In this document: positions 1 to 64,000 of the stretch, piece after piece
How positions within the stretch are numbered: the first letter of the stretch is position 1
Layout of the letters: each line of letters begins with the position of its first letter
Assembly (NCBI RefSeq): GCF_032884065.1
Contig: NC_088880.1
Coordinates: 26,474,715 to 26,538,714 of the forward strand
Direction of reading: 5' to 3'
DNA length: 64,000 nucleotides
Source of the DNA: Artemia franciscana
Lineage: Eukaryota > Arthropoda > Branchiopoda > Anostraca > Artemiidae
The notes under the pieces: model-generated
Seen by the model: the letters and a program-made list of their open reading frames with translations, nothing else
Told to the model about the DNA's origin: nothing
The model's database searches: none
Program-made: the position numbers and the translations under genes

Positions 1-234
1 CTTGATCCTGTCAATTCTCGAAATTTGAACCCACCTAGCTTAGCAAATTTTCTAAGAAGTCGTGGGTTGCCTTCGTCGAACAAGGCTCTAATTGACAGGG
101 AATGGCGTGAAAAGAGCACTGTTTCTTCGGCGAGTTTAGACACATGTACGATGTCCGTGGAGGAGTATTGGAAGTTTATCGGTAAGCAGACATACCCATG
201 TGGAAAGCCGAGGTTTGAAAACCTAAGAATTTAG
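1..234 (+). pseudogene. hAT-type transposase C-terminal part, left half
   Basis: An open frame runs from the window edge and ends at a TAG after FENLRI. It reads DPVNSRNLNPPSLANFL, then an IDREWRE segment, then VEEYWKFIGKQTYPCGKPRF. From family knowledge this order resembles the region just before the C-terminal dimerisation domain of hAT-like transposases. The expected continuation, a serine and glutamate-arginine motif followed by a lysine-threonine helix, is absent here. It reappears in the same frame and strand at 4,198, after a LINE. I infer one transposase frame interrupted by a retrotransposon. The family assignment rests on motif memory, not on an alignment. Confidence 0.5.
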
Positions 235-363
235 ATTACTGATTTTTGTACTGATTACTAGATTACTGACTATAGTACTAGATTACTAATGAGCTCTTGT
301 CGCGTGCAAAAAGTAACCAGTTTTTTTTTCCTATTGAATGTCTCTGGACTTCTAAATTAGCAT

Positions 364-1416
364 AATGTCTAATGAGAAAGAAAGACTTGTGCATAATGCT
401 TTGCTAAATTATTGATCGCGAGCGCTCCAAGCAAATAAGACTGATGAAATATGCGAAAAGGCAGTGGGATTTATGACAAGGATACGATTATAAAAGCTAA
501 GGATACACTTTGGCACTATTCGAATACTTCGAGTCGCAACGCTGCTCGCCAAAAGATTGCCGATAATTTGTTAGATATGCTGAAACTGATCCAGTTATGT
601 GAGACTAACCGGATCAAATTGCCGAAAATCGTAATCTTTGATCCTACGGAGGTCCCAACTACGCCAGATGAATTGAGTGCTATTGTTACTCAAAAAGTGA
701 AAAAAACTCCAATAGTTTGAAGAACTTTATTGAAAGTGAGAAAAAAGCCCTTGCAGCTGAGAAACTTGCTACATCCATGAATCAATTAGTCACTCCACCG
801 GCCAAGCCTTCCTATGCAGTTATTCTCAAGAAGCCCCCCTTATACCTTAAAAAGCCTGACTCCCGTAAAGCTTATCTGGAGCATGTTTGTGGAGAAGCTA
901 GTGGGAATATAATCGAGCTTTGTCCCAGTAGAGACCTCACAAAGTGGTGCCGAATCTAATATATCACTCATAACCGGGAATAACCCTGAAGTCGAGCCTA
1001 AACTCCGATATGTTCCTGAAGATCTGGATGAAAATAGCCTATATGATCTGATTGTCAACTGTTTGAAAGCAACTCAAATTCGAAACAACCGTTCGTTTAA
1101 GCTTCTATTTGAGTCTAAAGAGGACCTCGAGTCTTCTATTCGCTTTCCGCCCATCATAGAGTACGAAAGACTCCCCATTAGTATATTTCAACGCTTGCCA
1201 ACCCAATGCTTTTCTTGCCAGTCATATGGTCATTTTGCGTTTGCGTGCTCAGGTACCCGTAAATGTTCCAAGCGTGGTGAGGCTGGCCACTCCACAACTA
1301 AAGATAATCCTTGTACCAAGGCACTTAAGTGTGCTCTTTGCAATTTCTCCGACCACCCATGTTACACTTTTAAATGTCCTGTCGCTCAGTCTCTTCTAAA
1401 GAATTCCAATGCCTGA
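364..1416 (+). pseudogene. LINE ORF1 (gag-like, CCHC zinc knuckles), frameshifted
   Basis: A candidate start is the ATG at 364 (MSNEKERLVHNALLN), but TGA follows at 412 and the frame shifts before 451. The frame continues as KDTIIKAKDTLWHYSN and shifts again near 717 and 1,000. The last part (1,063-1,416) contains cysteine-histidine knuckles: CFSCQSYGHFAFAC, then KCSKRGEAGHSTTKDNPC, then KCALCNFSDHPCYTFKC. Such knuckles bind element RNA in LINE ORF1 proteins. The TGA stop overlaps the ORF2 ATG in ATGCCTGA (1,409-1,416), a layout that suits stop-coupled reinitiation. The protein is broken by at least three frame changes. Confidence 0.8.
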
Positions 1417-2065
1417 AGAAACCTTAAAAATTGTATCTCGGAACATCAATGGGAAAGTTCTACCGAGACATCACCTACTGTCTGAACTTTGCTTGCGGTT
1501 TGACGTGGTGGGTCTTCAGGAACACTTCTTGTCAAGCGATAGTTGTCAACTGTTGGAGTTCACGTCTTCTCATAATCTGTTTTTCCACCATGATAAGTCC
1601 ACTCGCGGTAGGCCTTCAGGTGGTTTGGCCCTGATGATAAAGAAAGAGCTACTTGGTAATCTAGTTGCTAAGTCTGATAGTTTCCTTGCGGTTGAAGTTT
1701 CGAATGTGGTCATATTCGTCGTTTATTTTCCCACTAATTACCGTAATGATATGTCTGAGAGAAAGTTCTCTCACACATGTACATCTATTGCCAAGCTAGT
1801 ATCAAAATATGAAGATGAATGCCTAAGTTGTCTCCTGTTTGGTGACTTTAACTGTGAACAGTCTGACCCTGAAAACAATAGATCTCAGATCTTGCTCCAT
1901 GCTTATCCAAGTCTGACCTATGTTGGAAATGATCGTGATTTTACGTACATCCATCAATCTGGTTCCGTGTCTCAGTTGGACTATTTCTATTGTTCTCTAT
2001 GATTAAACCCACCTCTAATACTATGGTTCTTCTTGATTACTCCATATCCGACCACATGCCGATCT
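1409..2065 (+). pseudogene. LINE ORF2 endonuclease domain
   Basis: This is an apurinic/apyrimidinic-like endonuclease of the exonuclease-endonuclease-phosphatase fold, which nicks target DNA to prime reverse transcription. Visible motifs are SRNINGK near the start, VVGLQEHF with the catalytic glutamate, GGLALMIKKE, LLFGDFNCE with the aspartate-asparagine pair, and SQLDYF. The frame closes at 2,002, but the terminal catalytic motif SISDHMPI continues in another frame at about 2,040-2,065, so one frameshift separates it. The domain is otherwise intact. The start is the ATG at 1,409, which overlaps the ORF1 stop. Confidence 0.85.
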
Positions 2066-4087
2066 GTAATTCTTTTCAAATAAAGCCCTTGCCGCAAACT
2101 TCACCCACAAATTCCCCACCTAAATGGTTCTTCAGCCTCAACTGGGAAGCAGCTAACATCGATTCCTACCAGAGTTCATGTGACTACATACTGTCGAAGA
2201 TCCGAATTCCTTTCGCACTTCTCTGTTGTCCAAATATGACAGTAAAATCAGAAAAAAACATCCTACTAAACATATACTGTCTGAGATAACGCATGCTATC
2301 CATACAGCTGAGAAAACTGCAATTCTGGTCCGCGAAATTCGCCACGGCACGGAAGTGCGTAACTGGCGGAATAATCCTAATCTCCTGGCGCATGTGATTC
2401 AGCGAAATTCCGGCTACATTTATGGGTAGATTGTGGGAAGCTGCGCTCTGGAGTAGTCAACGCTGTTCGTATTTACACGAGACGTAAATTTTCCAAAGCC
2501 ATCGCACAGCATAAGGCTAACGAAATTGCCCGTACCAGCGAGACTGTCGATAATTCGCCTCTTGCTTTATGGCATCTTCGATCTAAGAACAAATCTTCCA
2601 ATGGCCCGCCCTGCATGCCAGAAAAAGACTGGTGCGACTACTTCAGAGACCAATTTTCAGCCCCTAATTCCTACCTAGATAACACCTTTTGCCAGGCCCT
2701 CGATATGGAGCTTCAGTTTGCAGTTGAGGATATTGGTGTCCTGGTCACTCCGTCCTTGATGCGTTCCAAAATTGATAAGGTAAAAAAAAAAGTCTAAGAG
2801 TATCGATGGTATATCTGGTATCCATTTAAGCTTTGCCAGCAATCTTCTCCTATAGTACCTTTCTCTGCTATTTCAAATGATTTTCGTTACTGGCATCGTT
2901 CCAGACAGCTTTGGTGTTGGATTGGTCCATCCTATTCTCAAAAAAGGTAAACCAGCTGACCAGTGCGCTTCATATCGTCCGATCACTGTTTCAACTACTT
3001 TTTGTAAGCTATTTGAATCCCTTATTTTTGATGAAATTGCACTTCGATGCACTACTCCGGACGACCAGTTCGGTTTCAAAAAGCACTCAGGACGGGAACA
3101 CGTTCACAGCGTTCTTGCAAATCTTCTTATTGATGCAGATAAAAATGGTGATCTTCTCGTCTTTGGAGCACTTGATGTTAGTAGAGCCTTCGATTCTGGC
3201 ATCCATGGCCATATCCTGCTCAAAGCCCTTCAGCTAGGTGTTTCCTCTTGCATCCTTTCCCCTGTTTACAGTATGTACAATAAGCTCTCGGCTGTTATCC
3301 TGATCCCCTCTCCGTCCGGCAGTTTTCCTTCAAAGGAAATGCTGAGTGTCAAGAAAGGCGTACGTCAAGGTTGCAAAACTTCTCCATCACTGTTTAATAA
3401 CGCTATTATCGAAGCACAGCAAGTAATAAAGCCGTCGTGCTTTTTCCCGTGGGATTAACCTTTCGCTGCTGAACTTTGCTGATGACATTCTTCATGTTTC
3501 TCGTTCGATATCTTTATTTCAACAGAATTACGACTCACTTGCAGCGGCATACAAGTAGATCGAACTTTCCTTCAACGAATCTAAAACAGAACTTCTTTTC
3601 TTCAATGGTTCAAAAAATGAGCTTTCAATTAGCCTCTCCGTTAAAATTAGCGACACTGATTAAGCCTTGTGAGTCCCTTACGTATCTTGGCCTTCCTATT
3701 TCTTCTACATTGAAGGACACACGCTCAGCACTGACAAACCATCTCTGTTCCCGTCTACGAGCGTCTAACGGATTACTTGTTGCCAATAAGTATCGTTTCA
3801 ACCGTCCTCTCCTTACCCGGCTATACAATGCTTTTACTACTACCCCCCATCTGCTTGCTCTAGTTCCCTTCTGGAAAATATTCAAAGCTACCGAAAAGAA
3901 AGCCATTTGCAGCGCATTTCACAGTTATGATAAGTTTCTCCTGCGTCTCCCTTTGTGGGACAGCAATGGCGGCATCTCCAGGAAATATAAGGTCACCAAC
4001 CCTTCCATGGCCATAGAGAGAAGAATCTACAAATTCAGTACCAATGTTTTAAGAGCCAACCACCCCTGGACTGGTGTTGTTTTATAA
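2066..4087 (+). pseudogene. LINE ORF2 reverse transcriptase domain, broken
   Basis: This is the reverse transcriptase of the same element. The linker carries WCDYFRDQFSAPNSYLD near 2,622. Fingers and palm follow: GLVHPILKKGKPADQCASYR and PITVSTTFCKLFES from about 2,910, DDQFGFKKHSGREHVHS, LDVSRAFDSG, and GVRQGCKTSPSLFN at about 3,360. The catalytic FADD lies at 3,475-3,486, in another frame, just after the main frame stops at 3,458. A thumb-like segment with CESLTYLGLPISS follows near 3,670. Several frameshifts make it non-functional. The minus-strand fragment at 35,850-36,510 has matching linker and RT motifs and probably belongs to the same or a related family. Confidence 0.85.
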
Positions 4088-4197
4088 TATTTGTAGTGGA
4101 AGTGTATTTAAATTTTTGTGCTTTTCTTTCTTTTTCTTTTATATACTCCGTCTTTTCCGTTTTTGACGGGTAATATATTAATAATAATAATAATTAC

Positions 4198-4458
4198 ATG
4201 TGTGCACTGCAATTTTCTAAAGTTACAGCAGAGCGCTTGTTCAGGGCCCTCAAAGATTTGAAAACAGATAAACAAAACTGTTTGGCGACAAAATCGGTTG
4301 CGTGTAGTCTTCAGACCAAAGTGGGAATGAAGAGACTCAATCTCAGTTCCTCTTCTCTTGTCCTTGACCGTGAAATGACGAAGCTTCTGTCAAATGTTAA
4401 GGCTTCTGCAACTGCTGAAGAAGTAGCTACGCTTATTTCTGGTTTCGTGGCTCCCTAG
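4198..4458 (+). pseudogene. hAT-type transposase C-terminal dimerisation part, right half
   Basis: The frame begins directly after the LINE tail. It reads LQFSKVTAERLFRALKDLKT and then a QTKVG segment, ending at a TAG at 4,456. From family knowledge this follows the pattern of the hAT C-terminal dimerisation domain (serine, then glutamate-arginine-phenylalanine, then a lysine-threonine segment, then a helix ending in lysine-glycine). It is in frame 1, like the fragment at 1-234, so the two are probably one protein split by the LINE. Usual core residues are altered (Lys-Val where Asn/Ala-Asp/Val is common), and the copy looks old. Confidence 0.5.
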
Positions 4459-5070
4459 GTCGTAGGTGGTGTGCTTAGTTTAGCTGATATTGTGCCTCTT
4501 CGTGGCAATTTTCAATGACATATTTTTTTGGTATAATTGAATATAATTGAAACCTGAAGGCTTTATTTTTTCCTGCACAGTATAGTACGAACAAGGTTTG
4601 TTGCAAATACATGTTAGATCATTCGAAAAATTCTTTTGGCTTTCCCATCCCAAAATACTCCCTTTTTGGTGCAGAATAAATTGAAAAAGCTGATTTACAC
4701 TCTAGGATTTAAGCAGGCCTCAGTGTTTGAAGCTAGGTAGAACTGCCGGACCGAAAAGGCTTTTGAAACACCAGTCAAGAAAATAAAACCTGTATATATT
4801 TTCAACCAATCAGAGAAAAAACGGATTGGCCAGGTATCCTAAACAAAATTCTTTTTAGTTATTTTAAGTTTATCTTTTTAAACCGAATCTTACGCGTAGG
4901 GACCTTTATGGTATTTGTCCGGGATAAATTTTTAACTGTATTGAATTGTCTAGACAATTTTTCCTGGGAGAGGAATAATTTTTCTGTGGAGATGGAGCTG
5001 GATTTCCTGGCATTTTTAAAAAACTGTTTGAAATAAAATAAAAGATTTTTTCCGTCTGAAAGTACGCCCA
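4459..5070. other. Non-coding, AT-rich
   Basis: I see no convincing coding frame. The first part is probably the 3' flank of the hAT copy. Confidence 0.5.
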
Positions 5071-5320
5071 AGGAGCGACATTAAAATGAACAAAAAAAAT
5101 ATTATATATATGAAAAGGATAGCCCCCTTTTTCTTTACGCTTAAGTTCAGATTTAGTCCCGATTCTGTAAGAACAACTTCCAAAACAATTGAAAAATGAG
5201 AAGCTTAAGTACTAAAAAACTTCAGCATGAATAGTTGGGCGTTTAGAAGGGGACAGTCCTCTCACTATGTTATCGTTTCTATTCGTTTTAATTTTTAATT
5301 CTGTTCCTGGCTTTCAGGTG
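5070..5320. repeat. Old copy of the AAGGAGCGACATTAAAA foldback family
   Basis: The left side reads AAGGAGCGACATTAAAATGA with a CTTTACGCTTAAGTT segment. The right side reads CTATTCGTTTTAATTTTTAA after an AAACTTCAG segment. This is the same arm order as the well-preserved foldback at 22,047-22,330, but heavily mutated. Confidence 0.55.
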
Positions 5321-6203
5321 ATTTTTTAAAATTAAATTTCTGGTGTAAGTTCATGTTTGCTTGCCGAAGAATATTCATTAATTTCGGAGAAATCATTGCA
5401 CATGTTATTGCTTTGTATGAGATTATTGCCTTTTTATAGGCTACTTTATTTTCGTCGTCTTTCTGAAAATAAATGACATAAAAATCTCGTTTTCGGGCTA
5501 TGGGAATAAAGCAGCAAAGATAATATAGAACCTAAAGCAACAAAATTGCAATATCATTCAGCCTATTTTTTTTTTAATTTATTTAAAAATAGTACTGAGG
5601 TTTTGTCTGCAATACCAGCAAAAATCATTTTTGGCTATGGCTTCCAATCCTGTACCCTAGCTCTAGAACCTATTTTGTTAAAAACTTGATTTAGTACGCG
5701 GATCCAAGCCCTACTTGAGCCTGAAAACGAAGGTATAACCAATTTTGGCTCCCAAATTTTGCAACAAAATTTCATTTTGAACTTGCCCCCGAAAATTCCC
5801 CGAATCTTGAAGACTTGTCCCCGAAAACACCCCGAATTTTTTAAACTTGTCCCCGAATTTTGAGAATCGAGAGTGGAAGCCCTGATCTGAGGAGGTATAG
5901 AGCACGGAACCACATTTTGGTAATACAGATTGAAAATCCTTGTGTGAGCCCAATTCAAACAAGCGAGAAGACACCTACCTTTCAATTAACACGTTGGTGC
6001 TTGGGAGGCGGGGGGGGGGCTCTGTTAGATGAACCACGTGCTCACTTCATACCTCAAATCATGCAGATTGAGATTTGCATTCTTCAGATATACCCCTAAT
6101 GCATTCTTCAGATATACCCCTAATAATACAGAGTGATAATTTTAGCTTGATTCCGCTTCTAACAACGTGCAACATGCCTACTTTTCTGCTAAAAAGTTTG
6201 CAG
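5321..6203. other. Non-coding, with a 24-bp tandem duplication near 6,077-6,124
   Basis: No gene is evident. GCATTCTTCAGATATACCCC followed by TAAT occurs twice in a row at about 6,077-6,124. Open frames between 5,635 and 6,099 have no recognisable motif. Confidence 0.5.
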
Positions 6204-6355
6204 TAAAAGGGGGCTTGGGTTCACTTTGGGCATCCAATCTCCAGAGATGGAGAACCACTACATGTTTCTGACTTATACAAGTCTCAAATTGTCGCTTTTT
6301 GCTGAAGACATGGCATCGGGAGGATCTTGGTGCAACTTGGACCCAGCTAATTTTT
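6204..6355 (+). pseudogene. Coding-like segment of unknown origin with an in-frame stop
   Basis: In the frame that starts after the TAA at 6,204, the translation reads KGAWVHFGHPISRDGEPLHV and then SDLYKSQIVAF. It meets a TGA at 6,303-6,305, continues RHGIGRILVQLGPS and ends at TAA. The composition is protein-like rather than AT-driven, but I do not recognise the family. It is most likely a transposon-derived relic. Low certainty. Confidence 0.2.
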
Positions 6356-8529
6356 CTAGATTATGACTTTGCTCGTTTTCTATTTTTAGGATTTAGCGAT
6401 TAAAGACTTGGCTCATTTTTACAGCCAACCAGGATTCTGTTTATCGTTCTGAAGTCATTACCCTATTTTGTTTCCAATCTTTAATACACCAAGGGTGTAT
6501 GGAGTTTAATAACCCCATAACTTTTTAAAAACGATGCATCTCATAAACTAGTTTGATTCAAAAAAGACTGATGTTATATATTTGTATCTGCTCATCAAGG
6601 ACTACTGATTAGCGTTCGTACCTGTTTTTATTTAAAAGCGGAATTTTTCTATTCTTTAAATGGATAAATAAGAATAGTTTATGAAGTTTATTTATAATAA
6701 ATTTCTCTGGAAATTCTCCTTTTGTACCGGATTCGAGTCGGATCTATTGAGTCCCCCCTCCCGCCGTATGGAGAGATACCTGTTTATGATTGACAAATAT
6801 CAAACTGAAGGTTTTCTGCAGAGTCCAAGAAAATTCTGCTGTTCTACATGAACTCTTTCCCCCCTTCTTCTGTCAGTTCAGTTCACTAAGAAAAACTATA
6901 ACAGTCATAACATACATAATCTCTCATCTCTATGCAAAAAATGCATGCTGAGTCCCTTATCACCTCAAAAATAAATACACACTATGGCTCTCCATCCACT
7001 CCTTAATACAACCATGGCCCCCATCAACAAAACCATCCTTATAAGTCCCCACCTCTTCATCCAGGAGGAAACCACTCCAACCCCCACACAAAAAAAAACT
7101 CCTCAATAATGGCTAAAATCACTAATTTCCAAATCTTGATTTCCAAGATTCTGGTTTAGAGTTCAAGGACGTGTTTGCTTTCAGGGAAGGAAATTCGAAA
7201 ACGTAAAATTGGGTTTTTCATAAACTTTTAATTAACCTCTAGACTGTTCTTTGGAAGGGCGCATGCGAAGTTCGGGACTTTCAAAACCATCAAAATCCTC
7301 ATTTTTCTTTTATTTTCCCTAATAGCTTTTTTTTATTTTATTTTCTTATTTTAGAATTCTTTATATTTTTCTCCTTAATCCTTTTTATCGAGATGTTCAG
7401 ACATTTTCGAATTTCCCTAAGAGCATTTTGAAAAGCAAAAATTTTCTTCTATGCCTTACTCATTTTGCCTCAGTTTTTTTCTTTTGGTAATCTTGTTTAA
7501 CCTATTCTAGTTCAGCAATATCATGCTGATTAATTCTTCAGACTCTATCCAGAAGTTACACAAAGTTTTCATTCATAACACAGAATATGCAAGTAAAGAT
7601 ATACACTGAGTTATGCTAGAAGTGAGGGATATCTAATTGCAATCTAATTTTTCAGATTTAATTTTGGATTTCTTTTCATTATTTAGTTTTGTATTTTAAG
7701 TTATATTCCCACTGAGCTGATGGTTATTTCCAGCAAGGATGGAGCCTTCAAGTAATTTTAGTTTTAAATTTTTAGAGTACATAATTAAATTGGTTGTATA
7801 TTTCAATGACGTGTTTTCTCACAGTTCTTTAGTTTGTTATATTTATTGAGTTTTGTTGTTCTAGATCTAGAGCTACGATTTAAGTATGCTGGGTAATTTA
7901 GACAATAACTTTTAGCTAGATAACAAAGTTAATTGCTTTATGTCTGAGTTTATTTAATGCTTTTTCAGAGTAAACGTAATGAAATTTATACATCTAGAAT
8001 CATAATAATTTGGTTTATTTTTTCTGAATTTGGTTTGTTAATTGCTTTATGTCAGAAATATACCACATTTCTTAGAATAAGAAAAACTCTAGTGGTATCT
8101 CAGGCGTCACCCATCATTGATTCTTGACCAATAACTAAATATGTGCGTCTAACTGAAAGCTTAGGAAATGTAAATGACGCAGTCACTTAACCATGGCATA
8201 ATAAGAGTTTTTTCAATGCCCAGAGGCACGGGAATTTAGTCTCCCCCTTGCACACGCCTGAAATAATTTTTTATGGACTTTTATACTCAATGTAAATAAT
8301 ACAGATGAGTTGTTAATCCCCTCTGTAAATGAAATCTTGAACGCATCCCTATTTTGAACAGGTTGTGTTTTCGGTAAATGTCTTGTTGAACTGGTTTCTT
8401 TCAAATTTTCGTCTCATTTCCTTTTCCAGTATTTAAATATGTTTATTATCCTTTATGTTCAGTTTCACTGTCTCTGCTATTTTCTCTCTTTTCAACAGTC
8501 GTTTAGTGTACATTTATTTTGTTTTTCAG
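6356..8529. other. Non-coding, AT-rich; possible intron of the gene ending at 8,609
   Basis: No clear exon is visible. If the terminal exon candidate at 8,530 is real, part of this stretch would be its intron. Confidence 0.4.
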
Positions 8530-8609
8530 ATCCTATTGTTGGTCAAGCCCGTTCAAACGCAATATCGTCTTCACCAGCACCAGGAGGGAGCACTGTTGCA
8601 AGTGAATAA
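8530..8609 (+). CDS. Candidate terminal exon of an unassigned gene
   Basis: A strong acceptor (TTTTGTTTTTCAG) ends at 8,529. The frame that follows, with a split first codon, reads PIVGQARSNAISSSPAPGG, then STVASE, then TAA at 8,607-8,609. The Ser/Pro/Gly/Ala composition is unlike the AT-driven noise around it. An AATAAA lies at 8,935-8,940, giving a plausible 3' UTR of about 330 nt. I do not recognise the protein and could not find upstream exons with confidence. If real, the gene is convergent with DDX23. Confidence 0.3.
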
Positions 8610-9945
8610 GCTATTCTCTTTTTAGGTCATCTTTTTATTAAGAAGTCATCTTTTTATTAAGAATAATTAAGTATGGATAAGACATCCGTGTCTGGAAATG
8701 AATGAGCTAATTCATAAAGTGGAATTCGATTTTTTTTTTTCTCCAGCAATTACTCTAAGTGTTTTAATTTATCAAAGCCTGATAGTGTTTTCTCTTTTTT
8801 TTACGAAATTCAGTTGTTTACTTTGTGTAAGGTCAATGTTCCAAAACTAGGGATTCAAATGAGACCTGATTTCTTGGAAAGAGGCGCCAAGCCTTTTTTT
8901 GAATGTGGCTATGTTGTTTTTTTCCTTTTTTGGTAATAAACACACTTAACTTATCTATGATTGACAAATATTTTAATAGGTATTTTTTTGTCTATCTTTA
9001 TAGTAACAAGGGTACTGAATGTTTAAAAAAGAATATTGTTTGAATTAGTTGAGTTGGAACTTACACAGCAATATAAATATAAAAAATTAGGAAAAATCGG
9101 AAATTCAATTTTTATATAAAAAAAAAGGCCTCCATATGCAATTGCAGCTGTATAGCTTTTAGTAGTAGCAGAGGCTAAATTTAAAAAATCCCACGTGGGT
9201 GAAGAATTAGCAGGTTCGGCGTGGTAACATTGGTGAAATGTATAATGGCATAAACATTTCTACTTTCGAACCAATCAAACGAAAGCTTATGAAATCGCGG
9301 TTTTCGTGTATGAATGTAACTGAGATGGATCAAGGGGGCACATAATTAATGATTTTGATATACTTGGTACTTTAAAATTCTAGTAGTGAAATGAATGAGA
9401 AACTGAAGAAAATTTGAACCAAGTAGTGGCCCCAATTTGTGACAATGTTGATGGGAAAATAGATTTTACAAAACCAAGGGACAATTGCATTTTCATCCTA
9501 TTTAAATTCCAAAAAGGGCACTTCTCAATGAAAGTACCAAAAAAGGGATTTATCGACCTTTTTCCCAATGACGATGGAACGCTGTGCAGAAGACCTAGAA
9601 AAACTCAGAAACATTACATTCAATTCGCCTATTCAATGTTTGGATTTCTATTTTAGGTCTAAGTTTTTCAAAATTGAATAGATATCTTCCGAAAGCGTGT
9701 GGATTATTTTAGTTTTTAAACCATTCTTATCGACTGTAAATTAGGGTTCTACTATTGTACTTTTTATAGCTATGTTTGAGTTGGTGCTAGATGGCGTTTC
9801 TTTTTCTCAGAGATGAACTCGTTTCGTATTTTATCAAATTCCCATCCTTTTTGATCTGAATCAAAGTATATAAATCTATACAGTATAATCAAACTCAGTA
9901 GTAGTAGGGATTGCCCACTTCCCATTATGCGGTGTACATCTGCGT
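8610..9945. other. Non-coding; possible 3' UTR, then unannotated sequence
   Basis: A short tandem duplication of AAGTCATCTTTTTATTAAG lies just after 8,630. The open frame at 9,414-9,656 has no recognisable motif and I do not support it as a gene. Confidence 0.4.
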
Positions 9946-9992
9946 CACCACGCGTGGCCCATTTCCTCCACGTGACACAATATCGCCACGTG
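9946..9992. promoter_or_regulatory. Cluster of E-box-like palindromes
   Basis: CCACGCGTGG lies at about 9,948-9,957, and CACGTG occurs at 9,969-9,974 and 9,987-9,992. Three near-identical palindromes within 45 bp is more than expected in this AT-rich sequence. CACGTG is the core for bHLH factors such as Myc/Max, USF and Clock/Cycle. No gene start was identified beside it, so a regulatory role is only a possibility. Confidence 0.25.
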
Positions 9993-10906
9993 GCTCAGTG
10001 TTGCCAGAAGGTGAAACAAAAAAGCCGCCAAAATACGCCCAAGCTTTTAAAAACCAAGACAGCCATCATGGTTCTACAATTAAAGCAGACGTTCGACATT
10101 TTCTTCAACAAAGTTCAACAATTAAAGCAGACGTCTCGCATTGATCGAAAAGTAATTTGCGTTTACAACCGGTTATTACTTCTTTTACAAAAAAAAACAT
10201 TAAATTCAGACCATCTTGACTAACAAGAAAATCCAAATGTTAATAAAGGATCTCAGCATTGTTTTCCACGTCTAATCCATATTCAGCGACTGCAATTTTC
10301 ATATTCTTAGGTGTGTTCTTTTGCAAAGAAAAAATACACCAATGCTTAAAAAACTGGGCAATAATTTTTTTTATATATATACATGGGAGGTATATACATA
10401 TATACCTACCTGGGAGGCATATATTATATAATGAATTAAGCATCTAGTAATTCTGAAACTAATTCGAGGATTATATTCATGAAAGAAAGATGATAATACT
10501 AGTAAAATATATGAGCATTTCTTCCTCTCAAAGATTAGTAATTCATAACCATGATCATATATCCCAGTCACTTTTCTTTGTTGTTTATTTTGTAGAGTTA
10601 ATCAATTTGGCAAGTAAGCATCTCACAACGTATTTGAGGGTAGGTATTGGTGCCGAATTACTTAGTTGATATTTTTCTTAACGAATATTCATGCTTCGTC
10701 TGATCCAAATAATCCTTTTATGTATTGGTGTCTACTACTTGTTTTCCTTCTGAAAAATTCTAAAAGGGTAAAAATTTTGCCAATTAGAGCAAATATTCAC
10801 TGGTGTCTACGTAAAAAAAATAACACACATCCCCCTTACACATCTAAAAAAAAATCCTGTGTGTAAAAAAAAATTTAATAGCAATTAAATAAATCTATGG
10901 AAAAAA
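9993..10906. other. Non-coding, with a short direct repeat and 3' flank of DDX23
   Basis: ACAATTAAAGCAGACGT occurs twice, near 10,077 and 10,118. TATA-rich stretches lie at 10,370-10,430. On the minus strand just beyond the DDX23 stop there is an ATTAAA variant polyadenylation signal (plus-strand TTTAAT at 10,874-10,879). Confidence 0.4.
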
Positions 10907-13148
10907 TTAAGCAAAAATTTTTTCCTCTCTTCGTTTTTTTGTCATAACAGTTCCAGGTTTATGCTGTGCCTCTGGGTGATTTGCTAACTCTGGCGGGCAT
11001 TGTGAAACAGGACTTGATAACAGTAGCTGCTTCAAGTCATAAAATAATGGACTGTCATCTTTGGTAAGGAAGGTAATAGCAACACCAGTTTTTCCAGCAC
11101 GACCTGTTCGACCAATACGATGGGTATAATCTTCAATTGACTTGGCCATATCATAATTAATAACCAATGAAACATCTTTAATGTCTATACCTCTACCAGC
11201 AACATCAGTGGCAACCAAAATATCTTTGCCACCACCTTTCAAACTGGCTAAAGCAAATTCTCTTTGTTCCTGACCTTTACCACCATGTAAGGTGGTGGCA
11301 TTATGGCCCATTTTTTCAAGACCCTTAGCCAGAATGTCTGCTCCCTTCTTTTGATTGACGAATATAAGAATAGGAGGTACAATTCCTCTATTAAGGATAT
11401 CAAGTAATCTTTTACGTTTCTCGTTTTCTGATACCATGTAAACAAGCTGTTCAACACGCTCGACAGGTTTGCCAATAGAACCAATATAAACAATAGCTGG
11501 TCGACGAAGGTATGTCCTGGCAAGGCGTTCGACAGCAGGGGGCATTGTGGCAGTAAACATGACAGTTTGTCTATATTTCTTTTTTGATAGAAAATTAGCT
11601 CTTAATAATTCCATATCTTCTGCTTCATCAGTATCAGGTTTTTGATTTGTGACAGGCATATGCTCTAGAATTTTTTGCACATCAGGTTCAAAACCCATAT
11701 CAATCATCCTGTCAGCTTCGTCAAGCACAATATATGTACAACGAGACAACACTAGATATCGATTTTCAAGGACATCAATCAGACGACCTGGGGTAGCAAT
11801 AACTATTTCACAGCCAAGACGAAGGCGAAAACCTTGCTCTTCTCGAGACAGCCCACCAATAACAGCTACAGTTCTCATGCCCAGAGGGGTAGCAAACTTT
11901 ATGCACTCTTCTTCTATTTGCTGAGCTAACTCACGGGTGGGAGCCATAATGATAGCATAAGGTCCTTCATCAGCTTGTTCAAAGCGCTCAATCTTAGGCA
12001 GAGACTGAATCCAAACGAAAAGAGGAAACAAAAACGCTAATGTTTTACCAGAGCCAGTTTCAGCAACACCGATAATATCGCGATTCTGTAAGCCGATGGG
12101 TATTGCTTGTCTCTGAATGGGGGTTGGCTCAAGATATCCAGCCTTATCTACTATTTCCATAAGTTCTTGGGGTAAACCTGCCTCTTTCCATGTGCGAAGA
12201 GGATTTGGTATTTTACCCCCTTTAAGCGAAATATTGTAGTCTTCACGAAATATACGCCAATCCCTTTCTGTCATTTCGTCCAGTTCTTTTTCTGACCAAT
12301 GTCTGTCATCCCACTTTTGCTTATCCTCTTTGTGTTTTTCTTTACCAAGACGAACGGTTTCTTGGCTCTTTTCTTCATCAGTCCGTCTTTTTTCTAGTAG
12401 CTCACCATAAAATTTTGTATGCTCTTTTTTCTGTTGTTTAATATCAAGACCAGCAAGGTGACCTCGACCAAAAAATTGTATCTGGTGTCTTTCCTTATAA
12501 ATTGGATTATAGTCAACAGATGTATCTTCATTGGCGTCCCAATCGAAAACAAACTTTCGCTCATTTAGGCGGCGCATTCGACGCCGTCTCTTTGCACCAC
12601 CTAAATATCTTTCTTTTATAGCTTCCATTTCCTTTTCCTTATCTTTGTCGTCACCAAGCTTTAGGTCTCTTTCCCGATCATGTCTACTCTCACGGTCTCT
12701 ATCCCGACCTCTGTCACGGTCACGATCCCTGTCTCTTTCTCGGTCCCTATCGCGTTCCCGATATCTTTCTGGCTCACGATATCGTTCCTGTTCACGATGC
12801 CGTTCAGGTTCTCGCTCGGCCTCTCTTTCATTGTGACCCCCGTGCATAAATAAAAGTCTCTTCTTTCTTTCTTCATCTTGAAGCCTTCGCATTTCTTCTG
12901 TTTGTTGTTGACGCCGTTTTAAAGCCTCTGCTTCACGTTCAGCTTTCGATAAAAATTTTGGTTTGCTTGCTGCTTCTTCTTCTGCTTTTTTCTTAGCAAT
13001 CAGTTCTTCCAATGAAAATGGCTCTTTTCTTTTGTTATCTAATGAAAGCTTCTCGTCTTCTTCTTCTTCTACCTTGGTAACATCCTTCAGAACCCTGTCA
13101 TTTTTGGACACTCTTTCAGCCTTTGGGCTCCGAGACCTGGATCGGCTC
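10907..13148 (-). CDS. DDX23: DDX23/Prp28 DEAD-box RNA helicase (U5 snRNP 100-kDa protein), main exon
   Basis: This is an ATP-dependent RNA helicase of the U5 snRNP. In known homologues it helps swap U1 for U6 at the 5' splice site during spliceosome activation in the nucleus. About 746 residues lie in one exon. An RS start is followed by a charged helix ([35 protein letters not shown]), an RD/RE repeat tract near 12,660-12,830, and the conserved block KERYLGG...[13 protein letters not shown]. The helicase motifs are all present: Q motif [20 protein letters not shown] (about 12,045-12,064), [66 protein letters not shown] and [13 protein letters not shown]. The C-terminus [17 protein letters not shown] closely matches the animal protein. 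The exon begins after a TTTTTTTCTTCAG acceptor at 13,149-13,150, so the open frame upstream of that is intron. The start codon lies in an exon not found here. Confidence 0.97.
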
Positions 13149-13440
13149 CTGAAGAAAAAAATCAAGCATTAAAACAAAAAAACAGGCATATATCATATGA
13201 AAACTTTATTTATTGATTTTATTTATACTAAGGATATTTATCGTCTATTATTGCTTAGATTTTCTTTATCTTTGAAACTATTAAAATTAGCTTCATAATC
13301 AACCTTGATAGCAGGCCAATGTAAAGGTTATTATTTAAATTATTTCTTATGATTCATTTATTTAGTCCCATCCACTACTCTCTTTATTTCTACTCTCTCC
13401 CTTTTTTATTTTTTTCACATAATTCTCTTTTAAAAAAGCC
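13149..13440 (-). other. DDX23 intron sequence upstream of the main exon
   Basis: The acceptor AG is at 13,150-13,149 on the minus strand, with a T-rich tract before it. No upstream coding exon is obvious. A candidate donor GTAAGT reads on the minus strand near 13,987. Joining it would give a codon split AT|G in front of the RS repeat, which could be a start codon, but this is speculative. Confidence 0.35.
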
Positions 13441-13690
13441 AACCAATAGAAAAATAATCATCACACACCTTAAGCACTTTTAGATTCATAGTTTCACCTC
13501 CCATTGGAAAATGCTCCCTTTTAAGACCTCCAAAAATTTGACAATGTGACAAGAGAGCCATTGCACGCCTTAAGCGCTTTGGGATTATAGTCAAATTTTT
13601 CATAGGAAAATGCTCTTTTTTTTCTCTAAGAATTTGGCAATGTGGTGACAGAGCCATAGCACAGCTTAAGCACTTTTATATTTTAGCTAC
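13440..13690. repeat. Tandem repeat, about 100-bp period
   Basis: Two to three degenerate units each contain CTTAAGC(A/G)CTTT, GGAAAATGCTC and AATTTG(A/G)CAATGTG. Examples are the CACCTTAAGCACTTTTAGATT near 13,468 and the CGCCTTAAGCGCTTTGGGATT near 13,567. The minus-strand open frame here is a by-product of the repeat. Confidence 0.6.
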
Positions 13691-14269
13691 ATTAAAGGAT
13701 CACCCGATCTTGTACATTATAAAAAAAAAACTTTAGTTTGTGTGACCAAACTATTTCTAATTGATTGGGTGATCTTGTCTTATCTTGCAGAGCTTAGGAC
13801 ATTTTGTCATTCAAAATATTATTTGTGTATTCATCTCAACTGCTACTACTAATGAGACTAGGACTACTACTAAAAGATAAGAGATCCGAACAAACAAAAA
13901 ACTAAAAGCGGACAACTACTTTTTCAGAAAACCACTCATCTTTTCCTGTTTTGTACTGTAGACAGGGATATTCAGTTTTAATGAAACTTACATCATTAGA
14001 AAGTTTGGATTTTTTCGATTTAACAGAGCAGCATTTTCTTTTAAGTTAAGAAAGAGGCAGATTTAAAAAATATTCTAGCATATCTGCTATAAAACGCTAA
14101 AAATCAGCTCAAAGGAAATATCCAATTTGGTAGCTTTTAGAGTTTGCTTTGGTATTATCTGCTTCAATCGAAAACCTTGCTGACACAGGAAACATAAAAC
14201 TTGACACTCTTTTCAATCGAATTTCACAGTCAAGCAACAGATTCTCAATAGCTCTCAATGGTAGCTAGT
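13691..14269. other. Non-coding
   Basis: No gene or clear repeat is seen. It may be part of the DDX23 5' intron or flank. Confidence 0.35.
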
Positions 14270-15060
14270 CTAATAGGAGAGTTGAAAAATAGACCCTTTG
14301 TCTTTGGGACGGTCAGTCGGCACTGATGCCTGCCAGATGATTTTAAGGCTTCGAACACTCTTACGTAACCAAAAAGGACGAATTCCTATGGCACTTCTCA
14401 GTTCTTGGGAGGGTCTTCAAACCTGGCCTTTAGAACGAAAGGAATAGCATGTGTGTACTTTATCATCTGAACAATATATATAGCGAGCCTGGTATCTTCA
14501 GAACCAAAGAAATAGCATGTGTGTATTTTATCATTTGAACAATATATATCAACTGCTCACCAAAATCTGATGACAGTGGTCAAGTAGGGTCCTGAAACAT
14601 GGGTCCTCCAAAAAAAAAGGATTTGTCAGATGTTCTCCAGAGAAATTACGGATTCTTTTCGGTGCCCCTCAGAATAACCATATTTCGAACAGTAGGTTGT
14701 GCGAATAAAGCAGTTCTATTCCGCTTTCTAGGGCTATAATGAGAAAGGTTGAGATGGCTAAGGTGCACTCTGCAGAAGAAAAAAGACAGATTGTCCTTTT
14801 TGGCCACATGAAAAGCAGGTCTTCACCAATTTGGGTGGAACGAGGTCGTGAGGAAGGGTTTAATTGAAAGTAGAAATTCTTGGGAAAGTGTAAAGAGGGA
14901 GGCTTTGAATAGATTGGGATGGAAGAGGAGCATGCGTAGCTGTGTTAAAAGCTGCGTCAATTTCAGAAGTTTTGACCAAATATATAAATCTAAAAAGTCG
15001 ACTAGCGTAGAAAATCTTTTTAAAGGGTCACTAAGTGAATTTAATATAGCCTATACTTGA
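14270..15060 (+). pseudogene. LINE reverse transcriptase C-terminal tail fragment
   Basis: In shifting frames the translation reads ETWVLQKK, then the remnants of a C-terminal tail, then GLIESRNSWESVKREALNRL and GWKRSMRSCV. This is the tail found after the RT domain in a LINE family whose other fragments lie at 18,780-19,275 (minus strand) and 49,920-50,460. Several stops are present. A 70-bp segment with AATAGCATGTGTGTA and ATTTGAACAATATATAT is duplicated in tandem at about 14,440-14,550. Confidence 0.65.
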
Positions 15061-16160
15061 ACTATTATAAGAACATGAGATTTGGACGGGTATTAGCGCA
15101 AGATCTCAGGAATATTGCTAATAAGCTTAAGTATCAGTATGATTTCTTATGCAAATGGACATAATTCAAGACAAAAAGAAATGAATACAGAACACATTCA
15201 GTCTCATTGCATTACCTCAGTTTAAACAGCTGATTTTCTGTTAACTATTTGTTGGGAAGTGTAGTATTTTTCTTATGTATTTCACAATTCCTGAAGATGG
15301 TAATAAAAATAGCAGCTCACATAAAATTGCAGAGCTCGACCTCGTCGAGGACAAATGTTTTCTGTTTTTCTTCTGTATTTGTGACGTTTGGTTAGTGTAC
15401 TTGACAGAGCGACAACACTGACAATGCAACGGAGGTATGTCATCTCTAAAGCCGGGAGTTCTGTCTCGTCTCCTGTTTTTATGGTCCACGTTTTGCATTT
15501 GTACATAGCGGTTTAGATGATCAGAGTAATGAACAGGGACATTTTCAGTTTATTTCATAAACAGTCAGCTTATTTTTTGGGAGTTCAATTTCTTGAAAAC
15601 AAAAAAATCATGAAATATGGGTAAAAAACATGAAGTAAAACAGTAAAAAAAACACACGAAATATTTCTCAAGTATGGCCATCAATCCAAAGATATGATTC
15701 TTTTTATTGTTCTTAATCTAAGCATAAGAATTAAGCCGTAGAGTCGGGTTTAAAGTAGGTGATATAATCGAATCTTTTAGAGCCACTTTGAAGCAAAACT
15801 TATGAATTTGCAAAACACAGGTGACCAGAATTACATCCAATTTATAAATCATTGCTTGTCTATGTACTCCAGAAACAAAATGCTATATTCTTTAATGTTT
15901 CTGAAAACTTACTTTAAATAAATGAACTCTAGCTTAGCTTTTAAAACTACTCTACGTTTCATTTCTTCATTTAAAAAAATATTAGTCTTAAGAAATGAAA
16001 AAATAATCGGAATTCAACCAATATGTTAAAATTTTAACATTAAAACTAAGTTGTTCAATTAAGTTTGAACTATCTGACATGTAAATTTTTAAAACAGACA
16101 GCACAAAAACTTAAAATATAAGTTGAAAAACTAAATGGTTAGTTCTGAAACAAAACAAGC
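15061..16160. other. Non-coding, AT-rich
   Basis: Open frames on the minus strand at 15,241-15,506 lack recognisable motifs. Nothing is supported. Confidence 0.4.
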
Positions 16161-16172
16161 TAACAAAATAAA

Positions 16173-16323
<151 letters not shown>

Positions 16324-16356
16324 GTTGTCTGTCTGTGTGTCTGTCTGTGAATCAGG

Positions 16357-16443
16357 TGACGTCATGTTTCTGTGTTGACTGACGTCATGAAATTAGTTGT
16401 CGTCATTTTTGCTTTGACGGTGACGTCATTAACGGTATTTAAG
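16357..16443 (+). promoter_or_regulatory. Helitron promoter region: three TGACGTCA sites and a TATA-like box
   Basis: Perfect cAMP-response-element octamers TGACGTCA lie at 16,357-16,364, 16,380-16,387 and 16,421-16,428. TATTTAAG at 16,436-16,443 follows, about 20 bp before the ORF ATG at 16,462. TGACGTCA is the CREB/ATF palindrome. The arrangement looks like a promoter of the transposon ORF. Function is inferred. Confidence 0.45.
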
Positions 16444-16461
16444 ACATTTGTTCACGGAAAA

Positions 16462-16758
16462 ATGTTTAATTGTAAAATGACTGAAGAACCTACAATGGCA
16501 ACAGCCGAGGAAGCTGCTCAAAGAGTTTATGCCAAAAAACTTGCTGCTGATAGAGAAAGTAAGAAAAGAAAGCGTTCCGAGGAATCACAAGAACAGCAAG
16601 AAAACAGGCTTGCGGCTAAAGAACGCAAAACCGCGCAGTTAGATGAAAATCCACCTGGACAGCGAGAGTCAAAACATATCAAAACTGAAAATGATAGCGA
16701 TGATGATTGGGTTTGGGATTTTGACTTGGATAAGGTCATCAATGCCTACCAGATTTAA
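16462..16758 (+). CDS. Helitron-associated small ORF, basic-acidic protein
   Basis: The frame of 98 codons can start at ATG 16,462 (MFNCKMTEEPT); an upstream in-frame ATG at 16,372 lies within the promoter region and is less likely. The protein has a lysine/arginine-rich central part (ESKKRKRSEESQEQQENRLA), an acidic patch (ENDSDDDWVWDFDLD) and no cysteines beyond the N-terminus. Similar basic repeats of the type RxRSxExxEQxExRLA occur in arthropod transposon proteins, and I read it as an N-terminal remnant of the Helitron protein. No catalytic Rep or helicase motif is present in it. Confidence 0.45.
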   Translation: MFNCKMTEEPTMATAEEAAQRVYAKKLAADRESKKRKRSEESQEQQENRLAAKERKTAQLDENPPGQRESKHIKTENDSDDDWVWDFDLDKVINAYQI

Positions 16759-16879
16759 GTTAAAAAAACAAAGGTTCGTCGATATGAACTTCATAGTGAC
16801 GCAAAAAAATAAAGAAGAAAAAGAAAACTGAAAAAAGAAAAAAGGTAAAAAACTAAAAAAAACTAAAAAGAAAAAACAC

Positions 16880-17270
16880 TCAAAGAGAAATTACAGACCG
16901 GGACACAAATGACGACCGAGACAGAGGGAATATAAGTGACGACCGGGAACCTCAAAGAGAAATTACAGACTGGGACACCCGGACACAAATCACGACCGGG
17001 ACACAGGGAATATAAATGACGACCGGGACACAGGGACACAACTACAACGGGGACGCCGGGGGCACAGGTGGGATATATAAATGACGACCGGGACACAGGG
17101 ATTGTTCGAATAGAAATTACAGACCGGGACACAAATGACGACCGGGACACAGGGAATATAAATGACGACCGGGACACTCAAAGAGAAATTACAAACTGGG
17201 ACACCGGGACACAAATGACGACCGGGACACAGGGAATATAAATGACGACCGGGACACAGGGACACATCAT
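16880..17270. repeat. GC-rich minisatellite inside the Helitron
   Basis: Units built from GACGACCGGGACACA, GGGAATATAAAT and CAAAGAGAAATTACA repeat irregularly across about 390 bp. The mixed unit order suggests expansion and recombination. Minus-strand open frames through this block (rich in Val-Pro-Val-Ser-Arg) are artefacts of the repeat. Confidence 0.85.
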
Positions 17271-17305
17271 TAGAATAATGAGGTATAGATCTGAATACGG
17301 ATTGT

Positions 17306-17425
17306 TTTTCCCATGGACAATTATATGTTGCATGTTCAAGAGTCAGTAAACCTGACAATCTATTTATATGCACAGACAATGGGACAGCGAAGAATGTTGT
17401 ATATTCGCAGGTTTTACGTAGTTAA
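17306..17425 (+). pseudogene. Helitron helicase C-terminal remnant
   Basis: The frame ending at TAA 17,423-17,425 reads FSHGQLYVACSRVSKPDNLF and then ICTDNGTAKNVVYSQVLRS. HGQLYVACSRV matches the last conserved motif of the Pif1-like (superfamily 1) helicase domain of Helitron transposases, and the protein normally ends shortly after it. The upstream helicase and Rep domains are missing, replaced by the minisatellite. The remnant ends about 170 nt before the element's 3' terminus, as expected for a Helitron. Confidence 0.75.
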
Positions 17426-17535
17426 AAACATATATTTATATCTATCTCTATTCACAGGTGGGACACAGGGACACAACTACAATGGCGCGTAACTAATATG
17501 GCGCGTAACGACTTACGCGCGCGGGGGGGCTTGGG

Positions 17536-17561
17536 GGGGCGCGAAGCGCCCCACCAACTAG
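17536..17561 (+). other. Second, upstream Helitron-type 3' hairpin and CTAG
   Basis: GGGGCGC, loop GAA, GCGCCCC (17,536-17,552) is followed by ACCAA and CTAG (17,558-17,561). The layout is the same as at the true 3' end 37 bp later, so the element carries two terminator-like modules in tandem. Confidence 0.6.
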
Positions 17562-17952
17562 GTGTTGGGGTGGCGCGAAGCGCCACCCCAACAGCTAGTA
17601 TATATATATATATATATATAAACTTTTAAAAAAAGAAGACATACGAAAGACATACGAAAATAAAAAGACACAACTTGAAATAAAAATTATTTTTAGTAAA
17701 GCGAAAATAAACCTCCAGAAGACTTAGGAAGTGACACTCCTGTCAGTAGTAATTTCTGTTCATTTTAAGTTTGAATTATTATTTGACTTTATTTCTGCTG
17801 CTCTTTGGTTTAATGTAGTTCTTTACTTTTCTTGGAAAAAGTATTTCCCAAACTTCTTCTTTTAAAACATTTTATGAGGTATCCTTTCAGCCTGAATGGG
17901 AATAAGACCCTCTTCTCTCTTCTTGATGTTGCAGCCAGACCAGATGGATAAA

Positions 17953-17954
<2 letters not shown>

Positions 17955-18013
<59 letters not shown>
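17955..18013. repeat. Poly(A) run, 59 bases
   Basis: An uninterrupted A tract. It could be the tail of an old retroposed sequence to its left, but I recognise no parent. Confidence 0.8.
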
Positions 18014-18014
<1 letters not shown>

Positions 18015-18779
18015 AACTAAATATTTTCAGGATATTCCAAAACAGATGTCAGTTTCCTTTTGAGTTGATGAAGATTGGATACATGATTTGGAGTTGGTAA
18101 GGCTTGGCATTATGATTTGGATTTCAGTCAAGGAGCCTCTACAAGCTGGATTTTGATATAATGTGATGTTGAGAAATTGAAAAAACAAATGGGGAATTGG
18201 AAATAAATTGACAAAAAAGTCTCAAACTGAATGAGGTGAAAAGCATGGTGTTAAAGAATTGGACAATATACTCTTTATGCATCTTCCTGCTTGTAAAGAC
18301 ACATTTCTAAAGATAATTTTGTGAAGTAAAACATCAAAGATAAATCGGGCTTGAAAATGTACACTAAAGAACTATAGAACAATGAAAAATCATATCCAGT
18401 TGGCATTGGTTTTACTTGCCCTATTTTTAAAATTTTTTTCCTAACATTGTTGATGGAAAGAGGGGCTATCATGTGAAGTGATTTTGTCAGCCTATTAACT
18501 CAAACTTGTTTTTCTACATAAAAAGTTAGGAATACTTAAACAAATTAAGGTTAAGAAAATTGAAAATACTACTAGAAGACAATATTTCAGACAATACTAA
18601 AACTACAACTATAGACAACTCACTGCAACATCAACCTACCTGATGCCAACACAACTATACATGCTCATCCTCACCCCAATCTATTCAAAGCTTGCCTCTT
18701 TTTGTTTTCTAAAGAAGTTCTAATTACTCTATAATATTTCTTTATGACCTCCTCCCACCCCGTTCAGCAATAACTTGCT
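18014..18779. other. Non-coding
   Basis: AT-rich, with no supported gene. Confidence 0.4.
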
Positions 18780-19275
18780 TTTCGTTTGGTCCTACATGAT
18801 TGGCCAACAAGGACAAACTTTGGCAATCTGTCAACCTTCATATTCAGAACATCTCAACCTTTCTCTCATTATGGCCTTTGAAAGATGATAAAACCACACT
18901 TTTCATACAGATTACTGTTTGCAATATGGTCAGTCAGACAGGTACCCAAAACAATCTGTAGATAACATCTCTGGGAAACATCTTGCCTTTGACTTTTGAA
19001 GACAGTCTGACTTTTGGAGCACCCACATTTCAGAACCATACTTGATCCTGCAATCACTGTAGTTTCCAATACTCAAGTCCTGATTTGCAGACTAATCTTC
19101 CCATGCTCCCAAATTTTTTCTACTGTGAAATAGCACCCTGGACCTTGGCTTCTTTTAATATTTTCACTGTATCCACCATCTTTGCTAATAATAATACATA
19201 TGTAAGTGAAGCTGTCCCCAATCTTTTCATTACCCAACATAATCTCTTGACCTTCACTTATTCCCACTTTCAGTA
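18780..19275 (-). pseudogene. LINE reverse transcriptase C-terminal tail fragment
   Basis: On the minus strand the translation reads MLGNEKIGDSFTYICIIISK, then DGGYSEN, then (frame changes) KIWEHGKISLQ, ETTVIAGSSMVLKCG, and LQIVLGTCLTDHIANSNLYE followed by KCGF. This order is the thumb and tail of a LINE RT and corresponds to the plus-strand fragments at 14,270 and 49,920. It is the best preserved of the three copies but is broken by several frameshifts. Confidence 0.75.
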
Positions 19276-19536
19276 GCTTTGTCTTCTTAATGTTAATTTA
19301 GGGCTAGTGCCCAAAAAATTGAAACCTAAACAAATTTATGTTCTTATTTCTAAAAATGGACGATGCAGCCTTTGTACATTCTTTAAAGCTTTTGTGAATT
19401 CTTCTCTTACTTCTTTTTTCAGAATAAATTCTTGTAAAGAGTGCAGGTTCTAAATCATACAGATTCTTCTCAAAAATTATGTTCTACTCTGGTTTTATTA
19501 CAGTGTTTAGTTCAGGAGAGACCATGCACACAAGCA
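19276..19536. other. Non-coding
   Basis: Nothing supported. Confidence 0.4.
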
Positions 19537-19537
19537 T

Positions 19538-19612
<75 letters not shown>
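19537..19612. repeat. (ACT)n microsatellite
   Basis: About 76 bp of TAC/ACT triplets. The poly-leucine open frame across it is spurious. Confidence 0.95.
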
Positions 19613-21299
19613 CTACTTTGCTAGGTAGAACATGAACACACCCCTTGATGCACCTGTTTCAAATCTTTTTTCAGGTACATTTGTTACTACTGTTCAAAAT
19701 TCCAATTTGAATCCTTAAAATGACACTCCATTTTTTTTGGCACAGGTAACTAAGATGAAAACATGCAGTTTACTTCAATATCTAATACTAAGATCATATT
19801 TAACAATCGTATGTTCTACATGCGTTGATTTGTTAGAATCAAATCTAAATTCAACAATTTATAAATCATTAGTTTTGTCATTTCAGCATTTAATAAGTTG
19901 GAAACGTTGGTAGCCTTTTCAGGAAAACTTTTCTATTGCCATAAGTTGAAAAAAGTTAATAAAAAAAAAGGGTTTCCTTTTTAGCAATAAACTTAGCAGT
20001 AAAATTGTGAATTTATTTTGAATGCTGCCCTAGTGAAAATAAGTAGCTTTTTAAAAAATTAAAAAATAAACAAAATTAATAAGATTGCTGATGATAAATG
20101 AATGATTTAAATCAAAATAAAATGAATGAAATCAAAATAAAAAAAAAAATATATTGCTGAAACATAATAGCATTGCAGCCATAATGGCACTGCAAACCTC
20201 CTCCCCCACATCTAATGGAGACAGATATAGTCCTTGGCTTCATTTGAAAATCTGCTGATTTTTGTTTTTGCCTTTTTGTTTTTTTGCTTATTTCAAACAG
20301 CAGTTGGTCTAATTCTAAAAAAAGAAGAAAATCGTTATAGCTTCTACACATTGTATAAGGCTACATTTGGTGCCACCACAAGTAAGGGTGCAAATTTAAC
20401 AGCAGTGATTATTGTATTTGGAAGGAGCGTTGTGCCAATTTTATTCCATTTGTTTATTTACAATTTTCTTCAAATTTTGTTGATTGAAGCAATGTGTAAT
20501 TTATCTTATTTTTTCTCAATTTGTTGAAGAAAATCAACTTGAAATTTCTGGACTTAAAAATACACCCATGAATTAACAGAAGCATTTAATAACATGAGAG
20601 CACCCTAAGAATTATAAATTGTAAAATTTATCAGACTGGATTTGAATTAATCTGAATAATGTGGGTATTGGGATTCAATGGGATAAAGACTTAAAGGGTA
20701 TTTTAATAAGCCAACAGGGCAAGGTGTCACTTCAAGCGTATAAATGAAACTAGCAACAGTAGCGATGAATTCATTTGGGAAGAATATTAAAAGGCACATT
20801 CATTGGTGTGCTTATCTTCTGCCTAACAGAATAGCAAAATCGAAAATTTATCCTTTTGGACACAATTCACTATGAGGAGTTTCTTGACATCTTTGAAACT
20901 AGGTTTGTTATAAGGAAACTTCGAGAAATGCTTCCTAAGCCTTAACTACACCAGGGAAGTCATTTGAAGCATAGACCTCCATGGCTTCCATCCCTAAAGG
21001 GCACTAATTTTTATTAATTTTCCCTTGCATTATGTAAAAAAAATGAATATTTTAGAACTAAATCTATAGCACATATTTAGAACTGAATTGGACATTTTAA
21101 ACTTGAAGAACAAAGTATCACTTTAAGGGCTCAAAATCAAATTTGCAAGATTAGTACATTCCCAACACAGTAAAGATACCTAGACAGTACAGTCATCCTA
21201 AAAAAATGTCGCCTAGTTTTGGCGCGTATAGAAGCTCCTCCCATTCCCTTTTTAAGCGATTCATTGTATATTTCCCAGTTGCTCGATCAACTTTGAAAA
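19613..21299. other. Non-coding, AT-rich
   Basis: The open frame at 20,234-20,527 is hydrophobic and AT-driven, and I see no family resemblance. Nothing else is supported. Confidence 0.4.
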
Positions 21300-21362
21300 A
21301 TGGTGCGAGCCTGTATTATTTATGATTGCCAAAGCAGAAAGAAAAGTGGTGAGCCAGCGAGG
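21300..21362 (+). pseudogene. Possible THAP-type zinc finger start
   Basis: ATG at 21,300 opens MVRACIIYDCQSRKKS, followed by TAG at 21,363. The N-terminal MVxxCxxxxC pattern resembles the first half of the C2CH zinc finger in THAP domains, which occur in host regulators and P-element-type transposases. The second half (Cys and His) is not visible after the stop. It is short, and the likeness may be chance. Confidence 0.25.
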
Positions 21363-21365
21363 TAG

Positions 21366-22046
21366 TTCACTACTGTCCCATCTCACAAGTATGGCTTATG
21401 ACTTGACTTGGTGGTGGATCCGAGATTTATAAGGGGGGGGGGGGTTATTAAATTTTAGAAAATATGGAAATTTCCAGTGGTAACTGCTGATCAACATTGC
21501 AACAGAAAAATAGCCGGAATTCCATAAATAGCAGGAGAAGGATATGCGAAGTGGCGGGACTATTTGAAATTTGCCACAAATGGGCAACCTAATAGTTTTA
21601 GCACATATTATCTATTACATTTCACAATAGTCTGTGGTCTTAGATAGTAATATTACGCCATGGAGTGTCAAAACTTTTTCTTCTTGGTAGGGAAAAATAT
21701 TCCCTTGAATTTTTCCTCCTTTATACTCTTTTCTGGGCCATAGAAATGTCCTTCAAGATTTGATGTAGCACCCTTGATTTTCTTCTAATAACCAGTGGAA
21801 TAGCCTATCCAAGAAAACACAAAACGTCTGTTAAGAAATGTTTGTCATGAAATTCTTAGTGAGTTTTTAGAAAATTGAAGGACATCAAAAGAATTGTATT
21901 TATATTATGAAAAGAATATAAAGTAATGCTTATTGTTATTATTGTTGTAAATATTCTGCCACAAACTTGCAAATTACGTAAGACTTCTCATCAGAAAGCA
22001 TTTTATAATGACTTCTTAAGTTAACCCTAATGATTCTTTTCATGAT
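21366..22046. other. Non-coding
   Basis: No supported feature. It contains an 11-base G run near 21,435. Confidence 0.4.
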
Positions 22047-23745
22047 ATTAAATAAAAAAACAAGTTTTTTAAATGAAAGTAAGGAGCGACATTAAAACTT
22101 AAAACGAACAGAAATTACTCCGTATATGAAAGGGGCTTTTCCTTCTCAAAGCCCCGCTCTTTACGCTAAAGTTTGACTCTTTCTCTTAACTCTACATTTT
22201 AAAACAGTAAAAAACTTTAGCGTAAAGAGCGGGGCGTTGAGAAGGAAAAGCCCCTTTCATATACGGAGTAATTTCTGTTCGTTTTAAGTTTTAATGTCGC
22301 TCCTTACTTTCATTTAAAAAACTTCTTTTTCTTATTTAATTTCTGAACGTTTTTGAATCAATGCATGTTTTGATTTTGCCTCTCCGCAGAGGAATAATTA
22401 AAACGAAATTTGTATATTTATTTTTTTTGGCTAAATGGCTTTCTCATAATTTTGATCGAATGATTTTGAGAAAAAAGAGCGGGGAGGAAGCCTAGTTGCC
22501 CTCCGATTTTCGGTTAATTAAAAAGGCAACTAGAACTTTTAATTTTTTACGAATCTTTTTATAAGTAAAAGATATACGTAACTTATAAATTAGCTTACGT
22601 AAAGAACTTTTGTATTCTCATGTTTTTATTACATATATGAGGGGGTTCGCCCCCTCGTCAGTACCTCGCTCTTTACACTAAAGCTTAAATTTTGCCCCAA
22701 TTCATTAAGAATGACCCCCTGAATCACAAAAGCCGCAGAATAAATAGTTGAAATTACTAAAAATACTTTAGCGTAAAGAGCGAGGTATTAGGAGGTGAGC
22801 CCCTCATATGGGTAATAATTTCTGTTCGTTTTAAGTTTTAATGCTGCTGCTTACTTCCAGCTGAAAAAAAAATCTTTTTCATATTTATTTTTTCATTGTT
22901 TTTTTTAAGTAAATCCTGCGCTCCCTTCATGGAAATTTTCTTCCCCCATAACAAATTCCTCGGTGGAAAGTTTCCCCAGCATATCCCCCTCTTCTCAACC
23001 CCTGCCTCCAATCAAAAAATCCTCCTGAAAACGCCTGTACACTTCCCAATAACCATTACTAAATGTAAGCACTAGTCAAAGTTTTGAACTTGTAACCCCT
23101 CCCACGGGGACTGTGGGGGAGTAAGTCGTCCCCAAAGAAATAGTTATAAGGTTTTTCGACTACGCTGAATAAAATGGCTATCTCAGAATTTTGATCCGTT
23201 GACTTTGGGAAAATAATTGGCGTGGGAGGGGGCCTAGGTGCCCTCCAATTTTTTTGGTCACTTAAAAAGGGCACTAGAACTTTCCATTTCCGTTAGAAAT
23301 AGCCCTCTCGCAACATTCTAGGACAACTCGGTCGATACGATCACCCCTGGGAAAAGAAAAAACAAAAAAAAACAAACAATCAAATAAACACGCATCCATG
23401 ATCTGCCTTCTGGCAAAAAATATAAAATTCCACATTTTTGTAGATAGGAGCTTGAAACTTCTACAGTGGTGTTCTCTGATACGCTGAATCTGATGGTGTG
23501 ATTTTCGTTAAGATTCTATGACTTTTAGGGGGAGTTTCCCCCTATTTTCTAAAATAACGCAAATTTTCTCAGGCTCGTAACTGTTGATGGGTAAGACTAA
23601 ACTTGATGAAACTTATATATTTAAAATCAGCATTAGAATGCGATTCTTTCGATGTAGCTATTGGTACCAAAATTCCATTTTTAGAGTTTTGGTTAGTATT
23701 GAGCCGGGTTGCTCCTTACTACAGTTCATTACCACGAACTATTTG
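22047..23745 (+). mobile_element. 1.7-kb foldback-rich repeat, copy 1
   Basis: It begins ATTAAATAAAAAAACAAG followed by GTAAGGAGCGACATTAAAA, and ends GCTCCTTACTACAGTTC followed by ATTACCACGAAC. It has no coding capacity. It contains two long inverted repeats: one at about 22,064-22,320 (arms of about 100 nt, nearly perfect, with a loop of about 40 nt) and one at about 22,625-22,830. The start motif GTAAGGAGCGAC and the end motif GTCGCTCCTTAC (clear in the copy at 51,526) are inverse complements, like short terminal inverted repeats. It lies immediately next to a second copy. Confidence 0.75.
22064..22320. repeat. Near-perfect long inverted repeat (foldback)
   Basis: The left arm contains GGAGCGACATTAAAACTTAA and, further in, ATGAAAGGGGCTTTTCCTTC and CTCTTTACGCTAAAGTTT. 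The right arm is its reverse complement with very few mismatches. RNA from either strand would fold into a stem of about 100 bp. Confidence 0.9.
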
Positions 23746-25460
23746 ATTAAATAAAAAAACAAGTTTTTTCTAACTGCAAGTAAGGAGCAACATTAAAACT
23801 TAAAACGAATAGAAATTATTTCGTATATGAAAAGGGTTCGCCCCTCTGCAACGTCCCGCTCTTTACGCTAAAGTTTGACTCTTTGTCACAACTCTACTTT
23901 AAAAGAAAAGAATAAAAAAAAACTTTAGCACAAAGAGCGAGGCATTGCGGAGGGGAGAACCTCTTTCATATACGGAATAATTTTAGTTCGTTTTAAGTTT
24001 TAATGTCGCTCCTTACGCGCAGTTAAAAAAAAACTTGTTTTTTTTTCATTTAATTTCTGAACGTTTTTGAATTAATGCATGTTTTGATTTTGGCTCACCG
24101 CACCTGAATAATTAAAACAAAATTTGCATATTAATTTTTTTTTTACTAAATGGCTTTCTCATACTTTTGATCGGACGATTTTGACAAAAAAAGGGGTGGG
24201 GGAGGAGGCCTAGTTGCCCTCCAGTTTTTGGTTCCTTAGAAATGCAACTAGATTTTTTATTTTTTTATTTTTTGTACGAACGTTTTTGTGAGTAATAAAC
24301 ATACGTACCTTACGAATTAATTTACGTAACGAACTTCTAAATTTATGTATTTTTATTACGTATAGGAGTGGGGGTGTTACGTATACGCCGTTTCAATACC
24401 TCGCTCTTTACACAAAAGCTTGAACATCTTTAAGAATGACCCCTGAATATCAAAGGCTGTAGAATAAATAGTTGAAATTACTAAAAATACTTTAGCGTCA
24501 AGAGAAAGGTATTGTGGAAGAGACGAACCCCCTAATATACGTAATATTTTATGTTCGTTTAAAGTTGTAATGCTACTTATTATTTCCTGGTGAAAAAAAT
24601 TATTTATCTTTTGATTGTTTATTTTTTAATAATGATAGAAAATCCTACGCCCCCTTCATGGAAATTCTCTCCTCTCATGATAAATTCCTCCATGGGAAGA
24701 TCCTCCAACGTGACCCTCTTCCCCCTTCCACCCCAACATGAAAAAGTATCTTGAAAACGTCTGTACACTTCATAATAACCATTACTATATGTAAACGATG
24801 GTCAAAGTTGGTAACTTGCAGCCCCTCCCTCAGGGACTGTGGGGGATTGAATTGTCCCCAAAGACAGTTATTAGGTTTTAGAATAAGCTGAACGGAATGG
24901 CTATCTCAAAATTTTGATCCGGTGAACCACCAATGGACTTGCTTGCATAATTTGTTGTAGCTTCATTATTAATGAAGGGGGAGCACTAATTCATTATTAA
25001 TAAGGGGAATTAATGGGGGAGCACTAGAACTTTTGGTTTCCGTTAGAGCCAGCCCTTTCACGATATTATAGGATCACTGGGTCGATACGATCACCCCTAC
25101 GAAAAAAAAAATAAACAGGCATCTGTGATCTGTCTTCTGGCAAAAAAAAATACGAAATTCCACATTTTGTAGATAGGAGCTTGAAACTTCTACAGTAGGG
25201 TTCTTCAATCCAGTGAATCTGATGGTGTGATTTTCTTTAAGATTCTATGAGTTTTAGAGAATGTTTTCCCCCTATTTTCTAAAATAAGGCAGATTTTCTC
25301 AGGCTCATAACTTTTGATGGGTAAGACTAAACTTGATGAAACTTATATATTTAAAATTAGCATTAAAATGCAATCCTTTTGATGTAACTATTGTAATCAA
25401 AATTCCGTTTTTTAGAGTTTCGATTACAATTGAGCTGGGTCGCTCCTTACTATAGTTTGT
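23746..25460 (+). mobile_element. 1.7-kb foldback-rich repeat, copy 2, with a patched segment
   Basis: Same structure as copy 1, directly adjacent and in the same orientation. The first foldback spans about 23,790-24,020 and the second about 24,330-24,560. Compared with copies 1 and 3, a short stretch at about 24,927-25,020 is replaced by other sequence, including a 46-bp segment that also occurs at 25,728. The end is followed by repeated ACTATAGTTT motifs at 25,450-25,530. Confidence 0.7.
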
Positions 25461-26130
25461 ACTATAGTATACTTATGTACTATAGTTTGTATAGTGTTAC
25501 TATAGTTTCTGCTTACTTACTATAGTTACCACAAAGTGTTTGATTTCCAGTTTGGGGTTATGTGCAAGTTGGTTTTTAACTTGGGAAGTTTCAGAATTAT
25601 GTTAAGATTATTTACAATGATTTAATCATTCTAGTTACCAAGTTTATTGTCAGTTGCTAATAAAACTTTGTCTCGTCCAGGGCATGTTTGAAGCCAGAGG
25701 GAAGGGGGTATTGCCCCTCACTAGATCCACCAATGGACTTGCTTGCACAATTTGTTGTAGCTTCATTATTAAGCTTTAATATGACATAGCAAAAGACTTT
25801 TGCAGATACTAAAACAAATTATTTTAGTCATGCCCATTTCTAGGATTTTCTTTTTTGGAGAAGGGAGAAATTCTTTTTTGGAGAATAATCTTTTTTTTTT
25901 AATCTTTACATTCAGTCCTCGTTTTAGCTGTCTTGGCATAATTAGATTCGCTTTCTAAAAAAACTGTTCTAGGTAAAGCTTTGAGCGGTTGCTAACAGAA
26001 TTTTATAATAAAGTGTTGTAAAGAACAAGTACAAAGTAAAGAACAGTGTTGGCACAAAGTGTTTTTATTTATTCTTATTTTTTTTTTTTAGACCAGGGTA
26101 CTCCATAGTATTGAAGGAGTTGTTGTAGAA
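25461..26130. other. Non-coding, includes TACTATAGTTTG short repeats
   Basis: It holds several copies of ACTATAGTTTGT/C at 25,450-25,530 and the 46-bp source-like segment at 25,728-25,773. No gene. Confidence 0.5.
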
Positions 26131-27620
26131 ACTTTTGTTTCTACAACATTCAAAAGGCTCATTCAATAAGAGTGAGCCCTCAAAAAGCTCATTCAATAGG
26201 AAATTAAAAGTACTAGGGCCCTTTTTAATAGTTAAAAGTTATTGGAGGTCAAGAAACCCCCCCCACGCCCATCATTTCCCCAAACACATCCAATCAAAAT
26301 TTTATGATAGCCATTTTCTTCAGCGTATTTAAGAACTCTGGAAGTTATGCCTTTGAAGATGACCCCCACAGCCCTCAGGCCAAGGGGTGTAAGTTACACC
26401 CTGGGGGCATATAACGTTTTTAAAGAAAAGGCGGGCATATAAAATTTGGAGGGGGCTCATTGGATAAGTAATCATAAGTTCAAGTGCCCTTTTCAAGATT
26501 CAAATTGATCAGAGGGCAGCTACCCTGCCCCCATTCCCACATGTTGTTTTTTTTCCCAAAATGCAACCAATAGAAATTTTGAGATAACAATTTTATTAAA
26601 AATAGTTTGAAGATCATGTAACAAGGCTTTTGGTGTTGAAAAAAACCACCAGAGCCTAGGGGCAAGGTGTAAGTTATACCCTGGGGCAATTAAGGTTTAT
26701 ATGGAAGGATTGGTTGCATAAGCTTTAGAGGAGGCTCATTTGGTTGAAAATTTTAAGACTCACTTTTTAGACCCTTTTAAGACATAAAAGCGATGGAGGT
26801 CAATTAGCACCCCTCCTCCAGCTACCCGTTTCACCAAATGCATCTGACTGAAATTGTGAGATAGCTAAAATTGACGGAGCCCCCCTCCTGAATAGCTCTC
26901 TTTTCACCAAACGCGTCTGATTGAAATTGTAAGATAGCCACTTTGTTCAAAATAGTCCAAAAAAGATATAACTATGCCTAGATGGTTGAAAAAACTCCCT
27001 GAGCCCTGGGGCAAGGATCATAAGTTATGTCCTAGGGTCATATAAAGTTTTTATGGAATGAGTGGTTGTAAAAACTTCATACAGGACTCATCTGATTTGA
27101 AATTTGAAGTTCTTCAAGTCCATTGTTTCCCCAGAAATATCCAGTCACAATTTTGAAATAGTAATTTTGTTCAGAATAGTTGAATGGTCAGGAAATTATT
27201 TCTTTGAGGATGACAACCCCCCCACAGCCCTCAAGGCAAAGGTTTTTAAGTTATACCCTGGGGGAATATAAGGTTCTTGGAGGGGGTTCATTGGATTGGT
27301 AATCAGAAGTTCTGGTGCCCTTTTCAAGAGTCAAAGTGACTTGAGAAAAGCTAACCCCCCCCCACACACACACACGTCATATTTTTCCGAAATACATCCA
27401 ATAGAAGTTTTGAGATAGTGATTTTATTCAAAATAGGCCAAAGGTCACATACACAAGGCTTTCAAGGTTGATACAAACCACAACAGTCTGGGGGCAAGGG
27501 TTGTAAGCTATAACCCAGGAACATTTAAGGTTTTCATGGAAGGGATGGTTGTATAAACCTTAGAGGTGGCTTGTTTTGGAAGTTCTACTTTCCTTTTAAG
27601 AGTCAAAAGTGATATTTTTT
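26131..27620 (+). repeat. Degenerate tandem repeat domain, about 280-bp units
   Basis: Recurring phrases mark each unit: GGCAAGG(G)TGTAAGTTA, CCCTGGGG(C/A)ATATAAGG, GAGG(G)GGCTCATT(G/T)GATT, CCAATAGAAATTTTGAGATA and TTTTATTCAAAATAG. At least five units are present, strongly diverged. Related units in the opposite orientation lie at 45,370-45,800. The C runs come from the repeat consensus. Confidence 0.75.
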
Positions 27621-27679
27621 TGGAACAGCTTATAATGTCAAGGTGAAATTCTAGGGCATCAGGATAGGGATTTTCAACT

Positions 27680-29230
27680 GACCAAAAGGCAAGATGTACA
27701 TGCTACTATCACTATTAATACTGCTGCTATTACTGTTACTACTACTACTAACACATCACTAACACTACAACTACTTCTCCTACTACCACGGCAACTACTG
27801 TGATACTAGTACTATTGAGTCTAAGTCTATGATGATAAAATTTTTTTAGAATATTGATGGCAAATTCAAACTAACAAATGACATTATGTGCATTTATATT
27901 GTCAAAATAGTATATCTTAAGAATTGGGTTGTGGTTTGGAACTCTCAGAGCATGCTTAAAGGGGAAGACCAATTGACCAAAAGGCAATATGCACACACTA
28001 CTACCACTGCTACATTTATCAATTCTAATGCTACTATTACTGTTGCTCCAACTACTAATTCTATTGCAACTACTTGTAAGGGTAAGATCACTAAGATGAA
28101 ATTTTCAAGAAGTATATGAATACATAGGTTATCAAAAAGGCATATCAACAATGTCACAGCAATGGCTAATTGTATTAAATTGAGTGTTAATACTACTGCT
28201 ATGACTACTATTACCACCATAACTGAGGGTATGAAGGTGAAACTTTCAGAGAATTTTTGAGGGGATGGTAAACTGAATCACAACATGTCATCCATATGGA
28301 CGTTGTCAAAAGGGCATATCACCAATATCTCAAGAATAGTTTTATGTAGGAAATTGAAACTTACAAGGTTTGTTGCAGGGGATGTTGAACTAACCAAAAG
28401 ACAATATTTGCATCATAATACTACTGCTTTCATTTCTACTCCTATAGCTACTACTAATGCTACTAAATCTAAGACTATTACTATTAATTATACTGCTACT
28501 ACTATAACTACTGGTGCTACAACTTATGCTCCTAAAACTAAGGGTATTAAGGCCAAAATTTTGGGCAATATTGAAACTGCTTTTAACAAAATCAAAACAC
28601 ACTGCCCAAATAGATTGTCAAGAGGGCATATCAGCAATGCTTCAGAAACAGTTGATGGTATTAAGTTTAAAATTTCACTGAATGTGGAAGTGAATGTTGA
28701 AAAAAACAAAACAAAGGCATTATGTGCATACTGTTACTAATAATACTACTGCTACTACAACTATTGCTACTACACAAGCTAAGAGCATTAAGGTGAAGCT
28801 TTCAAAGAATATTTAGGTGGATACTAAACTAAATGAAAATGAACTATGGTTCTGTAGATTGTCAAAAGGGAGACAAAGTAATATAACAATAACAGCTTAC
28901 ATGTTATTAAGTTAGGCCTTTCAGGGTAAGTTGTGGTAGATTTTGAACAAGCCAGATTGCAGTATGTGAATACTTTTAATGTTACTTCAACAATTACTGT
29001 AACTAATGACAGTAAGGTCATTCAGTAGAAACTTTTAGGGAATGTTTATGGGAGTTTCAATTAAACAAAAAACAACTATATGCATACAGATATTAAAAGG
29101 GCATATAAGCAATATCATAGGCAGCACTGCTCTATCACAGCCAGCGATATCATTGATACTTCTAAAGGAGCCAATTTGTTTTGAAATTAAAAGTTCTAGT
29201 GCCCTGTTTAAGACTCAAAAGTGATTAGGG
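27680..29230 (+). repeat. ACT-rich tandem repeat domain with threonine-rich open frames
   Basis: Units combine a linker (GTCAAAAGGGCATATCA(A/C)CAAT), an (ACT)-like triplet stretch, and GGGTAT(G/T)AAGGTGAAA-like endings. About five to six units occur between 27,690 and 29,230. The linkers tend to keep the same triplet phase, so long frames result, the largest at 28,285-28,740 (151 codons, Thr/Ile/Lys-rich). I regard these frames as products of the repeat rather than genes. Confidence 0.7.
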
Positions 29231-30289
29231 GACTTCTTCAGCTCATAATTTTCCAAAAACTTCCAAAGAAAATATTAAGACAGCCATTTTGTTCACCACA
29301 GCTGAACAGTTAAATAACTATTTCTATAGGGTAATTGGGTAGGTCAATCCCCCCCCCAGTTATTCAATATGCCCATTAGGTTATGCTGAAAAACTAAAAG
29401 TTGCTTTAATTTAACTAAATCAAAAGAGTATTGCATCCAAGGTGTCAAAGATCATAGATAGATTTTTTTGGGAATGGTATCAAGTTTAATTTTTCAGGTT
29501 AACCAGAGGAGTTATAAAACTAAATTAAACACTATTATTTGGGTTAAGATTTTCAAAAGAGTATATATTGTTAAAATTTGTAGAGAATTTTTCTCTAGCA
29601 CACAAATGACAGGCCAAACTATAAATTTTTAAAGAAAAATTGAAAAAGATTTAAACTATTATTTTATTTTTCCCTGAAAAAGACTATGTCAATATAAACC
29701 AACAGAAATTAATTTTTCTATAAAATAAGTTTTTCAAAAAAAGTAAAGAACTCCATTAAACAAAAATGGGCAGAAATAAAATCAAATAATCTACCAATCA
29801 TAAAGCTACCAGAAATCAGTATCAATAAGTAAATGAAACCCAAAACAAAGAGAAATTACAGTAAATAACTAAGCCAAACTCAAAATGAGAAGAAATTAAC
29901 TTGAGTAGGGCTCATAATCCCTATATTTTCTCAAGAAAAGAGCATAATTTGCACTTTACTGAAATTTGTTTAAGCATTTTCACTTTTATAGCTTTAATAT
30001 ATCAAAAATTATTGCAAGTTCAAGGAATAAATATCAGTATATGTATATTAAACTGACAAAGCACATTCATTTGTAATTTTTTACTAAAATAAAAATTATG
30101 TTCTTTCTTTAGAAACTTGAACTGAATGTTCAAATTGGATATCTCAGTTGGTATTTTACAAAACAGAAGAAAGTGGAGTGGACTTTAAAATTATCAGCAT
30201 GTGTAAGAACCTTCCAGAAGGGTGCAAATGTAGAACATGTAGGGGAGAGCAACACTTGTACAGTATTGACAGATAACAGGGATTGAAAA
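29231..30289. other. Non-coding, AT-rich
   Basis: The first 150 bp still resembles the 280-bp repeat family (CAGCCATTTTGTTCACC). Nothing else is supported. Confidence 0.4.
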
Positions 30290-30910
30290 AAGCTTAGCAG
30301 AGACTATAGGAGCATATGAAGCTAACATGTTGCATTTGATGTATTCTGTTAAGAGATGATGAGTATGAGAAATTGTATTTCCAATTTGATCTTTGAATTT
30401 CCAAGTACAAATTCATCAAAAAGAGGGCTTTTCCAGTTAAAAAGCACAACATTGAACTTTTCAGCATTGAATTCAAGACCAGTTTTAAAGTGTTTGAAGA
30501 TTTTCAGAAATTTTTTGTAAGTTTGGATATGTTGCCATGTTGAAAGCCAAATTGACATGAAGGCATGTGACGTTTTTCATGAAGCTTTTTTATGAACAGA
30601 AGATTCATAAAGCTTACATAAACTGGTTGATACAGTTATGGGTCTGAAAGGCCATTTAAAAGTGCAGCACCATCATTTTTGAGATGTAAAGAATGAATTG
30701 TATTAATGCCTTGTGACATCTTTGGCTTAAGGTGCATAATAGCATCAGCCACAGACATTGCAGATACTGCATAACCAGAGTCAGGGCTAAAATTTGTCAA
30801 GCTCTTCAACATATTTATGTTCAAATTAAGGATCTGGTGGAGAGGATTTGGCCTCAGAAAGAAACTCAATCAGAACATCAGAAGTGGAAAGTAAGTTTTG
30901 AGGCTCCTTG
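30290..30910 (-). pseudogene. LINE pre-RT and RT fragment
   Basis: On the minus strand, SVADAIMHLKPKMSQGINTI followed by HSLHLKNDG (30,636-30,869) matches the segment before the RT fingers in CR1/Jockey-like LINEs. LEFNAEKFNVVLFNWKSPLF (about 30,420-30,480) matches the palm segment after the catalytic aspartates. The core RT between them is deleted. It is clearly a relic. Confidence 0.6.
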
Positions 30911-32890
30911 GCAGAGCCATAATTGAAGGAAATTAGGGTTATATTTGATTTTTTTTTTGTGCTGTTAGTCCTGTTATTTGCTTACAGTGATTCTGAGGTT
31001 CCTTGGCAAACCTTCTTTCTTGCAATGCAGATGGAATTACCAGGTCAGGACAGTGTTTAGTTATAGACACTTAATATTTTGTGAAGGTTATTTTTTAGTT
31101 AAAATGGCAGATGATGAAATAATTCAAAGCCATGCTTAATAAGTTTGTATTTTAAAACTCCAAATTTAAAGCATTATTTTGGACTAATAGAAATAAATGA
31201 CAGAAATCAATATGGAAGAATATTGGTCTTGGTAAAAAAAAAAAAAAAAAACAAAAAAAAAAAAAAAAAAAAAAAAACAAACAAACTAAAGTTATCTTAG
31301 AGAAATAAGACTTTTTTTTAAATCACTATCCCAACCCCACAAAGGGGTAAATTTGGACTTCAGAGTCAACAAATCTAATGATTACACAAAAACTGGCAAA
31401 AATACAAAAACAACAACAAAAAAGAAAAATCACAATGAATAGGCTAATCATTTGTTAGTGAATAGTTTAACTGTAAAAAACCTTGGTATACCATGATCTT
31501 AATAGCACCAAATCAGTTGGTACAAAATCTGGTATAAGCTTAGAATTGGGACTGTTGAGAAGAAAACATTTAAATAAACAAGTCTTATTTCATAATAAGC
31601 AAAATAGTTTAATTGTAGTTAATACATTTAGACTACAGTAAAATTTAAGACAGGCTACATTTTGCTTTCTTGGAAAGGGGGTTAGGTTAGGAAAATGGAA
31701 CTATTAGGCTATGAATTTAGGACCAAAAATATACTCTTGGAGGTTATTATTAAGCTTCTATGTTAACTGTCTTTTAATTTCTAATTCTTAGAAATTAGCT
31801 CACTTGACTGGTTTAGCATATAGGCCTACCTATTAAAATTTTGATTTAAAAAAATTACCTTAGTTTTTGGTTTAAGTTTCTTTTCTCTAGTCTTAGTCTT
31901 GTAAATGCTATTCCTGTTATTTGAGTAGAATTTTTAGCCATATCAATAGGTTTTTTCTAAATTTAAGAAATTGTGGATCTTTGAAACCTCATAAATTGGG
32001 GTTGGATGAAGTTGTGAAGCTGAAAACAGTTTTCATGAAGGACACTTCATTTTAGCAAAAGATCTATTTTGAAAGATTTCACTTTGATGATACAAATACT
32101 TTTTAAGGTCTCTGAAGATCACTAGCCTCTGGAGGTAGAAGAAGTGGGTGTAAGTAGTTTGAAAACTTTCCCAGGACATATTTTGGTCTGTAGATCCATT
32201 CCTGAAAGTTTCATTTTCCTAATCTAACCCTTTTCAAAGATAGTAAAAAGTAGGCTAGATTGTCTAAAATTTAACCTTAGGATACAATTCTACAGTACTT
32301 TTCCAACCTTCCAATAATATGCAAATATATACCCCAATTCATACATTTCTCTTGGATTTTGCCATGTGTCACTCTTGTTTCAACCTATCTACCCTCAACA
32401 CTGATAAAATCACTGGTAACAATACAGATAAGATCAAGTAACAGAAAAACACAAGGGAAAAATATAATTTGGTCTATATATTTGCACACTAGGGGAGAAG
32501 GAAAATGGTGGTGAATTGGTGAATATATACTGTAGTGTAAATGCAGTCACACGGTGTTGACTGAGTTGCCATTATTCTAAGATTTATTTTAGTATGCTTC
32601 CTTCTCAAAAGCCTCAAGTCTAGGCTTCTACCAAAATAAATGGCAAATTTGTAGAATCCATCCTCCCCCCTAAACACTTGTTTAGGGACACCTCAACTCT
32701 AGACTACCTATCTTTTGTCCTATTAAAAGTTTAGCATATAAATTATTCACCGTGATCTTTTTCTACGGAATCTATCTGGACTACGGTATCTTAGGCTAGT
32801 ATGTCTGTCTCTGTCCATCTTCACTTCTTTCAAAATTCGCTATATGGAAGGCTATCCTCTCAAATTGCGAAAAATGTTTTGTTTCTTCTG
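30911..32890. other. Non-coding; A-rich tract at 31,232-31,283
   Basis: An imperfect A run with isolated C bases lies at 31,232-31,283. No supported gene. Confidence 0.45.
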
Positions 32891-32897
32891 CAACTCA

Positions 32898-33101
32898 ATG
32901 GATTTTTAAGCGACCTCTATAATGTGGAAATACTCTTTCATAAGATTTAGGAAGCAAAGTGATAATGTTGAACTCCCATGGCATCGTTGAAGCATTATCT
33001 TTACTATCAAAAAACTTCAGTGTTTCATGAAATTGCGTACAATAAATTTTGTTTCGCTCACACAAGAATTTCACCTTTTTGACTTCACAGCAACTTTTCA
33101 T
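32898..33101 (-). CDS. Unassigned open frame, possibly coding
   Basis: The minus-strand frame of 68 codons starts MKSCCEVKKVKFLCERNK and contains MPWEFNIITLLPKSYERVF. It ends HYRGRLKIH and TGA. The composition is more protein-like than most frames here, but there is no family match in memory and no clear splice context. It could be a gene fragment or chance. Confidence 0.15.
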
Positions 33102-34349
33102 AGAATATAACGGAATTAACCAGATGTGGATCTGAGAAAACCATTTTCTTAAGCATTTTTCCCTTTTATTTATGTCAGGCTTAATTGAAAATGAGTGAGG
33201 CTTGGGTGAAAATGTTTTTTATAACCCAATTGTTTTATCAAGCTAAAAAATTTAAACAAGTATACACTATTATACATACCGACATTAATTTGTGTGTGGT
33301 TTATTGGAAATATTCGTCTTTGGAAAAGTTTATTAGAAAAGTCTTTGACTATTGGCTGAACTTTCCGGACTCTTTCCGACAAGAGTTTCCGGAAAGAGTT
33401 GAACTCTTTCCGACAAATATAAAAAGTCAACAAAGTTATGCAAGGAAAACGGTTGATTAAATTTGTAAACAACTTTATTACCTTTATTGTCGTAAATAAA
33501 ACAATGTGCAAAAACGTAATCTTTCTTTCTGTTAGCGGAGAGCCTATAATACATCTGTCTTAGCACTGTTGTAATTTAAAATGTGTTTTACCATTATTTA
33601 TATTTTTACCATGTACCATTTATATTTAGCTATATATCTTTCACCATTGTTTTGAAATTACTATTTTTCAAAATCACCTCGAACTTTTTTTTAGTTAAAT
33701 CTTCATCGCCTGTTTTGATAATATTTATTAATATTTCAAACTCAATTTCAATGGTAAGTTACATTGGTTTCAAATGAGTTATGTATATTGTTGCAATAGT
33801 TTACTTAAGAACAAAAAAATTTAATCACTTTCGACTATTAAAAGGGGCACTAGCCCTTTCATTTTTCAATCGAACGAGCTTTAAGTTTTTAAGGCAGCTC
33901 CTTCTATACGTTCAAAACAAAGGTCTAAAACAAATATGTCTATAGGTCTAAAACAAAAAAACAAACAAATTTAAAATAATACATTCTGTCTACATTGCTG
34001 TTTACTTAGGCAGCACTATTGCGTTGCCTATGATCATTTATCGTAATAGATAAAACTGTATACCGAAAAGTAAAATTTACTCATTTTAGTGAAAAATTTA
34101 CGCGCATCTAGGGTGCCCCTTAAAAACCCAAAATTCCCTTTTCTTCCACACAAAATGTATCTAAAATCTTATAAAGTCTGTCCAATGCTTTGTTCTAATC
34201 TTAGATGGTTATATTTTTTCTCCTATTCTGACCACTCCCTCATGTGTCTGTAAAAAAATAATTAGATGGACAAACACTGAAAAATTATGGTCAGCAATAT
34301 CAAAATGATCAAAGACTTGGATCACTTCCATTATTTTTTTATTCCTATT
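33102..34349. other. Non-coding
   Basis: The overlapping frames on both strands at 33,170-33,566 read through a small inverted repeat built on AACTCTTTCCGACA / TTTCCGGAAAGAGTT and are not supported as genes. Confidence 0.4.
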
Positions 34350-34510
34350 TTTAAAAGAATCTCGCTCTTTACGCTAAAGTTTGGTTTTTTGTTCGAATCA
34401 TTCAAGAATGGCTTTTAAAACATAAGGGCTGTTAAATTGGATTAATAAGCTTTTTTAAAGGTTCTAAACAAAATTTAGTGGAAAGAGTGAAGTATTGAGA
34501 AGATATATTG
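34350..34510. repeat. Diverged foldback of the GGAGCGAC family
   Basis: CTCGCTCTTTACGCTAAAGT on the left and a decayed complement (AAATTTAGTGGAAAGAGTG) on the right match the second foldback of the 1.7-kb repeat. Confidence 0.55.
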
Positions 34511-35100
34511 GCTGTGGGGCTGGGTAACTGCCGCATATATTTAACACTTATAGATTTTAGTCCATCTTCAATTTGAAAGTGATGCCTGCCTGCTTGCTTG
34601 CTAGAACGGAGCTTTCCACTCGAAAGCAGAAACATGGTTTGATGAAACGAAAGCTTGGCTGCAAAACTTCAGATACTCCTCTCTGACATAGGCTATATAA
34701 CTCCGCTTCACTTCGCACACCATAGGCTGGCTCATGGACAAGCAAAAACCATCCTTTTTGGCCCCAGGCAAGAGTTCTGCAGAGCATTCCAAAATGTAAA
34801 GTCATATATGTCAATCCGGCCTTTAGTCCACACTTTCCGTAAAAACCGTACAGGTTAGACTCTTACCAGTTTCCAGGAATAAGCTGAGATCGGCGGCATG
34901 GGGAAAAAAAGCGGGACAAAACCAAAGTGTTGCTCTCGCAACACAATCAATACCAAGAGACAATCAAATAAATAATGTAGACCAAGGATGAGATACTATC
35001 GACATATAAGAAAGAAAATGATGCAGCCTTTTATCAATAACGCATAGCCTATAGGCGAAACTAAACGGAATTTATTCATTTAATAACTATTTCCTGTCGA
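34511..35100. other. No supported gene
   Basis: Minus-strand frames at 34,557-34,814 have mixed composition but no recognisable motif. Confidence 0.35.
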
Positions 35101-35790
35101 AGGAGGTCAACTGGGAAAGAATCCGATCACCCGTTCGTAAGTTACAAATACCTCATTTTTTTAATTTTTCCGAATTACTCCCCCCCCCCAACTCCACCAA
35201 AGAGAGCAGATCCGGTCCGGTTATGTCAGTCGTGTATCTTGAACTTGTTTTTATTCTTCCCACCAAGTTTCATCCTGATCTCTCCAATTTAAAGTTTTTT
35301 CCAAGATTTCCGGTCCCCCCTCCCAATGACACTGGATCCAGTAGGGATTTAAAAAAAGAGATCTGAGTTGCGAAGGTATTCTTAATATGAAATTTCATTA
35401 AGATCCGATCACTCCTTCGTCAGTTAAAAATACCTCTTTTTTCCTAATTTTCCATAATTAACCCCCCCCCTAACTTTCCTAAATAGAGCGGATCCGTACC
35501 AGTTATGTCGATCACGTATCTAGGAATTCTGCTTATTTTCTCCAACAAGTTTCATCCCGATCCCTCCACTCTAAGCGTTTTCTAGATTTTAGGCTCCCCA
35601 CCAACTCCTCCCAATTTCACCGGATCCAGTCGGAATTTAAAATAGAAGTTCTGAGACACGATATCCTTCTAAATATCAAATTTCATTAGCATCCGACCAC
35701 CCGTTCGTAAGTTAAAAATACCTCATTCTTTCTGATTTTCCGATTTAACCGTCCCCTCACCCCCCCCCCTAGATGGTAGAATCGGAGAGA
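35100..35790. repeat. Tandem repeat, about 285-bp period, 2.4 copies
   Basis: ATCCGATCAC(C/T)C(G/C)TTCGTAAGTTA followed by AAAATACCTC recurs near 35,120, 35,400 and 35,692, with GGATCC(A)GT and CCAACAAGTTTCATCC-type phrases in between. It abuts a LINE fragment and may be part of that element's 3' region. Confidence 0.75.
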
Positions 35791-35849
35791 CGACAATTCC
35801 TAATTTAATCTGGCCTTGTTCCAGATACGCCTGCCTAATTTCATCGTCC

Positions 35850-36510
35850 TAGCTTACCTGGAAGTGCCTAAACTAGACAAAAACCGGGGCCGACAGACTA
35901 ACCGACAGAATTTGCGATCGCTATATGTCACTTGGTACATACCAAATGCCATAAAAAGGACATGCTCCCGGCTAATACCTTTTTGGTGACCAAACTGGTG
36001 GGGTGGGACATAACATTCAGAAACAATTTTATCCAAAATAACTGACTCAAATAATTTCAAAAATAGTGCAAGAAACTGTTATTGGTTGGAACGAATTACA
36101 CACTGTAGAATCCATTTGCCTTTTTTCGGGATAGGGGTTATTTGACCAACTGCAAATTAACAAGGAACAACTCCATTTTCTATAGACATTTGAAAAAGTA
36201 GAGATAAGTGGTGAAGAAAAGTATAATCAAAATGTGGGGCAGAAATTCCATCAACTCCCGCGGAGTTTCCTTAATTTTTTTTAAAATTAAATAATGCATC
36301 ACTTGGCTTAATTACAAATGCTGAAGCTTCGTGTTTTTTTCAGACAAGCACTTAATTTTTTTCAAATTCTAATTCAAGGTCAGGATCGGGAGAATAAAAC
36401 TCATGCTTATAATAACTTATCCACTCAAGCTGAGGAACATTATTTGCACAAATGTATTCACAAGGGCGTTCAACTTTTTTCCAGCACTTCGAAGGGTTCT
36501 CTGTAATTTT
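35850..36510 (-). pseudogene. LINE reverse transcriptase fragment
   Basis: Reading the minus strand from 36,510, the linker ANNVPQLEWISYYKHEFYSP is followed by NSAGVDGISAPHF, GQITPIPKKGK, and KLFESVILDKIVSECYVPPH then QFGHQKGISREHV. These are the pre-RT linker and first RT blocks. They parallel LINE-1 at the left end of this window (DYFRDQFSAP; DDQFGFKKHSGREHV). Stops and a missing palm show it is dead. It is cut off at its 5' side by the TA microsatellite. Confidence 0.75.
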
Positions 36511-36515
36511 ATGTA

Positions 36516-36518
<3 letters not shown>

Positions 36519-36607
<89 letters not shown>
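36519..36607. repeat. (TA)n microsatellite
   Basis: About 85 bp of TA repeats between a LINE fragment and a Helitron fragment. Confidence 0.95.
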
Positions 36608-36734
36608 GTATCACCATCACAATTCGACCATGCTTGCATGGTCAAACTGCAATGTCACCACCTCAATTTCCTAATGAATTTTTTTGCCTTTTTTTAGGAT
36701 GTCACTTGCTCTCTTAAAAATTTCATCAACATAG

Positions 36735-37215
36735 TTGAAACTTGAAATCGTATTTGCTCTAGTTTCATTCAACGGAAAGGATGATCAAACCATAAATAGT
36801 CGGAATATATTTAGCTTCAAAGTAGCTGGATCAATTTATCACAGAATCAATTTAGCGGCACATCCAAAACAAACTACTGAAGGTGAAATTGAGTCTCGTT
36901 CATACGGCCAAATGCACTTTTTAGACCCAATGACACTGTTGAGGAATGCCTTGCAAATCCTTTAAATTATGGAATCTCTCGCAATCTGATGAATTTTTTG
37001 GACGGAATATTGAGAAACACAAACGACTATGCCAAAGGTTACGAAAAAATGAGAGAAGTATAGGATGATACAAATTAACTTGCTGCCTCATTTTGACAAC
37101 AGCCTCCAAACGTATAGCTCATTTTTAGTGTGCCAGATGATGTTAATTATCGAAGTTTCAACCCTCCTGCATGTAATGAAGTATTCTCTGTGCTTGCTCT
37201 TCATGCTGACCTAAC
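36735..37215 (+). pseudogene. Helitron protein N-terminal (Helitron-like N domain) fragment
   Basis: Translation gives FSFKVAGSIYHRINLAAHP, then SYGQMHFLDPM, then after a frameshift near 36,960 LNYGISRNLMNFLDGILRNT followed by NDYAKGYEKMREV. Near 37,129 it gives VPDDVNYRSFNPPACNEVFS. This order (IYHR, FLDP, a helical segment ending in NxYA...YxxMREV, then PDD...FN-P-NEV) is that of the domain upstream of the Rep nuclease in Helitron transposases. Several frameshifts and stops are present. It may come from the same family as the element at 16,316-17,598. Confidence 0.7.
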
Positions 37216-37669
37216 TTTTAACCTAACTATTTTAACCTAACTTTTATAATTATAATAAGTCTTTGTGCTGAATTAAAAAATAAGCTTTATAAAAAGGATT
37301 TGAAAAAATCATGCAAAGCCATTTTAAATTCAAATAGACACTTTGCATGCTCAATCACCAGATCAAATCACCAAAATCAAATACCAGATTATAAAATCAC
37401 ACACCAGGTTATTCATTCAAACTTGCAAATAAGGTGTGAACGCAAAAAGTTACACAATTAATTGCCCTTCAGACTTCTTTCACACACGGCACAATGTCAA
37501 TCGGGGAACATGGGCAGTGAACGGGAATCATGTTATTCCCTTTTTCTGTCCTTTTTATGGGGTGGCCAAGCTCAGGCAGTAAAGCAATGTAAAGCAATGT
37601 TGTAAAGGTTGTAAGGCAATGTGGCAAAATTTTGTTATTTTAAATATACCGACAATCGTGTGGAGCCTT
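37216..37669. other. Non-coding
   Basis: No supported feature. If the exon at 37,670 is real, this would be the start of its first intron. Confidence 0.4.
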
Positions 37670-37903
37670 TTACCTACCCAATGTTTTATCCAGCTGGAAC
37701 TTCAGGATGGTCGAGGGGTAGGCTACATCATTCAGCTTCTGTAAATCATCCACATAAAACATGGCTTGAATTAGCGAGGTATCATATCGCTTTGTGTTGA
37801 CTGTGCAAGCTGTGACATCCAACATGCGTCTGATTGGTTTTAATTTCTTGCATTCTGGTGGAAAAATTTTCCAACATTTTTTGTAATGTGTCATTTCGCT
37901 CAT
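37670..37903 (-). CDS. Candidate first coding exon of an unassigned gene
   Basis: ATG at 37,903 lies in a favourable context (TAAAATGAG). The frame reads MSEMTHYKKCWKIFPPECKK, LKPIRRMLDVTACTVNTKRY, DTSLIQAMFYVDDLQKLNDV and AYPSTILKFQLDKTLG, and stops at 37,670. Two possible donors lie at the end: GG|GTAGGT and TAG|GTAAAA (about 37,670-37,680). Codon choice and the balanced amino acid mix look like real coding sequence, unlike nearby frames. I do not recognise the family. It could be a host gene or a domesticated element. No second exon was found with confidence on the minus strand below 37,670. Confidence 0.4.
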   Translation of the reverse strand: MSEMTHYKKCWKIFPPECKKLKPIRRMLDVTACTVNTKRYDTSLIQAMFYVDDLQKLNDVAYPSTILKFQLDKTLGR

Positions 37904-38773
37904 TTTACAAAACTCTTAGGTTAAATTTGGCGTAAAACACTTCCTGGATTAGTCATTTCTAACTATGGTTATTTCTTCTTTAATGTCTTTCAGCGCCAGA
38001 TGTTTCATGAAACTGAAGAAGTATTTAGTTTTTTTGTAAAAAATCAATGTGTAGTCAAGATTAATTCGTACATCTTGGATTGAAAATTACTAGTGAAAGA
38101 CTACACATATAGGTACTGCCATTTGGTTTATAATTGAAGAGTTGGAACCTTTTTCCTTAGAAGTTTGTTGTAATAGGATTAATGACACTTTGAAGCTTAG
38201 GCTAGATTCACAATCTATAGTAGGCTAGAGCATAAAGAGGGTCTTTCATCTACACAAATCTTTTTCTCCCAAGAGAGGATTGATTTTCATGAAATTTGGT
38301 AAACATATTTGGATTTTATTGCTAATAAATTCCTAATAGGCTAGAATTTTATTAGGATTTTTATTGGTGTGTTTTACTTGGTAAAAAGTAAACACACCAT
38401 TTTATGCCCCCTTTTTTTTTTCTTGCAAGTACAGTATATAAGTGTGTACAAGACAAAAAACCTATATATAAATCAATTGAGTTAGCACATAGGGGAAACC
38501 AGCCCACATTAGGATACCAGGTAAATTTTTAGTTTTATCACAAGCTGTCTAAAGTGCATATTACTGCATATAGTAAGATTCTGTAAAATTCTAGCTAATT
38601 GACTTCTTGCTATCTCAGAAAGGGTTTAGGTTAGGAAAATGAAACTTTCAGGGGTGAATCTACAGACTAATGACAAAGAAACAATAGCCTATGCAATCAT
38701 CAGTATCTTGCTATATACAGTAATACACACTTTAGAGCACTTGGAACAAAAGTAAACATTACGTTCCCCTCCA
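37904..38773. other. Non-coding
   Basis: AT-rich, no supported feature. It would hold the promoter of the candidate gene at 37,903 if that gene is real. Confidence 0.35.
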
Positions 38774-39132
38774 ACTAGACTAAAAATGCATAGAGTGGGC
38801 TTGCTTACAGGTAACATTACCTATAGAGCCAAGTGTATTAGTCCATGAGCCCTGTGGGCAGTAGGGCAAGGTCTTTATTCTATATTTATTTTATGAACCA
38901 GGTTTTGTTTTGAGTTTTATCTTTTTGAGGTTTTATTTTGAGTTTATCACTCTTTATTGAATAAATGCAGGACTCATGGATAAATATACTTTGCTCAGGT
39001 AATGTTACCTGTTACAACATTACCAGTAGTGTTTAACATTACAGGTAGTGTATTACATTACCTGTTAAACATTGCCTGTTTAACAGGTAATGTTACCTGT
39101 TAGCAAGCCCACTTTACACATTTTTAGTTTGC
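38774..39132. repeat. Foldback element with GGTAATGTTACC inverted repeats
   Basis: The outer arms 38,774-38,822 and 39,085-39,132 are inverse complements with a handful of mismatches (AGGTAATGTTACCTGT, AGCAAGCCCACT). An inner inverted copy lies at about 38,970-39,010 (CTCATGGA...GGTAATGTTACC). Several extra GTAATGTTACC-like units occur between 38,997 and 39,100. No coding. It resembles a MITE or foldback element. Confidence 0.7.
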
Positions 39133-39584
39133 CCCCTGAAGGAGAAGGGTAAACCAGAAATGGATGTACTCCTAGAATTAGCATTTCTAGTAGAAACATA
39201 CTATTAATACATAATACTGCATTGTATAGAAACTATGCAGCTCTACAGCATAGTTTCCAGTTTAGAAAGCTTGTGATGAAACTAAACATTTACCAGACAC
39301 CAAAATTCAGAAGTCCAAGACTTCACCATTAATTGACCATTTGTTTATATCCTTTGCTATTGCTCTTCTATTGCTTCTACTACAAATTTTTGAGCTCTTA
39401 AAAATGATGAATTTTCAATTAAAGTATGAGTTATTGGTTGTTTTTAACAAAATAATACTATGTTTCTCAGTACTGTTTTCTTGGTTGTTTTCAACAAAAT
39501 AATACTACATTTTTTCAATGCCAAAATTATTTTAAATAGGGTTAGGCTAGGTCACAAAATGCTTAAATTGGAATTTGTTGTAGA

Positions 39585-40200
39585 AGTGATTATTATATTT
39601 GTAAAGAACATAAAAAAAAGGCATCAAGTGGTATGTTCACTTTAATGGTAAGTCAATTATATGAACTCAAAAAATATACCAGCCTAGGTTGGGACACCCC
39701 TTAGCCCAGGTTAGGACATTGTATGAATTGTAACTAAACTTTTTTTAAACACATTTATTGAAAATGTATAGTGAAGTACAAATACATAGATAATGAGAAG
39801 TTGTTTTGCACTCAATTATTGTCATCTCTTAGCTTGACATTAAAAGACAAAGTTTTATGCCTAGAGGTTGTTTTGGGAAATTTTTTGTTGCTCATATTAT
39901 TGACTTACAAATAAAGTGAACATACCACTTGATGCCTCTTTTAAGGCTCTTTATGAATATAGTGATTGCTTCTATTGCTAATTCAAATTTAAGCCTTTTT
40001 AAGCTCTTGAAAATGACCAAAATGTTTCTAGTTTTAGGGTATTAAAAAGGCTTAAAACTTAAAACAAACAACCTAACTCTTTAAACAAACAAAATTTGTG
40101 ATATAAGTAATTGTTATATTTGTAAAAAGCTTAACAGAAGGAATTGAGTGGTATGTTCACTTTATTTGTAAGTCAATAATATGAACAAAAAAATACTGTT
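39585..40200. repeat. Three-copy repeat in plus-minus-plus order
   Basis: The core GTGGTATGTTCACTTTA followed by TTTGTAAGTCAAT and ATATGAAC occurs plus at about 39,620-39,675, minus at about 39,890-39,945 and plus at about 40,145-40,195. Each core carries 80-100 bp of similar flanks. No coding. Confidence 0.7.
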
Positions 40201-41329
40201 GTTTCCTCAATAAGAGTTGGAGAAGAAAGAACAGCAACTATTTTTTTTAAGTTTCACTATCTCTATATTTGGGCACAGAAGGGTAGATCAATTTTCTCAC
40301 ATATTTTTTAGATTTCCTTAAGTAAGAAACTTTGTAAACACCTTCTTCTTTACCACTTAATTTTTCAACTATGTTTCTATTGTAAAAGAAGGCAGCATTT
40401 TTTACATTGAATTGACAGGGAAAAATTTTCCAGCTTGAAGATTCTCGGCATTTGTTGAAATATCAGAGAGTAATTAAAAACTTTCATCTGAGTCAGGATA
40501 AAAAAAAAAAAAAAACTCCTTGAATTATTTATTTTATCAGGCAATAGTTCATCAGTCTTCCTTCCTATCACTCTTATGTTTTGAGTTGACCAAATATCTT
40601 TTCTGACCTTTTTTGCTTGCTCAACATGTTTTGTTCCAGTCTTCTTAACCCTTTTAAGAGTCTCTTTCTTGCATTTTCTTCCAGTTTTATTTTTTCAGGG
40701 TGTCTGTAGTTTTTTATTTTTTTGTGGTTCTGCTTTTGGATAACCAAACACTTCTTCAGGACTGTGGTAGTTGTTGTCACTTTTACAACTGGAGTTGTAG
40801 AAGCTTTTAAAGGAGTGATGGAGTTACTTTCCAGAATGAAGTAACTCCTAGTTTATGGTGGTAAACAAATGCATGTGTTACATTGAAAATAACAGAATGG
40901 ATTATTGACTCTATTATGAGACAGAGACATTATTCCTAGCCCCCAGAGGATTTGAATTATCATTGCAATGCTGTCAATAATTGGCAGTTGACACAGTGTT
41001 GCTGATACAACATTGTCAGTGCTATATTTACTAATATGCCCAAATTTGAGACACAAGAGCCAAAAAGAGGGTGATTTTCCTACTAATTGGGCAGAAGAGG
41101 GACAGTTGCCCATTGCAAGAGCCAGTTTACCCACCAGGAGGGACCCCTCTTTAATTGGAGGGGTTAAGTGAATTGGTATTGTCACTTCCCCTGCTCTATA
41201 GGATTTTCAGAAAGAAAGAAGCTTCTCTATCATTTCTTCATAACTTCTCCAAAAGATTGAAAGTGAAAGTCACCAAGAAATGCTTAGATTACCTCTCTAC
41301 CCTGTGAACCCAAAATATGCCATCTTGAG
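40201..41329. other. Non-coding
   Basis: Minus-strand open frames at 40,574-41,185 lack recognisable motifs. The stretch near 41,190-41,330 may already be the 5' part of the following LINE. Confidence 0.35.
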
Positions 41330-41331
41330 TT

Positions 41332-42195
41332 TTGCAACAACCATCTCACTCAATAGGAGCCATTGAATTAGCAAACAAGCAAGCCAACTCTTTGTTGGGT
41401 TATCAAACTCACAAAGAAACACCAGGCAAAAAACGAAAGAAAAACTTAAGTGATGTCACCCCCAATCATTTTGTAAAAAAAACAAGCAACAAAATATTGC
41501 AAAGTATTTGGAGTTCACATAGGAAATTACAGACAAAAACATTTTAAAGAAGAAGGACCCACACAAATTAGACAAATTGTATTTTTGCTTGCTCAGTACA
41601 ACTTTGACTGGTCAATAAAATGCTTTGAAGAAGTTGAAGTTCACTTTACTAAAGAAAAACTGACGGAAAAATTACTGCAGTATGCATCTTCATTAAGCCT
41701 TTCTGGTTCCTTTTTAGAGGGAAAAGAACCATCAGCTCAAAACTGGACTCAATATGTCATATATGGATTAGAATTTGACATTACAACCAAGTAAATACAA
41801 GAATTTCTGGTTGATGATCAAGGTAAAGCTGTATTCCTTGTAACAGCTCAAGAATCAGTCTGTCTAAAGCACTAAAATGATGGGGGAAATTTATCTGCTC
41901 ATCAAGGCAAATTCAGAAATCAACTGAACCTGTATTTATATGGGTAAAAAACAAATTACAAAGTTTTTAAACCAAAATCATTTCAGTGCTCAAAATGCTT
42001 ACTGCATGGTCACACCTTAAAAAATTGCAAAAAAGAAATTTCATCATGCCAAAAATGCGGTAGTGATGCTCCCTCAATTGATTCTTGCACTGAAACAAAT
42101 GCTTATTGTAAAAACTGCAAGGTTTTTGGCCATAGTTCAATGCAAAAAAAATGTTTGTCCTTTGCAACAAAGAAGAGCATGATATCCTTTGGATA
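41332..42195 (+). pseudogene. LINE-2 ORF1 (gag-like) with zinc knuckles
   Basis: The N-terminal part occupies frames at 41,332-41,547 and 41,585-41,794 (ending NWTQYVIYGLEFDITT). After stops, FQCSKCLLHGHTLKNCKK, CQKCGSDAPSIDSC and YCKNCKVFGHSSMQKKC (about 41,975-42,160) form zinc-knuckle-like CCHC/CCCH units. These mark a nucleic-acid binding gag-like protein of LINEs. At least three frame breaks are present. Confidence 0.75.
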
Positions 42196-42789
42196 ATCAG
42201 CAACAGCAAATCTTCCATACAGTGTTGTAGCTTCCAAAATCTCAACACCAAAACCAGCCAGGAGAAACAAAAACCCCCCATGAGCAAGAAAATTCACAAG
42301 AAACTATGTAGAACAAACTCCTAGCAGTCAAACAGAAAAAAATTCTTCTAGAAAAAACTTCTAAAATTCAAGCAAGAATTTCCATCACTGGGTTGCCCTC
42401 AGAGAGATTCTGCATATCAGAAAAACCAGTCACAGCCTAATAATACAACCTCACATTTAAACACATACCCAGTAGAGCTGCTACACAAATTTGCAGGTAC
42501 CTAATAATGCAATTTATGATTAATGCAAAAGAAGATTCATTGGAAATCAAGGCTTGGTTGACAAGAAAAGCAACAAACCTGTTTGGAATGGATATCTGGA
42601 AAGTAGCTAATGTTAAAATGGAAAGTCTCAATTCAGAAGTGATCATGCCAAAACTCAATGAAACAAAAGCCCCAACAGTAGTTCCAATAACACTCAGCAA
42701 AAAGCAATGAAATCAAAAGGATGATAGAGCAATGATAAACCAAAGACTAAACAGTATAATCACAAAAGGGATTTCCCCACAACAAACTG

Positions 42790-43450
42790 TGAGTAGCCTT
42801 AAAATTCTTCAATGGAATGTGATGTCTTTAAATAGTATTATATTAAATGAATTAGTTGATTGGAATTGCGGGTATGGTGTTGACATAATATGTGTGTAAG
42901 AGACTCACCTCCACAGCCTTGTGACTGATAATGATACCTGGTTTCAGCATATATAGAAAGGATCAGTCAACAGGTAGGAGAGGCAGTGATGTGGCAATAT
43001 TTGTTAGGAATCGGATTTCCCATTTGGTTTTGGCTTACATGGATCATCCCAATGAAGTTGATATAATTAGTTTCTATATAATTATAAAGAACCAGCCACC
43101 CTTAAAGATAACATCCTTCTATAATCCAAATGGAAATAATAATATAATAGAGGTGTTAAGAGAAGAGATTAATGACAAAATACCTATTTTGTTAGGGGAT
43201 TTTAACACCCATAGTTGCATGTGAGAGAATTGCAACTCATCAAATAAAGCTGACTGTCCTCACACTGTTTTGGCTCCCAACTCATTACAATATAAAACAT
43301 AATAAATATTTTACATTTGATTTGCAAATTGGCCCAACTTGGATCATACCATTTTATCATGGGTGTTAGAAATGCAAACTGACCATAGTGCACAGTTGGT
43401 TCTAATTGACAACCAAAAATATGATACAAATCAACCAACATATAAGTTTA
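42790..43450 (+). pseudogene. LINE-2 endonuclease domain
   Basis: Visible blocks are LKILQWNVMSLNS, VDIICV followed by a stop where the catalytic QE(T) region is expected (ETHLHS follows), GRRGSDVAIFVRNRI, ITSFYNPNG, PILLGDFNTHS with the catalytic aspartate-asparagine, and TDHSAQLVL carrying the terminal DH motif. These are the apurinic-type endonuclease motifs. In-frame stops at several places make it inactive. Confidence 0.75.
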
Positions 43451-44640
43451 ATCCAAGGAATCAAACTGGAATCAATTCAAGGAAGAATTAGATAAAGCAA
43501 ATTACAATGAGCTGACTGATGAAGCTGATTTGGAATCTCAAGCAACAAAGTCTCTGGTATCTTTGAGTGTGCAGCAAGATCAGCAATTCCACAGGTACCA
43601 GACCCAATAAAATTTTCTTCTTTAAAAAAACAGGCAAAAATTTGGTGGAATGAAGAATGTAAAAAAGCTCCTGTACTCATGCACTGTGAGTACACCCCTG
43701 TACTCATACACTTTTGTTATTAAGAAAGGCTGAGTCATTGGTAAAGAAGGCAGTATTGGTAAAGAGAGGAAAGCAATTGACATGGGAGGAGTTTACCTCA
43801 GAAATTGACTCAAATTTTCCCTCAGGCAGGATACACAGTTTCACAAACAAAATGGCAAAAAGTAATAGGAAAAGTAGTAAGACAATCCTAAGCTTGTCTG
43901 TTAATAGAATTAATCTTCTAACAGACAAAAATAAAGCAGAGGCATTTGCTGCTAGTTTTAAGACCTTATAATTAATAATCTTGCAAAACCAAGTGTTTGC
44001 AAACAACACAGTAAAGCTAAATATAAGGAAGACGTAATTCTCCCATTCACCCTTTCAGAATTGAATGATTTCCTCAGTGAAGCAAACATACTTGCAGCAC
44101 CAGGAGAAGATGAAGTCTGTTAAAAATGGTATATGTGTTCGAAAAATATCCAGTTAAATAATTTTATATTTCACTGTCAGTAAAAAGGTATCATCCCTAT
44201 TTTGAACTGTTTTACTTTCATCATTATTCTTGAAGGAGCCTACAGAAAAGCCAAAAGAGAAGGTATACCACTAATTGCTATATTAGTTGATTCTCAGGCT
44301 GCTTTTGATTATGTAAGTAGATACATCTTAGGTGATGGCTTTAAGATGTATGGATTTTCCTGAGAAGTTGGTAAATTTCATATTTGATTATTTGTCAGAT
44401 TAAAGTTACAAAGTCAGAGTAAACAAAGATTATTCTGAAGAAATCCAACTTGATACTGGTCTACCACAAGGTTCTGCACTTATTCCTTTGCTCATTATAC
44501 TGCTCCTAAATGAACTTTTCTTCAGTAGTGACACTGCTGGAAGAGCTGAATTTGCAGCTGATCTGATAATATGGGATGTGTGGTTCCATAATGCTATGTC
44601 TGACAGATCATCTTCCACCAGACCATCCTCCACTGTCAAG
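43451..44640 (+). pseudogene. LINE-2 linker and reverse transcriptase, catalytic motif lost
   Basis: The linker (43,714-43,971) includes GKQLTWEEFTSEI and LSLSVNRINLLTDKNKAEAF, typical before the RT domain. ELNDFLSEANILAAPGEDEV follows near 44,053, then AKREGIPLIAILVDSQAAFD near 44,250, and LDTGLPQGSALIPLLIILLL near 44,450. The catalytic box reads EFAADLIIWD, where LINE RTs have FADD, so the first catalytic aspartate is replaced by alanine. The first RT blocks are largely deleted. Confidence 0.75.
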
Positions 44641-44660
44641 TGGCAGTGAACTATTGATAG

Positions 44661-44870
44661 AAATACATGATGGCAGCATGAACATCTCTTCCAGCCTTTC
44701 CCAGAAATTTCTAGGCATTTTTGAAGCTGCATGGTGATACTAGTTTTTTGCTATTGAGTGACTGATGGACCATTAAAATTTTGTCTGCTGTTTCATGCTT
44801 GATTTGGTTTCTACAGTGGGTCTTATTAGACTTTGTAGGACCTCATAAAAGTCAAAACTTTGACAAAGTC
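44661..44870. other. Non-coding
   Basis: Nothing supported. Confidence 0.4.
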
Positions 44871-45355
44871 AACTTCAGATCTTTTGTTAAATGAATTACC
44901 ATCCTCCAAAAATTGGTAGGAAAATTTAGCAAGCTCACTGATTTGATTTATTGCATCTGTGAATCCATCCTGTGTCATTGAGTTTGCACCAAAAAGCAGA
45001 TCAAGCGGAGTAGCTGCAGCCAGGACAGGATCATATACAAATACCCTCCTTGTGTCTTGGCATTTGTGGATTGTTTCCCACCATTGAAAAGCACCGTTCT
45101 GATATCCTGAATGCCCTCATTTATATCACACCTTCTATCGATTGACAAAGACCGTAAAGGTTTTCATGACTCTTTCATGAAGCGCTTAGATTGGTAGATA
45201 GATCCCCAGTGAGTTTTGATAGGTAGTTCTGGGATGATAGTTTTGCCAAAAAGTGCAATCTGCATTTTGTTAAGGATAACTTGAGCCATGTGATGAGACC
45301 TGACAAATGTGATGTCCTTAAAAATATTATTGATACATTGGTTTATGCTTTTCAT
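44871..45355 (-). pseudogene. hAT-like transposase fragment
   Basis: The minus-strand frame from 45,355 reads INQCINNIFKDITFVRSHHM, then AQVILNKMQIALFGKTI, then ELPIKTHWGSIYQSKRF and a stop. Downstream in other frames, VFVYDPVLAAATPLDLLFGA and GFTDAINQISELAKFSY appear. A segment ending in W-G/N-S after a Thr-Arg/His is characteristic of the central part of hAT transposases, followed by a DPVxAAxxLDP-type block. Frameshifts show it is dead. The assignment rests on motif memory. Confidence 0.45.
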
Positions 45356-45366
45356 AGTCTCTTTTG

Positions 45367-45800
45367 ACTCTTAATAAGTGAGCTAGAACTTTCAATTTCC
45401 ATTTAAATGAGCCCTCTCTGAAGTTTGTATGAGTATCCCTTCCATAAGAACCATATATGCCCCCAGGGCATAACTTACTACGCCTGGCCCCAGGCCCTGG
45501 GGGTTTATATCGACACCCAGGTTTTCTTATCTGACCTTTGAACTATTTTTAACAAAATAGTTATCTCAAAATTTCTATTGGATGGGTTTGAGGAAAAAGG
45601 GCGTGATGGGGGGCTAGTGGTCACCGGATCTCTTTTGACTCTTAAAATGTGAACTAGAACTTTTACTTTCCAGTCAAATGAGCTCTTTCTGAAGTTTATA
45701 CGAACATCCCTTCCATAAGAACTATATATGCCCCCAGGGCGTAACTTACAACGCCTGCTCCAGGCCCTGGGGGATTGTGTTGACACCGGAGTTTTGTTAG
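45367..45800 (-). repeat. Tandem units of the 280-bp repeat family, reverse orientation
   Basis: Two units (about 45,370-45,640 and 45,641-45,800) share CTCTTTTGACTCTTAA, CCCTTCCATAAGAAC followed by ATATATGCCCCCAGGG, and CTGACCTTTGAACTA. These are reverse complements of phrases in the 26,131-27,620 domain. Confidence 0.75.
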
Positions 45801-47040
45801 CTGACCTTTGAACTAACCTAGGATAGAGGATAAGATTAGCTACATAGGAAAAGTGTATTGGCTCATGTCAGCTGCTCTTTCAGATAAGCCAGCATATTAT
45901 TATCAAAACAAACCAAATGGCTTCCTATTTAATTTTCTCTGTTGTTTTCCATTGTTAACTGGCTTGATTTGGGTGGCTCAAATTAAAGTCTGTTGCTAGA
46001 ATAAAACATTTAAGTATGTTTAATTTCGGCAGTTAAAATAACTGACAAAATAGTAAACTAAGACCCACGCCCACAGTTAAAAAATTAGAGAAGGATATTA
46101 TGGAAAAATTTATAATTAGAAAATGATTATTGTTACCTGGAAGTAAATAGAGACAACAAATTCACCTTTTTGTGTTTACTTAAAAATGATCAATAAAAGG
46201 ACATTCTAACCACTAAAATTGCTAGTAATGGAATATAAGGAGTAGCAAAATATAGTCGTTATTTGGTAGCTGTGTTACAATATCCTGACAAATTATGCAT
46301 TTAGAAATTAAATATGTCATTCTAATTTCTATATGCTTGAACATTATGTCGTTCCAAAATTTACATTAAATAAAGCGCAAAAAAAAAAAAAATCAGAATC
46401 CATCACTCCAAAAACTCCAGGGGCCACAATTCAAATTTCAGAAAGAGAGATTTTAAAGCTGTGAGGTTGAAAATCTTTGTCCCACATCAGGTGGAATCTT
46501 GGATTAGACAATTTTGCTCTTTTTATTCTAATGCCTGTATATTTGTCAGCCTTGCGTTATCAGTTGATGATGCCTGAGATACCTTAGAACGGGAAGTTAG
46601 TTGGGCTTCACAGATGAAACTTTCAGGGATTTTCAGTGCTCAGTATTTGAATTGATTTCTGGAATTTTCTTATAAAGAATAAAGGACACATGTCCAGAAA
46701 GTGCTTCAAAAAGTATGTTTTCGGCCTGACTGTCTGTAGTTCCACATGTTTTAGTCTGTTTTCTTTTGTAGAGGGACAGGATAGAGTCCTGAGGCTATCC
46801 TTTGGGATAACCCCCTCCCCACGCTCTGTCTCCTTTTGATGTAAGCTGTTCTTTTTGTTGTATCTTACTTTTGGCTGTTTAAACTTGTCCTCTAAATGGA
46901 CTCTTACCTAGGCGTCTTCAATTACGTGTATTCAAGGAAATGGGATGTAATGTCTTATCAACCTACCTTTAATATTTAAACTTTGACAAGATCAATTTAA
47001 TGAAATTTGAATAAACCAAAGAAACAAATTATGCTTGTGA
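45801..47040. other. Non-coding
   Basis: No supported gene. A short A run lies near 46,379. Confidence 0.4.
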
Positions 47041-47050
47041 GATCATGAAG

Positions 47051-47575
47051 AATTCGATGACGTCAATTCGGGGAGAGGGAATTATGCTTTCCCCTTGTTT
47101 TTTGCCCCTCCCCCTAGATATTGTAATTTTGTTTTTTTTTTGGGGGGGGGGTAATTTCTTTTAAAACGACTTGTATTTTCATCGAAAAAAGCGAATCATC
47201 ATTCGAATGAACATTCAAAAAGGAAAAGCATTCCCCTCTCAACTCTTTATGAATTAGCTCCACGGGCAAAATTAGATGTAGAATGGACTTGTCGATGACG
47301 TCAATTCAGGGAGTAGATTCAAACTGAATCGATGACGTCAATTCAGGGAGAGGGAATTATGCTTTCCCCTTGTTTTTTGCCCCTCCCCCTAGATATTGGA
47401 AATTTTTTTTTTTTTTTTGGGGGGGGGTAATTTCTTTGAAAACGACTTGTATTTTCATCGAAAAAAGCGAATCATAATTCGAATGACCATTCAAAAAGGA
47501 AATACATTCCCCTCTCAACACTTATGAATTAGCTCCACGGGCAGAATTAGATGTAGAATGGACTTAAATGTGTGA
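47051..47575 (+). repeat. Direct duplication, about 275-bp offset, carrying TGACGTCA
   Basis: The block at about 47,053-47,290 is repeated at about 47,329-47,565 with few differences (GAGGGAATTATGCTTTCCCC, ATTTTCATCGAAAAAAGCGA, GAATTAGCTCCACGGGCA). TGACGTCA occurs at 47,058-47,065, 47,296-47,303 and 47,333-47,340. The duplication lies 0.8-1.3 kb upstream of the CaMKII start codon. Confidence 0.85.
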
Positions 47576-47939
47576 AGAAGAAGATAAATTGCAATAACAC
47601 ACAGAGAAAATGCTAGATCTATAAAATAAAATACAGAAGAAAATTCAAGAAAAGCACAATGTTAAAACCAGCAAAAATTGCCCTAAAGAGAAGGGTGCTG
47701 TTAACTGTTTACCCCCTCCATTGGCACAATTTTGTCAAAATACTGAGGGGGGGGGGGAGAGTTGGAGCTAATTTTTCCAAATAAAGGGGAAATGACTGTG
47801 AAAACTGAAAACTGATCCTTATATTGCCATAAAGGCAAGAATATACTGAAGAAAACTGACCTGTCTCTCTGGATACTTGAATTATGCATTTTTCTACATA
47901 TCCACTTTTTGCATTCATTGAAACATTAATAGCAGGTTA

Positions 47940-48215
47940 ATTATATGTACAGTATAGTAACACAGAATAATCTTGAGTAAATTGTGTTTTTTGGAGGGGA
48001 GGGGGCAAATACGTCAAATTGAATAGTAGGCTATATTGCTGGAGAAAAGGTTCTTACCCGATATTTTTACATCTTTCAAAACCCTAATACGAGGCAAACT
48101 ATTTGTACAGTATGAAAACAGGTGAGACAATCTTAAGTAGATTGTGCTTTTTGGATACAGGGGGGGGGGGGAGATTCGTTAAATTCAGTTACATATTGCA
48201 GGAGAAAAGGTCCTT
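47940..48215 (+). repeat. Tandem duplication, about 155-bp period
   Basis: Two diverged units share TGTACAGTAT, ATCTTGAGTA(A/G)ATTGTG, TTTTTGGA, a G run and GGAGAAAAGGT(T/C)CTTAC. It lies just upstream of CaMKII exon 1. Confidence 0.7.
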
Positions 48216-48254
48216 ACTCATCTTTCTGCTTTCATTTTCTTTTTCAATTTCTAG

Positions 48255-48400
48255 TAGAATCCACTAGATTCTTACACATGACTTGAATCTGTTAAGTTTT
48301 GACTCGTATTTTTTTAGGCTTATAATTTGTATGGAGAAATTTGTGCATTTAAGGATTTAGAAAGCTGAAACAAAGGAAAGAGGAAAACAAAGCTGAAATA
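48255..48400 (+). other. Putative CaMKII 5' UTR
   Basis: A strong acceptor-like tract (TTTTCTTTTTCAATTTCTAG) ends at 48,254, and a second one (TTTTTTTAG) at about 48,317. The frame of the ATG at 48,401 is closed upstream by TAA at 48,350-48,352, so protein coding does not extend into this part. The transcript start was not identified. Confidence 0.35.
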
Positions 48401-48459
48401 ATGAATAATGCCTGCACCCGATTCAGTGATAATTATGAGCTGAAAGAAGAACTCGGAAA
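48401..48459 (+). CDS. CaMKII: CaMKII exon 1: start codon and N-terminus of the kinase domain
   Basis: Calcium/calmodulin-dependent protein kinase II is a dodecameric serine/threonine kinase of synapses and muscle. This exon encodes MNNACTRFSDNYELKEELG plus two bases of the next codon, closely matching animal CaMKII N-termini (CTRFSDNY in the fly protein). It ends at a GTAAGC donor (48,460). The codon is completed by G at the start of exon 2, giving lysine of the ELGKGAFS glycine loop. The in-frame TAA at 48,350 supports this ATG as start. Confidence 0.93.
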
Positions 48460-49919
48460 GTAAGCTATATTTTTATTTTGTTTTTTTCTTTTATATTGAT
48501 TTATGTCTACACAAGATGGAGACTGAGGGTGACTCTTCCTGAAGAGTTTTCAGATGATTTCAGAAACATTTAAAGAGACACACGCTTATTTTACATATAC
48601 TGAGAGTGCGCTGTCCAAAGTATCGAGTTGGAGAGGAGGCGGGGTGGGGGTGGGGAGAAGGACTCCAGAGTACATGCTTGATTGGGCCAGTAAAAAAAAA
48701 GAAGCACGATTATATATCGTAATATTATGTAAAATCTAGTGCTTCTACCCAAAGCTCTCAGAAGCGGTTCTTCTGGACAGATTTCTTTGGTGGGGAAGGG
48801 AGGCTTCTATTCCAGGGCACAATTGTGTCTGTGAACAATCTTGGAAGGCTTTTATTTAGATTATTTGATAGATAATTGAGGTACTTGCAAATCATCAAAT
48901 ATTTTGAGCATACAAATTTGTTTTCATATTGAAGTTAGTCTCAGAAAGATATTGCCTTGTAAGTACTAACATTGATTTCCCCTGTGTAACGGTAGACCTA
49001 TGCGTGTCACCGTAGATTAGTTTCGAAGACTAGTTCTAGAACTTACCAAATTGGTTCCTTGAATAATTAACGATGCAGAGGCTGTAGAAAGGCTTTTCTC
49101 TGGGGTGTCGCTCCTGTCTTGATAAATAATGTTGCACAGGCTGTGGAAAGGCTCTTCCTCGGCACAGCTCTCTTGCCTGGCTTCAATCCTTATATTGGTG
49201 TAGCCAAAAGAAGAAGAAAAGGCAAAAAAAAATCAGCTAAAAGAAAAAGAAAAAAAAAAAAATAAATGACGTTCGGAAGTTAATCTTGACAATATGAGAT
49301 TATGTTGAACCATGAAGAAGTACGAGGTCAATCGCAGCCAGTGAAATACATGAAGAATTTAAATATTTTGACTGAGAACTCAGTGCAGAATGAAGAATAG
49401 AAAATATAGACAGAAAATCATAGGAAAATATAAAAAAAGGTTCAAGCCTAAAAAAAGCAAAATATAAGAGGTCCTTTCTCAAGTAACAAGGAAAAGGAAA
49501 CGCAATAAAAAGTTGATGCTGAATGTTTGGTTAAACTTTCAGTAGGAAGTTTATTTTTTGTTACGTTTTTCTGAATGCTAATCTTTTTCCAAGTATGGTA
49601 TTATTAGAAGTCTCATAAGGGTGCTTGTAAAAAATTGTAAGCATTGGAATTGATAAGAGTATTGTAAACGGGACTGAGATAAGTATCTATTAAGGGTGAA
49701 TTTTTTGTGGATATACTTCTTGATTTCAACTGCTTCCCTGAAAACTTACGTCTCGAAGCTCCCTCATATACAACTTTTTCAAAGATGGACTGATCTTCTT
49801 ACAAGTGAAGTGTAGAATGCCAAATAATTGATCCAAACAGCCCTCAGTGTCCTCCTAGGATATTAGACTGGGTTCTGTATGTAATTTCAGGGTCATGGGT
49901 GTTTTTTTCACAGTTGAAA

Positions 49920-50460
49920 AACTTTGTAAGGGTGGGAAAATAAGTCTGCAAACCAAGATTTGGAAGCTACTGTGTTGAGAGTGGTCAAGCATGGTTCTGA
50001 AACGTCAGTGCTCCGAAAAACGGCGGAGAATTTGCTAGATGTTCCCTGAGTACCGCCGTTGGCTAGACGCTCCCTGAGGAACTGCCTACGGATTTTTTGG
50101 CTACCGCTCTGATTGACCGTATTAAACAAAAATCAAGTTGTATGCCAAATTTGGCTCTATCCTGCTTTTAGGGATAAAATGAGAGAAAGGTTGAGATGGC
50201 TAAGACACGTTTTGCAGATGAAGGAGGACAGATTGCCAGGGATCGTCCTTTTGACCAACCATTTAGGGCCGGACGATAAGCAGTTCATCCCTAAACGGGG
50301 TAAGACGAGGTTGTAAGAAAGGATTTAAAAGAAACTGGAACTTCTTGGGAGGGTGCAAAGAGGAAATCTTTGAATAGATTGAAATGGAGGGGGAGTATGT
50401 GCTACTGTGTTTGTACTAAGAGGCTTGGTGCTGCAGTGAGTTGTTACTAGAAGCATTTGT
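49920..50460 (+). pseudogene. LINE reverse transcriptase C-terminal tail fragment
   Basis: In changing frames it reads VLRVVKHGSETSVLRKTAEN, then RDKMRERLRWLRHVLQMKED and RLPGIVLLTNHLG (50,170-50,270), then remnants of a KRKSLNRLKW-type tail. RLRWLxHVLxMxxDRLP is the standard tail after RT in this LINE family. It matches the fragments at 14,270 and 18,780. It lies in CaMKII intron 1. Confidence 0.75.
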
Positions 50461-51525
50461 GGCGTATTTCTAAGTTGATGCATGCTGACAATTTAATCCC
50501 CTTCCCCCCATAAATATTAACATTTTCATTACATTCCTATTTATCAGGAAAAAATTATTGAAAAAAGAAAATCTTTTCTTCCCTTGGGGATAGTCTTCAA
50601 AACATATTCGCAGCTCAGTTGGTTTGGCTAAACTTAGAATTGAGCCTGGCAATCACACATGCAAAATTGTTTTGCAAAAGTAGTGCAAATTTTTGAGAAT
50701 CTGGCATTGAAGTCCATCTTGTGGAATATGGATATTCCTTTCTAGCAGATGACCGGTACGTTGGTATCATTGCTCAGTTTTATGGGCTTCTTTAGTTTAG
50801 CCTTTTTTTTTTAGCATTAGGCACGTTTTGTCATGATGTTTTGAACTGTCAAATGATATGAATAAATCGTCAAACCCGGCGTAGACTAAGATGCGCTTTA
50901 ATATAGTTAATTGTTTTTATTTTATTAAAAGTTTGTAAACAATCTATGAGAAAATTCAAAATGCTGAGGATAATACCGCGACTCTTTATTAAAGGTTTTC
51001 GGATTTTATCCTGCCTGTCGGAAGGAACATAGTCTATTTTCAATTATTGTAATCGAATGATTTTTTACTTCAAATTCTGTGTTGGGGAAAAGGTGACAGA
51101 TTTTTTTTTCTCCAGTCCTCACGTTTAAATATATACAATATTTTTTTCCATTCAGTTTTGGGCCGGTCATCCGCCAGGCACTGTTGATAGTGGATAAATA
51201 GAAAGGAATGCCTTATCTCTTCTGTTTTACTTCATAAGGATTAATTTGATTTATTCTTACATGATTGTTGGTCATTTACATAGTGTTATCAGTATGTTGT
51301 CATTTTTATGGAAGAATAGCCTAATCCTGAAATATTGTTTTCTAGCCCTGGTTTGTTTCATCTATGATTTAACAGCAACGAAGCATTTATTATTTTTTTC
51401 TATAACGTCTTGATAAAGAACTAAAATAGTCTAAGTAAAAAAAAACAAACAAACAACTCGAACCACGTGCGAAAAACCATAGGACCAATTCTATTCTTCA
51501 CTTGAGTTTTGGATACTTGTCCATT

Positions 51526-53134
51526 ATTAAATAAAAAAAAAACAAGTTTTTTTTTTAACTGAAAGTAAGGAGCGACATTAAAACTTAAAACGAACAGAAA
51601 TTACTTCGCATATGAAAGGGCCTGCTTCCTCATCAACGCCCGGTCTTTACGCTAAAGTTTGACTCTTTCTCTCAACTCTACTTTTTAAAACAAAAAAAAC
51701 TTTAGCGTAAAGAGCGGGACGTTGATGAGGAAGCAGCCTCTTTCGTATACGAAGTAATTTCTGTTCGTTTTAAGTTTTAACGTCGCTCTTTACTTTCAGT
51801 TAAAAAACTTGTTTTTTTATTTAATTTCTGAACGTTTTTGAATCAATGCATGTTTTGATTTTTGCTCTCTGCAGAGGAATAATTAAAACGAAATCTGCAT
51901 ATTTTTTTTGGCTAAATGGCTTTCTCATAGTTTTGATCGAATGATTTTGAGAAAATAAGGAGTGGGGGAGGAACCCTAGTTGCCCTCCGATTCTTTGGTT
52001 ACTTAAAAAGACAACTAGAACTTTTAATTTTTTACATATATGATTACATATATTACATATATGAGGGGGGTTCACCCCCTCGTCAGTGCCTCGCTCTTTA
52101 CACTAAAGCTTAAATTTTGTCCCAATTCATCAAGAATGATCTCTGAATCACAAAAACCTTAGAATAAATAGTTGAAATTACTGAAAATACTTTAGCGTAA
52201 AGAGCGAAGTATTAGGAGGAGGTGAGCCCCTCATATGCGTAATAATTTCTGGTCGTTTTAAGTTTTAATGATGCTCCTTACTTCCAGTTGAAAAAACTTT
52301 TCATATTTATTTTTTCATTTTTTTTTACATAATGCTAGAAAATCCTGGGCATTTTCTTCCCCAATGACGAATTCCTCGATAAAAGTTCCCCCAACATATC
52401 CCCCTCTTCTCAACCCCTCCCCCAACCAAAAAATCCCCTGAAAACGTCTGTACACTTCCCAATAACCATTACTATATCTAAGCCCTGGTCAAAGTTGGTA
52501 ACTTATAGCCCCTCCCACCGGTACTGTGGGGGAGTAAGTGGTCCCCAAAGACAAAGTTATAAGGTTTTTCGACTACGTTGAATGAAATGGCTATCTCAGA
52601 ATTTTGATCCATTGACTTTGGGAAAATAATTAGCGTGGGAGGGAGCCTAGGTGCCTTCCAATTTTTCGGTCAGTTAAAAAGGGCACTAGAACTATTCATT
52701 TCCGTTAGAATGAGCCCTCTCGCAACATTCTAGGCCCACTGGGTCGATATGATCATCCCTCGGGAAAAAAAAACACGCATCCATGATCTGCCTTCTGGCA
52801 GAAAATACAAAATTCCACATTTTTGTAGACGGGAGTTTGAAACTTCTACAATACGGTTCTCTGATACGCTGAATCTGATGATGTGATTTTCGTTAAGATT
52901 CTATGACTTTTAGGGGGTGTTTTCCCTATTTTATAAAATAAGGCAAATTTTCTCAGGCTCGTAACTTTTGATTGGCAAGATTAAATTTGATGAAACTTGT
53001 ATATTTAAAATCAGCATTAAAATGTGATTCTTTGGATGTAGCTATTGGTATCAAAATTCCATTTTTTAGAGTTTTAATTACTATTGAGCCGGGTCGCTCC
53101 TTACAACAGTTCGTTACCACGAACCGTTTGATTC
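51526..53134 (+). mobile_element. 1.7-kb foldback-rich repeat, copy 3 (in CaMKII intron 1)
   Basis: Same ends and order as copies 1 and 2. ATTAAATAAA and GTAAGGAGCGACATTAAAAC begin it, and GGGTCGCTCCTTACAACAGT followed by TCGTTACCACGAACCG ends it. The first foldback is at about 51,560-51,810 and the second at about 52,050-52,270. The open frames in it are short and not conserved as proteins. Confidence 0.75.
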
Positions 53135-54560
53135 AGAAAACACCAAGAATTTAGTTCGTAATATCAGACAATAACCGATTTATTGATGTCTGTACTCGAA
53201 CAGAATTAGCTGCGGCTCAGCGGAAAACTACATTGTAGCTTTATTTTAACTAAATATTTAGTTGGTATTTTTGTTAGATTAGGTTACATTTCGCATGCAC
53301 CCCCGCTATAATTACCCCCCTCCCCCTAATGTGCAAATATACAGCCCAAATTACATATGTCCTATTTATCTCCCTAGCGTCTCAGTTGTTTCAACCCCTT
53401 ATCTATAAATTGAATCAACCTCGATGTTTTCTGAAGAATGAACAAGTACCGTGTTTTGTCCAAAGATACCATTTCTTTAATATATTTAAATTTTCGGTCA
53501 CTATGGGCTAGAGTTCGTTCTTTACTAAGTTGTGTGTGATGCCAAAACCATGACAACTAATGGTGATTTTCCATGCTACCTATATATATCAAAGTCAACT
53601 CGTGGTAACTTTGCAAGCTTAATTCTAAACGTACTAGTTGGTTTGTAACTATGTAGTATTGAATAACCAAACAAAATAAAAAAAAAGGACAACGATCAGT
53701 TTTGGGAGTATAGTGGATAAGACTATGAAGGCTGCCTTATCGAATATTTCGGCTATGTAATCAACTGTCGTTGTGAGGGAAATTTAATAAAAACAAACTT
53801 AAAACAAATAATTCAAACTAAAGTAATAAAATCAATTTTGAAAGTCTCAGCAAGAACCTCACGTAGGTTCGGCCAAGACTAACCAAAAAAGATCATTCCT
53901 GCTATTCCGATTGAATAAAGTTTTATCAATTAGATTCTAGTTAGTTTCTTGTATGCCTAGAAACAGGTTCATTTTGATTGGTTACTAAATTTATTACCTA
54001 CAAATAACAAATCTATTGGGACAAATCCTTTTCTTTGACAGTGAAACAACAATAAATTCTCTGGATATTTCGGTCATAAGCAGATAAACCCACATATAGC
54101 AGTTTGTCTGCTGATGACGGCAAGGGCAGATCTAGAGCAAAATCTTGAGGGGGGATTGTGACAAGGGTAAAAATACTTTGGTCTATAATTGACCAAACTA
54201 TTAAGTTTTTAAGGGTAAAAAGAAAAATACCAAATGAGAGTGCCAGAAAAATCTTTGGATGGGGGTGTCGTCCCCCTGCCCCCTCCCCTGGATGACGTCC
54301 ACTGTATATGTTACCAAAATATCCACATACGTTGTGTTTTTCATTGTCAAATAAAAGGATTTGTCCCATTTGCACTAATTTTATTTATAGTGTATAAAAT
54401 AATTTTATACTTAAGTTATATTTATATATATATAACGTTGAATGTGTGTGTACTCACCCAAGTATCTATCTAGGGATGTACTATTATTTACTTTGTTTAC
54501 ATTTTATCGCTTCATGGAAAATTTGTTTGATTCATAGTTATTGTTAATTAGAACTGTTTC
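53135..54560. other. Non-coding intron sequence
   Basis: No supported gene. A TATATATATA stretch lies near 54,424. Confidence 0.4.
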
Positions 54561-54579
54561 GTCAAATATTACGCAATGG

Positions 54580-54880
54580 TAGGGCTTATCAAAAATTTTT
54601 TTCCTGAGGCTCAACCAAAGGATGTAGAATCTACTACCAGACTTTAATGCTTTAGCTGTGGTTTCTTTGTGTTGCTGTATCCGTTTCCCTAAAGTTCGAT
54701 CTGTACGTCAAATATAGTAATTTCTGCGACTGCGCGGTTGTCTTCTGCGATGAGCAATTGGGGCCCTATCCACGTCTTCACAAAACTCTTCATTGTCTTG
54801 TTTTATTTTGTTACTGGGGTCTTCTTCGTTATTTCCTAAATAACCCATAGTATTACCGTTAGTATAGACGGTCTAAATTA
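54580..54880 (-). pseudogene. Penelope-like element: GIY-YIG endonuclease fragment
   Basis: On the minus strand the frame reads NGNTMGYLGNNEEDPSNKIK and, further on, RAPIAHRRRQPRSRRNYYI. It then meets TGA at 54,710-54,708 and continues RTDRTLGKRIQQHKETTAKA and LKSGSRF. In Penelope-like retroelements the C-terminal GIY-YIG nuclease reads YxIGRTxRxLxxRIxxHK, so the TGA is a glycine (GGA) turned into a stop by one base. The reverse transcriptase part is not seen. The likeness is by motif. Confidence 0.5.
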
Positions 54881-55615
54881 TCGCTTGATGCATTTTTTTC
54901 GTGCCCAATCTGCCTCTTTCTGGCAGGCTAAGATTTACGTATAGACCCTGGCATAGGTGCGCACGATGCCGAGGGGCGCAAAAAACACTGAACGATTTTT
55001 TTCCTAACAAAAATTGAACTGATGTGATTTATCGTCAAAGTGCTAGGTGCACTTTGCTGCTGTGCTGCCTATTCACAAAAAAGTGATTTTAAAACAACGC
55101 AGGAATTCCGCAGCTGCTTATAAACTGTCAGATATCTCCCAAGAATGGCAGCTGAGAATTCGGTATCACCTCTCTCTTGCATTACTTTTGGCTCATCACT
55201 CATCTTTTGCCTTCTGTTCAGGGTTTCCACTATCCCCGACTTTTTGGGGATTTTCCCGCAAATCTTTGCGTGTCAAGGAAAATTGCTTGGGCCTAGAGGT
55301 GCCAAATCGCTTGGCCCAAGGGGCACCAAAGGTTTAAGTCTAGCCCTGCTTCCTGGCAATATCAGAATCCCTAAAAGACTAGTGAAAAATCTCTAGAAAC
55401 TCTCATTTTCAATTCTAATTTTCCTACAGGTTCTCTCATTTCCCACCGTTTTTCCAAAATCACAAGTAAAGCCTTGTTATGTGAATTTCAGAAGCGATTT
55501 TCCAAGAAGACTTACTCTGCAATTGAAGATCAGCTACTTGTACTAAAATCTTCATTTGACGTTCAAAACAATGCTTTTCAATTATTGACTAGTTAAGTTC
55601 ATTCTTGATTGACAG

Positions 55616-55733
55616 ATTCCGGTGCCAGGTTCAAGAGTTCAGAACAGATGAAGATGAGTTATCTGTTGACGAGATCTGCCAAAATATAATAAACTTCGAG
55701 GATAGAAAGTTGCTTGAGATGTATTTTGGATAA
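55616..55733 (+). CDS. Candidate terminal exon or transposon relic inside CaMKII intron 1
   Basis: After an acceptor-like TTGATTGACAG (ends 55,615), the frame with a split first codon reads FRCQVQEFRTDEDELSVDEI, then CQNIINFEDRKLLEMYFG, then TAA at 55,731. AATAAA follows at 55,748-55,753. A further coding-like stretch, KRFSKKTYSAIEDQLLVLKS followed by SFDVQNNAFQLL, lies just upstream at 55,493-55,590 in a different frame. The acidic, helix-like composition is unlike the surroundings. The family is not recognised; a transposon C-terminus is likely. Confidence 0.3.
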
Positions 55734-55753
55734 CACAAAAATATAAGAATAAA

Positions 55754-56956
55754 ATAATGCTTAGGCATTTGTCAATTTTTTTTGTAACAAGGTGCAATAA
55801 GGCGTATAGGGTGTAGCAAAAGGAGTAAGAAAAATAGACCTAATTCATAATCTAGAACTTAGGTTCATGGTGACTAAAGTTTCTCGCATGCTTGTGAAGC
55901 AACAAATTGAGCCATCTGAATGGAGCTTTTCGCAGACGAAGCGTTTTGGTCAGCTCCTACAATAGAGTTTTTACTGTCCGAGCAAAATTCATTCAAGTCT
56001 CCCTAGGAAGCTTGTGTTTTTTCTACTATGCATTTCCTCAGATCCTCAAATATTGACTTGGCTGAAGTCAGGACAATCGAATGTACCAACTTCAACTGAG
56101 AGGTCATTGCTGCAAAATTTTATTCCAACTGGTAGAAGCTGTTTAATAAATACATCACTGGGCTCATGAACAATTACAGAGAAGCTGTGATTCCACAAAA
56201 TTTAAATGTAATTATCTTCTTACCACGAACTCGTAGAATTTGAACTCATTGAGTCAAACACATTCAATATGATGATTTAATTTTTATTTTTATTGAATAT
56301 TTTATTAAATAATATAAATTTAATATAATATAATATTATATAATATAATAATCATAATAATATAATATATCATATGATATAATAATCATATATAATTATT
56401 ATGATAGAAATATCATAAACTTGATTATATTACATATTATTAATATTTCAAAGATTGCTCTCTCTCCCTTTTCGGTGATACCCGTCTCTTTCTAAATTGT
56501 TCTTGTAACTTTTCATGGGCGATCCTAAACTAAAGGAATTTGGCATTTGGAATAAACATATACTTCAATAGTAGATGCTTCGGGTGTATATATTTTTTTG
56601 TCAGATTTCCGTTTTTAGGTTTGTATCCTTTTTACAAGGACCGCTCTTCCCTTGATGTTCATTGTGTGAACAGTCTGAACGACAAGGTGACCTGTTTTTG
56701 AGTATCAAATTAATACTAATTAAGAAAATGGCATCGAATTAGGATAGCCAATTCTATGTTAGACCTGAGACCCCCTTTTCGTTTATTTTAGAGCACACAG
56801 ATTGGATTAACAGTCATTTTTTAATGTGATATATAAAGGCTTTGATCTGTTTTACCCTCCAATGTGCCTGTCCTAATGCTACCTCTAAGAAAAACTTTGT
56901 AAAACAAACGCCCGGTCAAAACCGCCAAGTGTGTCTCGGGCCTTACGGTTGTGGTT
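55754..56956. other. Non-coding intron sequence; TA-rich block at 56,280-56,450
   Basis: Irregular TAATAT/ATAATCAT repetition, no gene. Confidence 0.5.
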
Positions 56957-57303
56957 ATGAAACAGTTCGTGGTAACCAACCATAGTAAGGAACGACCCGG
57001 CTAAATAGTAAACAAAACTCTAAAAAAGGAATTTTCATACTAATAGATACATCAAAAGAATCGGTTTTTTATGCTGATTTTAATATATGAATTTCATCAA
57101 ATTTAGTCTTACTCATCAAAAGTTACGCTAAAGTCATTTACTGTTTTATAAAGTAGAATTGAGAGAAATAGTCAAACTTTAGCGTAAAGAGCGGGGCGTT
57201 GAGGAGAGAATAGCCCCTTTCATACACGGAGTAATTTCTGTTCGTTTTAAGTTTTAATGTCGCTCCTTACTTTCAGTTAAAAAACTTGTTTCTTTTATTT
57301 AAT
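56957..57303 (-). mobile_element. 1.7-kb foldback repeat, copy 4, inverted with internal deletion
   Basis: The plus strand starts with ACAGTTCGTGGTAACCAACC and AAGGAACGACCCGGCT, the reverse complement of the right end of copies 1-3. At about 57,125 it jumps into half of the first foldback (CTTTAGCGTAAAGAGCGGGG) and ends TAAAAAACTTGTTTCTTTTA, the left end. About 1.3 kb of the middle is missing. Confidence 0.7.
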
Positions 57304-60128
57304 TTCTTAAACGCTGCAGAGTGCAACAGAAGATCGTGTGATTCAGAGGGAGGGGGAGAAGACCAATGCAAAATTTTGCCCCTATTTTGAAATATATATC
57401 TTGTGAAATGAAAATAAAATATGATTGGTTTTTAGTAACCCGTTTCGTGAAAAGAAAAGAAAGATGGATCAATGTTCTTCAATTTTTCCAAATATGTAAT
57501 TCCTATCCCATTATTATATTCCCAGTGTCACTTAGTGGTACTAGAAACACTTATAAAGTTAGAGACAAATTGGTGCACTCCCCCCCCCAAAAAAAAAAGA
57601 AAATTTCAGTAGACCCCTTCCCATGCGAAATTTTTGAATAAAAACTGAAAAATATGTAAATGAAAGCAATGGAACTATTCTTGCCCAAAATATGCGTTCT
57701 AAAGTTAAGTAATTACTGCTTATGCCTGAACTTGTAATTGAACGGCACAAAGATTATCCCTCTCCTAATATTAAACTTACTACTCCTCTTTCGTTTGAGT
57801 CTTGAATTCGTAGCTGTTTTTACTATTGACAAGTGTCTTGTCTGTTAGAGATTCGCAGAAAAATTTTGAATATCTCATGACCTAGTAATTTATATATATT
57901 TGCTCCTTGATACAATTGTGCCAAACCGATGGGGAATTCTTGGCAAGCTTTTTCGGCGGACATTTTATGTCAACCAGTCGGAATGTCAGACATTCCATCA
58001 CCTGCTCAAGTCTCATGGAATTGTAGACCTGTTATAGATCGATTTCTCAAAATCAAAACACTGTATGTATATTTTTCACGATTTGGTTTTTAGTTTGAGG
58101 GCTCTCATGGTGTTGGCATCTTCTCATCCCCAATGGGTTGTACACTGTGGTTTCTCAGCTCCTTCGCTTGACAATCGAAATGATCATCATAACTCGTTTT
58201 ATTAGTTTTTGTATACTATAATAATAGTGGGAAGTAATTACATGACTTAAAGTAGTTACATGACACATGACCTTACATTAGCAAACACGGTGTTTGTAAA
58301 ACAATACATTACAATTCAATATGCAAAAAACAATACACTGATAACTGAGCATAGAACAATTCAAACATCGATACAGGCGATTTCGCAAACGTTTATGATA
58401 ACAAAAACGAAAAGCAAAACAAAAGGTAAAAAAATAATAGATGGAATAAAGTACTGGTGGGAAAACCATTAAGCTTGCATATTCGTTGCTAAACTGTCTT
58501 TTATGTGGAACTTTAAAAGCTCCAAAGGTATTATCGGATGCATTAAACTTCAGGAGTTGGTTCCTAATGAAACACGGAGAATTTGTAATTACAAGAGATG
58601 ATCTGGTTGGAGAAATTTTAGGACTTTTTGTTTATAATCAGAGTTCTTTGTTTTGATGGTTGGCTTGTTAAAGAACATGAACCTTTTCACGATCCAGATC
58701 TTTATAATTCCATTGGCAATCCTGGCAATTATTTTTTATCGCTGATTATGTTTATTAATGATTTTTCTTTGCATCTGTTAGGCAGTGGCTTCAATTCATG
58801 AAAATTTAGGAGGGGTGCGCAAATGTATATATAAAAACCTGGGGGGCAAATTGTTTTGTTTGTTATTTTTTGTCCGGTAAATTTCCCCTTCAACCTCCAA
58901 TGAAAGGGAATTTTTTCAATGAAAAGGCCTAAAAGAATGTATTTTTCAAAACTCAGAGGGGCATATGTCTTCCCTGCCCCCTCCCTCCATTGAAGCCACT
59001 GTTATTAGCCAAAATTGCTCATTAATACTATCAATCAAATTGTTTGTTTTCTTTTCTTGTTTTCTCCGTTGTTCGTGTCAGTATATCTTTTTAAAATTAA
59101 GTTTTCAGTTCCAGCTTTATTTGAAGTTTTTGCAACAGTATAGTAATCTAGCTTGATAATATCATTTAGCTATTAAGCAAAGACGATTGAAAACTTATAA
59201 GGTTCCTAAACCTTGTAAGCAAAGAGCATATTGTAAGATAAGAATTAAAAACTACTAGCGCCACTTACAATGTAGCGTTTGGCGACCTCATCAAAAATCA
59301 AAAGAAAATGTTATCTTTGTTATCATTAATATGCGATTTTAGAGCATTAAAGGGGAAATTGCTGTGTAATCTTAGGGAAAAATTGGAAAAATGTTGACAT
59401 ATTAAGTAGGCTATGTCAGTTGACCTCAAGCTGATAGGCTTATTGGGGACAGAATTTCGTTTTCCATCTCCTACGTATTAAAGTTTTTGAAACTACAAGC
59501 GTACAGCAGTCCGGGGGCTGACGGAGTTGCTAAACTTTAGATGGCGCTGATGATTGTACTGTTCAGCACAAGCAACTTTCCACTCATATACTCTTTGGTA
59601 GTCAGTATGTCAACAAGAAAATTGCAATCCTATTATAGAATTATCAGGGGAAATCTGATCCCCAGTGAAAAAGATTTCGTTTATTTAGCTTTCATTTAAA
59701 AAGGACTGGCTCTAGGTTTAATATTTTAACGTTCTCCTTCTAACCTTTCAGGATAAGTAAATCTATATAAAACTGTATACGAAAGTCAGGAAGTTTGTCA
59801 AGGGCGGAATTTCTTGATAATTTTGAAATATTATGCTTGAATTTCTTTTGAATGCAGAGAATGTGAATTTTAGAGGGATTCCGAAGTGCTACCAAAAACA
59901 TTCCCTGTAAGCAGCGAGAGGGCTATGGTACGTTCTGTGATGAAGGTTTCCCCCTGCTGCGAGTGCCAGATAAAATTTCACTGATAAAATTGAGTTAATT
60001 GTGGAAATTGAGAAAATCCAAACTTACTAACAACCCTTAAGTTACTATGCAGTTTAACTCCTATGTCTCTATTGCCGCTTTTTTGCCATATTACCCTTAT
60101 TACTCCTATATCGCTCGTTTTTTTTTAG
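57304..60128. other. Non-coding intron sequence
   Basis: Open frames at 57,366-57,641 and 58,260-58,472 lack motifs. Nothing else is supported. Confidence 0.4.
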
Positions 60129-60223
60129 GGGAGCGTTTTCGATAGTAAAACGATGCGTACAAAAAGCTACAGGATTAGAATTTGCTGCGAAGATAATCAA
60201 CACGAAAAAATTGTCTGCCAGAG
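60129..60223 (+). CDS. CaMKII: CaMKII exon 2: glycine loop and catalytic lysine
   Basis: The first G completes the lysine codon of exon 1. The exon then reads [20 protein letters not shown] and [11 protein letters not shown] plus one G. GAFS is the nucleotide-binding glycine loop, and the lysine of AAKII is the ATP-anchoring residue (lysine 42 in the mammalian alpha isoform, 41 here). The match to animal CaMKII is nearly residue for residue. The donor is GGTTTGTT, with GT at 60,224-60,225, and the exon is 95 nt. It ends in phase 1, so the following exon must supply the rest of the aspartate codon. Confidence 0.95.
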
Positions 60224-62196
60224 GTTTGTTTCTATTTCGTTATGCACAATATTGATAAATTCTGCTATTTTATTTGTCTTGGATCAAATATAAGTATTTC
60301 TCTGTTTTATTCTTATTTGTCGTTCATTTAGTTATTATTTTTTTAGTTTATTTTTAAACTAAGTTTTTTTTTTAGTTTATGAGAGGTTTAGTTTATGGAG
60401 TTTTTTTTTTAGTTTATGTATTTATTTTTTATAATCTTCGATTTGGAGTGAGATAAATCGATAATTATTTCAATTTTGTATTTTTTTTTACCTTTTCGGC
60501 TTTTAATTACTATTTTTCAATGTTTTGGATGCAAAACGTTTTATCAAAGCCTTTTCTCCAAATGCGGTTTTTATGTCAAGTTGGTTACACAACCTTGAAA
60601 TTGGTAACAAATCAGAGTAGCCTACACCCAAATAGGGTGGATCTGATCACACCCGCCAAGGTGTGAGTTGATTGGTCATCGGTATTGATGGTAGTTCGTC
60701 AACTTCGGCTGAAAACGGCAAATTGTAATAATTTACTTATTTATATAATTTATTTTTATTACAATTTCTTTATTGTAATTCACTCTTATTGCAGTGAGCT
60801 TCTCTAGCTGATATTGTAACAAACAGGTAAGCTGATTGAGCCAGGAATGGCCTTGATATGGTTATATATAGTGAGGTTAAATATATGGTTATATATGAAT
60901 AGAATAAATTAATAAATAATTATGATAAGAAAAAAAAATTCACTTTACATTACTCACTATATAAAACTCACACTGCCCTCATTGAGCTGTGAAAGCATTG
61001 ATGACATCAAGATGACATTCATCCTAGGTCTGTTTATGTACGAAGAAAATTGTTTTATAATATTTTTGCTTCGTTCGTTTCAGCAATATGAATTTTTTAG
61101 GGCAGTATCACATTCTCGTCACTGTTGCCGTGTTAAAGCTTAAAAATAAATAAGCAAAACTGATTACTTAAATTTGACAACGCTTTTTATTCATAAAAGC
61201 TCCAACATCACATGTTAGGTTAGGTTATCTGTTGATTCCCAAATACAACTATATTTTCATAAGCTGCTTGGTAGCGTGCCAACTACTACCAAAAACTGTG
61301 TTACTACATTTGAAGGTCTTTTAATACATGGATTCTCAGTTTTCCTAAGCTTACATTTAACCAATTTAAACAACTTTACTGCATTTTCACTGTCCTTTGT
61401 AGTTAAATGCCTCCTTTTGGTATGAAGTGTCTCTCAGATTTTTTGTTATGTTTATCTCATACTGCGTATATTTCCTGGTAGATATTCCTTGGTAGTGAGT
61501 AAATGCTTAAACAGTTAATATAGGAATCAAATGGAGCCCATATGAGAAAAGTGTTTCAAAAGATTTTCATTATCTGGCGAATTTGATATCCTAGGTTAGT
61601 TGAAACGAATTTGTCAGAAACTTTTTTCCCTTCTCTAAGCGAAGGTACTGTAATTTTATACTTGAAGTTGTTTCCCTGGAAACGATAGAATAATGAGCGT
61701 TTCGAGGGTGAGAATGATGTGTGTATTGAAGGATGTTAAAGATAAAACTTGTTCCCAGTGGGTGGCGTAGGGATCTGCCCCTCTCCCTAAAACTGTTACG
61801 AAATTTCTATTTCTTGTAGAAAGTACGCATAAAATTATCTATGAAAAGTAAGTTATTTAGAAGAATAGTTATAGTTTCTATTCTTTTATATTTTCTATTT
61901 CTCTGGGAAAATGCGAATAAGCTCGTCTTAGAAAATTTAATTATTTTTAAATCAGTTTTAACAGCAAGAACAGTTATAGTTAGCAGATTCTTTAGGTGAG
62001 ATTTTATTTAAAATATACTAATAAAGAAAAACCTGTTTCTACGGGCCATTTGCTGATGTGTTTTTATTTCTAGGTTGTTAATTTCATTTATTTATCTCGA
62101 TTTTTACGACTGGAACTTGTTTTTTTATCTTTGTTATTATTATTATTACTATTACAAAAATTTACGCAATTCACTTAAATATGCAATTATTTGCAG
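60224..62196 (+). other. CaMKII intron 2
   Basis: 1,973 nt from GT at 60,224 to AG at 62,195-62,196. T-rich around 60,340-60,430. The open frame at 60,922-61,143 is not supported as coding. Confidence 0.85.
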
Positions 62197-62256
62197 ATTT
62201 TCAAAAACTCGAGAGAGAAGGGAGAATATGCAGGAAGCTGCAGCACCCTAATATAG
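62197..62256 (+). CDS. CaMKII: CaMKII exon 3a: alpha-C helix, lysine version
   Basis: Exactly 60 nt, phase 1 at both ends. With the G from exon 2 it encodes D, FQKLEREGRICRKLQHPNI and the first base of valine. LEREGRIC contains the alpha-C glutamate that pairs with the catalytic lysine (E60 in mammalian alpha, E59 here). HPNI is the conserved start of the next strand. The acceptor is TTATTTGCAG (62,195-62,196 AG) and the donor GGTATGT (GT at 62,257). A near-identical exon lies 784 nt further on (3b), and an inverted copy lies between them. Confidence 0.93.
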   Translation: MFKNSREKGEYAGSCSTLI

Positions 62257-62422
62257 GTATGTATTCACATCTCTAGTGGTGAATATTGTAATTCTTTTAA
62301 ATTTATTTAAAATCATTGCCAAGATACCCATTTTATTTGCACGGAATTTCAGCTTTTCGGAGAAACCTGATAGCCGTTACTAAACTGTCTTCAAAATCGT
62401 CAACTGCCTACTCATTAGGCAC

Positions 62423-62482
62423 CTGTATCAGGATACTTTAGATACCTGCATATTCTCTCTTCCCTCTCGAGTTTTTCAAAAT
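62423..62482 (-). pseudogene. Antisense copy of CaMKII exon 3
   Basis: On the minus strand, after a TTCTGCAG acceptor-like sequence, exactly 60 nt read AT followed by FEKLEREERICRYLKYPDT and a final G, then GTGCCT. The frame is open and the length equals that of the sense exons. By eye it matches exon 3b at 53 of 60 positions and exon 3a at 49 of 60. Flanking sequence does not match. It lies on the wrong strand to be spliced into CaMKII mRNA. Substitutions in HPNI (now YPDT) suggest it does not encode a working kinase segment. Confidence 0.85.
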
Positions 62483-63039
62483 CTGCAGAATAAGCGCGTA
62501 TTCAACTAAATTGTATAAATTTTTGTGAAAAAAAAGCCCCAGCAGTAAAAATAACAAAATATCAAGAGTAGCAAATAGAATCGACTACTTCTGCCAATAA
62601 TATTCGGAACAGTAAGCAATAGTAAGGAAATGCTATTTACATAAATTTATGTAAATAATATAAATGTACATAATTTTAAAGAATTATAAATATAAATTTA
62701 CATAAGATTTGCATAGAAAATCCAACAAATTTTACATTAAAAAAAACATTGACAAACAGTTGTAGGGAGAATACAGAGAATGGTCAATATCCTATTATTT
62801 AGGGACAGGGCTTGAGATCAGAAGCCCTCTCTCTGTTTGCATACCTGGGGTAAGAAAATAGTCATAATACTGGGAATTTTGACATAAATCATGGTTTTAT
62901 TTACAATTGTGTGAGGTCATAACATAAAAAAAAAAATCAACTACCCAGAAATAAAAACGGATTAGCACGCGGAATGGCTCTTAGGACAGGACTTTTTGTT
63001 TAACAGGTTGTCGGATTATAAACAAACCCTGTTTTCCAG

Positions 63040-63099
63040 ATTTTCAAAAACTCGAGAGAGAAGGGAGAATATGCAGGTATCTACAGCATCCTAATATAG
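63040..63099 (+). CDS. CaMKII: CaMKII exon 3b: alpha-C helix, tyrosine version
   Basis: Exactly 60 nt, phase 1 at both ends, interchangeable with exon 3a. It encodes FQKLEREGRICRYLQHPNI, which differs from 3a only in tyrosine for lysine after RICR (position 66 in mammalian alpha numbering, leucine there). Six of 60 bases differ, all in the second half. The acceptor is CTGTTTTCCAG (AG at 63,038-63,039), and the donor GTATGTATTCACATC is identical to that of 3a for 15 bases. Downstream intron similarity continues for some tens of bases, so a segment was duplicated in tandem. Splicing either exon keeps the frame; splicing both adds 20 residues. Confidence 0.85.
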   Translation: MFKNSREKGEYAGIYSILI

Positions 63100-64000
63100 G
63101 TATGTATTCACATCATCATTGATTAATATTGTTATTCTTTTTAAACTTATTTCAAGTTCAGAATGAGTCAGAATTTTCGTTTTTCTGACCAGCATTGCCA
63201 CGATACTCATTTTGATTGCCCAGAATTTTAGGTTTTTGATCTTTTTCCGCCCCCTCTAAAATTATATAGTTCTGAAATCTTAAATAAGGGTTGTATAATG
63301 GAATAAATAAAACAAGTTGATTTTGTAAATAGAATTTAAGAATTAAGTAAAAAAACTGAAAAATAATATGTGAAATAGAAATGAACGAATTCTGAGGCGT
63401 TTTATAAGTTAATAAAATATTAAATATATTTTGCAGGGTGAGCTACTATTTCTTTAGGGTGATATATTGCTTTCTGCACGAACTTCCTTTGCTATTATGA
63501 AGTAAATAATAGAGCAATGTGAATGAAACTTTCAGAATCAACTCAAACGACAAATCAAGAAAACCTATGGAAGTTTTACTCACCAGCCTCGGCTACTTTC
63601 TTTTAAATACGAAGTAGAAAGTTCAGGACTAAAAATAAAAGCAAATTTGATTTTTGCATTTTAGAATTTTTTTAGAACGTAGAAAACTTTCTTTATAATA
63701 AAAAAAAAAGTTCGCTCCCACCCTTTCAATATTTTTTAAGGTAAGTATGTGAATATAGTTTTCTGTTTTACTTTCAAACCTTTCAAACCTTACCTTTCTG
63801 TTTTACCTCTGTTTTACCCCTTACGTCTGTCGTAAGGGGTGGCTGTAACTATCTCAATCCAAAATAAAAGTTGTGAAACAAAGTGACAAAACTAAAGAAA
63901 TAAACCTTGAATAAAGTAGATCTACAGCCAGTAGGAAGAAAAAAAGAAGAACAGTAGAAAATAGAAAGTTCTACTTTATAGAAATTTTGTCCGAGATTAA
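63100..64000 (+). other. CaMKII intron after exon 3b, continues beyond the window
   Basis: No further CaMKII exon (the VRLHDSI segment) is visible before the window ends. AT-rich. Confidence 0.6.

What the first reader, a model, noticed from the sequence alone, without database searches (positions are those of the whole stretch)
62197..63099. An antisense copy of the exon lies between the two sense copies: possible RNA-pairing splice switch
Seen: 62,423-62,482 is a minus-strand copy of the exon, precisely 60 nt, open in frame, flanked by AG- and GT-like ends. By eye it is complementary to 3b at about 88 percent of positions and to 3a at about 82 percent. Flanks are not shared, so only the exon-length block is conserved. 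In the pre-mRNA it could pair with 3a (167 nt away) or 3b (558 nt away), hiding one exon at a time. Known: competing intronic RNA pairings enforce mutually exclusive splicing in Dscam and other arthropod genes, but there the selector is intronic, not an inverted copy of the exon. The function here is inferred.
Basis: partly seen in the sequence, partly recalled or inferred. Interest (0 to 1): 0.88.

Follow-up and report, generated by a model that had tools for sequence, protein, structure and literature searches.

The report
Decaying inverted exon copy in CaMKII
Next to two copies of a small kinase-gene exon in the brine shrimp lies a third copy in reverse; it could pair with them in RNA, but it looks like a decaying duplication rather than a selected splice switch.

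Summary
The minus-strand exon copy is real: 62423-62482 matches 3b at 53 of 60 and 3a at 49 of 60 positions. The gene is CaMKII of Artemia franciscana, exon 3. The reversed copy also carries the intron just upstream of 3a (35 of 44 columns identical), so it is a 106-column inverted duplication, not an exon-only block.

It differs from 3a as much in its exon part (11/60) as in its intron flank (8/43; p = 1.0). Its seven private changes are six amino-acid changes and one silent; five break pairing with 3b and two leave G-U wobbles, as chance would give. Folding does show two competing states, 3a paired or 3b paired. 3a pairing is favoured in every setting, by 2.8-3.3 kcal/mol in a 1-kb stretch and by 20-27 in longer ones. 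Both annotated Artemia cluster representatives nevertheless use 3a.

Best reading: a decaying inverted duplicate beside a tandem exon duplication. Competing pairing follows automatically from the layout; no sign that selection uses it. No relatives and no RNA data could be examined.

The parts
62197..62256 (+). Exon 3a of CaMKII (60 nt; reads DFQKLEREGRICRKLQHPNI, the first codon being split with exon 2); the copy used in both annotated Artemia cluster representatives
63040..63099 (+). Exon 3b, second sense copy (56/60 identical; K to Y, two silent changes); same donor GTATGT; better acceptor score than 3a (6.7 against 3.5)
62423..62482 (-). Inverted exon copy (reads DFEKLEREERICRYLKYPDT on the minus strand)
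62483..62526 (-). Inverted copy of the upstream intron flank of 3a (35 of 44 columns identical), part of the same inverted block
62154..62196 (+). 5' intron flank of 3a that matches the flank of the inverted copy
62257..62357 (+). 3' intron flank of 3a shared with 3b (85 of 100 aligned pairs identical; one 35-nt gap and three single-base gaps)
63100..63236 (+). 3' intron flank of 3b matching that of 3a
62406..62420 (.). Perfect 5-bp hairpin GCCTA-CTCAT-TAGGC next to the exon-3'-end boundary of the inverted block (62421); possible template-switch point, speculative
   Evidence: read from the sequence; no statistical test
60129..60223 (+). Exon 2 of the same gene (phase match to exon 3)

Best explanation
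Exon 3 of the brine-shrimp CaMKII gene was duplicated locally: once in tandem, giving 3a and 3b with a shared downstream flank, and once inverted, giving a reversed copy of the exon plus its upstream flank. The inverted copy now drifts neutrally. It can base-pair with 3a, or with 3b if 3a is out of the way, simply because it is a reversed copy; that pairing has not been selected as a splice switch. Shown: the copies, their extents, the mixed ancestry, the divergence pattern and the predicted competing folds. Inferred: neutrality, absence of a splicing role, and that 3b is a usable exon.
For: Inverted block includes intron flank. Exon part and flank of the inverted copy diverge equally from 3a, 11/60 against 8/43, p = 1.0. 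Seven private changes in the inverted copy against none in 3b, binomial p = 0.016; 6 nonsynonymous, 1 silent; 71% of 20,000 simulations with seven random changes had no stop; 2 of 7 changes leave a wobble pair against 1.55 expected. Both annotated cluster representatives use 3a, the exon that the favoured pairing would hide.
Against: Such inversions are not shown to be commonplace here: of 11 other local inverted pairs of like size in 220 kb, 10 belong to dispersed repeats (7 have copies elsewhere in the 220 kb; 3 by whole-genome search) and 1 (38524-38583) could not be tested; the exon pair may be the only single-copy one. The pairing is strong: the 62150-63150 fold is -246.1 kcal/mol with 3a paired, -243.3 with 3b paired and -193.8 with neither, and it would cover the splice sites of 3a. 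Two states so close in that stretch are what a switch would need. Tests rest on 60 nt and one genome, so weak selection cannot be excluded. 3a-3b exon divergence is not significantly below that of their 3' flank (4/60 against 15/100, p = 0.14), so constraint on 3b is not firmly shown either.
Confidence: 0.69

Rival explanations
1. Competing-pairing splice switch: the antisense copy pairs with either 3a or 3b and hides one exon at a time.
For: Two competing folds, 2.8 kcal/mol apart in 62150-63150 at 37 C and 3.3 at 25 C; 3b pairs at 0.91 when 3a is absent or its pairing is penalised; location between the copies; arthropod genes use competing RNA pairings (PMC6071210).
Against: 3a favoured in all five settings, by 20-27 kcal/mol in the three longer ones; no pairing-preserving pattern; divergence equals that of intron flank; inclusion of both exons keeps the frame.
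Confidence: 0.09
2. One-way silencer: the antisense copy, transcribed soon after 3a, locks 3a in a hairpin in part of the transcripts and thereby lets 3b be used.
For: Fold places 50 of 60 bases of 3a and 34 of 43 of its 5' flank in the duplex; 0.83 at all six nascent lengths tried; favoured in five of five settings; the 3a acceptor scores lower (3.5 against 6.7).
Against: Both annotated representatives use 3a; none of 235 listed proteins carries the 3b string RYLQ (capped lists of cluster representatives, other members not visible); no sign of selection on the pairing.
Confidence: 0.1
3. RNA-editing or small-RNA substrate: the exon:antisense duplex is edited by ADAR or diced, the copy acting as an editing complementary sequence.
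For: A long exon-intron duplex is the usual kind of ADAR substrate (general knowledge; one search gave a listing with starts of abstracts only).
Against: No RNA data; nothing in the sequence marks an edited site; conservation untested.
Confidence: 0.08
4. Assembly artefact: one of the copies is a mis-joined allele.
For: The genome is repeat-rich (67% repeats, passages of PMC11492255).
Against: Three diverged copies with partly different flanks; no further copy returned from 6468 contigs.
Confidence: 0.04

Closest known systems
Competing docking-site/selector pairings at mutually exclusive exons (Dscam, 14-3-3zeta, Mhc, MRP1, srp; as described in PMC6071210)
   Same: Duplicated exons in one gene and an element in the intron between them that can pair with either side, one at a time, in predicted folds
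   Different: There the pairing elements are conserved and intronic; here the element is a reversed copy of the exon itself, folding favours one partner, and within-genome tests show no constraint
Tandem exon duplication (PMC6071210; one passage of PMC9013439)
   Same: 3a and 3b: same length and phase, shared downstream flank, one amino-acid difference
   Different: A third copy is inverted; use of 3b and mutual exclusivity are unverified
U2AF1 exons Ab and 3 (passages of PMC5224494)
   Same: Duplicated exons with inverted repeats proposed to repress one of them
   Different: Those inverted repeats lie upstream of each exon in conserved regions; not a reversed exon
Editing complementary sequences of ADAR substrates (general knowledge, listing)
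   Same: Intronic stretch complementary to an exon
   Different: Arose as an inverted exon copy; no editing evidence

Membership tests
Mutually exclusive exons with competing RNA structures | Duplicated exons of equal length and phase between the same neighbours | tested here: met
   60 nt each, same phase, exons 2 and 4 located
Mutually exclusive exons with competing RNA structures | One element able to pair with either copy, one at a time | tested here: met
   50 of 60 bases of 3a, or 55 of 60 of 3b when 3a pairing is penalised; prediction only
Mutually exclusive exons with competing RNA structures | Comparable strength, so that the choice can be regulated | tested here: inconclusive
   3a favoured by 2.8-3.3 kcal/mol in 1 kb, by 19.7-27.0 in longer stretches
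Mutually exclusive exons with competing RNA structures | Pairing element conserved, compensatory changes | tested here: inconclusive
   Within-genome tests show no constraint; no relatives held (output)
Mutually exclusive exons with competing RNA structures | One and only one copy in each mRNA | not testable with these tools
   No RNA data; the two visible representatives carry 3a only
Tandem exon duplication | Homologous neighbouring exons in the same orientation with traces of shared flank | tested here: met
   56/60 in the exon, 85/100 aligned pairs in the 3' flank
Local inverted duplication | Reversed copy extending beyond the exon, single locus | tested here: met
   62154-62258 against 62421-62526, 106 columns, 81%; three places returned from the genome
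ADAR editing complementary sequence | A-to-I editing in the paired exon | not testable with these tools
   no RNA data

The most novel reading that the evidence does not exclude
A reversed exon copy has been taken up as a built-in antisense: it folds onto exon 3a as soon as it is transcribed, or onto 3b when 3a is engaged, and so sets the ratio of two CaMKII isoforms that differ by one residue (K or Y). Splice control would then have arisen directly from an inverted exon duplication, without a separate selector.
Probability: 0.13. Interest if true: 0.8.

Novelty: new member of a known kind. Interest (0 to 1): 0.35.

Why it matters
If the pairing had a role, it would show that a single inverted exon duplication can create two competing folds at once, a simpler route to splice control than duplicated selector sequences. 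As it stands it is an example of a direct and an inverted exon copy side by side, and a warning that complementarity between exon copies in opposite orientation is automatic and not by itself evidence of function.

Tried and rejected
'Not a balanced switch': my first reading of the folds was that 3b pairing is negligible. Penalising 3a pairing showed a competing 3b state only 2.8-3.3 kcal/mol away in 62150-63150, though 20-27 away in longer stretches. I therefore raised the switch from 0.06 to 0.09 and the novel case from 0.10 to 0.13, and lowered the best reading from 0.72 to 0.69.

Base-rate argument: I first took 11 other local inverted pairs in 220 kb (there were also 64 other direct pairs) as showing that such inversions are common. 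Copy-number checks showed that 10 of the 11 belong to dispersed repeats, so the argument was dropped; the 11th could not be tested.

Constraint from exon against flank: one search used flank differences miscounted by eye (10 of 44 and 13 of 56; p = 0.63 and 0.017). Counted from the alignments these are 8/43 (p = 1.0) and 9/55 or 15/100 (p = 0.14 both), so constraint on 3b is not claimed from them.

Whether the stretch before 3b (62527-63038) is a transposon insertion: asked repeatedly, never answered. Order of events stays open (see report).

Literature: text searches gave, as far as listed titles and starts of abstracts show (20 of 98 papers, 10 of 17, 1 of 3, the rest none or one), no paper on a reversed exon copy as selector nor on CaMKII exon 3 in Artemia. 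Few were opened; this is no proof of absence. No structure was predicted.

Full report
What the sequence is. The exon translates as DFQKLEREGRICRKLQHPNI and matches CaMKII in solved structures. A search with the protein returned Artemia franciscana CaMKII isoforms on a contig of 37,334,939 bases, the length of contig C18 that holds the window. The annotated protein P0001 maps onto 18 coding exons with 17 junctions solved, from 48401 in the window to about 92 kb beyond its end. The genome size of 1.27 Gb agrees with a published assembly (passages of PMC11492255; 6,486 scaffolds there, 6468 contigs here).

The observation. Exons 3a (62197-62256) and 3b (63040-63099) agree at 56 of 60 positions; the minus-strand copy (62423-62482) agrees with 3b at 53 and with 3a at 49. 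It is open in the coding frame and flanked by AG and GT on its own strand. A whole-genome search with 151 bases around 3a returned these three places only.

The error in the observation. The inverted similarity does not stop at the exon. In exon orientation, 44 columns directly upstream of the inverted copy and of 3a hold 35 identities, 8 mismatches and 1 gap; none of 500 mononucleotide shuffles reached the score. The inverted block is 62154-62258 against 62421-62526, 106 columns, 81%. 3a and 3b share about 100 nt of downstream intron: 85 of 100 aligned pairs identical, with one 35-nt gap and three single-base gaps. The 5' flank of 3b matches neither that of 3a nor that of the inverted copy, and the 3' flank of the inverted copy does not match that of 3a, beyond shuffles.

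Is the inverted copy kept by selection? Against 3a it differs at 11 of 60 exon and 8 of 43 flank positions (p = 1.0): the exon part is no better kept than intron. With 3a as outgroup, seven changes fall on the inverted copy and none on 3b (p = 0.016). Six of the seven change an amino acid. In 20,000 simulations with seven random changes, 71% had no stop, so the open frame means little. Five of the seven break the pair with 3b and two leave G-U wobbles (1.55 expected; all). Nothing here points to selection on code or on pairing. The sample is small: 60 positions in one genome.

Does it make a switch? Exon-only duplex energies are -62.5 (3a) and -75.3 (3b) kcal/mol; with flanks -106.9 and -95.5; 200 shuffles of 3b against the copy average -16.5 with a minimum of -30.5. 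In the free fold of 62150-63150 the mean pairing probability with the copy is 0.83 for 3a and 0.002 for 3b; three further settings gave 0.83-0.84 and 0.000, and six nascent ends from 62600 to 63300 gave 0.83 for 3a. But there is a competing state: with 3a pairing penalised, or 3a left out, 3b pairs at 0.91. The free energies of the two states in 62150-63150 are -246.1 and -243.3 at 37 C, -324.8 and -321.5 at 25 C; with neither pairing, -193.8 at 37 C. In 62000-63300 (37 C) and 61800-63500 (37 and 25 C) the gap grows to 27.0, 19.7 and 25.3 in favour of 3a. A gap of 3 is within the error of such models (general knowledge); a gap of 20 is probably not. So two alternative folds are real as a prediction, with 3a the favoured partner. 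Any reversed copy between two sense copies would give this.

What the annotation says. Both cluster representatives of the annotated protein (P0001, standing for 10 sequences, and P0002, for 3) carry the 3a residues, the exon that the favoured pairing would hide. The other members are not visible, and annotation is not a measure of use. Of 235 CaMKII proteins from two capped listings (best 120 each of 7992 and 7977), none has the 3b string RYLQ; one has RYCQ.

Could both exons be used? 3a and 3b fit the phase between exon 2 and exon 4, have the same donor (score 7.7), and acceptor scores of 3.5 and 6.7 against a matrix from this gene's 17 introns. Joining both would keep the frame. Mutual exclusivity is an assumption.

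How it arose. At all four positions where 3a differs from 3b, the inverted copy agrees with 3b. Lysine stands at the replaced residue in 236 of 239 motif matches (leucine in 2, tyrosine in 1) in the 235 proteins, so the tyrosine is taken as derived and shared by 3b and the inverted copy. The upstream flank of the inverted copy, however, matches 3a and not 3b. Either the inverted copy came from a 3b-type exon that still had the old upstream flank, or the two exchanged sequence later. This is unresolved. Of 11 other local inverted pairs in 220 kb, 10 are dispersed repeats and 1 was not tested, so the exon pair may be the only single-copy case; that speaks against calling such inversions commonplace here.

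Comparison with what is known. In the competing-structure model a docking site pairs with one of several conserved intronic selectors (PMC6071210, parts 1-3 of 5 read); its authors derive these from duplication of one arm of a stem-loop. In U2AF1, inverted repeats upstream of each duplicated exon are proposed to repress one of them (passages of PMC5224494). A reversed exon copy as the arm is not described in what I read, nor in the listings named under Tried and rejected. The present case shares the layout and the two-way fold; balance is inconclusive, and conservation could not be tested in relatives.

Verdict. A real, non-chance inverted duplication of exon 3 with intron flank, most likely decaying. 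The RNA-pairing switch is physically possible but without evidence of use.

Noticed in passing
62197-62256 and 63040-63099: Both Artemia sense copies encode LEREG; among 239 motif matches in 235 listed CaMKII proteins 237 have LEREA and the 2 with LEREG are the two Artemia proteins.
   Followed up: partly
P0121 and P0122: Annotated CaMKII proteins of the flea Ctenocephalides felis and the fish Coryphaenoides rupestris contain three and two tandem copies of the exon-3 peptide: exon 3 may have been duplicated more than once in animals, or these are gene-model errors.
   Followed up: no
10907-13165: A 752-aa uninterrupted minus-strand frame with DEAD-box helicase and DDX23-like domains, possibly an intronless or retrocopied gene.
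   Followed up: no
1409-3458: Endonuclease-like and reverse-transcriptase frames, as in a LINE-type element.
   Followed up: no
39556-40195: Direct-inverted-direct trio of a dispersed repeat, the same layout as the exon trio; 45 matches listed genome-wide, a lower bound.
   Followed up: yes
62051-62092 and 62926-62967: Another inverted pair, 42 nt, 79% complementary, that could enclose the 3a:antisense hairpin but not coexist unknotted with 3b pairing; it may explain why longer stretches favour 3a more.
   Followed up: no
62406-62420: Perfect short hairpin GCCTA-CTCAT-TAGGC next to the end of the inverted block, possibly a template-switch point.
   Followed up: no
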